A stretch of 43,615 nucleotides of DNA, from IMG/VR virus record IMGVR_UViG_3300031576_000113, positions 1 to 43,615 of that record. One strand, given 5' to 3'. Of this stretch, positions 1 through 43,615 are shown piece by piece. Below the pieces are notes generated by a model, which saw only the letters and a list, made by a program, of their open reading frames with translations, did not search any database and had not been told where the DNA came from. Source of the stretch: a virus. The position numbers and the translations under genes are program-made. Position 1 is the stretch's first letter. Each line of letters starts with the position of its first letter.

Positions 1-40
1 GGGCCGATCGGATCTGCCGGCTGCTTAACCAGGAGCATTC

Positions 41-232
41 ATGACTGACACCTTAAGGGAGCAGCTGGCGCGGCGCGGGGTTGTTGATGCTTGGGGAGCG
101 GACGAAGGATATATTTCTCCGGGACTCAACCCGGCTCATACGCCAGAGTACGTCGCCAAACAGTACGCTGCATACGACTCTGACCACCCGCTCACCCTGG
201 CCCCGGAGGACTGGAAGGCAGAAAAGCCGTGA
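41..232 (+). CDS. Small acidic hypothetical protein
   Basis: A 63-residue protein with an AGGAG ribosome site at 31-35, five bases before the ATG. It has no Cys-rich motif, membrane segment or recognised domain. Its stop overlaps the GTG of the next ORF (GTGA), which suggests translational coupling. I do not recognise the family; the good ribosome site and the coupling are the reasons to call it. Confidence 0.6.
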   Translation: MTDTLREQLARRGVVDAWGADEGYISPGLNPAHTPEYVAKQYAAYDSDHPLTLAPEDWKAEKP

Positions 233-600
233 AGGAGGTCTGGGAGCGGGTCGAGCGGCTGGGGTTTCACGGCCGCTGCGACTTTTGCTGGCGGGTTCTG
301 GGGCCGAGGTCCTGGTGCTGGAGGTCTGGGGACAGGTTCGAGTGCAACGGGTGCAGGAAGGAAGGGTTCAGGGCCGAGCAGGCCAGGCAGGAAGCAGACT
401 TTCAGTTAAGGGTCAGGCTTCCGTTGTGGGACCGCAGGGTCTGGGGTGTCGAACAGGTCCAGGTTCTCGATTCCGCGCTTCCCGGACCGAGTCCACTGCT
501 TGGACCGGACGCATTCGTAGCACAGGACTTTGAACTTAGACTCTTCCCCGCTGGTCAAAACCTTACCGCAACGGCGACAGCGCAAGATGCCCTCCCATAG
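229..600 (+). CDS. Putative small zinc-finger protein (3' half doubtful)
   Basis: A 123-residue frame that begins with a GTG overlapping the previous stop. Residues 17-42 carry two Cys pairs (CDFC and CNGC), consistent with one zinc site. Beyond about residue 60 the frame becomes low in recognisable features and lies opposite a better zinc-ribbon ORF on the minus strand (406-603). The true 3' end may therefore have been lost, or the 3' half may be read-through. The N-terminal part is plausible; no function can be assigned. Confidence 0.45.
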   Translation: MKEVWERVERLGFHGRCDFCWRVLGPRSWCWRSGDRFECNGCRKEGFRAEQARQEADFQLRVRLPLWDRRVWGVEQVQVLDSALPGPSPLLGPDAFVAQDFELRLFPAGQNLTATATAQDALP

Positions 601-603
601 CAA
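406..603 (-). CDS. Putative zinc-ribbon protein
   Basis: A 65-residue minus-strand ORF whose N-terminal half has the pattern CRRCGK, then CYEC about 18 residues later, typical of small phage zinc ribbons. The only in-frame starts are TTG codons and no Shine-Dalgarno sequence is visible, which weakens the call. It overlaps the 3' half of the plus-strand ORF at 229-600; probably only one of the two is used over this stretch. Confidence 0.45.
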   Translation of the reverse strand: MLWEGILRCRRCGKVLTSGEESKFKVLCYECVRSKQWTRSGKRGIENLDLFDTPDPAVPQRKPDP

Positions 604-798
604 GGAGCAGCAGATTCTGCTACCAGCAGCAGCTCCTAGATTCTACCTGCTACTACCTATAACCCTAACCCACCCAAGCTGTCGCTACCCTCTCCCCCCT
701 CGCTTAGTTCAAGCGTGAGACATTTTCGGGGGTCTGTCAAGTCGCGTTGCAACTAAAGAAGTTGCCGGGCTAAGAGTTTTCCACATTTCATTTGTTAA
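604..798. other. Non-coding AT-richer stretch with small inverted repeats
   Basis: No convincing ORF. The sequence is clearly less GC-rich than the rest and contains GCAACT-AAAGA-AGTTGC (6-bp arms) near 750-766 and GTTA-AGTGC-TAAC near 794-806. These could be operator half-sites or short hairpins. I could not match a clean -35/-10 pair. Confidence 0.3.
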
Positions 799-1059
799 GT
801 GCTAACTCATTTAGTCACTTCTCTAGCGGGGGTTGGGGTGCCGGTTGAAAAAACTCATAACGAGGAAAGTCGGAGCATAAAGTCTTTGTCAAGTCCGTTG
901 ACGTTGGTTCCTGGCTGCCGGTGCCATTTCTGCGTGGGCGTCGTCAGGTCCGAGGTCCAGGGTATCGTGGCTCGGATTGTGGCGTGGACCAGGCGACACC
1001 GAGAGCGCCACGACCAGGAACTGAGACGGTTTCTAAGTCTTCCCCAAGTGAAGACTTGA
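799..1059 (+). CDS. Doubtful small basic ORF
   Basis: An 86-residue frame starting with GTG; a second in-frame GTG lies at 838. The C-terminal third is a charged, amphipathic-looking helix rich in Arg and Gln, preceded by a CRCHFC cluster. No good ribosome site is present. A minus-strand frame covers the same bases, so coding is uncertain. Confidence 0.3.
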   Translation: MLTHLVTSLAGVGVPVEKTHNEESRSIKSLSSPLTLVPGCRCHFCVGVVRSEVQGIVARIVAWTRRHRERHDQELRRFLSLPQVKT

Positions 1060-1090
1060 TTATTTTCCTCAGCCGCCATATATTTATTTC

Positions 1091-1155
1091 AGGTGGCAGC
1101 GTACTCCGAACTTTACGGGTCCCGTTTTCCGACGCTCGAACTGGCGCTGCCACCT
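1091..1155 (+). ncRNA. Structured element closed by an 11-bp stem
   Basis: AGGTGGCAGCG at 1091-1101 is an exact inverted repeat of CGCTGCCACCT at 1145-1155, with a 43-base interior. It lies directly upstream of a terminator-like hairpin. The element could be a small RNA or a regulatory 3' structure. I tested it as a tRNA: the interior is too short and has no TTCRA loop or proper anticodon loop, so it is not one. Confidence 0.4.
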
Positions 1156-1158
1156 ACA

Positions 1159-1194
1159 GCCCCTCCGAGAGCTAGGAGGGCGGGGCCTTTTTGA
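1159..1194 (+). terminator. Rho-independent terminator-like hairpin
   Basis: GCCCCTCC pairs with GGAGGG and GGGGC across a short A/G-rich loop, and is followed by CCTTTTT. It follows the structured element at 1091-1155, so the two may form one transcript end. Confidence 0.5.
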
Positions 1195-1196
1195 TG

Positions 1197-1785
1197 CCGG
1201 GGCAGGGTTTGGATTGGCAAGGTCGGGACTGGCAGGTTTCGGCACGGCAGGTAAGGCACGGTTTGGCGAGGTTCGGAGAGGTGAGGTGAGTGGCGGTCAG
1301 GTCGGGTTGGGCGCGGTATGGCAGGCGAGGCGAGGTCATGTGCGGCTTGTAAGGGAGCGGCGAGGGCACGCGAGGTGAGTCCTGTCCTGTCATGGCAGGC
1401 ATGGTCGGGCTCGGTTCGGCACGGCAGGGTTTCGAGAGGTGGGGCACGGCCCGGCTAGGCTCGGCGAATCAGGGCGAGGCAGCCGTGGTCTGGCAAGGAA
1501 CGGCGAGGCAAGACGTGGCGGGGCGAGGTTAGGTTTGGCGTGGCATGGTGTTGGCGGGGCAGGGCTGGCATGGTGCGGTGCGGCAAGGTCGGGTAGGGAG
1601 CGGTTCGGATAGTTCTGGAGCGGCAGGGTGCGGAAAGGCGGGCCAGGCCAGGTAGTTCGCGGCCCGGCGCGGCCGGGCATGGAGCGGCACGGTTCGGCGC
1701 GATAAGGCAGGTGCGGCTCGGCGAGGTAGAACAGGGCATGGCAGGGTGCGGTCTGGCAGGGAGCGGCAGGCAAGGATTTAGGTGT
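1197..1785. repeat. Long degenerate GGCNN pentamer array
   Basis: About 590 bp in which GG dinucleotides recur every five bases, mostly as GGCAN, GGTNN, GGCGN or GGCTN units, with occasional phase slips. Minus-strand frames through it stay open and encode Pro/Cys/Ala-rich repeats, but these are by-products of the pentamer, not genes. Shorter arrays of the same unit occur at 3239-3328, 25399-25463 and 35367-35426. Confidence 0.9.
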
Positions 1786-1815
1786 TCAGGCGACCTCCAA
1801 CAGCCTGACCGTCAC

Positions 1816-1837
1816 GGACTGCCCGGTAGCGCAGTCC
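1816..1837 (+). promoter_or_regulatory. 7-bp hairpin upstream of the 1857 gene
   Basis: GGACTGC (1816-1822) pairs with GCAGTCC (1831-1837) across an 8-base loop. The ribosome site AGGAG at 1845-1849 follows. It could be a leader hairpin affecting translation or mRNA stability. Confidence 0.4.
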
Positions 1838-1856
1838 AAAACACAGGAGATGAACC

Positions 1857-2654
1857 ATGGCAGCGAAGAAGAAGGAGCCAGAAGGACCGACCCAGATCGA
1901 GATCATGGAAGTCCAGCGCGGGGAGTTGGTGCTGCACCTGTTGGGTGTGGCCCCTGGGCTGATCATGAATCGGCAGTCGGAGAAGGTGAAGCGCGAGTTG
2001 CTGTTGCCAGCCAAGAAGAAGAGCAAGGGAGAACGGGAGAACAGCCTCAAGCACGACCCCGTCGCAGAGTTCCGGGCCTCTCCTTATGTGCTGAGAGACA
2101 CCAAGGCCCCGACGTTTCTGTCTCTTCCGGCCACCGCGTTCAAGGGAGCCATGAGAATGGCTGCCATCGATGCGGGTGGGATCAAGTCCCAGATCGGCCG
2201 GCTGTTGTATGTGCCGGGAGACTATATCCCGGTCTACGGCATCCCTCGGTTGTTCATGAGCGTCACCCGCCAGGCTGGCATGCAACGCACCCCGGACATC
2301 AGAACCCGGGCGCTGCTGAGCGAGTGGGCCTGCAAGCTCACCATCAGGTATGTCAAGCCTCACTTGGCGGAGGTGGCGGTGGGTAGGCTCAACGCCGCCG
2401 CCGGGGAGTTCATCGGGGTCGGGGACTGGCGCACCGAGAAGGGGGCCGGTAGCTACGGAGGCTGGAAGATCGTCTCCGCTGATAACCCTGACTTCAAGCG
2501 CATCGTCAAGGAAGGCGGAAGGCAGGCCCAGATCGATGCCTTGGAGATGGCGATTCCATCAGACCAAGACAGCCAGGATCTGTTGGAGTGGTACGAGAAG
2601 CAGGCCCAGGAGCGCGGGTTCACCATCACCGAGCGCAAAGAGGAGGTCGCTTGA
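1857..2654 (+). CDS. Conserved phage protein with Cas7/RAMP-like features
   Basis: 265 residues; the ATG is seven bases after AGGAG. Two motifs stand out: a LPATAFKGAMRMAA segment at about residues 90-103, recalling the 'iPgsafKGalR' helix of Cas7-type RAMP proteins, and a Gly-rich segment at about 186-204 (IGVGDWRTEKG, then GSYGG), recalling the RAMP glycine loop. I believe proteins with this layout (an early 'GxxPLLM' strand, a KGAxR helix and a C-terminal GVGDWRxEKGGxxG) are widespread in phages without a known role. A nucleic-acid-binding role is inference. The stop overlaps a TTG start for the next gene, so the two are coupled. Lys-rich N-terminus. Confidence 0.75.
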   Translation: MAAKKKEPEGPTQIEIMEVQRGELVLHLLGVAPGLIMNRQSEKVKRELLLPAKKKSKGERENSLKHDPVAEFRASPYVLRDTKAPTFLSLPATAFKGAMRMAAIDAGGIKSQIGRLLYVPGDYIPVYGIPRLFMSVTRQAGMQRTPDIRTRALLSEWACKLTIRYVKPHLAEVAVGRLNAAAGEFIGVGDWRTEKGAGSYGGWKIVSADNPDFKRIVKEGGRQAQIDALEMAIPSDQDSQDLLEWYEKQAQERGFTITERKEEVA

Positions 2655-3145
2655 ACACCCGAGTCCGTCGTGAGGAAATCAAGCTCGCCCTGAAAGCCTT
2701 GGAAAACAAGGGCAAGCTCAACCCCAAGGATGTCTTTGAGGCCGCCAAAGACCCCAGCAACGTTCTCCACCAAGAGTTCGACTGGGACAAGGACCGCGCC
2801 GCCCAGCAACATTGGCTCGATACCGCCCGTTCCCTCATTCGCAGTTACGTGGTGGAGGTGAAAAGCACCATCACCAACACCGTTCTGGAAGCCCCGATGT
2901 ACGTCAGGAACCCAGGACTTCCGGCTCACCAGGAGGGATACGTCACCGTCTCGGAAGTCAAGAACTCGACCGATGGGCCGCTGGATCTGTATCGCATCGA
3001 ACTGTCCCGCGTGGTGTCTTTCATTGATCGCCTTGAAGCCCTTTCGGTGACGGGTGGATTCAGTGAACACTTCGCTGAGATCGCTGGCGCAGCCAAGAAG
3101 ATCAGATCAGTGATGGCCAGGCTCAACACCATGGAAGAAGTGTAG
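2651..3145 (+). CDS. Conserved phage hypothetical protein
   Basis: 164 residues from a TTG that overlaps the previous stop; a strong GAGGAGGT lies just upstream, which decides the start. The N-terminus is helical and Lys-rich, with a pattern (GKLNPKDVFEAAKDPSNVLH, then an Asp/Trp/Lys region and a RSLIRSY helix) that I associate with small phage proteins of unknown function. The last third is predicted helical. Co-transcribed with the RAMP-like gene, so the two may act together. No catalytic motif seen. Confidence 0.75.
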   Translation: MNTRVRREEIKLALKALENKGKLNPKDVFEAAKDPSNVLHQEFDWDKDRAAQQHWLDTARSLIRSYVVEVKSTITNTVLEAPMYVRNPGLPAHQEGYVTVSEVKNSTDGPLDLYRIELSRVVSFIDRLEALSVTGGFSEHFAEIAGAAKKIRSVMARLNTMEEV

Positions 3146-3151
3146 TGGGGC

Positions 3152-3184
3152 GTGCCCGGGTGGCTATCTCCTGCGCCCGGGCAC
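3152..3184 (+). terminator. 9-bp GC hairpin after the 2651 gene
   Basis: GTGCCCGGG (3152-3160) and CCCGGGCAC (3176-3184) are perfect inverted repeats seven bases after the stop codon. There is no T-run, so it may be a terminator of unusual form or an mRNA-stabilising hairpin. Confidence 0.45.
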
Positions 3185-3238
3185 CTCGCGGCAACGCACG
3201 GCGGACAAGGCCGTGTTTGTTTTGGCTACGAGTGTCTG

Positions 3239-3328
3239 GGTGCGGCGGGCAGGGCGCGGCACGGACTGGCGAGGCAAGGCCGGGTGACGGCCCGGGCCGG
3301 AGAGGCGTGGCCGGAATGGCAAGGGAAG
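3239..3328. repeat. GGCNN pentamer array, short copy
   Basis: About 18 pentamer units (GGTGC, GGCGG, GCAGG, GCGCG, GCACG and similar) in the same orientation as the 1197-1785 array. It lies in the intergenic space between 3145 and 3453; no coding signal. Confidence 0.75.
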
Positions 3329-3375
3329 TTCTTGACTATTTTTATTGTGTGAGTGCATCCTGAAAAAGCATCAAG

Positions 3376-3446
3376 CCGAAGGGACGTGAGAAGGGCGGGG
3401 GTACCTGGCAACGCCCAGCCAAAGCCCCCGCCTAAGTTTCGGAGGG
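3376..3446 (+). promoter_or_regulatory. Nested-helix leader over the ribosome site
   Basis: Three nested helices can form: CCGAA (3376-3380) with TTCGG (3438-3442); GGCGGGGG (3394-3401) with CCCCCGCC (3425-3432); CTGG (3405-3408) with CCAG (3415-3418). The outer helix ends inside the GGAGGG ribosome site of the 3453 gene, so folding could limit initiation. I cannot match it to a named riboswitch class. Confidence 0.45.
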
Positions 3447-3452
3447 AAAGCG

Positions 3453-3713
3453 ATGGGCACCTGGCCACAGCAGCGCCCTCAGCCCTCGGTGGCCCGCTCA
3501 GAGCGCTACCGCAAGCAGAAGCGCATGATCGACCAGGCCACCAAGGAAGTCCTGCACGAAGTCGAACAAGAACGCCTGAAATCCGTCTTGGACAACCGCC
3601 CGCCCCCAGCAGTCAGTCCCCCGAGCGGGCGCGTGGTCAGGGTCAGGCGCAGGTATCCGCCCATAAGAGGCGGTGCCGTCATCGGACGGCGGGAAGGCTA
3701 CGGTACGGCATGA
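3453..3713 (+). CDS. Small basic hypothetical protein
   Basis: 86 residues with a GGAGGG ribosome site. The middle (about 18-47) is a charged helix rich in Arg, Lys and Glu, followed by a Pro-rich linker and an Arg-rich tail. The ATGA overlap with the next gene indicates coupling. No family recognised. Confidence 0.65.
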   Translation: MGTWPQQRPQPSVARSERYRKQKRMIDQATKEVLHEVEQERLKSVLDNRPPPAVSPPSGRVVRVRRRYPPIRGGAVIGRREGYGTA

Positions 3714-3922
3714 AGCCACTCGGACGCATTCTGATCTTTTCCCTGATCGAGACGGTTGGGGTGATCCTGTGGGCAGTTCTGGCCGGGTTCAAGTCCGAGG
3801 CCAGCCTGAACACCCAAGTGATAGCCGGGGTGGTGTTCTTCGTGTTCTTCACCGTCGAGCACATCGCGGCCTGGAACTCGGCCAAGAACCGGCCGCTGCT
3901 TTCCTTCCCTCCGAAAGACTAG
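3710..3922 (+). CDS. Two-span small membrane protein
   Basis: 70 residues starting at the ATGA overlap. Two hydrophobic segments at about 7-25 and 36-54 are separated by a short polar loop, and the tail is polar. It probably sits in the host inner membrane. Its position before the terminase genes does not suggest lysis, and the lysis genes lie elsewhere; function unknown. Confidence 0.65.
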   Translation: MKPLGRILIFSLIETVGVILWAVLAGFKSEASLNTQVIAGVVFFVFFTVEHIAAWNSAKNRPLLSFPPKD

Positions 3923-3924
3923 CC

Positions 3925-4092
3925 ATGGCCAACGGCTTCGCACCCCGACCTAAGCCTAAGAAGAGAAACGTCATCGAACAGGTGTACGAAGACGTTACTG
4001 CTGGCGGCAGGGAACTCATCCGCCAAGGGAAAGTGGCGGTGGAAAAGATCAAGGAAGGTGCCAGACGGGTGAAGAGACACCTGAACAAGTAA
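3925..4092 (+). CDS. Small Lys/Arg-rich protein
   Basis: 55 residues, strongly basic at both ends (PKPKKRN near the start, RRVKRH near the end) around an amphipathic helix. It starts two bases after the previous stop; no clear Shine-Dalgarno, so coupling is likely. Could bind nucleic acid; unassigned. Confidence 0.6.
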   Translation: MANGFAPRPKPKKRNVIEQVYEDVTAGGRELIRQGKVAVEKIKEGARRVKRHLNK

Positions 4093-4099
4093 ACTGGCC

Positions 4100-4426
4100 A
4101 TGGAAGCTCGAAGTCGGAGACAACGGCCAGAAGGTTTCTCTCTCTACGTTGAGTGGCTTGCTCGTTTATCAGGGAGACGACCTGTGGCTGGCTATGTACT
4201 TGATGCTAAAGGCGGTGCAGGATTCGCCCGAGACCCCCAAGTCTCCACCTGTGCCGAGGACGAGCAGAAACTCATCTTCGGCAGGATCAACCACATCGGC
4301 TGGGTTGGAGAAGAGTGGTCCCTGTGCGGACAGGTCAAAGACCCTGATGTCTGGAAGATGCCCAGACCCGACGGACCCGTCTGTAGAGCCTGCGTCCAAG
4401 TCATGGTGAGCAAGTGGAACCAGTAA
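4100..4426 (+). CDS. Putative zinc-binding protein
   Basis: 108 residues. The C-terminal half carries Cys residues spaced as C...LCGQ...CRAC, a layout seen in small actinobacterial and phage zinc proteins. The N-terminus is Arg-rich. The start lacks a strong ribosome site; an internal start is possible. The stop lies inside the next gene's start region. Confidence 0.6.
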   Translation: MEARSRRQRPEGFSLYVEWLARLSGRRPVAGYVLDAKGGAGFARDPQVSTCAEDEQKLIFGRINHIGWVGEEWSLCGQVKDPDVWKMPRPDGPVCRACVQVMVSKWNQ

Positions 4427-4956
4427 AGATCCTGGACATGGAGGACATCAGGCGCGGTCTGTCCGACATGGCCCAGAACGGGGAAGGGGCTCAGAGAGCC
4501 CAGGCCTACCGCATGCTGATGCAGATGGAGTCCAGCTCGGTGACACTCCCGGAGCCGATGTCCATGGAAGAGAGAAGGGAGCGGGCCGCCCGCATCCTCA
4601 AGGCCATTGGCAGGGAAGAAGCCCATGTGGTCTACCAGCGGGCCTGGCCCACCGCCAAGTCCAAGATTGACGCGGCCCCCAAGTTTTCCCTGGAGCACCT
4701 GCCCGCCAAGGTCAGGTTCGCCGCCCAGCGGATCACCACCCTGCCCAAGTTATACCGCGCTTTCCCAGAACTCAAAGGTCCGGGCTTCCCGACCGGATAC
4801 CCCGTGGGGTACGGGAAAGTATCCCAAGCTCGATGGCTCCAGCAGAAATCCGCTCAGATTCTGCTGGATCGTTTCCAGGACGAGGCCGGCTTGAACTCCA
4901 GCACCCCAGAGGGACATGGACCGTCCGAAGAAGCTAAAATACCGCCCGCCGTCTGA
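4414..4956 (+). CDS. Candidate terminase small subunit
   Basis: 180 residues from a GTG (an ATG at 4438 is an alternative). It lies immediately upstream of the large terminase and overlaps it by about 40 bases, the usual place for the small subunit. The N-terminus is helical (LSDMAQNGEGAQRAQAYRML) and the middle is basic with helical segments, consistent with DNA recognition and oligomerisation. The assignment rests mainly on position; no diagnostic HTH is obvious. Confidence 0.55.
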   Translation: MEPVKILDMEDIRRGLSDMAQNGEGAQRAQAYRMLMQMESSSVTLPEPMSMEERRERAARILKAIGREEAHVVYQRAWPTAKSKIDAAPKFSLEHLPAKVRFAAQRITTLPKLYRAFPELKGPGFPTGYPVGYGKVSQARWLQQKSAQILLDRFQDEAGLNSSTPEGHGPSEEAKIPPAV

Positions 4957-6652
4957 TTCCACCTGGCCCGCCCAGGACGAGATCGAGCTACTCAGAGATC
5001 TCTGCAGAACCGACTTCTGGACGTTTTTCCTCTACGCCTTCGGTGCCGGAGTCAACCCCAAGGGCGACAAGTGGATCGACGAGGAAGTCCACTACCCCCT
5101 GGCGCAGTGGTTCCAGAAGCACGTTGACGAGTGGTTCGACGCCCGCGCCCAAGGCAAGGTGATCCAGAAGCACCTGGCGATCGTCATCCCTAGAGAACTG
5201 GGGAAAACCACTATTTCCCAGGCCCTGCAACTGTGGATTCAGGTCCGGGACCCGGAAGTCAGCATCTACACCGGCTCCGAGAGAACCGAGCTGTCCCAGA
5301 AGATCATCGGCGGCATCAAGGCGGTCATGGACGGCTCGGACCCCTACGCCCTGTTCACCAAGCTGTACGGCAACTGGGCGTCTCAAGCCCGCAGTTGGAC
5401 CGGCAAAGAGATCACCCACGCTGCCAGGAAGAACACCGCCAGGAAGGACCCGAGCCTGGGAACCTTCGCGGTCGAGACCTCTATTGTGGGAGCCCACCCG
5501 GACGTCTGGGTCCACGACGACCCGATCTCCTACGAGCGCATGACCTCGGACACCAACTGGCTTCAGACTGTCAACTCCCAAGTGACCTCCATGGTCCCGG
5601 TAGTCCAGGCAGACGGTCTGGTGGTGTGGGTCGGGACCCGGTACGACGACGACGATCACTTCGGGGTCGCCTTCAGGGACGAAGGTGTGGCCAGCCTGGA
5701 AGGCATGCCCACCGACTCGATCGTGGTGGAAGACACTGGCAAGTGGCACGTCTACTTCCTGGCCGCCAGAAACAAGGAAGGTGTGCCCATAGCCCCCAAG
5801 GTCTGGCCGGAGAAGCGCCTCAAGGACTACCAGCGCCGCGATCCGTTGAGGTACGCCGCCCAGGTTTTGAACGACCCGGCCGTCAGTGAGTTCAACCCCA
5901 TCACCCGAGAGCAGATTCAGGAGTGTAAGGTCAAAGCCTCCGAGGTGCCGTGGGGGTCTTTGAGGTTCGCCATCTGCTTCGACACTGCTTTCGCCCATGG
6001 GGAAAGACGGGTCGGCAAGGACGAGACGGTGTTCATCATCCATGGCTACCCCAGAAGCGGGTCTGGCGATGTTTTTGTCTGCGAGGTCCACGGCAGCCCT
6101 CTGTGGCGTGCCGAGGACTTCTGCAAGAACTTGGTAGTAGCAGTCCAGAGGTACCGGGCTCAAGGTCGTAGGGTATTTGCCCTAGCGGGGGACTTCTTTG
6201 CCTCGGGTGGTAGAGCGGGGACTTTGGAACTGGCGATGCGGAACTTCTTCCACGATGTCAACCAGCCGATGCCGATGCTCTACGAGTTCAACCGCAACAA
6301 GTCAGGACAGGACAAGACCACCCGGATCGTCAACGCCGCGACTTTCTGGGTGGACGGCCATGTCAGGTGGATAGAAGGCGCACCGGGGATGGACAAGCTC
6401 ACCGAGCAGATGGCAAAGATCGGCCAGATGATGATCAACAAGAAGATGAAGGACGATTACGTGGATGCCCACTCCGACGCCTTCCAGCCCGAACTGTACA
6501 CCTCGATGAAGCGCACCGCCCCCGGCAAGGCCCCGTGGGAAAGAGGTGCGACGGCGATCGCCATGGAAGGCCTGAACCCCAGGATGTTCGACGACGACGA
6601 AGCCCGGAACTGGGCCAGCGAGAACCCTAGAGAGCCCCTAAAACAGCCATGA
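4916..6652 (+). CDS. terL: Terminase large subunit
   Basis: 578 residues; GAGGG precedes the ATG. It packages DNA into the prohead by ATP hydrolysis and cuts concatemers. The ATPase half has a degenerate Walker A at about 92-99 (PRELGKTT) and a Walker B-like VWVHDDP at about 197-203. The RNase H-like nuclease half shows ICFDTAF at about 353-359, LAGDFFASGG at about 433-442 and a late acidic DDYVDAHSDAF near 523-533. Length is normal for the family. The stop overlaps the ATG of an HNH gene, so the homing gene lies exactly at the 3' boundary. Confidence 0.93.
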   Translation: MDRPKKLKYRPPSDSTWPAQDEIELLRDLCRTDFWTFFLYAFGAGVNPKGDKWIDEEVHYPLAQWFQKHVDEWFDARAQGKVIQKHLAIVIPRELGKTTISQALQLWIQVRDPEVSIYTGSERTELSQKIIGGIKAVMDGSDPYALFTKLYGNWASQARSWTGKEITHAARKNTARKDPSLGTFAVETSIVGAHPDVWVHDDPISYERMTSDTNWLQTVNSQVTSMVPVVQADGLVVWVGTRYDDDDHFGVAFRDEGVASLEGMPTDSIVVEDTGKWHVYFLAARNKEGVPIAPKVWPEKRLKDYQRRDPLRYAAQVLNDPAVSEFNPITREQIQECKVKASEVPWGSLRFAICFDTAFAHGERRVGKDETVFIIHGYPRSGSGDVFVCEVHGSPLWRAEDFCKNLVVAVQRYRAQGRRVFALAGDFFASGGRAGTLELAMRNFFHDVNQPMPMLYEFNRNKSGQDKTTRIVNAATFWVDGHVRWIEGAPGMDKLTEQMAKIGQMMINKKMKDDYVDAHSDAFQPELYTSMKRTAPGKAPWERGATAIAMEGLNPRMFDDDEARNWASENPREPLKQP

Positions 6653-7176
6653 ATACCCAAATCCCGCTGAATGACGGCATGGCCCTGACATTGGAGCGCA
6701 GGTTTTGGTCTAGGGTGTCAATCGGGCCTGGATGTTGGGAGTGGATGGGGCCGTTTTTTGGGGTTAAGCGCTACGGATCCATTGGCGTTTCTAGAAATGT
6801 GTCTAGGGGTGCCCATAGAGTTTGCTGGTTACTCGTGTACGGGCAAGACCCTGGGGTGCTCCAGGTTCTGCATAAGTGCGACAACAAATCTTGTGTTAGG
6901 CCAACACACCTGTTCTTGGGGACACCGGCCGACAATATGCAGGACAAGGCCAGGAAAGGCAGAAGCGTTAGCGGGACAACAAAGATAACGCGCGCTCAGG
7001 CGGAGGAGATCCGTTCTAGATACGTCCGGGGCCACAGACTAAAAGGTGGAAATATCTCTGATCTGTCGAAGGATTACGGCTTGTCCATTCACGCGGTGAG
7101 GAAGATTGTTTGGCGCCATACATGGAAGTCGGAGGGTGTCCATGGAAAGGGCAGAGAGAACGAGCCTGCTGTTTGA
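6649..7176 (+). CDS. HNH homing endonuclease (HNH_3 type)
   Basis: 175 residues starting with ATGA on the terminase stop. It shows the family order seen in most HNH genes of this window: an N-terminal FWSRV...CWEW segment, a conserved HR.CW strand, the HNH core LHKCDNKSCVRPTHLFLGT at about 80-98, then a C-terminal HTH-like tail (ITRAQAEEIRSRY...IHAVRKI). It probably nicks a site at this junction. Its last 35 bases overlap the start of the next gene. Confidence 0.9.
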   Translation: MNTQIPLNDGMALTLERRFWSRVSIGPGCWEWMGPFFGVKRYGSIGVSRNVSRGAHRVCWLLVYGQDPGVLQVLHKCDNKSCVRPTHLFLGTPADNMQDKARKGRSVSGTTKITRAQAEEIRSRYVRGHRLKGGNISDLSKDYGLSIHAVRKIVWRHTWKSEGVHGKGRENEPAV

Positions 7177-9406
7177 TTCTTTGACGGGCACCGCCAGAGA
7201 GGCCCCCAAGTCCTACGCCACCAGAACCACCTGCCGAGCTTGCGGCGACCCGCACCTGGAGACCGTGCTGGACCTGGGAGACCAGTACCTGCCCCGGTTC
7301 GTCAAGGACATCGACCTGTCTTTGCCCCAGGCCCCGCTGGAACTGGTCAGGTGTTCCTGTGGGCTGTTGCAACTCAGGCACACGGTGGACCCTGACCTGG
7401 TGTTCCGAGAGTACTGGTATCAAAGCTCGATCAACCAGACCATGAAGGCCGCCTTGGCCGAGGTGGTAAAAGACGGCACTCGCTACCACCGGCACGGAAG
7501 ATGGCTGGATATCGGGGCCAACGACGGGTTCCTGCTTTCTCAAGTCCCGCAGTCTTTCCAGCGTATCGCCTGCGAGCCGGCGTTGAACCTGGCGGACAAG
7601 GCCAAGAAACACGCTGACTTGGTGGTCTCCAACTACTTCTCTGGAGAGATTGCCGCGTTCCACGAGGCGGACGTTATAACTTCGTGCGCGATGTTCTACG
7701 ATTTGGACGATCCCAAGCGTTTCGTCAGAGACATCTACAAGTGCCTGAGCCCGGACGGAGTCTGGATCAACCAGCTGAACGACTCTCCCACCATGCTTCA
7801 GATGAACGACTTCGGGGCGATCTGCCTGCCTCCGAATGGGCTTGTCATGGCAGAGCGGGGAGCGGTTCCCATCGCGGACATCAAGGTTGGAGAACGAGTC
7901 CTTACCCATCGCGGGCGCTACAAGCCGGTTGTGGAAACGATGAAGCGCGAGTTTCACGGCAATCTGGTGAAACTGCGAGCGTACGGTTTTGGGGCGGATA
8001 CGATTCTCACCGACAACCATCCGGTGCTTGTCTACGGCGAAGAAGGGAATCGCTGGATTGCGGCCGGCGAGATCAAGGTGGGGGACAGAGTTGGCAGGCC
8101 GGTTATCCGCAAGAGGACCGATGTTCAAACCGTGGCGATGAAGTGTGGTCATGGCAGGCAAGGCATGGACTACGAACCGGTGGCTTTGGACGACGACCTG
8201 CTCACGGTCGCTGGCTACTACCTTGCTGAAGGATTTGTCCATAAGGGCGCGAGCACGGTCAAGGCGACGTTTACGTTCGGCCTCAACGAAAGCGAAGTCG
8301 GACTAGCAGGTGACTGCGCCGAGAGAATCAGGAGGATCGGATTCTCTGCCCACCAGCGCAAGGCCGCGACCTCCAACACAGTGACTGCCTGCGGGGGGAT
8401 CGCTCGCTGGCTCAAAGAGACGTTCGGGACTGGAAGCGCCAGGAAGGATGTTCCGGCGTGGGTGGTCTCGCTCCCTAACGAGAAGTTGTCGGCCCTGTAC
8501 CGTGGATACATGGCTGGCGACGGATACGCCTATCGAGAGTCGTACATGAGAGCCAGCACCGTCTCGGCTAACCTGGCGAGAAGCGTGTCGATGGTGGCGG
8601 CCAACCTTGGGTTCTGTGCGTCGATCTCCGCCCAAAAGCGCCCCGCGCTCTGTGTCGTTGGCGGAAGAACGGTCAACCAACGTCCGCTTTGGGACGTATT
8701 GGTGCGCGAGAAATCCAAGAAATCCATCAAGGTAAACAACGATGGGGAGTTTCAGTGGGGGGTGATTCGAGCAGTGTCTAGCGTTCCCCACGACGGTGAC
8801 GTTTACAACATCTCTGTTTTGGACGACCACAGTTATGTCACGCCGGGGATGACGGTTCACAACTGCCACGAGCACCTGACCTACTGGGACGTTCTGAGCT
8901 TGGACCGGCTCTATACCGCCTGCGGCCTCACCATCGTGGACATCTCTCATAACCAAGTGAACGGCGGATCGATGCGGGTCACGGCCATGAAGCACGGCAC
9001 CCACGTTAACCTGATCGGGGCGAGGTGGGTCAACTACCTGGACGCGGTCAAGTTTGGGAAACGAGTGGTGAAGTGGAAGAAGAACATGAAGCAGCTGCTG
9101 GACTCGATCACCTCCCCGATCTGGCTTTACGGGGCCTCGACCAAGGGCTGCGTGATGCTCCAGTACCTGGACCACAACCAGGGGTTTGTGGGGATTGCGG
9201 ACCGCAACCCGGCCAAGTTCGGGCTGCATATGTCGGGCTGCTGGGTTCCGGTGGTGGACGAGGCCACCATGCGCCGGGAAAAGCCCGAGTATATTTTTGT
9301 CCTGCCCTGGGCTTTCAAGTCCGAGTTCGTCGAGAGAGAGCGAGAGTTGCTGGGCTCGGGAAGCACCCTTATTTTTCCGCTGCCGCAGATCGAGCTGGTC
9401 CTGTAA
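7142..9406 (+). CDS. Sugar C-methyltransferase-like protein with intein
   Basis: 754 residues before splicing, 407 after removal of a 347-residue intein, the normal length for C-methyltransferases of the Methyltransf_13/11/14 layout. A GGAGGG decides the start at 7142. Host-protein parts: zinc knuckle C31-C34 and C71-C73, SAM-binding LDIGANDGFLL at about 120-130, and the family motif DFGAI^CHEHLTYW split by the intein. The C-terminal domain has NGGSMRVTA and a Rossmann-like GASTKG. Family members methylate carbons of nucleotide-activated deoxysugars (TylC3 type). It lies with FkbM and glycosyltransferase genes, so it may modify a sugar destined for the virion or cell surface. Confidence 0.85.
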   Translation: MERAERTSLLFDSLTGTAREAPKSYATRTTCRACGDPHLETVLDLGDQYLPRFVKDIDLSLPQAPLELVRCSCGLLQLRHTVDPDLVFREYWYQSSINQTMKAALAEVVKDGTRYHRHGRWLDIGANDGFLLSQVPQSFQRIACEPALNLADKAKKHADLVVSNYFSGEIAAFHEADVITSCAMFYDLDDPKRFVRDIYKCLSPDGVWINQLNDSPTMLQMNDFGAICLPPNGLVMAERGAVPIADIKVGERVLTHRGRYKPVVETMKREFHGNLVKLRAYGFGADTILTDNHPVLVYGEEGNRWIAAGEIKVGDRVGRPVIRKRTDVQTVAMKCGHGRQGMDYEPVALDDDLLTVAGYYLAEGFVHKGASTVKATFTFGLNESEVGLAGDCAERIRRIGFSAHQRKAATSNTVTACGGIARWLKETFGTGSARKDVPAWVVSLPNEKLSALYRGYMAGDGYAYRESYMRASTVSANLARSVSMVAANLGFCASISAQKRPALCVVGGRTVNQRPLWDVLVREKSKKSIKVNNDGEFQWGVIRAVSSVPHDGDVYNISVLDDHSYVTPGMTVHNCHEHLTYWDVLSLDRLYTACGLTIVDISHNQVNGGSMRVTAMKHGTHVNLIGARWVNYLDAVKFGKRVVKWKKNMKQLLDSITSPIWLYGASTKGCVMLQYLDHNQGFVGIADRNPAKFGLHMSGCWVPVVDEATMRREKPEYIFVLPWAFKSEFVERERELLGSGSTLIFPLPQIELVL
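7823..8863 (+). other. Intein with LAGLIDADG homing endonuclease
   Basis: 347 codons in frame inside the C-methyltransferase. It begins with Cys (CLPPNGLVMAERG), has a block B TDNHPVLV and block F VYNISVLDDHSYV, and ends in VHN followed by Cys as the +1 residue. All residues needed for splicing are visible. Two dodecapeptide motifs (TVAGYYLAEGFV near 8206-8241 and LYRGYMAGDGYA near 8497-8532) mark a two-motif LAGLIDADG endonuclease. The insertion lies immediately before the conserved CHEH motif, so the enzyme should be inactive until splicing. Confidence 0.92.
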
Positions 9407-9421
9407 CTCCAAGGAGGCAAC

Positions 9422-9601
9422 ATGGCACAGAGAGGCATCGAAGTGATCGTGGCGATCATTCTCCCTGACGGACCGGGGACTTCGTTCCGTGAGGTCTACG
9501 ACCCCGACATCACCCCGGGCTTGTTGAGTTACGGTGTGGCGGCCCGAGTCCAGAAGGCGGTCAAGAAACTGAGGAAGCCCAAGAAGGCCCCAGAGGCATG
9601 A
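9422..9601 (+). CDS. 59-residue hypothetical protein
   Basis: Preceded by a strong AAGGAGG at 9411-9417, and its stop overlaps the next ATG (ATGA). The N-terminus is a hydrophobic strand (IEVIVAIIL) and the C-terminus is strongly basic (KKLRKPKK). Unknown family; short, but well supported by its translation signals and by filling the gap exactly. Confidence 0.7.
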   Translation: MAQRGIEVIVAIILPDGPGTSFREVYDPDITPGLLSYGVAARVQKAVKKLRKPKKAPEA

Positions 9602-10167
9602 AGTTCTACTCCGACAACCAGGTTGACCGCATTGTGGCACCGCTGCTGCCGGAGTTTGGCTATGCTGTGGATGTGGGTGCGAACGACGGGCTGATTCTCA
9701 GCAACTCGCTCCATTTCGAGGACAAGGGCTGGTACGTCCTTTGTGTAGAGCCCAACCCTGAACTGGCTGGTGTCGGCCGCAAAAGACGAAAACTATGGCG
9801 CGAGTTGGCGTGTGGGGCCGAGGACCATGATGCGATGCCGTTTACCTACTATGGCGGCTACCCCTACGCCAGCAACTCATCGCTTGGCCCTCGCCATGGA
9901 TACATGTCCAACCATGCGGGCATCACCTCCCAGGTCAAAGTGCGAAGACTAGACACCTTGCTTGAAGAGGCCGGGTTCCCGAGGCTGGACTACCTGACCA
10001 TCGACGTTGAAGGCTGGGAGCAAGAGGTGCTGGCGGGCCTGAGCTTGGACCGCTGGCAGCCGCTCGTCATCGTGAGTGAAGATCTGTTTGGCAAATATCC
10101 ATCCCCTCCGGGCTACGATGAGGTTGGCCGGTATGAGTTTGACCGGGTGTTCCAGAGGAAGGCGTGA
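9598..10167 (+). CDS. FkbM-family methyltransferase (first copy)
   Basis: 189 residues. Motifs in order: VDVGANDG (about 24-31, SAM binding), CVEPNP (about 49-54), VRRLDTLL (about 115-122) and LTIDVEGWEQEVLAGL (about 133-148). FkbM enzymes O-methylate sugars or polyketides. ATGA-coupled to the upstream gene and GTGA-coupled to the downstream glycosyltransferase. A role in methylating a glycan made by the neighbouring enzymes is inferred. Confidence 0.85.
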   Translation: MKFYSDNQVDRIVAPLLPEFGYAVDVGANDGLILSNSLHFEDKGWYVLCVEPNPELAGVGRKRRKLWRELACGAEDHDAMPFTYYGGYPYASNSSLGPRHGYMSNHAGITSQVKVRRLDTLLEEAGFPRLDYLTIDVEGWEQEVLAGLSLDRWQPLVIVSEDLFGKYPSPPGYDEVGRYEFDRVFQRKA

Positions 10168-10811
10168 AGCGGGTGGCGGTTCTATGCCCGACCCGTTCTC
10201 GGCCGGAGTCGTTTGCTAGGCTGGCAGAGTCGATCAGGGCGACCAGTTCCGCTCGGTTGCTGGTCTGTCTGGACGACGACACGGCTGCAAGCTACGGTGA
10301 GGTGTTGGGCCGGACTTCCGGTGTCTCGGCTCACATTCGGGATCGGGCTGGGCTGGTAGAAAAGGTCAACTGGCTGGTTGAGCAGGAGCCGGACTACGAC
10401 CTCTACGGGATCATGCCGGACGACTGCGTGGTGATGACTCCGGGCTGGGATGACTACGCCTTGGAGATGGTCGAGCAGTACCCGTACTGCGTTGTTTCCC
10501 CCTACCACAACTTCGGCAACCACATAGACCTACCCTTTGTCAGCCGAGCCTGGATTGAAGCCTTGGGTTGGTACGCTTGCCCCGATTGCTACCACTACTG
10601 CTGGCCGATCATCACTGGGTTGATTGGGGAGATGACCGCGATCTGCCACTGCCCCAAGGATTCTTTTGGCATCGTGTACACCGAGAACGATGTGAACCGG
10701 GCCTGGCAGGTAGAAGACGCGCAGGCGTTTTTCGAGTATGTGAGCCTGAAACTGCCGGTGGCGGTCGAGCGAATCAGGCAGGCGATGACCAGGAGCGAGA
10801 TATGTCCATGA
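10164..10811 (+). CDS. GT2-like glycosyltransferase (GT-A fold)
   Basis: 215 residues from a GTG overlapping the previous stop. It has the start of a GT-A Rossmann fold (VLCPTRSRPESF), a DDDTAASY acidic motif at about 37-44 and MPDDCVVMTPGWDDYA at about 93-108, which probably includes the metal-binding acidic residues. No membrane segment is seen. Shorter than many GT2 enzymes but complete at both ends. It lies between two FkbM methyltransferases. Confidence 0.75.
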   Translation: MKRVAVLCPTRSRPESFARLAESIRATSSARLLVCLDDDTAASYGEVLGRTSGVSAHIRDRAGLVEKVNWLVEQEPDYDLYGIMPDDCVVMTPGWDDYALEMVEQYPYCVVSPYHNFGNHIDLPFVSRAWIEALGWYACPDCYHYCWPIITGLIGEMTAICHCPKDSFGIVYTENDVNRAWQVEDAQAFFEYVSLKLPVAVERIRQAMTRSEICP

Positions 10812-11419
10812 TGGTGGACCCGGCCAAGAAGTGGTGGCCTCCCAACGGCTACCTCTCCCGCTGGATTGTCGATCAGTTCCCCTCGGGCTATCGGGGCTAT
10901 GCGATCGATGTCGGAGCCAGCGACGGAGTGAGCATCAACACCACCTTTACCTTGGAGAAGACCCACAACTGGACGGTGGTGAGTGTAGAGCCCAACTCGG
11001 TATTTCACCCCTACCTGATCGCCCAACGCGCGATGGTGGAGAAGTGCGCCTGCGATTCCACCTCAGGAGAAGCGGTCCTGCATGTCTACCAGCCCAACGA
11101 GGAAGCCTACAGCGCGTTGCGGCCCAACAAGAAGAAGCCTGACCAGCCAGGGCCTTGGGATACCATGGTGGTTAAGGTCAAGACGCTGGAAGAGATCATC
11201 GCCCAGTGGGAGTTCCCTCGGCTCGATGCGCTCTGTATCGATGTTGAGGGCAACGAGATCGACGTGCTCAAGGGCTGCGATCTCGAAAAGTGGCGGCCCA
11301 GGGCGGTGATTGCCGAGTGCTGGGACGGCCCGGACGGTCTACAGGACTTCCTCGGCCCGGCCTACAAGCTCTGCCATCGGTCGGTTGACAACTACTGCTT
11401 TCTGAGGGAGGCAGCGTGA
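10802..11419 (+). CDS. FkbM-family methyltransferase (second copy)
   Basis: 205 residues; AGGAG at 10790-10794 sets the start. Motifs: AIDVGASDG, VVSVEPNS, VKVKTLEEI and LCIDVEGNEIDVLKG, in the same order as the 9598 gene but clearly diverged from it, so this is not a recent duplicate. Two FkbM genes flanking one glycosyltransferase suggest methylation of two sugar positions or two sugars. The last bases overlap the GTG of the next gene. Confidence 0.85.
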   Translation: MSMMVDPAKKWWPPNGYLSRWIVDQFPSGYRGYAIDVGASDGVSINTTFTLEKTHNWTVVSVEPNSVFHPYLIAQRAMVEKCACDSTSGEAVLHVYQPNEEAYSALRPNKKKPDQPGPWDTMVVKVKTLEEIIAQWEFPRLDALCIDVEGNEIDVLKGCDLEKWRPRAVIAECWDGPDGLQDFLGPAYKLCHRSVDNYCFLREAA

Positions 11420-12300
11420 GAAACGTAGTGATGACGGCCCCGGGCAAACTCGGAGATGCCATCCACCAGATCCCGGTGGCCTACTGGTACGCCAAGGAAA
11501 ATGGCATCAAGCTCCATATGTGGCTCGACAAGCACACCTGTAGGCCCCTGGTTCCGCTCTTGGAAGCCCAGCCGTGGGTGGAAAGCGTGGAACTGAAGGA
11601 AGGCATCGAGTCATGGCACATGGGCGGGCAGCCGTTCCACTTCAACTTGAGCACCAACAACCACATCGAACACCAGATCTTCCACCTGGGGCTGAGGCAG
11701 TTCCCGCAACGGCAGTTGACCCTGGAGTGTGTCGAGCACAGCAAAGTGCCCCTGGAGGTGGACCAGTACGCGCTGGCTTCGACCCCGTGTTTCGAAGTTC
11801 CGGTAGTGGAAAGTGTTACGGTGCGTAAAGACGGCGAACTCAAGGAGTTGTCCCTGGAAGGCAAGAGCATCTGCCTACTCCACGGCCAGGGAATATGCGC
11901 TCACACCAAGAGCACTCCTGGCTTCTGGCGCTTCCTGCACTCGATCCGCAAGGAACTCAGGGAAAGGTTCGACGAGGTGATCTTCGTCGGCTCGGACCGG
12001 GACCGGGAAGTCGGGGTTAGCGCCTACCCCTACTTTTCCAGTTACGACGACCAAGGAGGCTTCCTGGAGCTTGCCAGGCTGATGAACCGGGCCAGTTTGG
12101 TAGTTGGGGTCGGGAGCAGCGTGATCGTGCTTGCAGGGGCCTTGAAGGTGCCGGGGATTCGAGTCCATGACCCGATCGGGGATCACCCACGCACGATCTG
12201 GGACAACTTGGGCTCGAATCAGCTCAACCGAACCGAGGTCGATCTTCGCACCGATTGGGCTGAGTTCAGGGACAAGTGGCTGGGGGTGCCGGTTGTCTGA
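11416..12300 (+). CDS. GT9/heptosyltransferase-like glycosyltransferase
   Basis: 294 residues from a GTG. The N-terminal GKLGDAIHQIPVA resembles the glycine-rich loop of GT-B heptosyltransferases. The C-terminal ELARLMNRASLVVGVGSSVIVLAGALKVP has the acceptor/donor-binding pattern of GT9, in which a Gly-Ser motif precedes a hydrophobic helix. It probably adds a sugar to a glycan or protein acceptor. Coupled on both sides (GTGA, TTGA). Confidence 0.7.
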   Translation: MRNVVMTAPGKLGDAIHQIPVAYWYAKENGIKLHMWLDKHTCRPLVPLLEAQPWVESVELKEGIESWHMGGQPFHFNLSTNNHIEHQIFHLGLRQFPQRQLTLECVEHSKVPLEVDQYALASTPCFEVPVVESVTVRKDGELKELSLEGKSICLLHGQGICAHTKSTPGFWRFLHSIRKELRERFDEVIFVGSDRDREVGVSAYPYFSSYDDQGGFLELARLMNRASLVVGVGSSVIVLAGALKVPGIRVHDPIGDHPRTIWDNLGSNQLNRTEVDLRTDWAEFRDKWLGVPVV

Positions 12301-12547
12301 CAGTCTCGGCTCGCTCGTAGATAAGCTGATCACCACCAGCACGAAACTTTGGCACGTTCAAGACGTGGTTCACCACGCCGCCTCCATGGGAGAAGGCTTG
12401 GACGCCGACACTGTCCAGAAACTTGCTATCCTGAACCTAGAGCGCAACCGGCTGATGACCGAGATCGACGAGACCCTGGATGAAGCCGTCAAAGCCGGTG
12501 GGGCGCAAGTGGATGCCCGCATAAAGTTGGTACATGATTCATCCTAG
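12293..12547 (+). CDS. Small helical protein of the sugar cassette
   Basis: 84 residues from a TTG overlapping the glycosyltransferase stop. The sequence LWHVQDVVHHAASM, then LNLERNRLMTEIDETLDEAV, resembles small helical proteins (DUF4254-like) that accompany glycosyltransferase genes. The motif 'kLWh.qD' followed by 'LN..RN.L..EID' is what I recognise. Possibly an accessory of the glycosylation enzymes. Confidence 0.65.
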   Translation: MSDSLGSLVDKLITTSTKLWHVQDVVHHAASMGEGLDADTVQKLAILNLERNRLMTEIDETLDEAVKAGGAQVDARIKLVHDSS

Positions 12548-13004
12548 CAAGAGCGTTCGGGAATGCGTTAGATGCGCTAAGTGGGTCGCGCTAGATTTTT
12601 TCTATAGGCGGCAAGGAAGGCCTCACGGTTGGTGCAGACCATGCACGCTGCTCTACATGAAGGCGCGTCGCAGGCGACTTGCAAAAGAGAACAGGGAGAA
12701 GGCGAGGGCGTACCGAATCGCTAACTATTCTGCGGTGCTGGAGAGACAGGCGGCCTGGAGAGCGGCCAATCGCTGGTATCGTAGGGCGAGTCGGAAAGGT
12801 GTCCAGGCGCGAGACGCGGTTTATCGGGCCGTAAAGTCTGGCAAACTCATTAAGCCCGACCGGTGTTCGATGTGTGGCCGGGATTCTGGTGGTCCTGGAT
12901 GGAGGATCGAGGCCCATCATGAGGACCACTCCAAGTGGCTTGAGGTGGTTTGGCTTTGTCGCGGTTGTCACGGTCTCACAAGACGTGTTGATAGAATGGC
13001 TTGA
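12534..13004 (+). CDS. HNH endonuclease with N-terminal zinc finger
   Basis: 156 residues, a different HNH type from the others. N-terminal CVRCAK...FFYRRQGRPHGWCRPC forms a zinc site; a long Arg-rich helix follows; C-terminal CSMCGRD...EAHHEDHSKWLEVVWLCRGCH is the HNH core with structural Cys residues. It overlaps the preceding gene by 14 bases and lies just before the portal gene, a typical homing position. Confidence 0.85.
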   Translation: MIHPSKSVRECVRCAKWVALDFFYRRQGRPHGWCRPCTLLYMKARRRRLAKENREKARAYRIANYSAVLERQAAWRAANRWYRRASRKGVQARDAVYRAVKSGKLIKPDRCSMCGRDSGGPGWRIEAHHEDHSKWLEVVWLCRGCHGLTRRVDRMA

Positions 13005-13059
13005 CGAGCCGAGAATCAAGCCGTAGCTTAGAGACGGTTCCAGGGAGGAACGTCCCAAG

Positions 13060-14958
13060 ATGCAGGGAAAGCAGCCAGACGGCCGGATCGATCGCGCCTC
13101 GACGCCGATCTCAGGTCCAAGCTGGGCGTCCATCATCGACCTCGTAGACCAGAGGCGGCAAGATTCCTTGCGCTATAACCAAGGGGTCTTCAGCAAGCTC
13201 CAGCGTTTCTACGACAACTACCGGGGCTACTGGCAGGGACGAGCCAACCAGTTTAGGAACCAAGTCACCATCCCCTTCACCTTTGCCATGATCCAGAGCA
13301 ACGTGGCGCGGAAGGTGCAGTCGGTCTTCGGCCCCGACCCGGTGAGTTTCGAAGCCACGGCACCTGAGGACATGGACTCGGCCCGCAAGGTCCAGGCCCT
13401 GGTGGCCCAGGAGATGGAAGACTGCGATTCGATGCTCAAGGGGGTGGACTTCTTCCTAATGGAAGCTATTTGCGGGGTGGCAGTGTGCCGGCTGGGTTGG
13501 AAGAACACCACCCGCAAGAACCGCTACCGCAAACTAGAGACCGTGGCCCCGGGGATGAACATCCCGGTGATGTACGAGGAAAACGCCACGCTCTTTAACG
13601 GTCCCACCTGGGAGCCGATCGACCGCTTGGACTTCTGGCAAGAGCCGGCCAAGACGCGCATCGATGACATGGACTGGGTCATACACCGCTACTGGATGGA
13701 CTACGACAACCTGTTGGACGACGCCAACAGTCCGATGCCCTACTTCGACCCTCGGGCGGTCCGGCTGCTCAAGGACTACCCGTTAACCGGCAGCGGTCAC
13801 AACGAGTGGACCCAAAGAAAGGTCACGTTCAGGAACGAGTACGACTACCAAGCCAGGGCTTCTCAGCGCTTTAGTAAGCCAGTCGAGATCTGGGAGATGC
13901 ACGGTTTGGTTCCCAGAGAGTTTGCCGCAGACGGATACCGGCACCGCTGTATCGCGATCGGCAACGAGCGGGTGGTGCTGAAGAACCGAGAAGGCCCGAT
14001 GGGGAACCAGCAGTTGCCGTTCCTCTCTCACTGCTCGATGCCCGATCCTTACAGCTTCGACGGGGTGGGGAAGGCCGAAGTCGCTTACGGCCCTCAGAGA
14101 ACGGCAGACCGGATCAACAACCAAAGGCTGGACTTGATCGACCTGATCATCGACCCGCCGATCCTGGCCAACTCGGCGGTGGGGCTGAACACCCAGAACC
14201 TGTTCTCCAGAGCCGGGAGGGTATTCCTGCTCGACGGTCCGGTGGGGGACGAGAACATTCGCCCGCTTCAGTACGACTTGAGAGGACTTCAAGTCGGAGC
14301 GTCCGAGATCGGCGAGTTGTTCTCGATGATGCAGTTGGGGACCGGAGAGACCGAGGCGCTGATGGGACTCACCGGGCAGTCGAGAGAGACCGCCAGAGGT
14401 TTCTTGGGACGCCAGGAGAACGCGCTGACGAGGATGTCCTTGGAGACCAACCTGGCCGAGAAGGGCTTCGTCGAGAAGCTAGCCAACGCCTTCCACCGCA
14501 TGAACCGGCTATGGCTGCCGCTTCCCGCCCAGGTCGCAAGGCTGGGAAGTGTGGCGACCACCGACAAGATCACCGGGCTACCGATCAGCGAGCCGGAGGA
14601 AGTCAACTATGACGACTTGAACGCGGACTTCAGGATCAGAGCAGTCGGGGCCAGCCGCATGATGGGCAAGGCCAACCGCCAGCAGAGTTACATCCAGTTG
14701 CTTCAGATCCTGTCTTCCAACCCGGTGATGATGCAGATCGTCAACTGGCCCAACATGGCCCGTGAAGGCTTCGAGCTGTTCGACTTCAAGAACATCAACG
14801 AGTTACTGGTCCAGCAGCAGGTCCCGCTGATCAACCAGCAAGCCGTGCAGCAAAACGGCGGTGGACCAGAAGGACAAGGGCTGGAACAGCTTGACCCGCA
14901 GATCCTGGGCCAGATGTTCAACGCCCAGCCAGTATCTCAACTTCAGGGGACTGCATGA
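13060..14958 (+). CDS. Portal protein
   Basis: 632 residues, the length of podovirus portals. It forms the dodecameric ring at the head vertex. Evidence: place between terminase and scaffold/capsid genes; a long middle with RINNQRLDLIDLIIDPPI and TGETEALMGLTGQSRETARG typical of this portal class; and a Gln-rich C-terminus (barrel-like tail). The ATG follows AGGGAGG. The stop overlaps the next start (ATGA). Confidence 0.88.
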   Translation: MQGKQPDGRIDRASTPISGPSWASIIDLVDQRRQDSLRYNQGVFSKLQRFYDNYRGYWQGRANQFRNQVTIPFTFAMIQSNVARKVQSVFGPDPVSFEATAPEDMDSARKVQALVAQEMEDCDSMLKGVDFFLMEAICGVAVCRLGWKNTTRKNRYRKLETVAPGMNIPVMYEENATLFNGPTWEPIDRLDFWQEPAKTRIDDMDWVIHRYWMDYDNLLDDANSPMPYFDPRAVRLLKDYPLTGSGHNEWTQRKVTFRNEYDYQARASQRFSKPVEIWEMHGLVPREFAADGYRHRCIAIGNERVVLKNREGPMGNQQLPFLSHCSMPDPYSFDGVGKAEVAYGPQRTADRINNQRLDLIDLIIDPPILANSAVGLNTQNLFSRAGRVFLLDGPVGDENIRPLQYDLRGLQVGASEIGELFSMMQLGTGETEALMGLTGQSRETARGFLGRQENALTRMSLETNLAEKGFVEKLANAFHRMNRLWLPLPAQVARLGSVATTDKITGLPISEPEEVNYDDLNADFRIRAVGASRMMGKANRQQSYIQLLQILSSNPVMMQIVNWPNMAREGFELFDFKNINELLVQQQVPLINQQAVQQNGGGPEGQGLEQLDPQILGQMFNAQPVSQLQGTA

Positions 14959-15275
14959 CCGAAGACCAGATCCAGAAAGTCATCGTCACGGTTTCATCGG
15001 CTGGCTGGAAAGAAGTCATGCAACCCGCCTACGCGAACCGTGCGCGGGCCGCCCTGACAGCCTTGGCCCTTGACACTTCCGAACGCAAAGTAGCTGGCGG
15101 AGAGTTCAAGGACATGGAAGACCCCCAGCTAAGAGCCATCATTCGCGAGTGCGAGTGGATGCTCGGGGTATGGCACAACCAGATCAACGTGTATCACCAG
15201 AACCGCGCCCGCGACGAACTCGCGCAGCGCCAGAACGGGGCTGACTCCCCGCTCATCCCTGCGGCGAACCCGTAG
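14955..15275 (+). CDS. Small hypothetical protein after portal
   Basis: 106 residues, coupled by ATGA to the portal. Mostly helical by composition; no motif seen. The position between portal and scaffold suggests a head-assembly or accessory role, but that is only context. Confidence 0.65.
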   Translation: MTEDQIQKVIVTVSSAGWKEVMQPAYANRARAALTALALDTSERKVAGGEFKDMEDPQLRAIIRECEWMLGVWHNQINVYHQNRARDELAQRQNGADSPLIPAANP

Positions 15276-15291
15276 AGGAAGGAACTAGGAC

Positions 15292-16050
15292 ATGCCCGAA
15301 GACCAGTCAGCACAGCAGCCGCTCAACCCCGACTTGATGGGCTATCCGTCAGTCGAAGCGTTGGTGGCGGCCAAACGAGCGAGCGACCAGGAGGCCCAGA
15401 GACTCAAGGGGCGCGCGGACCGCGCCGACGAGTTGGAAGCCCAACTGTCGCGAGCGGCCCAGAACGCCTTCGCGGCGACCCCGCGCCAGGACGTTCCCGA
15501 CCGCTCCAAGCCCGGCTGGTACCAGCGTTTGGAAACCTTGGGGGTGCCGCCCGACGACATTCGGGAGGCGATCCGCGACGAAGCCCGTGGGCTGGTGCAG
15601 GAAGAACTGCAGCCGCTCTACCAGATGGGCCAAGCGCGGACCCAGGTACTGGGCAAGCACAAGGACTACGCTCAGTTCGAGGCTGAGATCGGGCAGTGGA
15701 TCAACTCCGACCAAAAGAGAGCTGAGACGTACGGCAGAGTATTCAAGGCGGACCCGGTAGCGGCGTTCGAGTGGGCCTACCACGAGTTCGGTGCCGATCG
15801 CAGGCAGCAGTACCAGACGGGAAACGGTGGCGAGCCGCCGCGTGCTGACGGCGCGGTACACGCCCAGATTCCCAGCCAGCGTTCTGGAGACAGTCGGCAG
15901 CAGCAGTACAACGCCGACATCGGACTGGAGCAAGCAGCTCAGGCCTACCGTGAGAACCCGACCCGGATGACCGCCGAGGCCTATGCCAAGCAACGTCTCA
16001 AGGGAATCGTCACAGATGAGCACCTGTTTGGAGGTATGCCCGGTCGATAG
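15292..16050 (+). CDS. Scaffolding-like protein
   Basis: 252 residues, acidic, with a predicted coiled coil at about 25-60 (repeated Ala/Glu/Arg/Leu) and a Gln/Arg-rich low-complexity stretch at about 175-205. It lies directly before the major capsid gene, the standard place of a scaffold. Family is not recognisable by sequence alone, as is usual for scaffolds. Good ribosome site (GAGGAAGGA). Confidence 0.7.
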   Translation: MPEDQSAQQPLNPDLMGYPSVEALVAAKRASDQEAQRLKGRADRADELEAQLSRAAQNAFAATPRQDVPDRSKPGWYQRLETLGVPPDDIREAIRDEARGLVQEELQPLYQMGQARTQVLGKHKDYAQFEAEIGQWINSDQKRAETYGRVFKADPVAAFEWAYHEFGADRRQQYQTGNGGEPPRADGAVHAQIPSQRSGDSRQQQYNADIGLEQAAQAYRENPTRMTAEAYAKQRLKGIVTDEHLFGGMPGR

Positions 16051-16080
16051 GGCAACAGGTAGCTTGGAGGCCATAAGGAC

Positions 16081-17037
16081 ATGGCTGCACCAGCAGGAGC
16101 AATCCAGACCTATCAAGTAGGCTTTTGGCCCTCGGTCACTGCACCTACGCACGAGGACTTGATGGACATCTGCACCATCTTGGACTCGTATCAGACTCCA
16201 CTTTGGAGCACCTCTCCGAAGGTCAGAGCCAAGGACGTGATCCACAGTTGGACCGTGGACACGCTGGGTGCTACGGCCACGGCGGGGGCCATTGATGGCG
16301 ACGACTTCACCGCGACCGCGACGGCTTCCACGCCGACCCGGCTGGTGAACGTCTGTCAGACCTTTGATGGCGAAGTGGTGGTCTCGGACCGCGAGCGCGA
16401 GAGTAACGTGGCTGGCATCCGGGACATGTACGAACACCAGGTGATGAAGCGGTTCAAGGAGATCGCTCGTAACGCCGAGGCGCGGTTCTTCGCCACCACC
16501 ATCGCCGTAAGTTCTTCGGCCACCGGTGATGGCGCGAACGCTTCGCGGCTCAAGAGCTTCCTGGGCTTCGGCATCATCACCGCTGCGTCGGCTTCGGGCG
16601 GCGTGACTACCGCAGACATCGTCACGCTCTCGGAGAGCCTGTTCAACCAGGGTGCCGAGCCGGACTCGATCTGGTTCGCGCCCGCATCGAAGCGTCAGTT
16701 CGTCAACGCCACCATCTCTGCAGGCTCGGGAAACGTCAGGAACATCGCCGCGACCGACCAGAAGCTGGTGGCTAACGTGGACGTGTTCGAGACCCCGTTC
16801 AACCAGCTGTACGCCATCATCACCGACCGCTTCATCCCGCTTTCGACCAACTCGGCCTCCGGGGCCTACTACATCGGAGACCGCAGCATGGCCAAGATCG
16901 CGGTGTGGCGTCCGCCCCAGCATAAGCCGATGGGCAAGAACGGCGATCACACCAGGGGCCTCGTGCTCATGGACGTAACGCTTCAGCTCGATCACCCAAG
17001 TGCTTGGGCTGCAATGACGGGTGTTACGAATGGGTAA
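16081..17037 (+). CDS. Major capsid protein (SU10-like, DUF5309)
   Basis: 318 residues. The N-terminus (TYQVGFWPSVTAPTHEDLMDI), the central VNVCQTFDGEVVVSDRERES and the C-terminal AVWRPPQHKPMGKNGDH match the layout of SU10-like capsid proteins, which have the HK97 fold without an obvious protease-cleaved delta domain. It forms the icosahedral shell. Likely the most abundant protein of the virion and a candidate target of the glycosyltransferases nearby. Confidence 0.85.
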   Translation: MAAPAGAIQTYQVGFWPSVTAPTHEDLMDICTILDSYQTPLWSTSPKVRAKDVIHSWTVDTLGATATAGAIDGDDFTATATASTPTRLVNVCQTFDGEVVVSDRERESNVAGIRDMYEHQVMKRFKEIARNAEARFFATTIAVSSSATGDGANASRLKSFLGFGIITAASASGGVTTADIVTLSESLFNQGAEPDSIWFAPASKRQFVNATISAGSGNVRNIAATDQKLVANVDVFETPFNQLYAIITDRFIPLSTNSASGAYYIGDRSMAKIAVWRPPQHKPMGKNGDHTRGLVLMDVTLQLDHPSAWAAMTGVTNG

Positions 17038-17046
17038 CGCTCGGCC

Positions 17047-17075
17047 TTGAAGTATAACGACTTACGTGATAGACT
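17047..17075 (+). promoter_or_regulatory. Possible promoter after the capsid gene
   Basis: TTGAAG (17047-17052), a 17-base spacer, then TAGACT (17070-17075). It is a moderate match to a sigma-70-type promoter and could drive the HNH gene at 17123 or the genes downstream. Confidence 0.35.
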
Positions 17076-17107
17076 GCGTGCGGGTACCCAATCTACACCA
17101 CGCAGTC
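17072..17107 (+). terminator. 9-bp hairpin between capsid and HNH genes
   Basis: GACTGCGTG (17072-17080) and CACGCAGTC (17099-17107) are perfect inverted repeats with an 18-base loop, ending five bases before the GGAGG at 17112. No T-run follows. It may attenuate transcription after the highly expressed capsid gene or regulate the HNH gene. Confidence 0.4.
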
Positions 17108-17122
17108 GTCACGGAGGTTGTT

Positions 17123-17614
17123 GTGCCGAAGAAGCTTGGCGACAAGTATGACAGATGGAACATCGAACTCGCACGGATGGATAAGGTGGATGGTTGTTGG
17201 ATCTGGAAGGGGACAAGAGCGCCAAATGGGTATGGCCGGTTTTTTGTGGGACGGTTCGACCATCAGGTGCGATGGATGCCAGCTCATCGTTTCTCCTGGG
17301 ACTACCATCATGGGCCGATCCCGCTGGGTCTGTGTGTCTGTCATACGTGCGATCAAAAGCTTTGCATTAACCCTGCCCACCTGTTTATCGGGACTCACGG
17401 CGAGAACATGCGAGATCGAAACGAGAAGCGTCGTCAGGCCAGGGGAGAGGGGCATGGAGTTGCCAAGCTGGACGACCTGACGGTCCAGTGGATTCGCTCG
17501 CAGCATCGTAGCGGGCGAGGCCACAAGAGAATCGCCAGAGACCTCGGGGTGAACAAGTCAACGGTTGCCAGGGTGTTGAAAGGCGAAACCTGGAAGCACG
17601 TCAAGGAGGCATGA
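17123..17614 (+). CDS. HNH homing endonuclease (HNH_3 type)
   Basis: 163 residues from a GTG; GGAGG at 17112-17116 decides the start. CWIWKGTRAPNGYGRF, HRFSWDYHHGPIP, the HNH core CHTCDQKLCINPAHLFIGT and the tail VQWIRSQHRSGRGHKRIARDLGVNKSTVARVL (HTH) are all present, so it looks intact. It lies between the capsid gene and the next small virion gene. Confidence 0.9.
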   Translation: MPKKLGDKYDRWNIELARMDKVDGCWIWKGTRAPNGYGRFFVGRFDHQVRWMPAHRFSWDYHHGPIPLGLCVCHTCDQKLCINPAHLFIGTHGENMRDRNEKRRQARGEGHGVAKLDDLTVQWIRSQHRSGRGHKRIARDLGVNKSTVARVLKGETWKHVKEA

Positions 17615-17615
17615 G

Positions 17616-17900
17616 ATGCAGGGTGACCAAGTTCGAGCTCTAAGAATCCTCGCCGAAGCAAAGGGCTGGGACCCCAGCAAGATCGACGGCAAGCCGATCG
17701 AGGTGGGGCTGACGATCAGGAAGCCGAATAGCACGGGCGACGTGTCGCTGAGCCCGTTCCCGGGACCTCCGGGCGACGCGGCCACTTACGACAACCCGGA
17801 GATGTCCTCGGCGGTGACTTGGTCCGATCCGGGAGAGCAGACCAACGCCGACCGGCGCACCAAGAACGCCAACCCGGTCGCAGGCATGCCGGGGGCCTGA
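17616..17900 (+). CDS. Small Pro/Asp-rich protein
   Basis: 94 residues, starting right after the HNH stop with an AAGGAGG ahead. The first part (residues 1-35) looks folded (LRILAEAKGWDPSKIDGKPIEV); the rest is Pro/Gly/Asp-rich and probably disordered. Unknown; the position after capsid suggests a virion component. Confidence 0.6.
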   Translation: MQGDQVRALRILAEAKGWDPSKIDGKPIEVGLTIRKPNSTGDVSLSPFPGPPGDAATYDNPEMSSAVTWSDPGEQTNADRRTKNANPVAGMPGA

Positions 17901-17912
17901 TGAGCTTCTTCT

Positions 17913-18284
17913 ATGGCTAGGCCACGGGAACCGTTGGCGGGCAGGTTTTGGGCCAAGGTTCAAATGATCCCGTTTCATCCGTGCTGGGAATGGGCCGGCT
18001 CGCAGGGCAACGGCTATGGGCAAATCGGCGCTGGCGGTGGTGAGGCTGGATCGATTGGCGCACACCGAGCATCGTGGCTGATTCACCACGGTCCAATCCC
18101 GGATGGGGTGTTCGTTCTGCATCGGTGCGACAACAAGACCTGTGTTAACCCAGACCACCTATTTCTGGGGACGCCCGGTGACAATATGCGGGACAAGGTG
18201 GCCAAGGGCAGGCACAACTCGCCGCGCGGCGAACGGCATTGGAGAACGCGGCGCAGGATGGAGGATCAATGTCTTTCTTTGTAG
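17913..18284 (+). CDS. HNH endonuclease, C-terminally truncated
   Basis: 123 residues. The N-terminal CWEWAGSQGNGYG, HRASWLIHHGPIP and HNH core LHRCDNKTCVNPDHLFLGT are intact, but the protein ends shortly after GERHWRT and lacks the HTH tail seen in the sister genes. It runs 16 bases into the start of the next gene. Probably a decaying copy that has lost its DNA-recognition tail, though the nuclease core could still be active. Confidence 0.8.
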   Translation: MARPREPLAGRFWAKVQMIPFHPCWEWAGSQGNGYGQIGAGGGEAGSIGAHRASWLIHHGPIPDGVFVLHRCDNKTCVNPDHLFLGTPGDNMRDKVAKGRHNSPRGERHWRTRRRMEDQCLSL

Positions 18285-18622
18285 GCCGCAACCTGGCGCT
18301 GGCAGACGAGTTACTGGACTCGGACATGCTGATGAAGGCCGACCCCGACCTTTATGGGCCGAGGTTCGACGCTATCAAGGAACTCCGGGACCAGGACGAC
18401 GGCACCGGCTATAAGGGGCACGAGTTCCGCCGCGTTGCGAGCTTGGTCAACGTTCCTTTGGCCAATATCGCCGGCATCCTGGAGCCCGAGTGGATGAAAA
18501 ACAAACGCGCTTTTTATGCGTGGCTGGACCGAGGCGAGAATCGAAGGTATGTAACGTATGATCGTCGCAAGGGCAAGAAGCGGTCTGACATGGTGACGTT
18601 CCAGGACGGACGCGAAGTGTGA
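18269..18622 (+). CDS. Hypothetical virion-module protein
   Basis: 117 residues; GGAGG at 18260-18264 sets the start. Contents: an early helical part, a YKGHEFRRVASLVNVPL segment and a basic C-terminal region (RKGKKR). No family recognised. Its start lies inside the end of the truncated HNH gene and its stop overlaps the next HNH start, so homing genes flank it on both sides. Confidence 0.65.
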   Translation: MSFFVGRNLALADELLDSDMLMKADPDLYGPRFDAIKELRDQDDGTGYKGHEFRRVASLVNVPLANIAGILEPEWMKNKRAFYAWLDRGENRRYVTYDRRKGKKRSDMVTFQDGREV

Positions 18623-19077
18623 CCACGATCGATCGATTCTGGAAAAGGGTTCGCAAGACCGAGTCGTGCTGGATTTGGACTGGAACGGCGACCCGGAAAG
18701 GCTACGGGACCTTCTATCTATGGCAGAACGTGCCGATCCGTAGTCATCGGTTCTCGTGGATGATTCACTTCGGAGACGTTCCCGAGGAATCGCTGGTTTG
18801 CCATCACTGCGACAATCGACTCTGTGTTAGGCCGGACCATCTGTTTGTTGGATCGCATCTCGATAACCAGCGCGACAAGGTTGAGAAGCGGCGTCATGCT
18901 CGTGGTTCCAGGATTGCGAATGCGAAGTTGGACAACGATCGTGCGCGGGCCATTCTCAAGCGGATCTTTCATGGCGACTCTCATTCGCGGATTGCCAGGG
19001 ATTTTGGTGTAAGTGCGTCAACCGTGTCGCTCATTTCGCGTGGCAAGCGATGGGCGCACGTCTTTGAGGAGGTGTGA
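18619..19077 (+). CDS. HNH homing endonuclease (HNH_3 type)
   Basis: 152 residues from a GTG overlapping the previous stop. CWIWTGTATRKGYGTF, HRFSWMIHFGDVP, HNH core CHHCDNRLCVRPDHLFVGS and the HTH tail RIARDFGVSASTVSLISRG are complete. The last bases carry the GAGGAGG used by the next gene. Confidence 0.9.
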   Translation: MTTIDRFWKRVRKTESCWIWTGTATRKGYGTFYLWQNVPIRSHRFSWMIHFGDVPEESLVCHHCDNRLCVRPDHLFVGSHLDNQRDKVEKRRHARGSRIANAKLDNDRARAILKRIFHGDSHSRIARDFGVSASTVSLISRGKRWAHVFEEV

Positions 19078-19078
19078 C

Positions 19079-19366
19079 ATGGGAGTCAAGATGTCCGGTG
19101 GATCAAGCGGCAACCGGTTCGACTCGCTGGCGAAGTCTCCAGGACACGACAGCCAGCCGATCGAGGACACCGCCAACAACTCAGGCATGGTTCCGGGGGT
19201 GAGCTTCCCCAGCCAGAACACCGGCAACCGCGAAGGGCCGTTTCCCTGTGATGTTCCCGAGGGCGGCAGCAACCCGATCACCGCAGGCGGAGACCCAGGG
19301 GCACATGGTTCCAACGCCGCCCCTGGGGACATCTTTAAGGGCGTGGACGAGACTCCGGGTCTGTGA
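19079..19366 (+). CDS. Gly/Pro/Asn-rich protein
   Basis: 95 residues, almost entirely low-complexity and rich in Gly, Pro, Ser and Asn, probably disordered. GAGGAGG precedes the ATG. Such proteins near capsid genes are often decoration or linker proteins, but nothing here proves it. Coupled to the next gene by TGATG. Confidence 0.6.
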   Translation: MGVKMSGGSSGNRFDSLAKSPGHDSQPIEDTANNSGMVPGVSFPSQNTGNREGPFPCDVPEGGSNPITAGGDPGAHGSNAAPGDIFKGVDETPGL

Positions 19367-19593
19367 TGGCTAGGCCAGCGCCAAAGAGGCGTGGTGTCAC
19401 CGGGAGGGCGGGAGGGTATGCCGCCGACGTAGACACCGCAGGCATGGACCCGGCCATGATCGCTCAGTTGACCGGGACCAGGGCCAACAAGGTGGAGTCT
19501 GACTACATCAAGGGAACCGGCAGGAAGTCTGCGGTGGAAGCCGTCAAACGCGCCAGAAGGGCAAACAAACAACCACCGCTCATGGAGGGCTAG
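19366..19593 (+). CDS. Small basic hypothetical protein
   Basis: 75 residues, starting on the previous stop. Arg-rich N-terminus, a central acidic helix (DPAMIAQLTGTRANKVESDYI) and a Lys/Arg-rich end. Unknown. Its stop is shared with the GTG of an HNH gene. Confidence 0.6.
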   Translation: MARPAPKRRGVTGRAGGYAADVDTAGMDPAMIAQLTGTRANKVESDYIKGTGRKSAVEAVKRARRANKQPPLMEG

Positions 19594-20066
19594 TGCGCGG
19601 GTCGATGACGGATCGGTTCTGGTCTAGGGTGACCAAGATCGATACCTGCTGGTTGTGGCAGGGAAAGCCCATGAAGGTTGGTTATGGGTACATTTCCGAC
19701 GAGAGCGGCAAGGATTCTTACGCCCATCGGGTTTCTTGGATCATGCATAACGGTCCGATCCCCGCTGGGTCTTGCGTGCTCCACAAATGCGACGTGCGCT
19801 TGTGTGTAAATCCTGAACACCTGTTCCTCGGCACGCGGACCGATAACCAGCAGGACGCCGCCAACAAGGGCAGGCTGCCGCACGGAGAGAAGCACTGGAA
19901 CACAAAACTTTCAGATGACGACGTGTTGGGGATCATCGACTACGTTAAGGATGGAATCAGTCATTCTCGAACCGCCAAGATGTTTGGCGTATGTCGTCAG
20001 ACGGTCGGCTCAATCATGAGCGGGCGTATCCGACGGCGAACCTCTGAGGGGGTGGTGCCTGCTTGA
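19593..20066 (+). CDS. HNH homing endonuclease (HNH_3 type)
   Basis: 157 residues from GTG (ATG at 19605 is an alternative). CWLWQGKPMKVGYGY, HRVSWIMHNGPIP, HNH core LHKCDVRLCVNPEHLFLGT and HTH tail HSRTAKMFGVCRQTVGSIMSG are intact. It ends on the TTGA that starts the frameshifted glycosyltransferase, so it sits between that gene and 19593. Confidence 0.9.
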   Translation: MRGSMTDRFWSRVTKIDTCWLWQGKPMKVGYGYISDESGKDSYAHRVSWIMHNGPIPAGSCVLHKCDVRLCVNPEHLFLGTRTDNQQDAANKGRLPHGEKHWNTKLSDDDVLGIIDYVKDGISHSRTAKMFGVCRQTVGSIMSGRIRRRTSEGVVPA

Positions 20067-20132
20067 GTACGTCTCCGCTTAAGGTGTTTACGGTTTGGCC
20101 GTGGGGGACTACGGCGTCCTTTTTACTATAGG
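20063..20132 (+). other. 5' end of the glycosyltransferase in another frame
   Basis: A TTG overlapping the HNH stop opens a frame encoding MSTSPLKVFTVWPWGTTASF, which ends at TAG (20129-20131) just after a T5 run at 20120-20124. Skipping one T joins it to YYRLGVPLL of the gene below. That reads as a natural beta-strand start of a GT-B enzyme, so the gene is frameshifted here. Confidence 0.7.
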
Positions 20133-21359
20133 TTGGGCGTGCCGCTCTTGACGGCGCGAGACCTGGGGCTTCCGGTGCAGGTGGTGATCGATCGCAACGG
20201 GGTCACGGAAGACCCGCAGAAGCGCATCATGGCGATGTGCGATGCGGATGTCTGCCTGTTCTACCAGCCGGTAGGCGAGAGCGCGATCCAGAACATCCGC
20301 AACATCCAGAGCTTCATCCCTTCCAAACGAGAAGGTACCTGGAAGTGGCCGCCTTCGGTGATCCTGGAGTCGGACGACAACCTGTTCAACGTCAGCCCTC
20401 TAAACCAGGCGTTCAAGACCCTGGGGGTCAAGGACATGAACGGGGAGTTGATTCCGCTCGGGCACCACATCGGGGTGATGCAGGAGGGTGAGCGTCGGGT
20501 GTTGTGGAAGGATGGAGAGAACGGATTCAGCCTGCTGAAGAACCGCCAGCAGATCGCGGCATGGAAGCAACTACTGGAGATGGCCGACGCGGTGACGGTC
20601 AGCACTCCGGCAGTCAAAGAGTCGATCGAGAAGGACGCCACCCCCTACCGCTGCGAGGTATTCCCCAACCTGGTCAGGTTCGGAGACTACGAGCAGGTAG
20701 ACCTCAAGGAGTCGGACAAGATCAACATCCTGTGGCAAGGCGGGATGGCTCACTACGAGGACTGGTACCCTCTAAGAGAAGCCTTGGGCAACATCACCCA
20801 GAAGTACCCGCAGGTCCACTGGACCATCTGGGGGGCGATGTTCCCGTGGGTCAAGGAGCTAGTCCCTGCCCACCGCTACACTTACAAGGCCTGGTGCCAC
20901 TATGAGGAATACAAGCTCAGGCTGGCGATGATCGGGCACGACATCAACCTGGCCCCGTTGTCTGACAACATCTTCAACCGCTGCCGTAGTGCCATCAAGT
21001 TCTACGAGTCGAGTGTCTTGAAGAATCCTGCTGCGACGCTGGCCCAGAACACCGGGGCCTACAAGGCAGAGGTGCAGGACGGAGAGACCGGGCTGCTGTT
21101 CAACGACCCGCAGGAGTTCGAGGACAAGCTGGGTCTCTTGATCGAAAACGAGATCGAGCGCAAGCGGCTGGCTTCCAACGCCAAGGACTGGGTGAACGAC
21201 AACCGCAACGCCATCCACGAAGTCCCCAAGTGGGTGCAGTACTGGGAGAGACTGCGCGAGGAGCGCAAGACCGAGCAGCCGCACCCGACCGACGAACACT
21301 TTTCCGAGATCGAGGCGGAAGCCATGGCGGAGGACTCGCAGCAACTGGTAGGAGTCTAA
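20133..21359 (+). CDS. GT4-like glycosyltransferase (5' frameshifted)
   Basis: 408 residues from TTG in the main frame, but the natural N-terminus lies upstream in another frame (see 20063-20132). The GT-B second domain is clear: INILWQGGMAHYED at about 197-210, then INLAPLSDNIFNRCRSAIKFYE at about 272-293 and KNPAATLAQNTGAYKAEV, followed by GETGLLFNDPQEF, a donor-nucleotide-binding layout of GT4-type enzymes. It lies among capsid and tail genes, away from the main sugar cassette, and may glycosylate virion proteins. Confidence 0.8.
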   Translation: MGVPLLTARDLGLPVQVVIDRNGVTEDPQKRIMAMCDADVCLFYQPVGESAIQNIRNIQSFIPSKREGTWKWPPSVILESDDNLFNVSPLNQAFKTLGVKDMNGELIPLGHHIGVMQEGERRVLWKDGENGFSLLKNRQQIAAWKQLLEMADAVTVSTPAVKESIEKDATPYRCEVFPNLVRFGDYEQVDLKESDKINILWQGGMAHYEDWYPLREALGNITQKYPQVHWTIWGAMFPWVKELVPAHRYTYKAWCHYEEYKLRLAMIGHDINLAPLSDNIFNRCRSAIKFYESSVLKNPAATLAQNTGAYKAEVQDGETGLLFNDPQEFEDKLGLLIENEIERKRLASNAKDWVNDNRNAIHEVPKWVQYWERLREERKTEQPHPTDEHFSEIEAEAMAEDSQQLVGV

Positions 21360-22283
21360 ATGGCCTTGTTCAACCCCTCGACGATCGCCTGGAACTCGGC
21401 AGTCCAGATCGTTGCCGACTCGGCTGGGGTATCTGCCGACTCCGAGATGACCCAGCGCGCCCACCGTTCTCTCAGGGCAGCGTTTCAGTTTCTGGGCGGA
21501 AAGCAGCGTTGGGACTTCCTGAGAGTCGAGGCGGCCCCGATCTCGGTGATCGCTCCGTTTTCTATTACCGGCATCTCTGCTTCGGCGGGGGTAGCTTCCG
21601 CCGCTGCCCCGGCTGGGCACGGCTTCTTGGTTGACGACTACATCTTGGGGTCGGGGCTGATCCAGGGCATGCGGGTCTCGGCCACCGCTGCCGGTGGGAT
21701 CGGTCTGGCCACGGCGATCTCGGGTTTGGCTGCCGGAGTCAACGTCATCACGGCTACCGGGGTGCGGGACTTCTATGACCTGCCCTCGGATACGCGCGGG
21801 ATCTACACCGTCAGGCTGTCTTCCAGCAACAAGCCGCTCCAGTACGCCGGCAGAAGGTTCTACGACCGCACCGTAGCCGACGAAGTGGCGTCGAGCACTC
21901 CGAGTCACTATGACCTGTTCTCTCAAGGGGCCAAGGGAAAGATCCGGCTCTTGCCTCCCCCTGGAGGCGCTGGGGTGCTCCAGATCCGCTATTACAAGCG
22001 TTTCTTCCTGGCCTCGGCTTCCGCCATGACCTCGGCCCTGGACATCCTGGAGGACTACGAGGAAACGCCGATCGCGTGGGCCAAGTGGCATTTCCTGACC
22101 GATAAGGGGGAAGGGAGGAAGGATCAGGCCAACACCTGGCTGTCTCTCTCTCAGGAAGGTCTGAAGTCGATGGTGTCCGAGCAGAGCAACTTGCCGGACG
22201 AGGATCTGGTGATCATGCCTGGATACGTTGGCGGCTGGCCCAACGTCAACGATACCCGCGCTTTGGACTGGAGCTACAGTTGA
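21360..22283 (+). CDS. Head-tail adaptor or connector protein (likely)
   Basis: 307 residues starting directly after the previous stop. Opening helices (STIAWNSAVQIVADS, MTQRAHRSLRAAFQFL) followed by Trp/Phe and beta-rich segments fit a podovirus adaptor (gp4 or gp11-like). The middle has Ala/Gly-rich stretches. Its place after capsid and before the nozzle supports this. Not proved by any single motif. Confidence 0.6.
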   Translation: MALFNPSTIAWNSAVQIVADSAGVSADSEMTQRAHRSLRAAFQFLGGKQRWDFLRVEAAPISVIAPFSITGISASAGVASAAAPAGHGFLVDDYILGSGLIQGMRVSATAAGGIGLATAISGLAAGVNVITATGVRDFYDLPSDTRGIYTVRLSSSNKPLQYAGRRFYDRTVADEVASSTPSHYDLFSQGAKGKIRLLPPPGGAGVLQIRYYKRFFLASASAMTSALDILEDYEETPIAWAKWHFLTDKGEGRKDQANTWLSLSQEGLKSMVSEQSNLPDEDLVIMPGYVGGWPNVNDTRALDWSYS

Positions 22284-22792
22284 ACGCGCCTCCACGTTCT
22301 GTGCAGGACGATTTTGCTGATGGTGGCTTGTATGACGTCAAAACGTTTGGCAATGGCCACCTGTGTCAGTCCACCAGCATGGAGTCGGCGGATTTCTATG
22401 GCCTGACTGGCGGTGAGTTTTGCGGACCTGGATCTCTCGCTGGACGGGCCAACGATACCTTGGCGTCCCTTGCGCCTCATATCGGCAAGGTTGTCTGCGC
22501 AGGTGCCGGTGAAGAGGTGGTCGGTTCTGACGCATGGCGGGTTATCACAGTGGTGACAGACCATGAGACCCGCTGGGATGGGGCCATTGCCCAGTTCCCA
22601 GGCGACTCGGTGAGCGACAAGCCATCTTTGATTCCTCATGAGGCGGCCATAGCCGGAGTTGTTTCGATTCCCGATCCAGAGCCAACATCCTTCGGCCTTA
22701 TGTACCTTAGCCCAGAAACGGCGGACATGTTCTTCTTGGGTAAGTGGAGGCCAGCCACCTCTGCGATTTGGCCCACGGACGCGGTTTGCCAT
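22274..22792 (-). CDS. HNH homing endonuclease on opposite strand
   Basis: 172 residues; the start MANRVRGPNRR is chosen because it places the gene between the two plus-strand genes. CWLWIGNRNNSGYGR, HRVAWELGNGPIP, HNH core CHHCDNPPCVRTDHLFTGT and HTH tail QVAIAKRFDVIQATISKIV are complete. It is the only minus-strand gene in the structural module. A TACAAT -10-like box (22800-22805) lies about 7 bases before the ATG with no Shine-Dalgarno, so a leaderless mRNA is possible. Confidence 0.88.
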   Translation of the reverse strand: MANRVRGPNRRGGWPPLTQEEHVRRFWAKVHKAEGCWLWIGNRNNSGYGRLMRNQRWLVAHRVAWELGNGPIPAGLMVCHHCDNPPCVRTDHLFTGTCADNLADMRRKGRQGIVGPSSERSRSAKLTASQAIEIRRLHAGGLTQVAIAKRFDVIQATISKIVLHRTWRRVQL

Positions 22793-22835
22793 GGGTCTTA
22801 TTGTAGCACGTATTCCCACTACGACTACACATGAT

Positions 22836-25391
22836 ATGGCCAGGATCGAGGAGTCGTTGGATGGCGGGTTGTGGACTTCGCCCGACCCCGCGATGCTCGA
22901 CAAGGGGCAGCTGTCCGGGGTTCAGAACGGGGTCTACCTGCCGGGCAAGGGGGCGCTGCAGAGAGCCCGGGGCAGGTCGGTGTTTGGTACGGCTTCGGCT
23001 GAGGGCGTGGACGTTGTAGGACTGCGGGACATGGAGTTCGACAACGGCGACCACTACCTGGTGGCGATCGCTTCGACCACCGCCTTGACCGCGGTGGTGG
23101 CAGACACCAACAACTTCATCTCCGCGACGGCGTTCGATTCCAGTCCGTCTCAACTGGAAGTCGCCCACTACAGGAACCGCTTCTACCTGCTGCCTGGGAC
23201 TTCGGCAGACGCCAGCGCCATCGGCACCAACAAAGTGGCGTATCTAAGCGCGACTGCTGCCGCCAACCCGATCCAGTTCCGTCAGCACGGCATGCTGCCG
23301 GTGATCGCTGCGCCGTCGGCCTCAGCCTCGGCTGGGACGTTCTCTCAGACGGTCACGGGCTACTACGAGTACTGGACCACCGAGGTGGCCAAGGTTGTAC
23401 AAGACGGGTCCCCGATTTTGTTGGAGTCTGCTTTTGCCGCCGACACCAACCCGACCACGGTATTCGTGTCCAGCACCGGCATGGCCCCGGTGATCTCGAT
23501 GCCAGCGATCAGGAACTCGGGGTTCACCACTCACTGGAGGGTCTACCGCAGCACCAAGAAGGACAAGGAGTCCGACCGCCGCTTCCCGACCGGGTTCATG
23601 ATCGGAGAGGCGTCCACGGCCACCGCCAACCAGACCGACACCTCAACGGTAGCTTCGGCCGCGGCGTTTCCAGCTAGCTTCAACTCTAGCGCTCCGTTCG
23701 CCAGCTTCGCCTCGGCTTCCAGCATGGCGTCTGACAACACGGCTTACGCCTCTGCCACAGTTGGAGGGCTGGGCTTTGAGATCTCTCAGGGATGTTACGG
23801 TTTCAACTTCGGCGGGTTCTCAGGGTCGGTAAAGGGCATCAAGGTGGAGGTGGAGGCCTACGCCACGGCGGCGGGGATGCTGCCGGTGCCGGTGACGGTT
23901 AAGATCGGGAATCGCAGAACTGACGGGTCGTTTGGTCTTTACTCTATATCCCCACAGCCGAGATTCGCGGCCAAGTCGGGGCTCATCACCAGCAGCAGCT
24001 CGGCGTCTCCTACCCTTATCACGCTGGGAGGCGAGGCGGACAGATGGTTCGCATCGAACAACCCGGAACCGATGAAGGACATTGATTTTGGCAGCGACTT
24101 CATGGCGGTGGTGTCGCTGTCCAAGCCTGGGGCTGTGGTGGGGGTGGACTTCGTCAGGACCACGGTCTACTACTCGGGCTCGGTGGACTCGACGGTGGTG
24201 TTCCCCACGGTGGTCTACACCTTCGGCGACATCGTCTCTCAAGTCGCAAAGAACCATCCTCCCAGCAGCGCCAGCACCGGGGATCTGTTCGAAGACTCGC
24301 TGGTGATCAACGACGTGGACAACCCAGCCTTGATCCGCTGGAGCTTCCCAGGGGAGCCGGAGTATTTCCCGCCGACTTACTTCCTGGACTTCGAGACCCG
24401 AGAGAACGACCGAGTACGGCTGATCCGGGTAGTCAACTCTCAGCTGGTGGTGATGCTCGATTCTTCGGCATGGCGGGTGAACTACCTGCCTAGCGAGCGC
24501 GACTCCAGCTTCGACAGGGGCAAGGCCGTTGCGCCGATCTCTCGTACTTACGGCTGCGTGAACCCGATGTGTGCCTGTACCTTCTCGATGGACGGATCTA
24601 CTGAGTTGCTGGCGTTTGTGAGCAACAACGGTATCCATGTTACGGAAGGCTACAGCTTCGACACCCAAACTGACGGCCTGGACTGGCGCGGCGTGATCTC
24701 TTCGTCGTCCACTTCGACGCCAATCTGCTTGATCAACGACCGGGAACGGCAGGAACTGGTGTTCTACTTCCAGAACGACTCGTTCACCAACGAGACCTAC
24801 AAGGCCCTGCACCTGAGCTACGCGCCCGAGCACCTGACCCTGGGACCAGACCGCAGACCTAAGCTCAAGATCTCGGGGCTAGTGAACCTGCGGAACTTCG
24901 ACTCGGGGACTTCTGGCAGAGCCAACCTCAAGAGTGCCTGGCCGGTGCAGAGAAGCAACGGGGTCACGGACATATACCTGGGCTACGGCGGGGCCAGCAC
25001 GGCGACGGCTGCAGGGGCTGGGAAGGTCTACCGTGAGACAGGATCGACGATCCCGGCCCAGGACGACCGGCTGGCCTATGTGACCCGCAGGATGTACGAA
25101 GCGGGGCTTTCAAACGAGTGGCGGTTCGACGATCTTTTCGGCTACTGCGGCAGTTACGACGGTGCGCCGACCATCAGTTACACCTTGCTGGGCTGTAAAA
25201 CCGATGACACCGGAGAGACCACCGGCCCGTCGAAGTCTAAGACGCTAGCCGGGCAGAAACTCCACCACGTCAACTTCGCCTTTGGCAGCGAGGGTATCCG
25301 GGTGTCGGCGGTCGTGACGGCGTCAGCGTTCGCTCAAGAGAAACTGGTGATCGATGGAGAAGGCTTCGGCCTTCAGGATAGCGGAAGATGA
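22836..25391 (+). CDS. Tail nozzle or hub protein (likely)
   Basis: 851 residues. A longer frame from 22659 exists, but MARIEESLDGGLWTSPDPAM at 22836 is the natural start. The sequence is beta-rich throughout, with repeated Ser/Thr/Ala strands and a segment around LIRWSFPGEPEYFPPTYFLDF, typical of nozzle (gp10/gp12-like) proteins with beta-propeller folds. No Shine-Dalgarno precedes it, which fits displacement of the original leader by the HNH insertion. Confidence 0.65.
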   Translation: MARIEESLDGGLWTSPDPAMLDKGQLSGVQNGVYLPGKGALQRARGRSVFGTASAEGVDVVGLRDMEFDNGDHYLVAIASTTALTAVVADTNNFISATAFDSSPSQLEVAHYRNRFYLLPGTSADASAIGTNKVAYLSATAAANPIQFRQHGMLPVIAAPSASASAGTFSQTVTGYYEYWTTEVAKVVQDGSPILLESAFAADTNPTTVFVSSTGMAPVISMPAIRNSGFTTHWRVYRSTKKDKESDRRFPTGFMIGEASTATANQTDTSTVASAAAFPASFNSSAPFASFASASSMASDNTAYASATVGGLGFEISQGCYGFNFGGFSGSVKGIKVEVEAYATAAGMLPVPVTVKIGNRRTDGSFGLYSISPQPRFAAKSGLITSSSSASPTLITLGGEADRWFASNNPEPMKDIDFGSDFMAVVSLSKPGAVVGVDFVRTTVYYSGSVDSTVVFPTVVYTFGDIVSQVAKNHPPSSASTGDLFEDSLVINDVDNPALIRWSFPGEPEYFPPTYFLDFETRENDRVRLIRVVNSQLVVMLDSSAWRVNYLPSERDSSFDRGKAVAPISRTYGCVNPMCACTFSMDGSTELLAFVSNNGIHVTEGYSFDTQTDGLDWRGVISSSSTSTPICLINDRERQELVFYFQNDSFTNETYKALHLSYAPEHLTLGPDRRPKLKISGLVNLRNFDSGTSGRANLKSAWPVQRSNGVTDIYLGYGGASTATAAGAGKVYRETGSTIPAQDDRLAYVTRRMYEAGLSNEWRFDDLFGYCGSYDGAPTISYTLLGCKTDDTGETTGPSKSKTLAGQKLHHVNFAFGSEGIRVSAVVTASAFAQEKLVIDGEGFGLQDSGR

Positions 25392-25398
25392 AACCCAT

Positions 25399-25463
25399 GC
25401 CTTGCCTAGCCTGGCCGGGCCAGGCCGTGCCTCGCCGGGCCGCGCCATGCCCCGCCACGCCTA
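25399..25463. repeat. Perfect GCCNN array, 13 units
   Basis: Thirteen uninterrupted pentamers GCCTT, GCCTA, GCCTG, GCCGG and so on, i.e. GGCNN on the minus strand. It fills the space between the nozzle stop and the fibre start. First three bases fixed, last two variable, in every unit. Confidence 0.9.
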
Positions 25464-25496
25464 GGCTTGATCTGCCCGTAAAGGCTATCGCGTCCC

Positions 25497-28397
25497 ATGC
25501 GTAATTACCAGGGTATTAGTCCCGAGACCTTGCCGTCTCCCGACGCGCGCGACTTTCAAAACCGCCTGCGCGCGATGCTGGGGCACATCGACTACTTCCT
25601 AACTGACGCCAGTTTCGGCTTCAACCGCATCATCCTGGGGCAGAACCCTGACGGGTCTGGAGACCCATTGGGTGGGGACGCGGACGGCGGGGTGTTCTTC
25701 AAGCTCAGGGGCAGGCCCGAGAACCAGATCGGCCACGGCGGGACTGGGGACGCTGGGAGCCTGACCGTGTCCTCCACCTTGAGCGGGGTGAAGGGCAAGA
25801 TCTACCTGGGGACGGCTCTAGGCTCGGCCTTCGACGAGGCCAACGGTAGGCTAGGAGTTGGCACAGCGTCTCCGAGCGCGACCTTGCATGTCACCGGGTC
25901 TCAGCAAAACGACATTACGCTGCGCCCGGCCGGGACCCGGATTGTAGTTGGCGCGGAGTGGGACTGGCGCGGCCATGACGGCGGGACGGCGCTGGAGACC
26001 TACGTTGACGAGTCTACGGCCGACGACAACGACTACATCAAGGTCAAGGTTGACGGTACCGAGGACCAGTTCTCAGCGGTACTGCTGCTGCCAAGCCCAA
26101 GTTCTACTCCAGCGGCCTCCAACTCCCACGTCCTGAGAGCCAGGTATCGCAGAACTGGGACCGGTGGTACGGCCGGAAGCCCTCCAGATTTTGGCACCGG
26201 GCCAGGTATCGACGTAGCGATCTACAAGAGCGGGATCTTGGTGGCGGGCGGCACTTACATCAGCGTGGCAGAGCCCGAGCCTTCGGGCAGTTTCACCTTG
26301 GTGGAAGCGACGCTCAATGCCACCCAGATCACCAACCTCGGCGACTACCAGAACCTGGAGATCTGGTGCAACTGGACTGGTAGTTCGGCTGGAGTGGTGG
26401 CTGGTTCTGAGATGCAGTTGTCGTGGATCGAGTTGGACTGTGGCGCGGCAACTTCGATCACAGATGTCGTCCGCTTCGATGACGGCAGCGTTGATTACAG
26501 TCCGGTAGTCCGGCTCAACTCGTCATGGAAGACGATTGCCCCATCAAGTGGCACCAACGACCTGAGCCAGTGGCTGGCCAGCGACGGCACGACGGTGATG
26601 CTGGGGGTGAACTCTTCCGGGGACGTTCACGGCGGCCCAGCATCGGCGAGCCTTAACCTCCTGACCAACAGTGTCAACAACTCCACCACCGCCCGCATCC
26701 AGCTCACCTCTAGCCCGGATGTGGTCTTCGATATTCCGACCGGCACGGTGAACCCCATCACCATCGGCCTGGGGCTCGTCTCGGGCTCTTTCACCGGACT
26801 ATCTCTGGCCATGGCCTTGAACTCGACGGGCGGGAACCCTTCCAGCCTGATCGTCAACAACGACGGCGGCTCGGCCTCCAGCGTCCCGTTCATCATCGAA
26901 AGGCACGCATCCCAAACCGCCGACCTGACTCGCTGGCGTGATGATGACGGCACCACCATCCTGAGTTACATCGACGCCAACGGGGTCTACAACGGCCCCA
27001 TCGTGGCGACCACCATCTCGGTGATCGACAACACCTTCTCGATCCTGGACAACCTCGACAACACCAAGGTCGCCCAGTTCCAAGTCTCGGGGCTGACCAC
27101 CGCGACCACGCGGACCTACACCTTCCAGGACGGCAGCATGATCCTGGCGGGCACCGACTTTGCCAACAGCTTCACCCAGACCCAGACCATCACCCAGCCA
27201 TCGATCGGGGCCAACGCCCTGGAGCTGAGGCTGCTGGCGGGGGCCACCAAGAACTTCCTGGAGTGCTTCACCTCGACGCCTCAGACGGCGTTTTGGGTCG
27301 GACCCACCGGGCATACCGAGATTCTGCTGCGGTCCGATGTTGTGGGGCTGATCATCCGCGCATTCTCTCCTCAGGCCGAGGATTTGATACGAGTCGATAA
27401 CAGCGCCGCCACGCGGCTGTTCCAGATCAACTCAGCCGGCGCGACCTCGGTTCGGCCTGAGGGCACCAACGTCGCCCTGACCGTGCGCCGGTCCAGCGGC
27501 GGCAGTGCCGACACCCAGCGTTGGGACAACTCCACTGGCACCATCACGGCGCTAAAAGTTGATTCATTAGCAAGGATTGTTGCCGCCCCCGACGCCCTCA
27601 CGGCTACGGCAACCGGAAGGATCAACTCCTACCAGACCAGCTTCACGGGGACCACGTACCTGTCCAGCACCACCGGGACCGGCAATAGCTCGGGAGCAAC
27701 CTTAGGCGCGGTTCGCATGAACGCCGCATGGTCCGAGGTTACCCAAACGGACGGGGTGGGTGCTTACACGGTCCAACGCATCAACGCAACCGTGGACAAC
27801 GGGGTGAGCGGAACGCTGCTGGGCCTGGACTGCGTGATCGACATTGATGAAGATTCGGTTCTGGGCGGTGGAACCTATAGTGGGCAAGGGCTTGCTTTCC
27901 AAGTCAGCTCCAGCGGCAGCACGAACGTTGGCGCTCTGATTGGGGCCTCGGGCATCACGCTCCACCAGTCGTCCGGAACTTGCGCCAGCCAGATTGGGTA
28001 CCAGTGCATCGTACGCAGCCAAACTGGGGCTGGCAAGACCACCGACATGAAGGCGGTTGTAGGCGACTGCCTCTCCAACGCCGCCATCGGTACCTACACC
28101 GGGATCTATTCTGGGATGCCGACGATGGGGGGCGGGGCGGTGTGCGACCTTGTCTATGGGGTATACATCGAGGCGCTCCCGGTGAGCACTGCGGTTACTG
28201 CGGGGTGGTCGATTTATTCGGTGGGCGGCCAGTCCTACCATCCCGGCACCGTCCAGCGGTCCTACAGCCCACTCAGCAACCTTGCTGATACCTTCACCGT
28301 ACTCACGGAGTTCTTCATCACCTTAGTCGCCCACCTCAAGCTGATTTCGTCCCAACGCATCACTCTGGCGGGGACTTCCAGGATGGCGGTCATCTAA
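25497..28397 (+). CDS. Tail fibre or appendage protein
   Basis: 966 residues. A short helical N-terminus (DARDFQNRLRAMLGHIDYFL) that probably attaches to the tail is followed by Gly-rich and beta-rich repeats, with 'VRLGVGTASPSATLHV'-like fibre sequence near 120-135. The C-terminus ends with VLTEFFITLVAHLKLISS, which could be a trimerising segment. No Shine-Dalgarno before the ATG. It probably binds the host surface. Confidence 0.72.
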   Translation: MRNYQGISPETLPSPDARDFQNRLRAMLGHIDYFLTDASFGFNRIILGQNPDGSGDPLGGDADGGVFFKLRGRPENQIGHGGTGDAGSLTVSSTLSGVKGKIYLGTALGSAFDEANGRLGVGTASPSATLHVTGSQQNDITLRPAGTRIVVGAEWDWRGHDGGTALETYVDESTADDNDYIKVKVDGTEDQFSAVLLLPSPSSTPAASNSHVLRARYRRTGTGGTAGSPPDFGTGPGIDVAIYKSGILVAGGTYISVAEPEPSGSFTLVEATLNATQITNLGDYQNLEIWCNWTGSSAGVVAGSEMQLSWIELDCGAATSITDVVRFDDGSVDYSPVVRLNSSWKTIAPSSGTNDLSQWLASDGTTVMLGVNSSGDVHGGPASASLNLLTNSVNNSTTARIQLTSSPDVVFDIPTGTVNPITIGLGLVSGSFTGLSLAMALNSTGGNPSSLIVNNDGGSASSVPFIIERHASQTADLTRWRDDDGTTILSYIDANGVYNGPIVATTISVIDNTFSILDNLDNTKVAQFQVSGLTTATTRTYTFQDGSMILAGTDFANSFTQTQTITQPSIGANALELRLLAGATKNFLECFTSTPQTAFWVGPTGHTEILLRSDVVGLIIRAFSPQAEDLIRVDNSAATRLFQINSAGATSVRPEGTNVALTVRRSSGGSADTQRWDNSTGTITALKVDSLARIVAAPDALTATATGRINSYQTSFTGTTYLSSTTGTGNSSGATLGAVRMNAAWSEVTQTDGVGAYTVQRINATVDNGVSGTLLGLDCVIDIDEDSVLGGGTYSGQGLAFQVSSSGSTNVGALIGASGITLHQSSGTCASQIGYQCIVRSQTGAGKTTDMKAVVGDCLSNAAIGTYTGIYSGMPTMGGGAVCDLVYGVYIEALPVSTAVTAGWSIYSVGGQSYHPGTVQRSYSPLSNLADTFTVLTEFFITLVAHLKLISSQRITLAGTSRMAVI

Positions 28398-28398
28398 C

Positions 28399-29028
28399 AT
28401 GGCGGATATTCAGCTCGCAGTGCAGAGCACCCCGACGACGCCTTCGGCCGGGAATGCCGTGGCCTACGTGGACACCACGTCAAAGGAACTAGCCGTCAAG
28501 GACGCCAACGGGTTCATCCACGGCCGGGTCTCCAACTTCTCGACTGCAGCACAAGTACTCGCGGCTACAACGCTGACCTACATCACCGGATCCAACCTCG
28601 CCATCCCGACCGGGAAGCTCCAGATCGGAACCTGCTTCCGATGGGCGTTCAACATCACCAAGACTGCCGCGGGGGTAGCGAGCAGCACCTACGCCATCGT
28701 GGTCGGCACGGCGGGTACCACGGCCGATACGGCAAGGGTTTCGTTCACCAAGCCCGCCGGCACGGCGGTCATAGACGAGGGGCGGATCGAAGTAGCGGCC
28801 ATCTGCCGTGGGCCGCTGACGGCGTCCGGGGTTATGGTCGGCGAGTTCATCCTGTCCCACACCCTGCAGACCACCGGCCACTACACTCTCCCAAGCCTGG
28901 TGCTCAACACCGTTTCCTCGGCGTTCGACGTAACTACGGCCAACCTGATCGTTGGCCTGGTGGTCACTACCGGAGCGGCCGACGCCATCACCATACAAAT
29001 GGTCCAGGCTGAGGCTTGGAACCTGTAG
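28399..29028 (+). CDS. Beta-rich tail accessory protein
   Basis: 209 residues, starting two bases after the fibre stop. Beta-strand-rich with alternating Thr/Ala/Val; the end VTTGAADAITIQMVQAEAWNL is typical of small beta-sandwich phage appendage proteins. Probably an accessory of the fibre or tail tip. Confidence 0.6.
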   Translation: MADIQLAVQSTPTTPSAGNAVAYVDTTSKELAVKDANGFIHGRVSNFSTAAQVLAATTLTYITGSNLAIPTGKLQIGTCFRWAFNITKTAAGVASSTYAIVVGTAGTTADTARVSFTKPAGTAVIDEGRIEVAAICRGPLTASGVMVGEFILSHTLQTTGHYTLPSLVLNTVSSAFDVTTANLIVGLVVTTGAADAITIQMVQAEAWNL

Positions 29029-29036
29029 GAGTGCCG

Positions 29037-29240
29037 ATGCCAGCAACCGCCATCATCTTCCGCATCACCGACCTAGCGGCACCGAACAACTACGGGTACC
29101 AGTGGAAGGACGACAGCAACCAAGATGACTGGGACACCGTGGTGGCCGGAGTAACCAAGGCCGCAGCATTCACTGCCGTGGCGACCAAGTTCAACAATCT
29201 CCCTGGCGACCTGCAGCGGGTTGAGTTGGTCGGCGGATGA
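29037..29240 (+). CDS. Small hypothetical tail-module protein
   Basis: 67 residues; AGGAG at 29027-29031 sets the ATG. Trp- and Asp-rich first half (YQWKDDSNQDDWDTVV), helical second half. No recognised domain. Confidence 0.55.
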   Translation: MPATAIIFRITDLAAPNNYGYQWKDDSNQDDWDTVVAGVTKAAAFTAVATKFNNLPGDLQRVELVGG

Positions 29241-29318
29241 AACCCCGTCAACCTGAGAGCGGAGTAGAAACCAGAGTGGTTGTAAAGTAAGCTGCCGTCC
29301 GTAAGGGAGGTGGTCTGA

Positions 29319-29879
29319 GTGAACCCGATGCTTTTGTCCATGTTGATGAGCATGGCTCCAGGCCTGCTGTCGAGCTTGTTCGGGGACCCGAAGAAGAAGT
29401 ACCTGAAGCAGGTCGGTCAACTAACTTCTCCCCAGAACGTTGGCCGGCAGACCGACCAGTTCTACCAGCAGGCCATCGCCTCACCGGCTTTCAGTCAGGC
29501 CCAAGGGTCTATCGCTGCTGGGGCCAACCAGGCCTCCAACCAGGTGGCCGCCAACCTCGCTGCCAGGGGTATCGGGACTACCGGGACTGGGGCAGTGCTG
29601 TCTGGGTTGACTCCTAGCCTGGTAGGATCTCAGCAGGCGCAACTTCGTACCTCGGCTCATACCTCGGCCCAGGAACAGGCCCAGAGGGCCATACAGGCCC
29701 AACTAGCGGCTTTGGGTGGAAGCCAGGGTCCGAGTCAGACCCAGCAGATGTTTGGGGTTGGGCTGGAAGCCTTCCTCCCCTACCTGACCAGCCTGCTCCA
29801 GTCTCGTGGTGGTGGGGGCGGGATGATGGGGCCGACTATGGGCCAACCGGGCTTCCAGTATCCGCTAGGTGGGAGATAG
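29319..29879 (+). CDS. Ejection-type internal protein, small (likely)
   Basis: 186 residues from GTG with GGGAGG upstream. Hydrophobic N-terminal helix rich in Met and Leu (residues 1-20), then Ala/Gln/Ser-rich helices, and a Gly/Met/Pro-rich end. This composition matches small podovirus internal (ejection) proteins, which form a channel during DNA delivery. Followed by two larger proteins of similar type. Confidence 0.55.
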   Translation: MNPMLLSMLMSMAPGLLSSLFGDPKKKYLKQVGQLTSPQNVGRQTDQFYQQAIASPAFSQAQGSIAAGANQASNQVAANLAARGIGTTGTGAVLSGLTPSLVGSQQAQLRTSAHTSAQEQAQRAIQAQLAALGGSQGPSQTQQMFGVGLEAFLPYLTSLLQSRGGGGGMMGPTMGQPGFQYPLGGR

Positions 29880-29891
29880 AGGACTAGCGCC

Positions 29892-31208
29892 ATGCCTACC
29901 CCAGCCTTCCCGCTTGGCACCCTGACTGGGAGCATCGAGGGCGACGACCTCTTGATGAGGCAGGAAGCCCTGCGCCAGCAGCAGCAGCGGGAACTCCAAG
30001 CCCAAACTAAAGCCCTAGGACAGCAGGCCCAGCAGGCCCAAACCGACTATACCCAGGCGGCCGGTGCTCCACCACCGGACCTGTCGGCTTTGGCGTTTCT
30101 ATCCTCTCTAGGGGGCGGTATCTCCGAGGTGCTGGGCAACCGCGGAGCAAGCGAGCGAGCGCAGCAGAATGTGGCCCAGACGCGGTCCAGCCAGCTACAG
30201 GCGCGGGCTCAGAACCTCCAGGCGCTAAGAGACGTGGCGCTGCGTAGAGCCGAAGAAGCCCAGCAGGCTGGGGACCTGGAAACGACCGAGAAGTACCGTC
30301 GGCAGTACGAGACTTTGGCCAAGCAGGGCGAGCTGATCAACTCCAACGCCAAGCGGGCTCAGGACTTGGAAGACCGTGAGTTTCAGGCCGAGCAGAGCCG
30401 GCTGGAACGTGTCTCCAGAGAGCGGATCGTCAATACCCGGACTACGTCTTCGTCGGGTGGGGAGGGCGTGGACGCCGACGCTATCGCTGAAGGCATCATG
30501 CGTGGGGACTTGCCTCCGGTGGGGGTCAACCTCGGCCGGGGAGGGACTTGGGCCAAGATCGTCACCAAGCTCTCAAAATCTGGCTACAAACTCGGCAAGG
30601 CCCAACAGGAGTGGCAGGCCGTCCAAAGGCACATAGCGACTCTGAACGGCCGCCAGCAGCTCCAGATTCGCACCTCGGCGACTACCGTGACAGACGCCTT
30701 GGACAACCTGGACGCCCTGAACGATCGGCTTAGCCAGTTAGTGCCCAGAAGCCAAGCTACGCTCTTGAACCGAGGTATCAACACCGCTGCCAGGGAGTGG
30801 GGTGCGGCTGGCCCGGAAGCCCAGGATATTGCTACCCAGCTGAGAGCCCAGACCGCCGACATCATCCCCGAGTTGGCTAACATCTACATGGCGGGCGGGG
30901 TGCCGACTGATCGAGCGTTGAAGTTGGCGCGCGAGACGATCAACGAGAACATGTCCCCCAACGCCTTGAAGGCCCAGACTCGCTTGGCGCGCACTAACCT
31001 CGGATACCGGATCAACGCGATCAAGAACTCGCTACCGATCACCGGCCAGGGAGGTGAGGTTCTGCCCCAAGGCGTAGCGCAGGAACCCCAGACCACCGGC
31101 AACCTGGTGCGGATGATCGACAAGCACGGCAAGGTCCGGGTCATCGACGCCTCGGAAGTCCCCGATGCCATCTCCAAGGGTGGATGGAAACGTGCCCCAG
31201 CCAAGTGA
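29892..31208 (+). CDS. Coiled-coil internal virion protein
   Basis: 438 residues. Gln/Ala/Arg/Glu-rich coiled-coil segments at about 20-60 and 85-180, then a more compact region (QWQAVQRHIATLNGRQQLQ and following). No enzyme motif. The location and composition suggest an ejection or inner-core protein. AGAGGA ribosome site. Its 3' end overlaps the next start by 17 bases. Confidence 0.6.
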   Translation: MPTPAFPLGTLTGSIEGDDLLMRQEALRQQQQRELQAQTKALGQQAQQAQTDYTQAAGAPPPDLSALAFLSSLGGGISEVLGNRGASERAQQNVAQTRSSQLQARAQNLQALRDVALRRAEEAQQAGDLETTEKYRRQYETLAKQGELINSNAKRAQDLEDREFQAEQSRLERVSRERIVNTRTTSSSGGEGVDADAIAEGIMRGDLPPVGVNLGRGGTWAKIVTKLSKSGYKLGKAQQEWQAVQRHIATLNGRQQLQIRTSATTVTDALDNLDALNDRLSQLVPRSQATLLNRGINTAAREWGAAGPEAQDIATQLRAQTADIIPELANIYMAGGVPTDRALKLARETINENMSPNALKAQTRLARTNLGYRINAIKNSLPITGQGGEVLPQGVAQEPQTTGNLVRMIDKHGKVRVIDASEVPDAISKGGWKRAPAK

Positions 31209-32403
31209 GTGGCAGCCTCATACCGAGGTAGCCGAAGAAGACTGGCAGCCTCAAACCGAGCGCACTCCGGTTAGAGAGCACACCCGCTCCCCCAAGAAGC
31301 GTCGGGGGGCAGCGGGTTTCTTGCCTGCTGCTGGTGGCATGGTCGGAGGGATCGTGGGCAAGGCTGCCGGGGTGCCAGCGGTCCCGTTTGTTGGTCCTGC
31401 TGGGCCTATCGGCGGCGGGATACTGGGTGCCGGTGTAGGTGGAGCGGCCGGAGAGGCAGCGGCCCAGCTCATCGAAGGGCAGGGGCCGAACGTAGTGCTT
31501 GGGTTCCCGGGCTTGGACCCGGGCCGGATCGGCGCTCAGTTTGGCCTTCAGGCGGGCAGCGAGGCAGCGGGGTTGGGAGTCGGCAAGCTGGCCCAGATCG
31601 GGGGGCGGCCCTTGATGCAGTGGGCCATCAAGTCCACCCCGGAAGTGGCTCAGGTGGCGATCCGCGAAGGCATCGTCGGCACCCGCAAAGGGCTGCAGAA
31701 GATCCTGACCAAGATCGGCGAGTCGGCGGACAAGACCCGGCAAGTCATCATGACCGCCACCCGCAGAGGTAGTCAGTTCCAGAGCGCAGACATCGCCGTC
31801 GAGATCGGTCGGCAACTGATCCCCGACATCGCTGGGCAAGCCCAGGTCAGCCCGGACATGAGGAAGCTACAGCAACTGAGCGGGCAGTTTCTCGCAGACC
31901 ACCCGGGCATGATCCCGGCTAGCCATCTGCAGGAGATCAAGCAATCGTCCGACGCCATCGCCGGGCCGATCTATGCCCTGATCCTCAAGAAGAAGCCGGT
32001 CACGGCGGTGCAGTTGTTGAAGTACCGCTGGCACAAAGCGCTGGCAGACCACGCCCGTGAACTGCTGGAGTCGATTCCCGGAGTCCAGCAGTCCAACGCC
32101 AGGACCGCAGAGTTGATTCGTGTCAAAGAGGCGCTGGAGCCGGTGGTCAGAAAGGCTCCGACGTTGGGGGCCAGGCTGGCCGGAAGAACCGCTGGGCCAG
32201 CGGCAGGGGCGGCTATCGGTGCGGCGCTGCCCGGAGACTACAGCGAAAGAACTCGACGTGGACTGGAAGGTGCCGTACTCGGAGGGATTGCCACTTCTCC
32301 GGTGGCGCTGTCCTACTTAGCGCAAGGTTTCAACAATCCGCTGCTCTTGGCTCTGCTGCGGCAGTCCCCAAGAGCTTTGACTTCGCAGTCCGGGAACCAG
32401 TAA
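31192..32403 (+). CDS. Ejection-type protein with Gly-rich hydrophobic segment
   Basis: 403 residues from a GTG at 31192 (other starts are possible). The N-terminus is acidic with WQP repeats, then basic (SPKKRR). Residues about 40-85 form a long Gly/Ala/Val-rich hydrophobic stretch that could insert in a membrane; the rest is helical. This fits a protein that crosses the host envelope during DNA ejection. Confidence 0.6.
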   Translation: MPQPSEWQPHTEVAEEDWQPQTERTPVREHTRSPKKRRGAAGFLPAAGGMVGGIVGKAAGVPAVPFVGPAGPIGGGILGAGVGGAAGEAAAQLIEGQGPNVVLGFPGLDPGRIGAQFGLQAGSEAAGLGVGKLAQIGGRPLMQWAIKSTPEVAQVAIREGIVGTRKGLQKILTKIGESADKTRQVIMTATRRGSQFQSADIAVEIGRQLIPDIAGQAQVSPDMRKLQQLSGQFLADHPGMIPASHLQEIKQSSDAIAGPIYALILKKKPVTAVQLLKYRWHKALADHARELLESIPGVQQSNARTAELIRVKEALEPVVRKAPTLGARLAGRTAGPAAGAAIGAALPGDYSERTRRGLEGAVLGGIATSPVALSYLAQGFNNPLLLALLRQSPRALTSQSGNQ

Positions 32404-32431
32404 CCAGGACCGCGCACCGCCAGGACGGCGG

Positions 32432-32451
32432 GGGACACAGGGATGTGTCCC
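32432..32451 (+). promoter_or_regulatory. 8-bp hairpin before the endolysin
   Basis: GGGACACA and TGTGTCCC enclose a GGGA loop. It lies 15 bases before the endolysin ATG at 32467, after the stop at 32403. It may be a terminator-like or leader hairpin; no T-run. Confidence 0.4.
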
Positions 32452-32466
32452 GCGGAAGGGAGCCTG

Positions 32467-32898
32467 ATGTCCAGCAAACTGGAAGATCTCGATCCCGATG
32501 TCCAGGAGATGGCCCAGAAGCTGATCGATGCCTGCGCCGCCGAGGGCGTCACGATCAAGATCACCCACACCCACCGCACCTTCCAGGAACAGTGGGAGAT
32601 CTACCAGCAGGGCCGCTCCAAGCCGGGCAAGAAGGTGACTTCGGCCCCGCCCGGGTATAGTTGGCACAACTACCGGCGCGCCTTCGATGTCGCCATCGTC
32701 TCCTACCCTGGAGACCTGACCCCGCACGATCTCTACGATGGCAACTGGGAGAAGATCGGAACCCTAGCAGAGTCGCTGGGCCTGGACTGGGGAGGGCGCT
32801 GGAAGCATCCTGACAAACCGCACCTGGAGCACCACGGCGGGGAAACCCTGGCGTCTCTGAGATCGGCCTTCAAGTCGGAACTGGAGGAGTTCGCATGA
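32467..32898 (+). CDS. Endolysin, M15-type peptidase
   Basis: 143 residues; the ATG with GGAAGGGA ahead is the likely start (a GTG at 32443 is possible). SWHNYRRAFD gives H67 and D74, and PHLE at 118-121 gives H119: the M15 zinc site (H, D, H). Such enzymes (L-Ala-D-Glu or D-Ala-D-Ala peptidases) cleave the peptide stem of peptidoglycan. There is no signal peptide, so a holin should release it. First gene of the lysis cluster. Confidence 0.85.
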   Translation: MSSKLEDLDPDVQEMAQKLIDACAAEGVTIKITHTHRTFQEQWEIYQQGRSKPGKKVTSAPPGYSWHNYRRAFDVAIVSYPGDLTPHDLYDGNWEKIGTLAESLGLDWGGRWKHPDKPHLEHHGGETLASLRSAFKSELEEFA

Positions 32899-33116
32899 GC
32901 TTGCCACTCCACTGGGAGACCATCATCTCTGCCGCCACCCTGATCGGGCTCGGCGTGTTCTATGGAGATGTGCGGGCGCGGCTAGGCAGGATCGAGAAGG
33001 TGGTGTTCAACGGCCAGTTCGTCGATAAGGAATCGCTTGGCGTCCGCGTCGAAGATGCCGAGCGCGAGCATGCCGAGTTCCGCAGAAGGATCGAGCAACT
33101 GGAGAACAAACCATGA
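32895..33116 (+). CDS. One-span membrane protein with coiled coil
   Basis: 73 residues; ATGA overlap with the endolysin. Hydrophobic segment at about 8-24 (ETIISAATLIGLGVFYG), then a charged coiled coil to the end (Glu/Arg-rich). The arrangement resembles inner-membrane spanin-like or holin-accessory proteins. The downstream lipoproteins support a spanin-type role, but this is inference. Confidence 0.6.
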   Translation: MSLPLHWETIISAATLIGLGVFYGDVRARLGRIEKVVFNGQFVDKESLGVRVEDAEREHAEFRRRIEQLENKP

Positions 33117-33427
33117 CGCCGCGCGCCAAGAACCGGCTGAATCTGGCGGCCACGATGACGGCAGCAACGACGGTCTTCGCCGCGCTCGGGCTGCTCGCCA
33201 ATGGGGTGATATCACTCAACCAGAAGCTCGGTGGCACGGTCAGCCTTTCAGACTCACTGGTATACAACGACAGCACGTTATTCGCCCAGGACTCGCTCCT
33301 GTGGCGCGAGGTCCGGGCGATCAACCGCGCGCTCGGTAGGAAAACCGGTGGCAGCCGTGCCGGCAGGCCAGCCACACCGCAGGAAGACGTTGGTATCGTG
33401 CGGCGTGTCTGGCGGCTGTTATTCTGA
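33113..33427 (+). CDS. Small membrane protein of the lysis cluster
   Basis: 104 residues; ATGA overlap. Basic N-terminus, one hydrophobic segment at about 10-33, then a polar middle and a basic end (RRVWRLLF). Topology would place the C-terminal part in the periplasm or cytoplasm, unknown which. Possibly a holin partner or a spanin component. Confidence 0.55.
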   Translation: MTPRAKNRLNLAATMTAATTVFAALGLLANGVISLNQKLGGTVSLSDSLVYNDSTLFAQDSLLWREVRAINRALGRKTGGSRAGRPATPQEDVGIVRRVWRLLF

Positions 33428-33441
33428 CCAGGAGGTTTTCA

Positions 33442-33747
33442 GTGGACGCAATCTTTCCAATCCTGAACAACCCGTTGGTGCTGGCGGGGCTGGGCTTGGT
33501 GGTCAAGTTCGTTCCCGGAGTTCGCACCGTGATTGCCAACAAGCTGATCCCGGCGATCCTAACCGCCGTGGCATGGGTGAGCGGCATCGTCGGCCCCGCC
33601 GATGCTCATGCTGCCGGTTTCGCCTTCGGCCTGGGCGGAATTCTGGGTGGCCTGGGGTCGGCGGTATTCTCAGCGGCGCAGTCGTGGGCGCTCAACGAGA
33701 TGTTCCTGCGCCACTTCACGCCGAAGAAGCCGTCGGACTCGAAGTGA
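33442..33747 (+). CDS. Holin-like membrane protein (candidate)
   Basis: 101 residues from GTG with AGGAGG upstream. Two to three hydrophobic segments (about 8-22, 33-50, 57-80) and a basic tail (KKPSDSK). This fits a small class I or II holin that would open the membrane for the endolysin. Its stop overlaps the next gene's GTG. Confidence 0.5.
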   Translation: MDAIFPILNNPLVLAGLGLVVKFVPGVRTVIANKLIPAILTAVAWVSGIVGPADAHAAGFAFGLGGILGGLGSAVFSAAQSWALNEMFLRHFTPKKPSDSK

Positions 33748-33890
33748 GAGCCATCCTGCTACTGGCCGTGCTCGCCGTTGGCTGCGGCCTGCTACCGACC
33801 GAGACCAAGATCCGCTACCGCGACCGCCCGTGCCCGGAGTGTCCATCCTGCCCTGACAGTACGGACAAGGACCATGGCCGCGACCGCTGA
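33744..33890 (+). CDS. 48-residue lipoprotein, outer-spanin-like
   Basis: Too short to be noticed by many gene callers. The GTG overlaps the previous stop. A hydrophobic leader ends in the lipobox LAVGC at about residues 10-14, followed by a short basic and Cys/Pro-rich body (RDRPCPECPSCPD). Small Pro-rich lipoproteins beside holin and endolysin genes are typical outer-membrane spanins (Rz1-like). If true, the host is diderm. Confidence 0.65.
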   Translation: MRAILLLAVLAVGCGLLPTETKIRYRDRPCPECPSCPDSTDKDHGRDR

Positions 33891-33913
33891 TATGCTAACA
33901 ACGTGGAGGAATC

Positions 33914-34270
33914 ATGAAACGCATCGCGGCGCTGCTCGCTCTGCTATCGGTGCTGTTGACTTCTTGTGCTGCGACACTGATCGTCCGCGGCACTGCTCCA
34001 GTCCAGGATAACTCTGGAACCTGTATTGCGCCGATCCTGGGGCCGAGATCCGGTGCGACGATGATGCACTTTGCCTGGACCGGCCCGGCAGTTGGAGAAG
34101 ACTCGATCAGCACCGTGGCTGGAACTCAGGTTACTCTGACTCGCAACGGAGTGCCGGCTGGGATCTACACCATCCGTGCCTGGGCCAGCGATTCAGGTGG
34201 TGCAGGGTGCGATACCAGCATTGTGCTGCGCTTTGGCGGCCCGCCTAAAAAGCCCATCATCAGTCCGTAA
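33914..34270 (+). CDS. Lipoprotein with beta-rich domain
   Basis: 118 residues; GGAGG seven bases before the ATG. Signal peptide with lipobox LLTSC at about 14-18. The mature part is beta-rich (alternating hydrophobic strands, an ending GGPPKKP), reminiscent of an Ig-like fold. It could be a second spanin-type lipoprotein or a superinfection-exclusion lipoprotein. Last gene of the plus-strand cluster. Confidence 0.65.
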   Translation: MKRIAALLALLSVLLTSCAATLIVRGTAPVQDNSGTCIAPILGPRSGATMMHFAWTGPAVGEDSISTVAGTQVTLTRNGVPAGIYTIRAWASDSGGAGCDTSIVLRFGGPPKKPIISP

Positions 34271-34272
34271 CA

Positions 34273-34332
34273 GGAGCCGGATCATCGCGGCCTTGGGCTT
34301 GTCCCTCCCCAAGGTGATCGCTCCCCGGCTCC
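34273..34332. terminator. Nested hairpin at the convergent junction
   Basis: GGAGCCGG (34273-34280) pairs with CCGGCTCC (34325-34332); inside it GATCA pairs with TGATC, and CCTTGGG with CCCAAGG. It lies between the last plus-strand gene and the left end of the minus-strand genes, so it could stop transcription from both sides. No T-run. Confidence 0.5.
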
Positions 34333-34688
34333 CACAGTAAGGGGCGGGTTACCCGACTCCTTGTCCCGTTCGCCTGTCCCCACGCTAGGATACTAAAGGC
34401 TACTAGGTTGGCATCCCCGCCCCGAAGCTTACGCGCCCGTCCGCGTAGGCCGGTAAAGCCGCCAACTACGTATACCGTCAATCTAATCGGCACCGGACGC
34501 GTAACTTCTCACCTGTCCATCGGCTGGTCAGGATCTCCGTACATACACCAGGACCCGAACCACACCAGCCAGTGAATCCAGCTAAACCATAGCACCCGAT
34601 CCTCCGCTACGGTTTGGGGCCGCCCCGGGTGGGGCTTCCAATCGCTCCCATTTGGCCGGGCATCGGTTCCACCCGGGATAGGCCCCGA
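34333..34688. other. Non-coding stretch, apparently structured
   Basis: Roughly 355 bp without a gene. Several short inverted repeats can be seen (for example ACGCG/CGCGT near 34430-34455 and GGCTGGT/ACCAGCC near 34522-34570). Minus-strand frames here are shadows. It could hold a small RNA, an origin or only spacer sequence. Confidence 0.35.
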
Positions 34689-34847
34689 TCAGTAAATGTT
34701 TTCCCAGATCCATTCGAGGAAGCAAGCGGTGTTCTGGGCCACCGAGTGCCACCGGAACTCCTCGGCGAGCCGGCAAGCCTCTCCAGCGTAGGACGCAGTG
34801 GACAGCAGGACCGCTGCGACGACGAGTAATACAATCAACCGCTTCAT
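34689..34847 (-). CDS. 52-residue secreted peptide
   Basis: MKRLIVLLVVAAVLLSTASYA reads as a signal peptide (about 20 residues, AxA-like end), leaving a mature part of about 31 residues with two Cys (GEACRLAEE, QNTACFLEW) and many aromatics. GGGAGG lies upstream on the minus strand and the ATG overlaps the stop of the next upstream gene (ATGA). It may act in the periplasm, for example as an exclusion or lysis-control peptide. Short, unannotated type of gene, but well supported. Confidence 0.7.
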   Translation of the reverse strand: MKRLIVLLVVAAVLLSTASYAGEACRLAEEFRWHSVAQNTACFLEWIWENIY

Positions 34848-35260
34848 TGTGTGGACCTCCCGACCTTGACCTCTGCGACGGACTGGAGCGAGAATCGGTC
34901 CCTAAATCCCACCAGCACCACCACGCCCATGCCCCGCTTGCCCGATAGTCTTTGCAGGTCGGAGTTGGGAACCAAGCCTGATAGTGGCACCATCCGGTGA
35001 TCAGGTGTTACCGCAAACTGCTCCTGGGCCTTGAAAACTCTGCCGTCCGTGGTCACGACAACCAGGGTATCCCGGCCCCAGTTTTCCACCTTCTCTAAAG
35101 GGTAATAGCGCGCCGAGTACCACATCAGGTGCCCGCGCTCTCCGACGTGGGAGAGGTCTTGAGCCTTGGCCGACCTGGCCACGTCGCGGGCGAACAGAGG
35201 GTCGATGGGACGCCGAAGCTCGATCGGACCCACAGCCAGAGCCAAGACGAGCAGGATCAT
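34844..35260 (-). CDS. Exported or membrane-anchored hypothetical protein
   Basis: 138 residues; GGAGG upstream makes ATG 35260 the better start over GTG 35272. N-terminus MILLVLALAVGPIEL is a short hydrophobic leader, so it is probably exported. The body contains PIDPLFARDVARSAKAQ and a beta-rich region (LVVVTTDGRVFKAQEQFAV, GVVVLVGFRDRF). Unknown family. ATGA-coupled on both sides to a 52-residue and a 25-residue gene. Confidence 0.6.
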   Translation of the reverse strand: MILLVLALAVGPIELRRPIDPLFARDVARSAKAQDLSHVGERGHLMWYSARYYPLEKVENWGRDTLVVVTTDGRVFKAQEQFAVTPDHRMVPLSGLVPNSDLQRLSGKRGMGVVVLVGFRDRFSLQSVAEVKVGRSTQ

Positions 35261-35334
35261 GGCTTCCTCCACTCATGCCTCAGCCAGACCAGCCCGGCCA
35301 AGGTGGCGATCAAACAGAAGATCAACGGCCCCAT
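35257..35334 (-). CDS. 25-residue membrane micropeptide
   Basis: MGPLIFCLIATLAGLVWLRH plus five residues: one hydrophobic helix with a basic tail. GGAGG lies eight bases before the ATG, and its stop overlaps the next ATG (ATGA). Short, but translation signals are strong. Likely an inner-membrane peptide co-produced with the two secreted proteins. Confidence 0.6.
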   Translation of the reverse strand: MGPLIFCLIATLAGLVWLRHEWRKP

Positions 35335-35366
35335 CACACTTGCCTCCACTGTTTAGAACAACCCTT

Positions 35367-35426
35367 GCCTTGCCATGCCCAGGCTTGCCCTACCCTGCCC
35401 GGCCTCGCCTTGCCAAGCCACGCCTC
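35367..35426. repeat. GCCNN array, 12 units
   Basis: Twelve pentamers in strict register; ten have the form GCCNN, the others GGCTT and ACCCT. Same unit and orientation as 25399-25463. The 3' end of the HTH gene runs into it. Confidence 0.85.
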
Positions 35427-35692
35427 GCAAGAACTTCGGACTTCTTGAGCGATGACCTGACGTAAAGCCTACCGTTGCGGTACTTGCCCTCGATCTTGCC
35501 GGACCTGATGGCTTCGTAGAGCACCGTGGTGCTGACGTGTATCCATGCCGCCTGGGCTGGGACCAGCCTCCAGCCGTAGTGGGTGCGGGTGGTTCCCTTC
35601 TTCTCCTTGGGGGCTAAGTCTTCGCCGAAGACGCCTGGGGCAAGTTTTCGCACCGGCAGCGGGCCACGGTACTCGGGGTCGAAGTCGGTCAC
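35390..35692 (-). CDS. Small HTH protein (excisionase/MerR-like)
   Basis: 100 residues. VPAQAAWIHVSTTVLYEAIRSGKIEGKYRNGRLYV at about 44-78 is a typical HTH_17-like DNA-binding domain. The tail (LARRGLARRGRAG) is encoded by the GCCNN array, which suggests that the array has replaced or lengthened the natural C-terminus. ATGA-coupled to the upstream gene. Possibly a regulator of the leftward operon. Confidence 0.7.
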   Translation of the reverse strand: MTDFDPEYRGPLPVRKLAPGVFGEDLAPKEKKGTTRTHYGWRLVPAQAAWIHVSTTVLYEAIRSGKIEGKYRNGRLYVRSSLKKSEVLARRGLARRGRAG

Positions 35693-35892
35693 TGGGCTTC
35701 CCGCTTGGTTCGGACTTCAATCGCATGGCGGAATACTTGGCACGAGTTGCCAGAAAATGGCTTGGCGTGCCGCGCTTGAAATCTTCCCCTGCGACGCACC
35801 TCCCACCATACGAGTTCGTCCAACAGTGTCGCGATGATTGACGGCCCGGCCATAGCAAGAAACCCGAGCAAAAACCAGTGCCACGGGCTCAC
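35689..35892 (-). CDS. Small membrane protein with basic tail
   Basis: 67 residues from a GTG at the junction motif AGCCGTGAGCC. Hydrophobic helix at about 5-24 with Trp and Phe, then an Arg/Lys-rich cytoplasmic-looking tail. Unknown function. Confidence 0.55.
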   Translation of the reverse strand: MSPWHWFLLGFLAMAGPSIIATLLDELVWWEVRRRGRFQARHAKPFSGNSCQVFRHAIEVRTKREAQ

Positions 35893-36098
35893 GGCTTACT
35901 CTCCGGGGTGGCGCTGGTGTCCTCAAACTGCGACAGTTCCTCAAGGTCGTCAAGGTTGCCCCCGCGCCGCAGGTAGGAGTTGCCGCCGTCTACATAGTTC
36001 CCGCACGGACAAGCGACCCAATCATGACGATACCTCGACACCATGACTGCGCCGCACTTTTTACAACGAGCACAGTTCAGAACGATGCGGCGGCTCAC
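35889..36098 (-). CDS. Zinc-ribbon protein, DUF7695-like
   Basis: 69 residues. CKKCGAVMVSRYRHDWVACPCGNYVDGGNSYLRR has the Cys pairs and the 'HD...C.CG...VDGG..YLR' pattern of a small phage zinc protein that I associate with DUF7695. GTG start at a junction motif; GGAGG ahead. Likely nucleic-acid binding; role unknown. Confidence 0.7.
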   Translation of the reverse strand: MSRRIVLNCARCKKCGAVMVSRYRHDWVACPCGNYVDGGNSYLRRGGNLDDLEELSQFEDTSATPESKP

Positions 36099-36100
36099 GG

Positions 36101-36187
36101 CTACACCTCCGCATCAAAGATTTCGCACCACAGCGGCCCCATGAGATTCGACAGAAACCGCCACCACTTAGGCTGACGGCGGCTCAC
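36101..36187 (-). CDS. 28-residue minicistron
   Basis: MSRRQPKWWRFLSNLMGPLW and eight more residues: basic start, hydrophobic aromatic middle, acidic end. Its GTG overlaps the stop of the HNH gene upstream and its end carries the GGAGG of the next gene. Whether the peptide matters or only the relay of ribosomes is unclear. Confidence 0.5.
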   Translation of the reverse strand: MSRRQPKWWRFLSNLMGPLWCEIFDAEV

Positions 36188-36636
36188 GGCTCCATCCCCA
36201 GCTTCCTCAGTTCGGCTCGGTAGGCTCTCATCCTGAGGCGGTGGCAGGTTCGACAGTAACGGCCGACATGGGCGCGACCGTCACGACCATGCGGGGCTGT
36301 GTTTTCCGGTGTGAACTCGTGGCCATGAATACAGTGAGTTTGCCGCGCCCTCCGTCCAGCGAATCCGTTTCCACGTCTCACGTTGGTTCTGCTAGTCACT
36401 GGTTCTAGGTGGTCCGGGTTAACGCATGCTCGATTCCGGCACAGGTGGTCAATCTGTAGCCCTGGGGGAATGGGTCCATGTATTTCCTGATAGGCGACCC
36501 GGTGTGCCCATTCGATGCGGCCTTTCCAGCCAACGCGTCCGTATCCATTGGGCGCGAGGTACTGCAACCATATCCAGCACCCCGTCTCCGTAACCGGCAC
36601 GAACTTGATTCCTAATCCGTCAATCCACCGCGTCAT
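36184..36636 (-). CDS. HNH homing endonuclease (HNH_3 type)
   Basis: 150 residues. CWIWLQYLAPNGYGRV, HRVAYQEIHGPIPPGL, the HNH core IDHLCRNRACVNPDHLEPVT and a C-terminal zinc-like segment (HCIHGHEFTPENT, then GRYCRTCHRLR) instead of an HTH tail. A second subtype of the family. It overlaps the next HNH gene upstream by 17 bases. Confidence 0.88.
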   Translation of the reverse strand: MTRWIDGLGIKFVPVTETGCWIWLQYLAPNGYGRVGWKGRIEWAHRVAYQEIHGPIPPGLQIDHLCRNRACVNPDHLEPVTSRTNVRRGNGFAGRRARQTHCIHGHEFTPENTAPHGRDGRAHVGRYCRTCHRLRMRAYRAELRKLGMEP

Positions 36637-37069
36637 GGCGGGCGATCTCCTGCTCTAGCCAAAGCCTCGTGGCGAGGGGGTCAAACTTCGGACGGCTACG
36701 CTGTTGCTCCCACACCCGCAAGAGCACGTCGCGCTTCGGGAACTTGCCAGCCCACCAGAACCGCGATGGGCTCCCCACTCGTCCGTTACCATTGGCGTCG
36801 AAATAAAAGTGGCACCCTGCACACAGCGCCATCGACGCCCAAGGTATCCAGGCGAGGTTGATTGACCGCCCTGCTTTGACATGCGCCCAATCGATCTTGT
36901 TGCCAGCCGCCTTGGTGTTGCCGCACCGTTGGCAGGTTTCCTTGTCTCTTACCTCTACCACTACCTTGCGGCACAACTCGTCCAACTGTTTGCGCCAGTT
37001 CTTGCCCAGCCCGACGGCCCGCAGTTTCGAGCGCAAGGGGGAGCGCGACTTCAGGGCGGTGCGTTTCAT
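36620..37069 (-). CDS. HNH-type endonuclease, NinG-like
   Basis: 149 residues. Basic N-terminus, CQRCGNTKAAGNKIDWAHV at about 46-64, then ALCAGCHFYFDANG at about 81-94 with a FWWAGKFP patch. The Cys/His layout resembles NinG/Rap recombination endonucleases as well as HNH enzymes; I cannot separate them by eye. It may process recombination intermediates. Confidence 0.65.
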   Translation of the reverse strand: MKRTALKSRSPLRSKLRAVGLGKNWRKQLDELCRKVVVEVRDKETCQRCGNTKAAGNKIDWAHVKAGRSINLAWIPWASMALCAGCHFYFDANGNGRVGSPSRFWWAGKFPKRDVLLRVWEQQRSRPKFDPLATRLWLEQEIARHDAVD

Positions 37070-37269
37070 GGCACGAATCCCTCAAATGGCATCTCAACCC
37101 TCCCGCACTTCGAGCACGTCGCGTCGGGTTCCATCACAATCCCGTCGCCACGGAACCGCTTAGAGGCGTCCGGCTTTACGAAGCGCCCGCACTTGGGACA
37201 CACCGGAACGAACGTCGCCCCCTCACCAAAGACGACCCGGCGCACTCCCTCGTAGGCGTAGTCGGTCAC
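37066..37269 (-). CDS. Small zinc-ribbon protein
   Basis: 67 residues from GTG. Two Cys pairs, CPKCGR and CSKCGR, about 29 residues apart. ATGA-coupled to the NinG-like gene. Its start overlaps the stop of the out-of-frame tail of the upstream HNH gene, which shows that this tail was once translated. Confidence 0.65.
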   Translation of the reverse strand: MTDYAYEGVRRVVFGEGATFVPVCPKCGRFVKPDASKRFRGDGIVMEPDATCSKCGRVEMPFEGFVP

Positions 37270-37320
37270 GGCTGGGGCTCCTTGGGTTGATCCAGGGCGG
37301 CACGCGCGAACGCCACGAGG
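37266..37320 (-). other. Displaced C-terminal tail of the HNH gene
   Basis: A frame one base away from the 37321-37716 gene encodes [19 protein letters not shown], which matches the expected end of an HNH_3 protein after QPNG. Its stop forms a GTGA overlap with the next gene. It marks a single-base frameshift near 37323. Confidence 0.6.
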
Positions 37321-37716
37321 TCATCGAGCGCGGCATCCGTTCGGCTGCCAGCGCGCCCACAGTTCGAGGTTCTCGAACCGGTTGTCCGTCTTGATGCCGT
37401 TCTTGTGATGGACGCTCTCGTCTTGTCGCAGGGGGCGGCCGAGGTGATCGGCCATGATGAGTCGATGGAGCAACTGGCCTTGGCGCATCCCTTCGATGCG
37501 GCGACGGACGTATCCGCTGGCGTCGATGTAATCGTTGCGCTGCCGCACGAGCTTGTCCGTCGTCCCCCGGTTCTTGAACCGCCCCCAATGAACTCGGCAG
37601 AGGTCGTGGCTGCGAACCTTCTCATGGCAGTCCGCCACTCGGCAAAGCCTCGCCACCGGGTTGCAGATGACGCATCGGCAGCGAGTGGGATGTCCTCTCC
37701 CATGCCGTTGGCTCAT
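37321..37716 (-). CDS. HNH endonuclease, 3' frameshifted
   Basis: 131 residues. N-terminal Cys/His cluster (CRCVIC, CRVADC, CRVHW), then [13 protein letters not shown] and HNH core [19 protein letters not shown]. It ends prematurely after QPNGCRAR; the usual DxVxFAxxxL tail is present in another frame. It overlaps the methyltransferase 3' end by 95 bases. Either a real decay mutation or a sequencing error. Confidence 0.75.
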
Positions 37717-38365
37717 GTCCCAATGCTAGCATGGCATAGGCTCCTATCCAAGCGCTGTACACCGGGGGGATGGCCTCGCGTATGTCGTTCTCGTCGCCCC
37801 ATGGCATGTCCATCGCGGCGCGGCCTTCGTCCAAGGTCCAGGCCCTCAACTCGGTGCCGTCCTTTCGGGTTTGGAGTCGCCGGCCGTCCGCCTTTCCGTA
37901 GATGGCCGTCGCCCCGAGACGCTTGCGGGCCTGCGGCAGCATGACGATGAAGGTGGTTTCAAACAGCCGGGGCCGCGAGGTTCCCAGCCCGAACATCTCA
38001 CCGCGCAGCATGAACGGAGCGATCATTTTCGCCCCGATGACGTTCTCGAGAATCCAGTGCGAGGCGCGCTCCGATAGCATCATGCGGGTCTGGTGGATAA
38101 GATCGATGCGCGAGTCAGCCTTGCCACCCTTGCCGCGCCAGCGGTTGCTCATCGGCGTGCTGGCCTGACACGGCGGACTCGCCCACACCAGATCGAAGTC
38201 CTCCAACCGCACCGGAGGGTTCAAGGCGTCTCCCAAGATGAAAGGAAATGGATACCGGGGCTGAGGCTTGATGTCGATGCCCACCACGTCGAATCCGGCC
38301 CGGTAGAGGCCCATCGCCGCGCCCCCGGCTCCGCAGAACAGATCCAGAGCCCTCGGCCTAGCCAT
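37622..38365 (-). CDS. DNA C5-cytosine methyltransferase
   Basis: 247 residues from ATG 38365 (GGGGAG upstream). Motif [14 protein letters not shown] (8-20), catalytic PPCQ (64-67, C66), ENV (107-109) and RPRLF (131-135) in the right order. It is short, with little room for a target-recognition domain, so specificity may be limited. The last 30 or so residues overlap the HNH gene and may be non-native. No restriction enzyme is adjacent, so it probably protects phage DNA. Confidence 0.85.
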
Positions 38366-38657
38366 CGGTCGGCTCCCCGGCACGGATCGCAGCAGCTTTC
38401 ATGGCTCGCCTGTCGTCAAGGATGTACTCCAACTTAGCGATCTTGTCTCGCAGCGGCTTTGTCACCCGGGCCTCGTACTGAGCGGTAGCTGCGGCGGTGT
38501 CGCGCAGCAATCGTTGCGTGCCCCATAGGCGCTCCGGCAATGGCTCGCGGGCCGGCTCGAACCACTCGCCGAGAATGCGGACCAGACCATTGCGAGGCGT
38601 GCGGTAAAACTCACGACGCAGGTAATGGCTCCCGTCCTTCTTCGTCCAGCGGCTCAC
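38358..38657 (-). CDS. Hypothetical protein with charged helix
   Basis: 99 residues from GTG at a junction motif. N-terminus Arg/Tyr-rich (KKDGSHYLRREFYRTPRNG), C-terminus a long helix with Arg/Glu/Lys (VTKPLRDKIAKLEYILDDRR). No recognised family. A nine-codon relay ORF lies between it and the HTH gene upstream. Confidence 0.6.
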   Translation of the reverse strand: MSRWTKKDGSHYLRREFYRTPRNGLVRILGEWFEPAREPLPERLWGTQRLLRDTAAATAQYEARVTKPLRDKIAKLEYILDDRRAMKAAAIRAGEPTDG

Positions 38658-38679
38658 GGCTCCCCCTGCGGCGGTAGGC

Positions 38680-38937
38680 TCATGACCCTTTCCCCAACTT
38701 GCGGGCCGAGCGCTTAAACAGGCCCTTACGTTCTTTCAAGATCACGGTTTCTAGCTTCTTTACGGGGACTCGGTAGAGTTTGGCCATGCGTTGGAGCAAG
38801 GTTTTGGAAGGTCCGCCCGAGCCTCTTTCCAGTTCCGCGATATGGATCTTGGAGCAGCCCAAGGCTTGGGCAGCATCTTCCTGGGACGAGAACCCGGCCT
38901 TACGTCTCAGTTGCCCCAGGGCTGAAAGCGGGTTCAC
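38680..38937 (-). CDS. Cro/CI-type HTH regulator
   Basis: 85 residues. LGQLRRKAGFSSQEDAAQALGCSKIHIAELERGSGGPSKTLLQRMAKLY is a standard XRE helix-turn-helix domain at about 7-55; the C-terminal tail is Lys/Arg-rich. GTG start overlapping the previous stop. It could control the leftward operon. Confidence 0.8.
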   Translation of the reverse strand: MNPLSALGQLRRKAGFSSQEDAAQALGCSKIHIAELERGSGGPSKTLLQRMAKLYRVPVKKLETVILKERKGLFKRSARKLGKGS

Positions 38938-39467
38938 TCGGGCTTCACCTTTCTCGGTCTGCCACGACGTTTGGGTGCCGGCTGCGAGTCGAGGGCCGCA
39001 CTCGAACCCGCACTTACGGTCGCCACACCGGCACCCTTCTTCTTGCGTCTACGCTTGGGCGTCAGCGCCTCGATCTCGGCCAGCAACGCACGGACCTGAC
39101 GCTGGAGCGCTCTAAGGACCACCTTACGCACCGCTACGGCCTCAATCTCCAGGAGCGTGACTTCCCGGCCCAGGTAGCTAGCGATCGTCGATCCTGCGTC
39201 GTTTCCGGCCACTGCCAAGTCAGGACGGGGGAGGTCGAGCATGGGTGGGGAAGCCGGGGGCTGGGGGATGAGCGGGCTGTACTGGGGCTCGTCGTCGTCG
39301 AAGTACTCGGCGGGTTCGGGGACTTGGCTCAGGTCCACGGGTGGGCGTTCCACGAATGGAGGGGGCGAGGGTGCGCCTTCGCCGTCGATACGGGTCGGGT
39401 CGATATGGGGCTTTCCTTGGCGGTCTGCGATCTGGTTGAGTCTGGTGATCAGGTCCGGCTCGTTCAC
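38934..39467 (-). CDS. Pro-rich protein with AT-hook
   Basis: 177 residues. Pro/Asp-rich first half (about 25-80), a helix at about 97-130, then KRRRKKK and a terminal PKRRGRPRK, a canonical AT-hook that binds the minor groove. Likely a DNA-binding or compacting protein. Coupled to the XRE gene. Confidence 0.65.
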   Translation of the reverse strand: MNEPDLITRLNQIADRQGKPHIDPTRIDGEGAPSPPPFVERPPVDLSQVPEPAEYFDDDEPQYSPLIPQPPASPPMLDLPRPDLAVAGNDAGSTIASYLGREVTLLEIEAVAVRKVVLRALQRQVRALLAEIEALTPKRRRKKKGAGVATVSAGSSAALDSQPAPKRRGRPRKVKPE

Positions 39468-39775
39468 TTCTCCTCCTTGAGCAAGGGGCGCTCCCTTACA
39501 GCTACGAGCAGTTCGACGGGCTTAGAGTTCACTTGCGGTTCTGCTCCGCTGAAGTGGTGGACATAGCCGGCATCCCACCACTGCCCCGGGCACCGTTTAC
39601 AGGTTCCAGCCGAGATGGCGGAGCCCATCAGGTGTCCAGACGGCCCCCAAGTCTCAAGCAGGATGTTGCCCCCGGGGCGGTTACGGTTGAACCGACGCCC
39701 GCAAACCGGGCACGCGATGAGATCGCCGCAGACAAGCGCCCATAGATACTTACCAACGACTTTCAGGGCGTTCAC
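39464..39775 (-). CDS. Zinc-binding hypothetical protein
   Basis: 103 residues. CPVCGRRF at about 22-29 and CKRCPGQWW at about 59-67 form a probable zinc site. ATGA-coupled to the AT-hook gene. Unknown role. Confidence 0.6.
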   Translation of the reverse strand: MNALKVVGKYLWALVCGDLIACPVCGRRFNRNRPGGNILLETWGPSGHLMGSAISAGTCKRCPGQWWDAGYVHHFSGAEPQVNSKPVELLVAVRERPLLKEEK

Positions 39776-39843
39776 TGGCTCTCCTTAGTAACGAGTAACT
39801 TCCAGCACGTCAGGGCCGCATCGAAGGTAGGAGTTGTCCACGC

Positions 39844-40707
39844 CTACCCCCTAGGGAAACACAAGCGTTTCCAGTCACAGTAGTTACACGGGAAGTTTGG
39901 ACAGTCAGCGTACTCTTTGGGGATGCCCGGGTCATTGCCGGCCCGGGCGTCCTTCATGGCTTGGCCCAAGATGGCTAGGTCTTTCTCTACCGATGCTCCG
40001 TCGTAGGGCACGAACCAGGCGTGGAATAAGGGCTCTCCCTTGGTTGCCCCGACTGCGGTGTAGATCAACCGACCCCTGGCCTGGGTGGGTTTTGGGATCA
40101 TGTCCTGCTGCGCCGCATGGAGGTAGCCGCGAACCTGTTTTGCGTAGCCGTCGTCTGGCTCAGGCCCGCCGCGCTTGATAACCCAAGCCAAAGAGCGGCT
40201 GTTCTTGGTTTTGACCTCCCATAGCTCGCGCTCGTCCAGTCCCGGAATCAATGCCCTAACCTCTTCCGGTACTTCGATCAGCAGGTCGAGCTTGCCGACT
40301 ACCTTTTCGCCGTCCGACTCAAGCTCGACACGCTCTTGGGTGAGGATGGTGACGCCAGCGGCTTTCAGTAGGTCGATATACAGTTCCTCGACCTTGTTGC
40401 CGATCCTCAAGGTCATGTAGGAGTCGAGCGTAAGCTCTTGAGTCCTGGGCACATTGGTCAGAGCGAAGAATACTTGGCGCGGACACCGGCCGGCGTCTGT
40501 GACGTAGGGGTATTCTCGAAACTCTTTCCCCTGAGAGATGCGTTCCTGCTTCTCAGCCTCAAGTTTGCGACGCATCCCGTACTTCAACAGGGCACGGACC
40601 GGACCAGTAGCGTCGCCCGTCCCATGCTCGGCTACTACCTCGGAGAGATGCTGTTGAGGTCGGAGGCTCGCTTGCAGCTTTTCTTTCAGGGTGTCGTCGG
40701 TGGTCAT
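39844..40707 (-). CDS. Cas4-like PD-(D/E)XK nuclease
   Basis: 287 residues. RIGNKVEELY at about 101-110, GKLDLLIEV at 138-146 (D141), ELWEVKTKN at 161-169 (E164, K166) and KQVRGYLHA at 190-198 form the nuclease core. C75 with C269, C274, C277 and C283 form a probable 4Fe-4S cluster, as in Cas4 and AddB. Such stand-alone phage proteins resect DNA ends in recombination. No CRISPR array is seen nearby. Confidence 0.85.
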   Translation of the reverse strand: MTTDDTLKEKLQASLRPQQHLSEVVAEHGTGDATGPVRALLKYGMRRKLEAEKQERISQGKEFREYPYVTDAGRCPRQVFFALTNVPRTQELTLDSYMTLRIGNKVEELYIDLLKAAGVTILTQERVELESDGEKVVGKLDLLIEVPEEVRALIPGLDERELWEVKTKNSRSLAWVIKRGGPEPDDGYAKQVRGYLHAAQQDMIPKPTQARGRLIYTAVGATKGEPLFHAWFVPYDGASVEKDLAILGQAMKDARAGNDPGIPKEYADCPNFPCNYCDWKRLCFPRG

Positions 40708-41159
40708 GTGATGTGTCTCCAGTTGCGGCGAGTCACGGTACGCCAGACGGTTTGGTATGTGATCCCGTATTGCCTGGCTATGTCTTGGCCTCGCACTCCG
40801 TTGGCCGACAACCTCCGCATTTCCGCTACGTCTTGGTTGCTGAGTTTTGCCATGCCATGGTGTTCGCCCAATCCATGACCTTTAGAAACCCGGTCTTGTT
40901 GGTTGTCGAAATCAGTTCCAAGAAACAGATGGCCAGGGTTGACGCAGCCGGGATTATCGCAATGGTGGCAGACGTTCAAGCCGTCGGGGATGTCGCCCCT
41001 AACCATGAACCAAGACAAGCGATGAGCGAGGATAGATCGCTTGGGGTGACGAAGGTAGAAATACCCGTAACCCATAGCGACCTTCCCTCCGAGCCAGTTC
41101 CAGCAATCCCCTGACTCGTCAACCTTGGACCAGAAACGGGTGAAGAAGTCCGGCCTCAT
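40704..41159 (-). CDS. HNH homing endonuclease (HNH_3 type)
   Basis: 151 residues. CWNWLGGKVAMGYGYF, HRLSWFMVRGDIP, HNH core CHHCDNPGCVNPGHLFLGT and HTH tail DIARQYGITYQTVWRTV are complete. ATGA overlaps with both neighbours. Confidence 0.9.
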   Translation of the reverse strand: MRPDFFTRFWSKVDESGDCWNWLGGKVAMGYGYFYLRHPKRSILAHRLSWFMVRGDIPDGLNVCHHCDNPGCVNPGHLFLGTDFDNQQDRVSKGHGLGEHHGMAKLSNQDVAEMRRLSANGVRGQDIARQYGITYQTVWRTVTRRNWRHIT

Positions 41160-41446
41160 TACTGGACAGCCTTAAAGGCGCTATATGCTTTCAGAGCCAA
41201 ACTGATCGCATCGTCGCCCATTTCCGGCCCAGCACCCCGGAATAGGCTGGCGGCGAACTGTAGGGCCGCAGCCTGCAGGATCTCGCCGCCAGGCTGAGAA
41301 GTGCCAGCCTGGGGCGTTTGCGGGGTGCTGGGAGCGTTCTTGATGCGCTGGTTACACCAGCCTTCCCCGACCCGCTGGGTACACTTCCAGCCGAAGTCAA
41401 ACTGTTTCATCGGGACGTTATGAACACTGCACACCGGCACAGTCAT
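41159..41446 (-). CDS. Zinc-ribbon protein, first gene of leftward operon
   Basis: 95 residues. CSVHNVPMKQFDFGWKC and WCNQR give an N-terminal zinc site; then a Pro/Gln-rich linker and an Ala-rich helix. GGGAGG lies before the ATG, directly downstream of the promoter at 41468-41497. Similar to proteins seen in recombination regions, but unassigned. Confidence 0.65.
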   Translation of the reverse strand: MTVPVCSVHNVPMKQFDFGWKCTQRVGEGWCNQRIKNAPSTPQTPQAGTSQPGGEILQAAALQFAASLFRGAGPEMGDDAISLALKAYSAFKAVQ

Positions 41447-41467
41447 GGTTGCTTACCTCCCAGCCAC

Positions 41468-41497
41468 AGTATGTATGCGGTTCATCGGTTCAGTCAA
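41468..41497 (-). promoter_or_regulatory. Leftward promoter 1
   Basis: On the minus strand TTGACT (41492-41497), an 18-base spacer, then CATACT (41468-41473). Positions 41468-41480 (CCGCATACATACT) are identical to part of the promoter at 42908-42936. It probably drives 41446 down to 34689. Confidence 0.65.
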
Positions 41498-41562
41498 GGG
41501 TTAGGTTGCGCGGATCGTGGCGCACGGTGCCGGCAGCCGCCGGGCCAGATCCCCGCGCAGGC

Positions 41563-41946
41563 TCATCGCTGACAATCCGGGCACTTGCCTTCGATCAGCC
41601 ATTCGCCCGAACCGTTCTCTTGGGGAAGGGCGTAGAGGACATGGCCGGAGCCGTCGCACTTCTTGCACCGCAACGCCAGCCGTTCTCGGTGCGACAAGTA
41701 GTCCAGTTCTCGGGCGTGATCGTCACAGGTCGGGCACACCATGTTCTCTGCTTCCAGCAGGGACCCGTGCTTATCGCAGTGCTGGTCGAGGTATTCCCAG
41801 GCGGGCAGGAGCTTTTCGTAGACGGTCCAGGCGAGGTTATAAGCCTCGCGGCTGCCTGCGGCTCCGATCAGGGCGGCGCTGAGCTTACGTCTGGCGTCTC
41901 TGACGGCCTCGTGGGCCTGCTTGACTGCGTGTTGGGTGCGGTTCAT
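41563..41946 (-). CDS. Zinc-finger protein (DnaJ-like Cys pairs)
   Basis: 127 residues. Helical N-terminus, CDKH and CPTCDDH at about 57-75, then CKKCDGSG and CPDC at the end, resembling the CxxCxGxG elements of DnaJ zinc fingers. ATGA-coupled to a 32-residue ORF upstream. Possibly nucleic-acid or protein binding. Confidence 0.65.
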   Translation of the reverse strand: MNRTQHAVKQAHEAVRDARRKLSAALIGAAGSREAYNLAWTVYEKLLPAWEYLDQHCDKHGSLLEAENMVCPTCDDHARELDYLSHRERLALRCKKCDGSGHVLYALPQENGSGEWLIEGKCPDCQR

Positions 41947-42041
41947 GGCTTTCTCTTGGGTTGGAAGCGGCTCAAGGACAGGATCAGCAGCCGCTTTGCG
42001 GTTTCTTTGGACAGTGGTTTGGGGGCTGGGATGGTTTTCAT
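41943..42041 (-). CDS. 32-residue basic peptide
   Basis: MKTIPAPKPLSKETAKRLLI and twelve further residues, rich in Lys/Arg and Leu. The ATG overlaps the stop of the upstream gene and its stop overlaps the next ATG (ATGA on both sides). The fit between neighbours is the reason to call it. Confidence 0.5.
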   Translation of the reverse strand: MKTIPAPKPLSKETAKRLLILSLSRFQPKRKP

Positions 42042-42409
42042 CGTTTCAGTCTTTCTGCGGCTGCCTGTTGGGCTGGGGAGCGGGGTTGACCTTTACGGCT
42101 TGGCAAGGCACGGCACCAAGTCGGACCTTGGGTGATCAGGCGCTCGATGACTTCAGGCCTTCCAATCACCAAGAGCTCGGCGTCGGAGGAACGGTTAACC
42201 AGACCAGGCAGCGAAGCCATGAGCAGTTTGGACCTGGCCTTTGCTTTCCGTGTAGTCAGACCCGGAACCAGGACGTAATGCGTTTTTAGGCCCCAGACCC
42301 CAGCATGGGGCCGATCTGACTTCCACTCCCGGCCTCGACCGCCGCGCAGCCGTACGACGGATTCTCCGTCTTCCAGCGCCATGGTCAAGAACTGGCCGGT
42401 TTTGGTCAT
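42038..42409 (-). CDS. Hypothetical basic protein
   Basis: 123 residues, rich in Arg and Gly early, then hydrophobic strands (HYVLVPGLTTRKAKARSKLLMASLPG) and a basic end. The C-terminal region is encoded over four GGCNN units (42097-42116). ATGA overlaps at both ends. No known domain. Confidence 0.55.
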   Translation of the reverse strand: MTKTGQFLTMALEDGESVVRLRGGRGREWKSDRPHAGVWGLKTHYVLVPGLTTRKAKARSKLLMASLPGLVNRSSDAELLVIGRPEVIERLITQGPTWCRALPSRKGQPRSPAQQAAAERLKR

Positions 42410-42609
42410 CGGATGAGTCCCAGGCGGTACTCAGTCTCGGCGGCATTGACGCAGCCTTGCCAGATGGCGTAGGCATCGGATTCAGTCAAGGTCACGCTGG
42501 CGTCGTGGCAGTCGTCGAGGTAGGCGCGGTGGTACTCGGCCGCACGGCTGGTGGTGACGCGGCGGTGACGTTCGAGCTTATCGGCAAAGCTATCGGCTGA
42601 GTTCAGCAT
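42406..42609 (-). CDS. Hypothetical small protein
   Basis: 67 residues, helical, with a His/Arg/Asp-rich middle (RAAEYHRAYLDDCHDASVTL). ATGA overlap downstream. Unknown. Confidence 0.55.
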   Translation of the reverse strand: MLNSADSFADKLERHRRVTTSRAAEYHRAYLDDCHDASVTLTESDAYAIWQGCVNAAETEYRLGLIR

Positions 42610-42707
42610 GGCTTGGGCTCCTCAATGGGCTGGGTGGTTGTTTGCGGCACTTCGATGCGGGCACGTTCGTCGTCCCAGAGGTAAGGGTGTGCGGGGTCAC
42701 GACACAC
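42603..42707 (-). CDS. 34-residue ORF
   Basis: From GTG: MCRDPAHPYLWDDERARIEV and fourteen more residues. It overlaps both neighbours (11 and 7 bases), as is normal in this operon. Longer versions starting upstream are shadows of the neighbouring gene. Low certainty. Confidence 0.35.
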   Translation of the reverse strand: MCRDPAHPYLWDDERARIEVPQTTTQPIEEPKPC

Positions 42708-42864
42708 CGCACATAAGGATGGCGCTTGCGAGGACACGGGCGTCACGGGGGTAGAGCGAGCGGAAGGTCTGCCAGTCGTGGCCGAACATTCCACCTTCGG
42801 CGAAGAACGAATGGTTGCGGCGGATCGACTTCCACACCGCGAGAGCTTCGGTTGCGTTGTTCAT
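42697..42864 (-). CDS. Hypothetical small protein, first gene of promoter 2
   Basis: 55 residues from ATG 42864, with GGAGG upstream, which decides against the start at 42903. Helical with aromatic residues (NHSFFAEGGMFGHDWQTFRSLY). It is the first gene after the promoter at 42908-42936. No function known. Confidence 0.6.
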   Translation of the reverse strand: MNNATEALAVWKSIRRNHSFFAEGGMFGHDWQTFRSLYPRDARVLASAILMCGVS

Positions 42865-42907
42865 GTGAAACCTCCATAGGCGAGAGGGTGAACTGTGCTG
42901 CACGAAT

Positions 42908-42936
42908 AGTATGTATGCGGTCTAGCAGGGTGTCAA
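42908..42936 (-). promoter_or_regulatory. Leftward promoter 2
   Basis: Minus strand: TTGACA (42931-42936), a 17-base spacer, CATACT (42908-42913), a near-consensus sigma-70 promoter. It shares CCGCATACATACT with promoter 1. Confidence 0.7.
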
Positions 42937-42939
42937 TTG

Positions 42940-43149
42940 TTAGTCTTCGATCAGGACGAGCTTGCCCAGCCGGAAGCAGACGTATGGGTCGGCATAGGCG
43001 GTCGAGTCCACATAGCAGGTCAGACAGGCCAGGGATGCCCTAGCTTCGCTTCCCGGCTTGGGGTTGGACTCCTGCGCCAGACTGACCAAGACGACGGCTA
43101 GCAAGGCAACCTCGAGCGTCAGGCGAATGCGACTGGTTCGAGTGTCCAT
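42940..43149 (-). CDS. Exported Cys-containing small protein
   Basis: 69 residues from ATG 43149. Hydrophobic segment at about 9-26 (IRLTLEVALLAVVLVSLA) reads as a signal peptide or anchor; the exterior part has three Cys (LACLTC, YVCF). Weak ribosome site. Unknown; might be another membrane-associated early peptide. Confidence 0.5.
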   Translation of the reverse strand: MDTRTSRIRLTLEVALLAVVLVSLAQESNPKPGSEARASLACLTCYVDSTAYADPYVCFRLGKLVLIED

Positions 43150-43571
43150 GCCCCAGGAAGAGAGCACGGGCCGTGCCACATGAGGTACCAACGGCTTACG
43201 GCGTTCTCTCAGGGAAGAAGAGGGCAAGGTGCACGAGTTAGCGTTGCGCTATGCCTTGGGGTTGGGAGGTGGGGCCAGCGCCGGATCACGGCTTGACACG
43301 TATGAAACACCGCACGGGCTAGGCACGGTGCCCGAGGACGCCATACTTCCTACTGCCTCTCCTAGAGACGAATACCCCCAAGCCATGCAACCAACATGCT
43401 AGCACCAGGCTAGCACATGGCGCTGCTTGTGGGTGTGTGGGTCACCAGCAACAGCGCAGTTTCAGCAAGCCCTTGCAGCCCAGCGGGTTAGGGCCGCCAG
43501 GCCCCCCGCCGTGTGGCTCTGCTGTGTGAGAACCCAAGCCCCGAACTGGCCAATATTTTTGCAGTATTTCC
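43150..43571. other. Non-coding right-end region
   Basis: No convincing gene. Contains a GCTAGCAC direct repeat (two copies near 43398-43416), a GGGC/GCCC hairpin near 43317-43333 and a GC-rich inverted stretch near 43487-43510. Could carry regulatory sites or a packaging end. Confidence 0.3.
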
Positions 43572-43612
43572 CGTACCACTTTGCCATTAGGCGTACCACC
43601 TTGACGTACCAC
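43572..43612. repeat. Three CGTACCAC direct repeats
   Basis: CGTACCAC at 43572-43579, 43592-43599 and 43605-43612, each followed by TTT or CTT. Spaced 20 and 13 bases. They resemble iterons or operator sites and run up to the window edge. Confidence 0.6.
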
Positions 43613-43615
43613 TTT

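Follow-up and report, generated by a model that had tools for sequence, protein, structure and literature searches.

Inteins show a general trend toward replication or packaging proteins as hosts, and their insertion into active centres is a general property that makes intein loss hard (PMC5050341; PMC7765530). In phages, the mycobacteriophage DNMT inteins provide the comparison for elements inserted in DNA methyltransferases (PMC5050341). Full-length intein-like inserts are also carried by the P1 Dmt (L061, positions 1501-2523; OP279344.1) and its P1-like relatives, at VGGTP/CQAFS (here and below, the slash within a motif marks the junction), where the C5-methyltransferase half has its catalytic Cys; the annotation in the record reads "Dmt" only.

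The DNA studied here is the whole viral record IMGVR_UViG_3300031576_000113 (43,615 bases, hereafter the window). The original prediction placed an intein at 7823-8863, in a sugar C-methyltransferase, with Cys1, a block B TDNH, a block F, a final VHN, a Cys at +1 and two LAGLIDADG motifs. These coordinates are exact: the translation from CLPPNGL to MTVHN gives 347 amino acids, stop-free and in one frame with the host gene, and its removal leaves a protein of 407 amino acids when the ATG at 7142 is used, which is the length that had been announced. The precursor is organized as follows.

7106-9406, plus strand: open frame containing the whole precursor and the intein in one frame
7142, plus strand: ATG start of the precursor, with GGAGG just 5′
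7142-7822, plus strand: N-extein of 227 aa ending ...DFGAI, which holds the zinc- and SAM-binding domains of a sugar C-methyltransferase-type enzyme (Pfam Methyltransf_13, Methyltransf_23; ungapped junction alignment to the intein-free contigs L002-L005)
7823-8863, plus strand: class 1 intein, 347 aa, with LAGLIDADG/DOD homing endonuclease (motifs, Pfam, NCBIfam, AlphaFold model and structure matches)
7823-7861, plus strand: block A, nucleophile Cys1, intein aa 1-13
7991-8032, plus strand: block B, T-x-x-H = TDNH, intein aa 57-70 (GADTILTDNHPVLV)
8198-8233, plus strand: block C, first LAGLIDADG motif VAGYYLAEG, acidic residue retained, intein aa 126-137
8444-8467, plus strand: block D region KDVPAWVV, catalytic Lys position (K208 and P211 invariant)
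8495-8527, plus strand: block E, second LAGLIDADG motif YRGYMAGDGY, acidic residue retained, intein aa 225-235
8801-8848, plus strand: block F VYNISVLDDHSYVTPG, Asn replacing the usual Asp at F:4, intein aa 327-342 (motif; NCBIfam intein_Cterm)
8849-8863, plus strand: block G MTVHN, terminal His-Asn, intein aa 343-347, followed by Cys+1
8864-9406, plus strand: C-extein, 180 aa and stop, starting at Cys+1 of CHEH, C-methyltransferase C-terminal domain (Pfam Methyltransf_14, E 3.6e-23)
8864-8875, plus strand: CHEH motif, aligned to TcaB9 Tyr222-Asp223-Glu224-His225

The class 1 splicing residues are all present (Cys1, TDNH and VHN/Cys+1), and the Asn at F:4 is common to most aligned phage relatives. 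Within the intein, Pfam LAGLIDADG_3 (E 2e-5) and NCBIfam intein_Cterm both score above cut-off. The Pfam Intein_splicing profile reaches E 1.1e-7 and 32.2 bits, slightly under its cut-off of 35.8 bits, which is unsurprising because the endonuclease cuts the splicing domain in two. An AlphaFold model of the intein alone (pLDDT 78.3, pTM 0.76) was compared with solved structures using Foldseek: the nearest are TliVMA, PI-SceI, PI-PkoII and PI-PfuI (E 1.6e-16 to 1.3e-10), and the matches to the TliVMA, PI-SceI and Mtu RecA inteins identify the Hint splicing fold. The model of the whole precursor, poor over the intein (mean pLDDT 63.7), was left aside. Hence, every predicted block was found, the endonuclease motifs keep their acidic residues on closer alignment, and 7823-8863 is a class 1 intein with a two-motif DOD endonuclease, chance being ruled out.

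The exteins match Pfam Methyltransf_13, Methyltransf_23 and Methyltransf_14 in that order, all above cut-off. Once joined, they form a protein of 407 residues whose alignment to D-mycarose 3-C-methyltransferase 4rv9 (E 2.8e-32) and to TcaB9 spans its full length. The only solved homologues found by running the family profile against the PDB are sugar C-methyltransferases of the TcaB9/TylC3 type. By homology, the extein is thus a sugar C-methyltransferase-type enzyme of this fold, as had been predicted, its putative substrate being a nucleotide-linked keto sugar. The neighbours of its gene in this phage are two FkbM methyltransferases and one glycosyltransferase, and in a cyanophage the gene of a homologue is flanked on one side by that of a GDP-mannose dehydratase and on the other by that of a GDP-fucose synthase. 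The +1 Cys, the Glu and the second His of CHEH align to TcaB9 chain residues 224, 226 and 227, which we take to be Tyr222, Glu224 and His225, assuming a two-residue tag offset; these are reportedly active-site residues probed by mutagenesis (entries 4e2w-4e33). Both catalytic residues of the (Y/C)xEH motif, Glu and His, are present in the extein, in alignment with both TcaB9 and TylC3, and the Cys, the Glu (E577) and the second His (H578) are invariant in 15 relatives.

This position bears on two claims of the original prediction. It held that the intein splits the most conserved motif of the enzyme: CHEH is indeed highly conserved, but the intein immediately precedes its Cys and leaves the motif unsplit, and the conservation peak lies about 50 codons upstream. 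At the DNA level, the site ranks in the 91st-99th percentile of conservation (windows of 24-60 bases), with a mean identity among these phages of 0.73 over 30 bases vs a gene average of 0.53. It also held that splicing controls activity. Since the intein adjoins the catalytic residues, the unspliced precursor is very likely inactive and splicing very likely required, as judged from the alignments, but conditional control is unsupported.

The gene exists without the intein in related phages. In four phage contigs (L002-L005), the methyltransferase (48-57% identity) crosses the junction with no gap and carries a Cys at +1 in all cases; TerL lies directly 5′ of it in 4/4, and part of the glycan cassette of our phage is found around it. 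We considered that the +1 Cys could have been brought in by the intein and rejected this idea, as intein-free phage and bacterial homologues carry it too. The intein is present in some homologues only, always at one precise site. Genes that carry an intein are dispersed over the extein tree, where that of this phage groups, with good support, with the genes of intein-free phages. Over 90 bases, the DNA of this phage is just 63-70% identical to the empty sites of its closest relatives; therefore, no recent homing event is seen. Among the matches listed when plasmid records were searched with the precursor, methyltransferases are too short for an intein; three of the four that were read have CHEH with Cys, and in the fourth the motif escaped a simple pattern. 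At the DNA level, the locus had no match among annotated phages.

Upstream of the methyltransferase, the locus comprises two further genes.

4916-6652, plus strand: terminase large subunit, TerL (PHROG terminase large subunit); in intein-free relatives it directly adjoins the methyltransferase gene
6649-7176, plus strand: free-standing HNH endonuclease gene between TerL and the methyltransferase, missing there in L002-L005 (Pfam HNH_3, 8.8e-13; synteny)

Two homing-type insertions within 2.3 kb, i.e., this HNH gene and the intein, set the phage apart from L002-L005. Further endonuclease genes are found at 12534-13004 and 17066-17614; together with 6649-7176, they make two HNH and one endonuclease VII-like genes of low GC3. 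The GC3 of the intein is 0.70, against 0.58-0.65 for these three endonuclease genes and 0.76-0.86 for most core genes (0.71 for one FkbM gene). This shift of the intein toward the other endonuclease genes of the phage fits a horizontal arrival.

The search for inteins at CHEH in other C-methyltransferases, suggested with the original prediction, returned three. An exact DNA pattern for VHN/CHEH was scanned across viral and genome collections; one viral and two archaeal loci read through as intein and methyltransferase, and the remaining genome matches were discarded as chance, their frames being short or unrelated. The three loci belong to a 390-kb (jumbo) phage (L022; whole ORF in L043; also L149), a Woesearchaeota MAG (L032/L044) and a Nitrososphaeraceae MAG (L027/L054). 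All have the identical I/CHEH junction, and Pfam confirms their C-methyltransferase exteins. In the Nitrososphaeraceae MAG, contig L049 holds the N half of a second intein-bearing copy with the same junction; L049 and L054 are 88% identical over their overlap and both end at contig ends. The intein copies of this MAG have lost the block C acidic residue (ATG), whereas the intein of our phage keeps both acidic residues. Phylum-wide pattern searches (371 and 398 genomes) gave no additional archaeal cases, so that archaeal I/CHEH inteins are rare (1/371 and 1/398 genomes sampled in the two phyla). Viral pattern searches with HN/CHEH[LVI]xY and HN/CNEHLEYY revealed no additional viral cases, and viral contigs scanned with the full precursor gave no match; the scan of viral contigs with the spliced extein did yield homologues. 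Since same-junction inteins occur in three distant genomes, the I/CHEH site is a repeated target.

We are confident in the following explanation: a mobile class 1 intein, its LAGLIDADG homing endonuclease in frame, sits at CHEH of a sugar C-methyltransferase, splices to give the 407-residue enzyme and homes among phages. The intein anatomy, the intein-free alleles at the locus, the same-junction inteins elsewhere and the intact endonuclease acidic residues are direct observations; splicing, cutting and homing, as well as the enzyme substrate, are inferred. A selfish intein would have entered this gene of a tailed, SU10-like phage between the last codon of the N-extein and the Cys codon of CHEH. 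The precursor would fold, Cys1 and Cys+1 would perform the N-S acyl shift and the transesterification, and the terminal Asn would cyclise, so that the intein is excised and an intact 407-residue enzyme is released. During co-infection, the endonuclease would cut the empty site of related phages and repair would copy the intein in. The position at the catalytic motif would favor persistence: the DNA target is conserved, and a loss that is not precise ruins the enzyme. A regulatory intein, whose conditional splicing (depending on redox, temperature or infection stage) would delay methyltransferase activity, could also account for an insertion beside catalytic residues and for a precursor that is very likely inactive, and its Cys-based chemistry could respond to redox. 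However, four relatives have the gene at the same locus without any intein, inteins at I/CHEH are rare in the archaeal genomes sampled, and active centres are the usual site of inteins; insertion at a catalytic motif alone is therefore no hint of control, and we regard this role as improbable. Even less credible is a decayed element that has lost splicing, or whose endonuclease is dead, in an inactive gene: the Asn at F:4 could be read in this way, but the frame is open, all splicing residues are retained, as are the two acidic residues of the endonuclease, and the extein keeps family-conserved residues and a phage-typical GC3.

A mobile intein at CHEH being our preferred explanation, its origin with respect to the other inteins of the site is a more balanced matter, the choice between one and two invasions being about even. 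The three same-junction inteins are 40-45% identical mutually, and that of our phage is 22-25% identical to them, the level of unrelated inteins. With a profile of the three, it ranks under 12 unrelated inteins. In an equal-size leave-one-out control, 11/11 other inteins score best with their own group (one control, L141, being grouped by similarity, without an identical flank), whereas for the intein of this phage its own site group comes fifth, with 110 bits, and the phage DNA-methyltransferase inteins come best, with 152 bits. On these scores, it may have entered this junction independently of the other three. On the other hand, it could be an old allele of the jumbo-phage and archaeal lineage, with one origin at the site. 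The junction is identical, AU tests leave a single clade unrejected (p 0.18 and 0.52, and p 0.92 in a 67-row case where the constrained tree outscored the quick free search), and for the Nitrososphaeraceae intein that of our phage is the best match outside its own site group; we give this single origin a little under an even chance. We put at one chance in two the wider proposal that two or more invasions of the I/CHEH junction took place, by inteins unrelated to each other (the jumbo phage and two archaeal phyla sharing one lineage, our phage having the other), and that phage glycan-modifying enzymes (C-methyltransferase, GT4, GT2 and DegT aminotransferase) form a largely unrecorded class of intein hosts, struck at active-site motifs.

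An intein profile scan located phage-contig inteins in other glycan enzymes (L117 2501-3616, L120 2501-3844, L087 2501-3664 and L126 2501-3562), inserted at EGWNLPL/CEAMACGTP in GT4, EYIMW/CDSDD in GT2 and LLEDN/CQAYG in a DegT aminotransferase. One GT4-type phage enzyme among these seems to contain two inteins, and so does a phage protein, probably a portal (L089 2501-3634 and downstream). The original prediction had contrasted the carbohydrate-modifying host with the usual replication or packaging proteins. The general trend stands, but the exception has company in the jumbo phage, the two archaeal MAGs, the glycosyltransferases and the sugar aminotransferase; with the GT4, GT2 and DegT phage inteins, such a host is therefore unusual but not unique. 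No earlier account of a sugar C-methyltransferase carrying an intein was found in the open-access papers searched. The host protein and the insertion site are new as far as this literature goes, the element itself being an ordinary, probably mobile intein. A carbohydrate-modifying accessory enzyme thus joins the list of intein hosts, with one active-site junction used in both phages and archaea. This bears on whether inteins choose essential genes or merely conserved, easily reached DNA targets. Moreover, the site occurs in nature both occupied and empty, and the inteins that fill it are of at least two very different kinds, which offers material on the limits that extein context sets to splicing.

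Compared with known systems, the spliced extein shares full-length homology with the TcaB9/TylC3 sugar 3-C-methyltransferases (PDB 3ndi, 4e2w-4e33, 4rv9), which differ in having no intein and a Tyr where the phage enzyme has its +1 Cys. The inteins of the jumbo phage (L043/L149), of the Woesearchaeota MAG (L032/L044) and of the Nitrososphaeraceae MAG (L049, L027/L054) share with ours the Methyltransf_14 host family, the I/CHEH junction and the span from Cys1 to VHN/Cys, and are unlike it in sequence, as the identities above indicate. The LAGLIDADG inteins of phage DNA methyltransferases (Pseudomonas phage Lana, P1 Dmt, Mannheimia phage 587AP2) are likewise full-length class 1 elements with a DOD endonuclease; they align with ours end to end at 25-29% identity and, in the C5-methyltransferase cases, are inserted at the catalytic Cys motif. 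Their hosts, however, methylate DNA and the motif is unrelated, whereas the host described here is a sugar C-methyltransferase-type enzyme.
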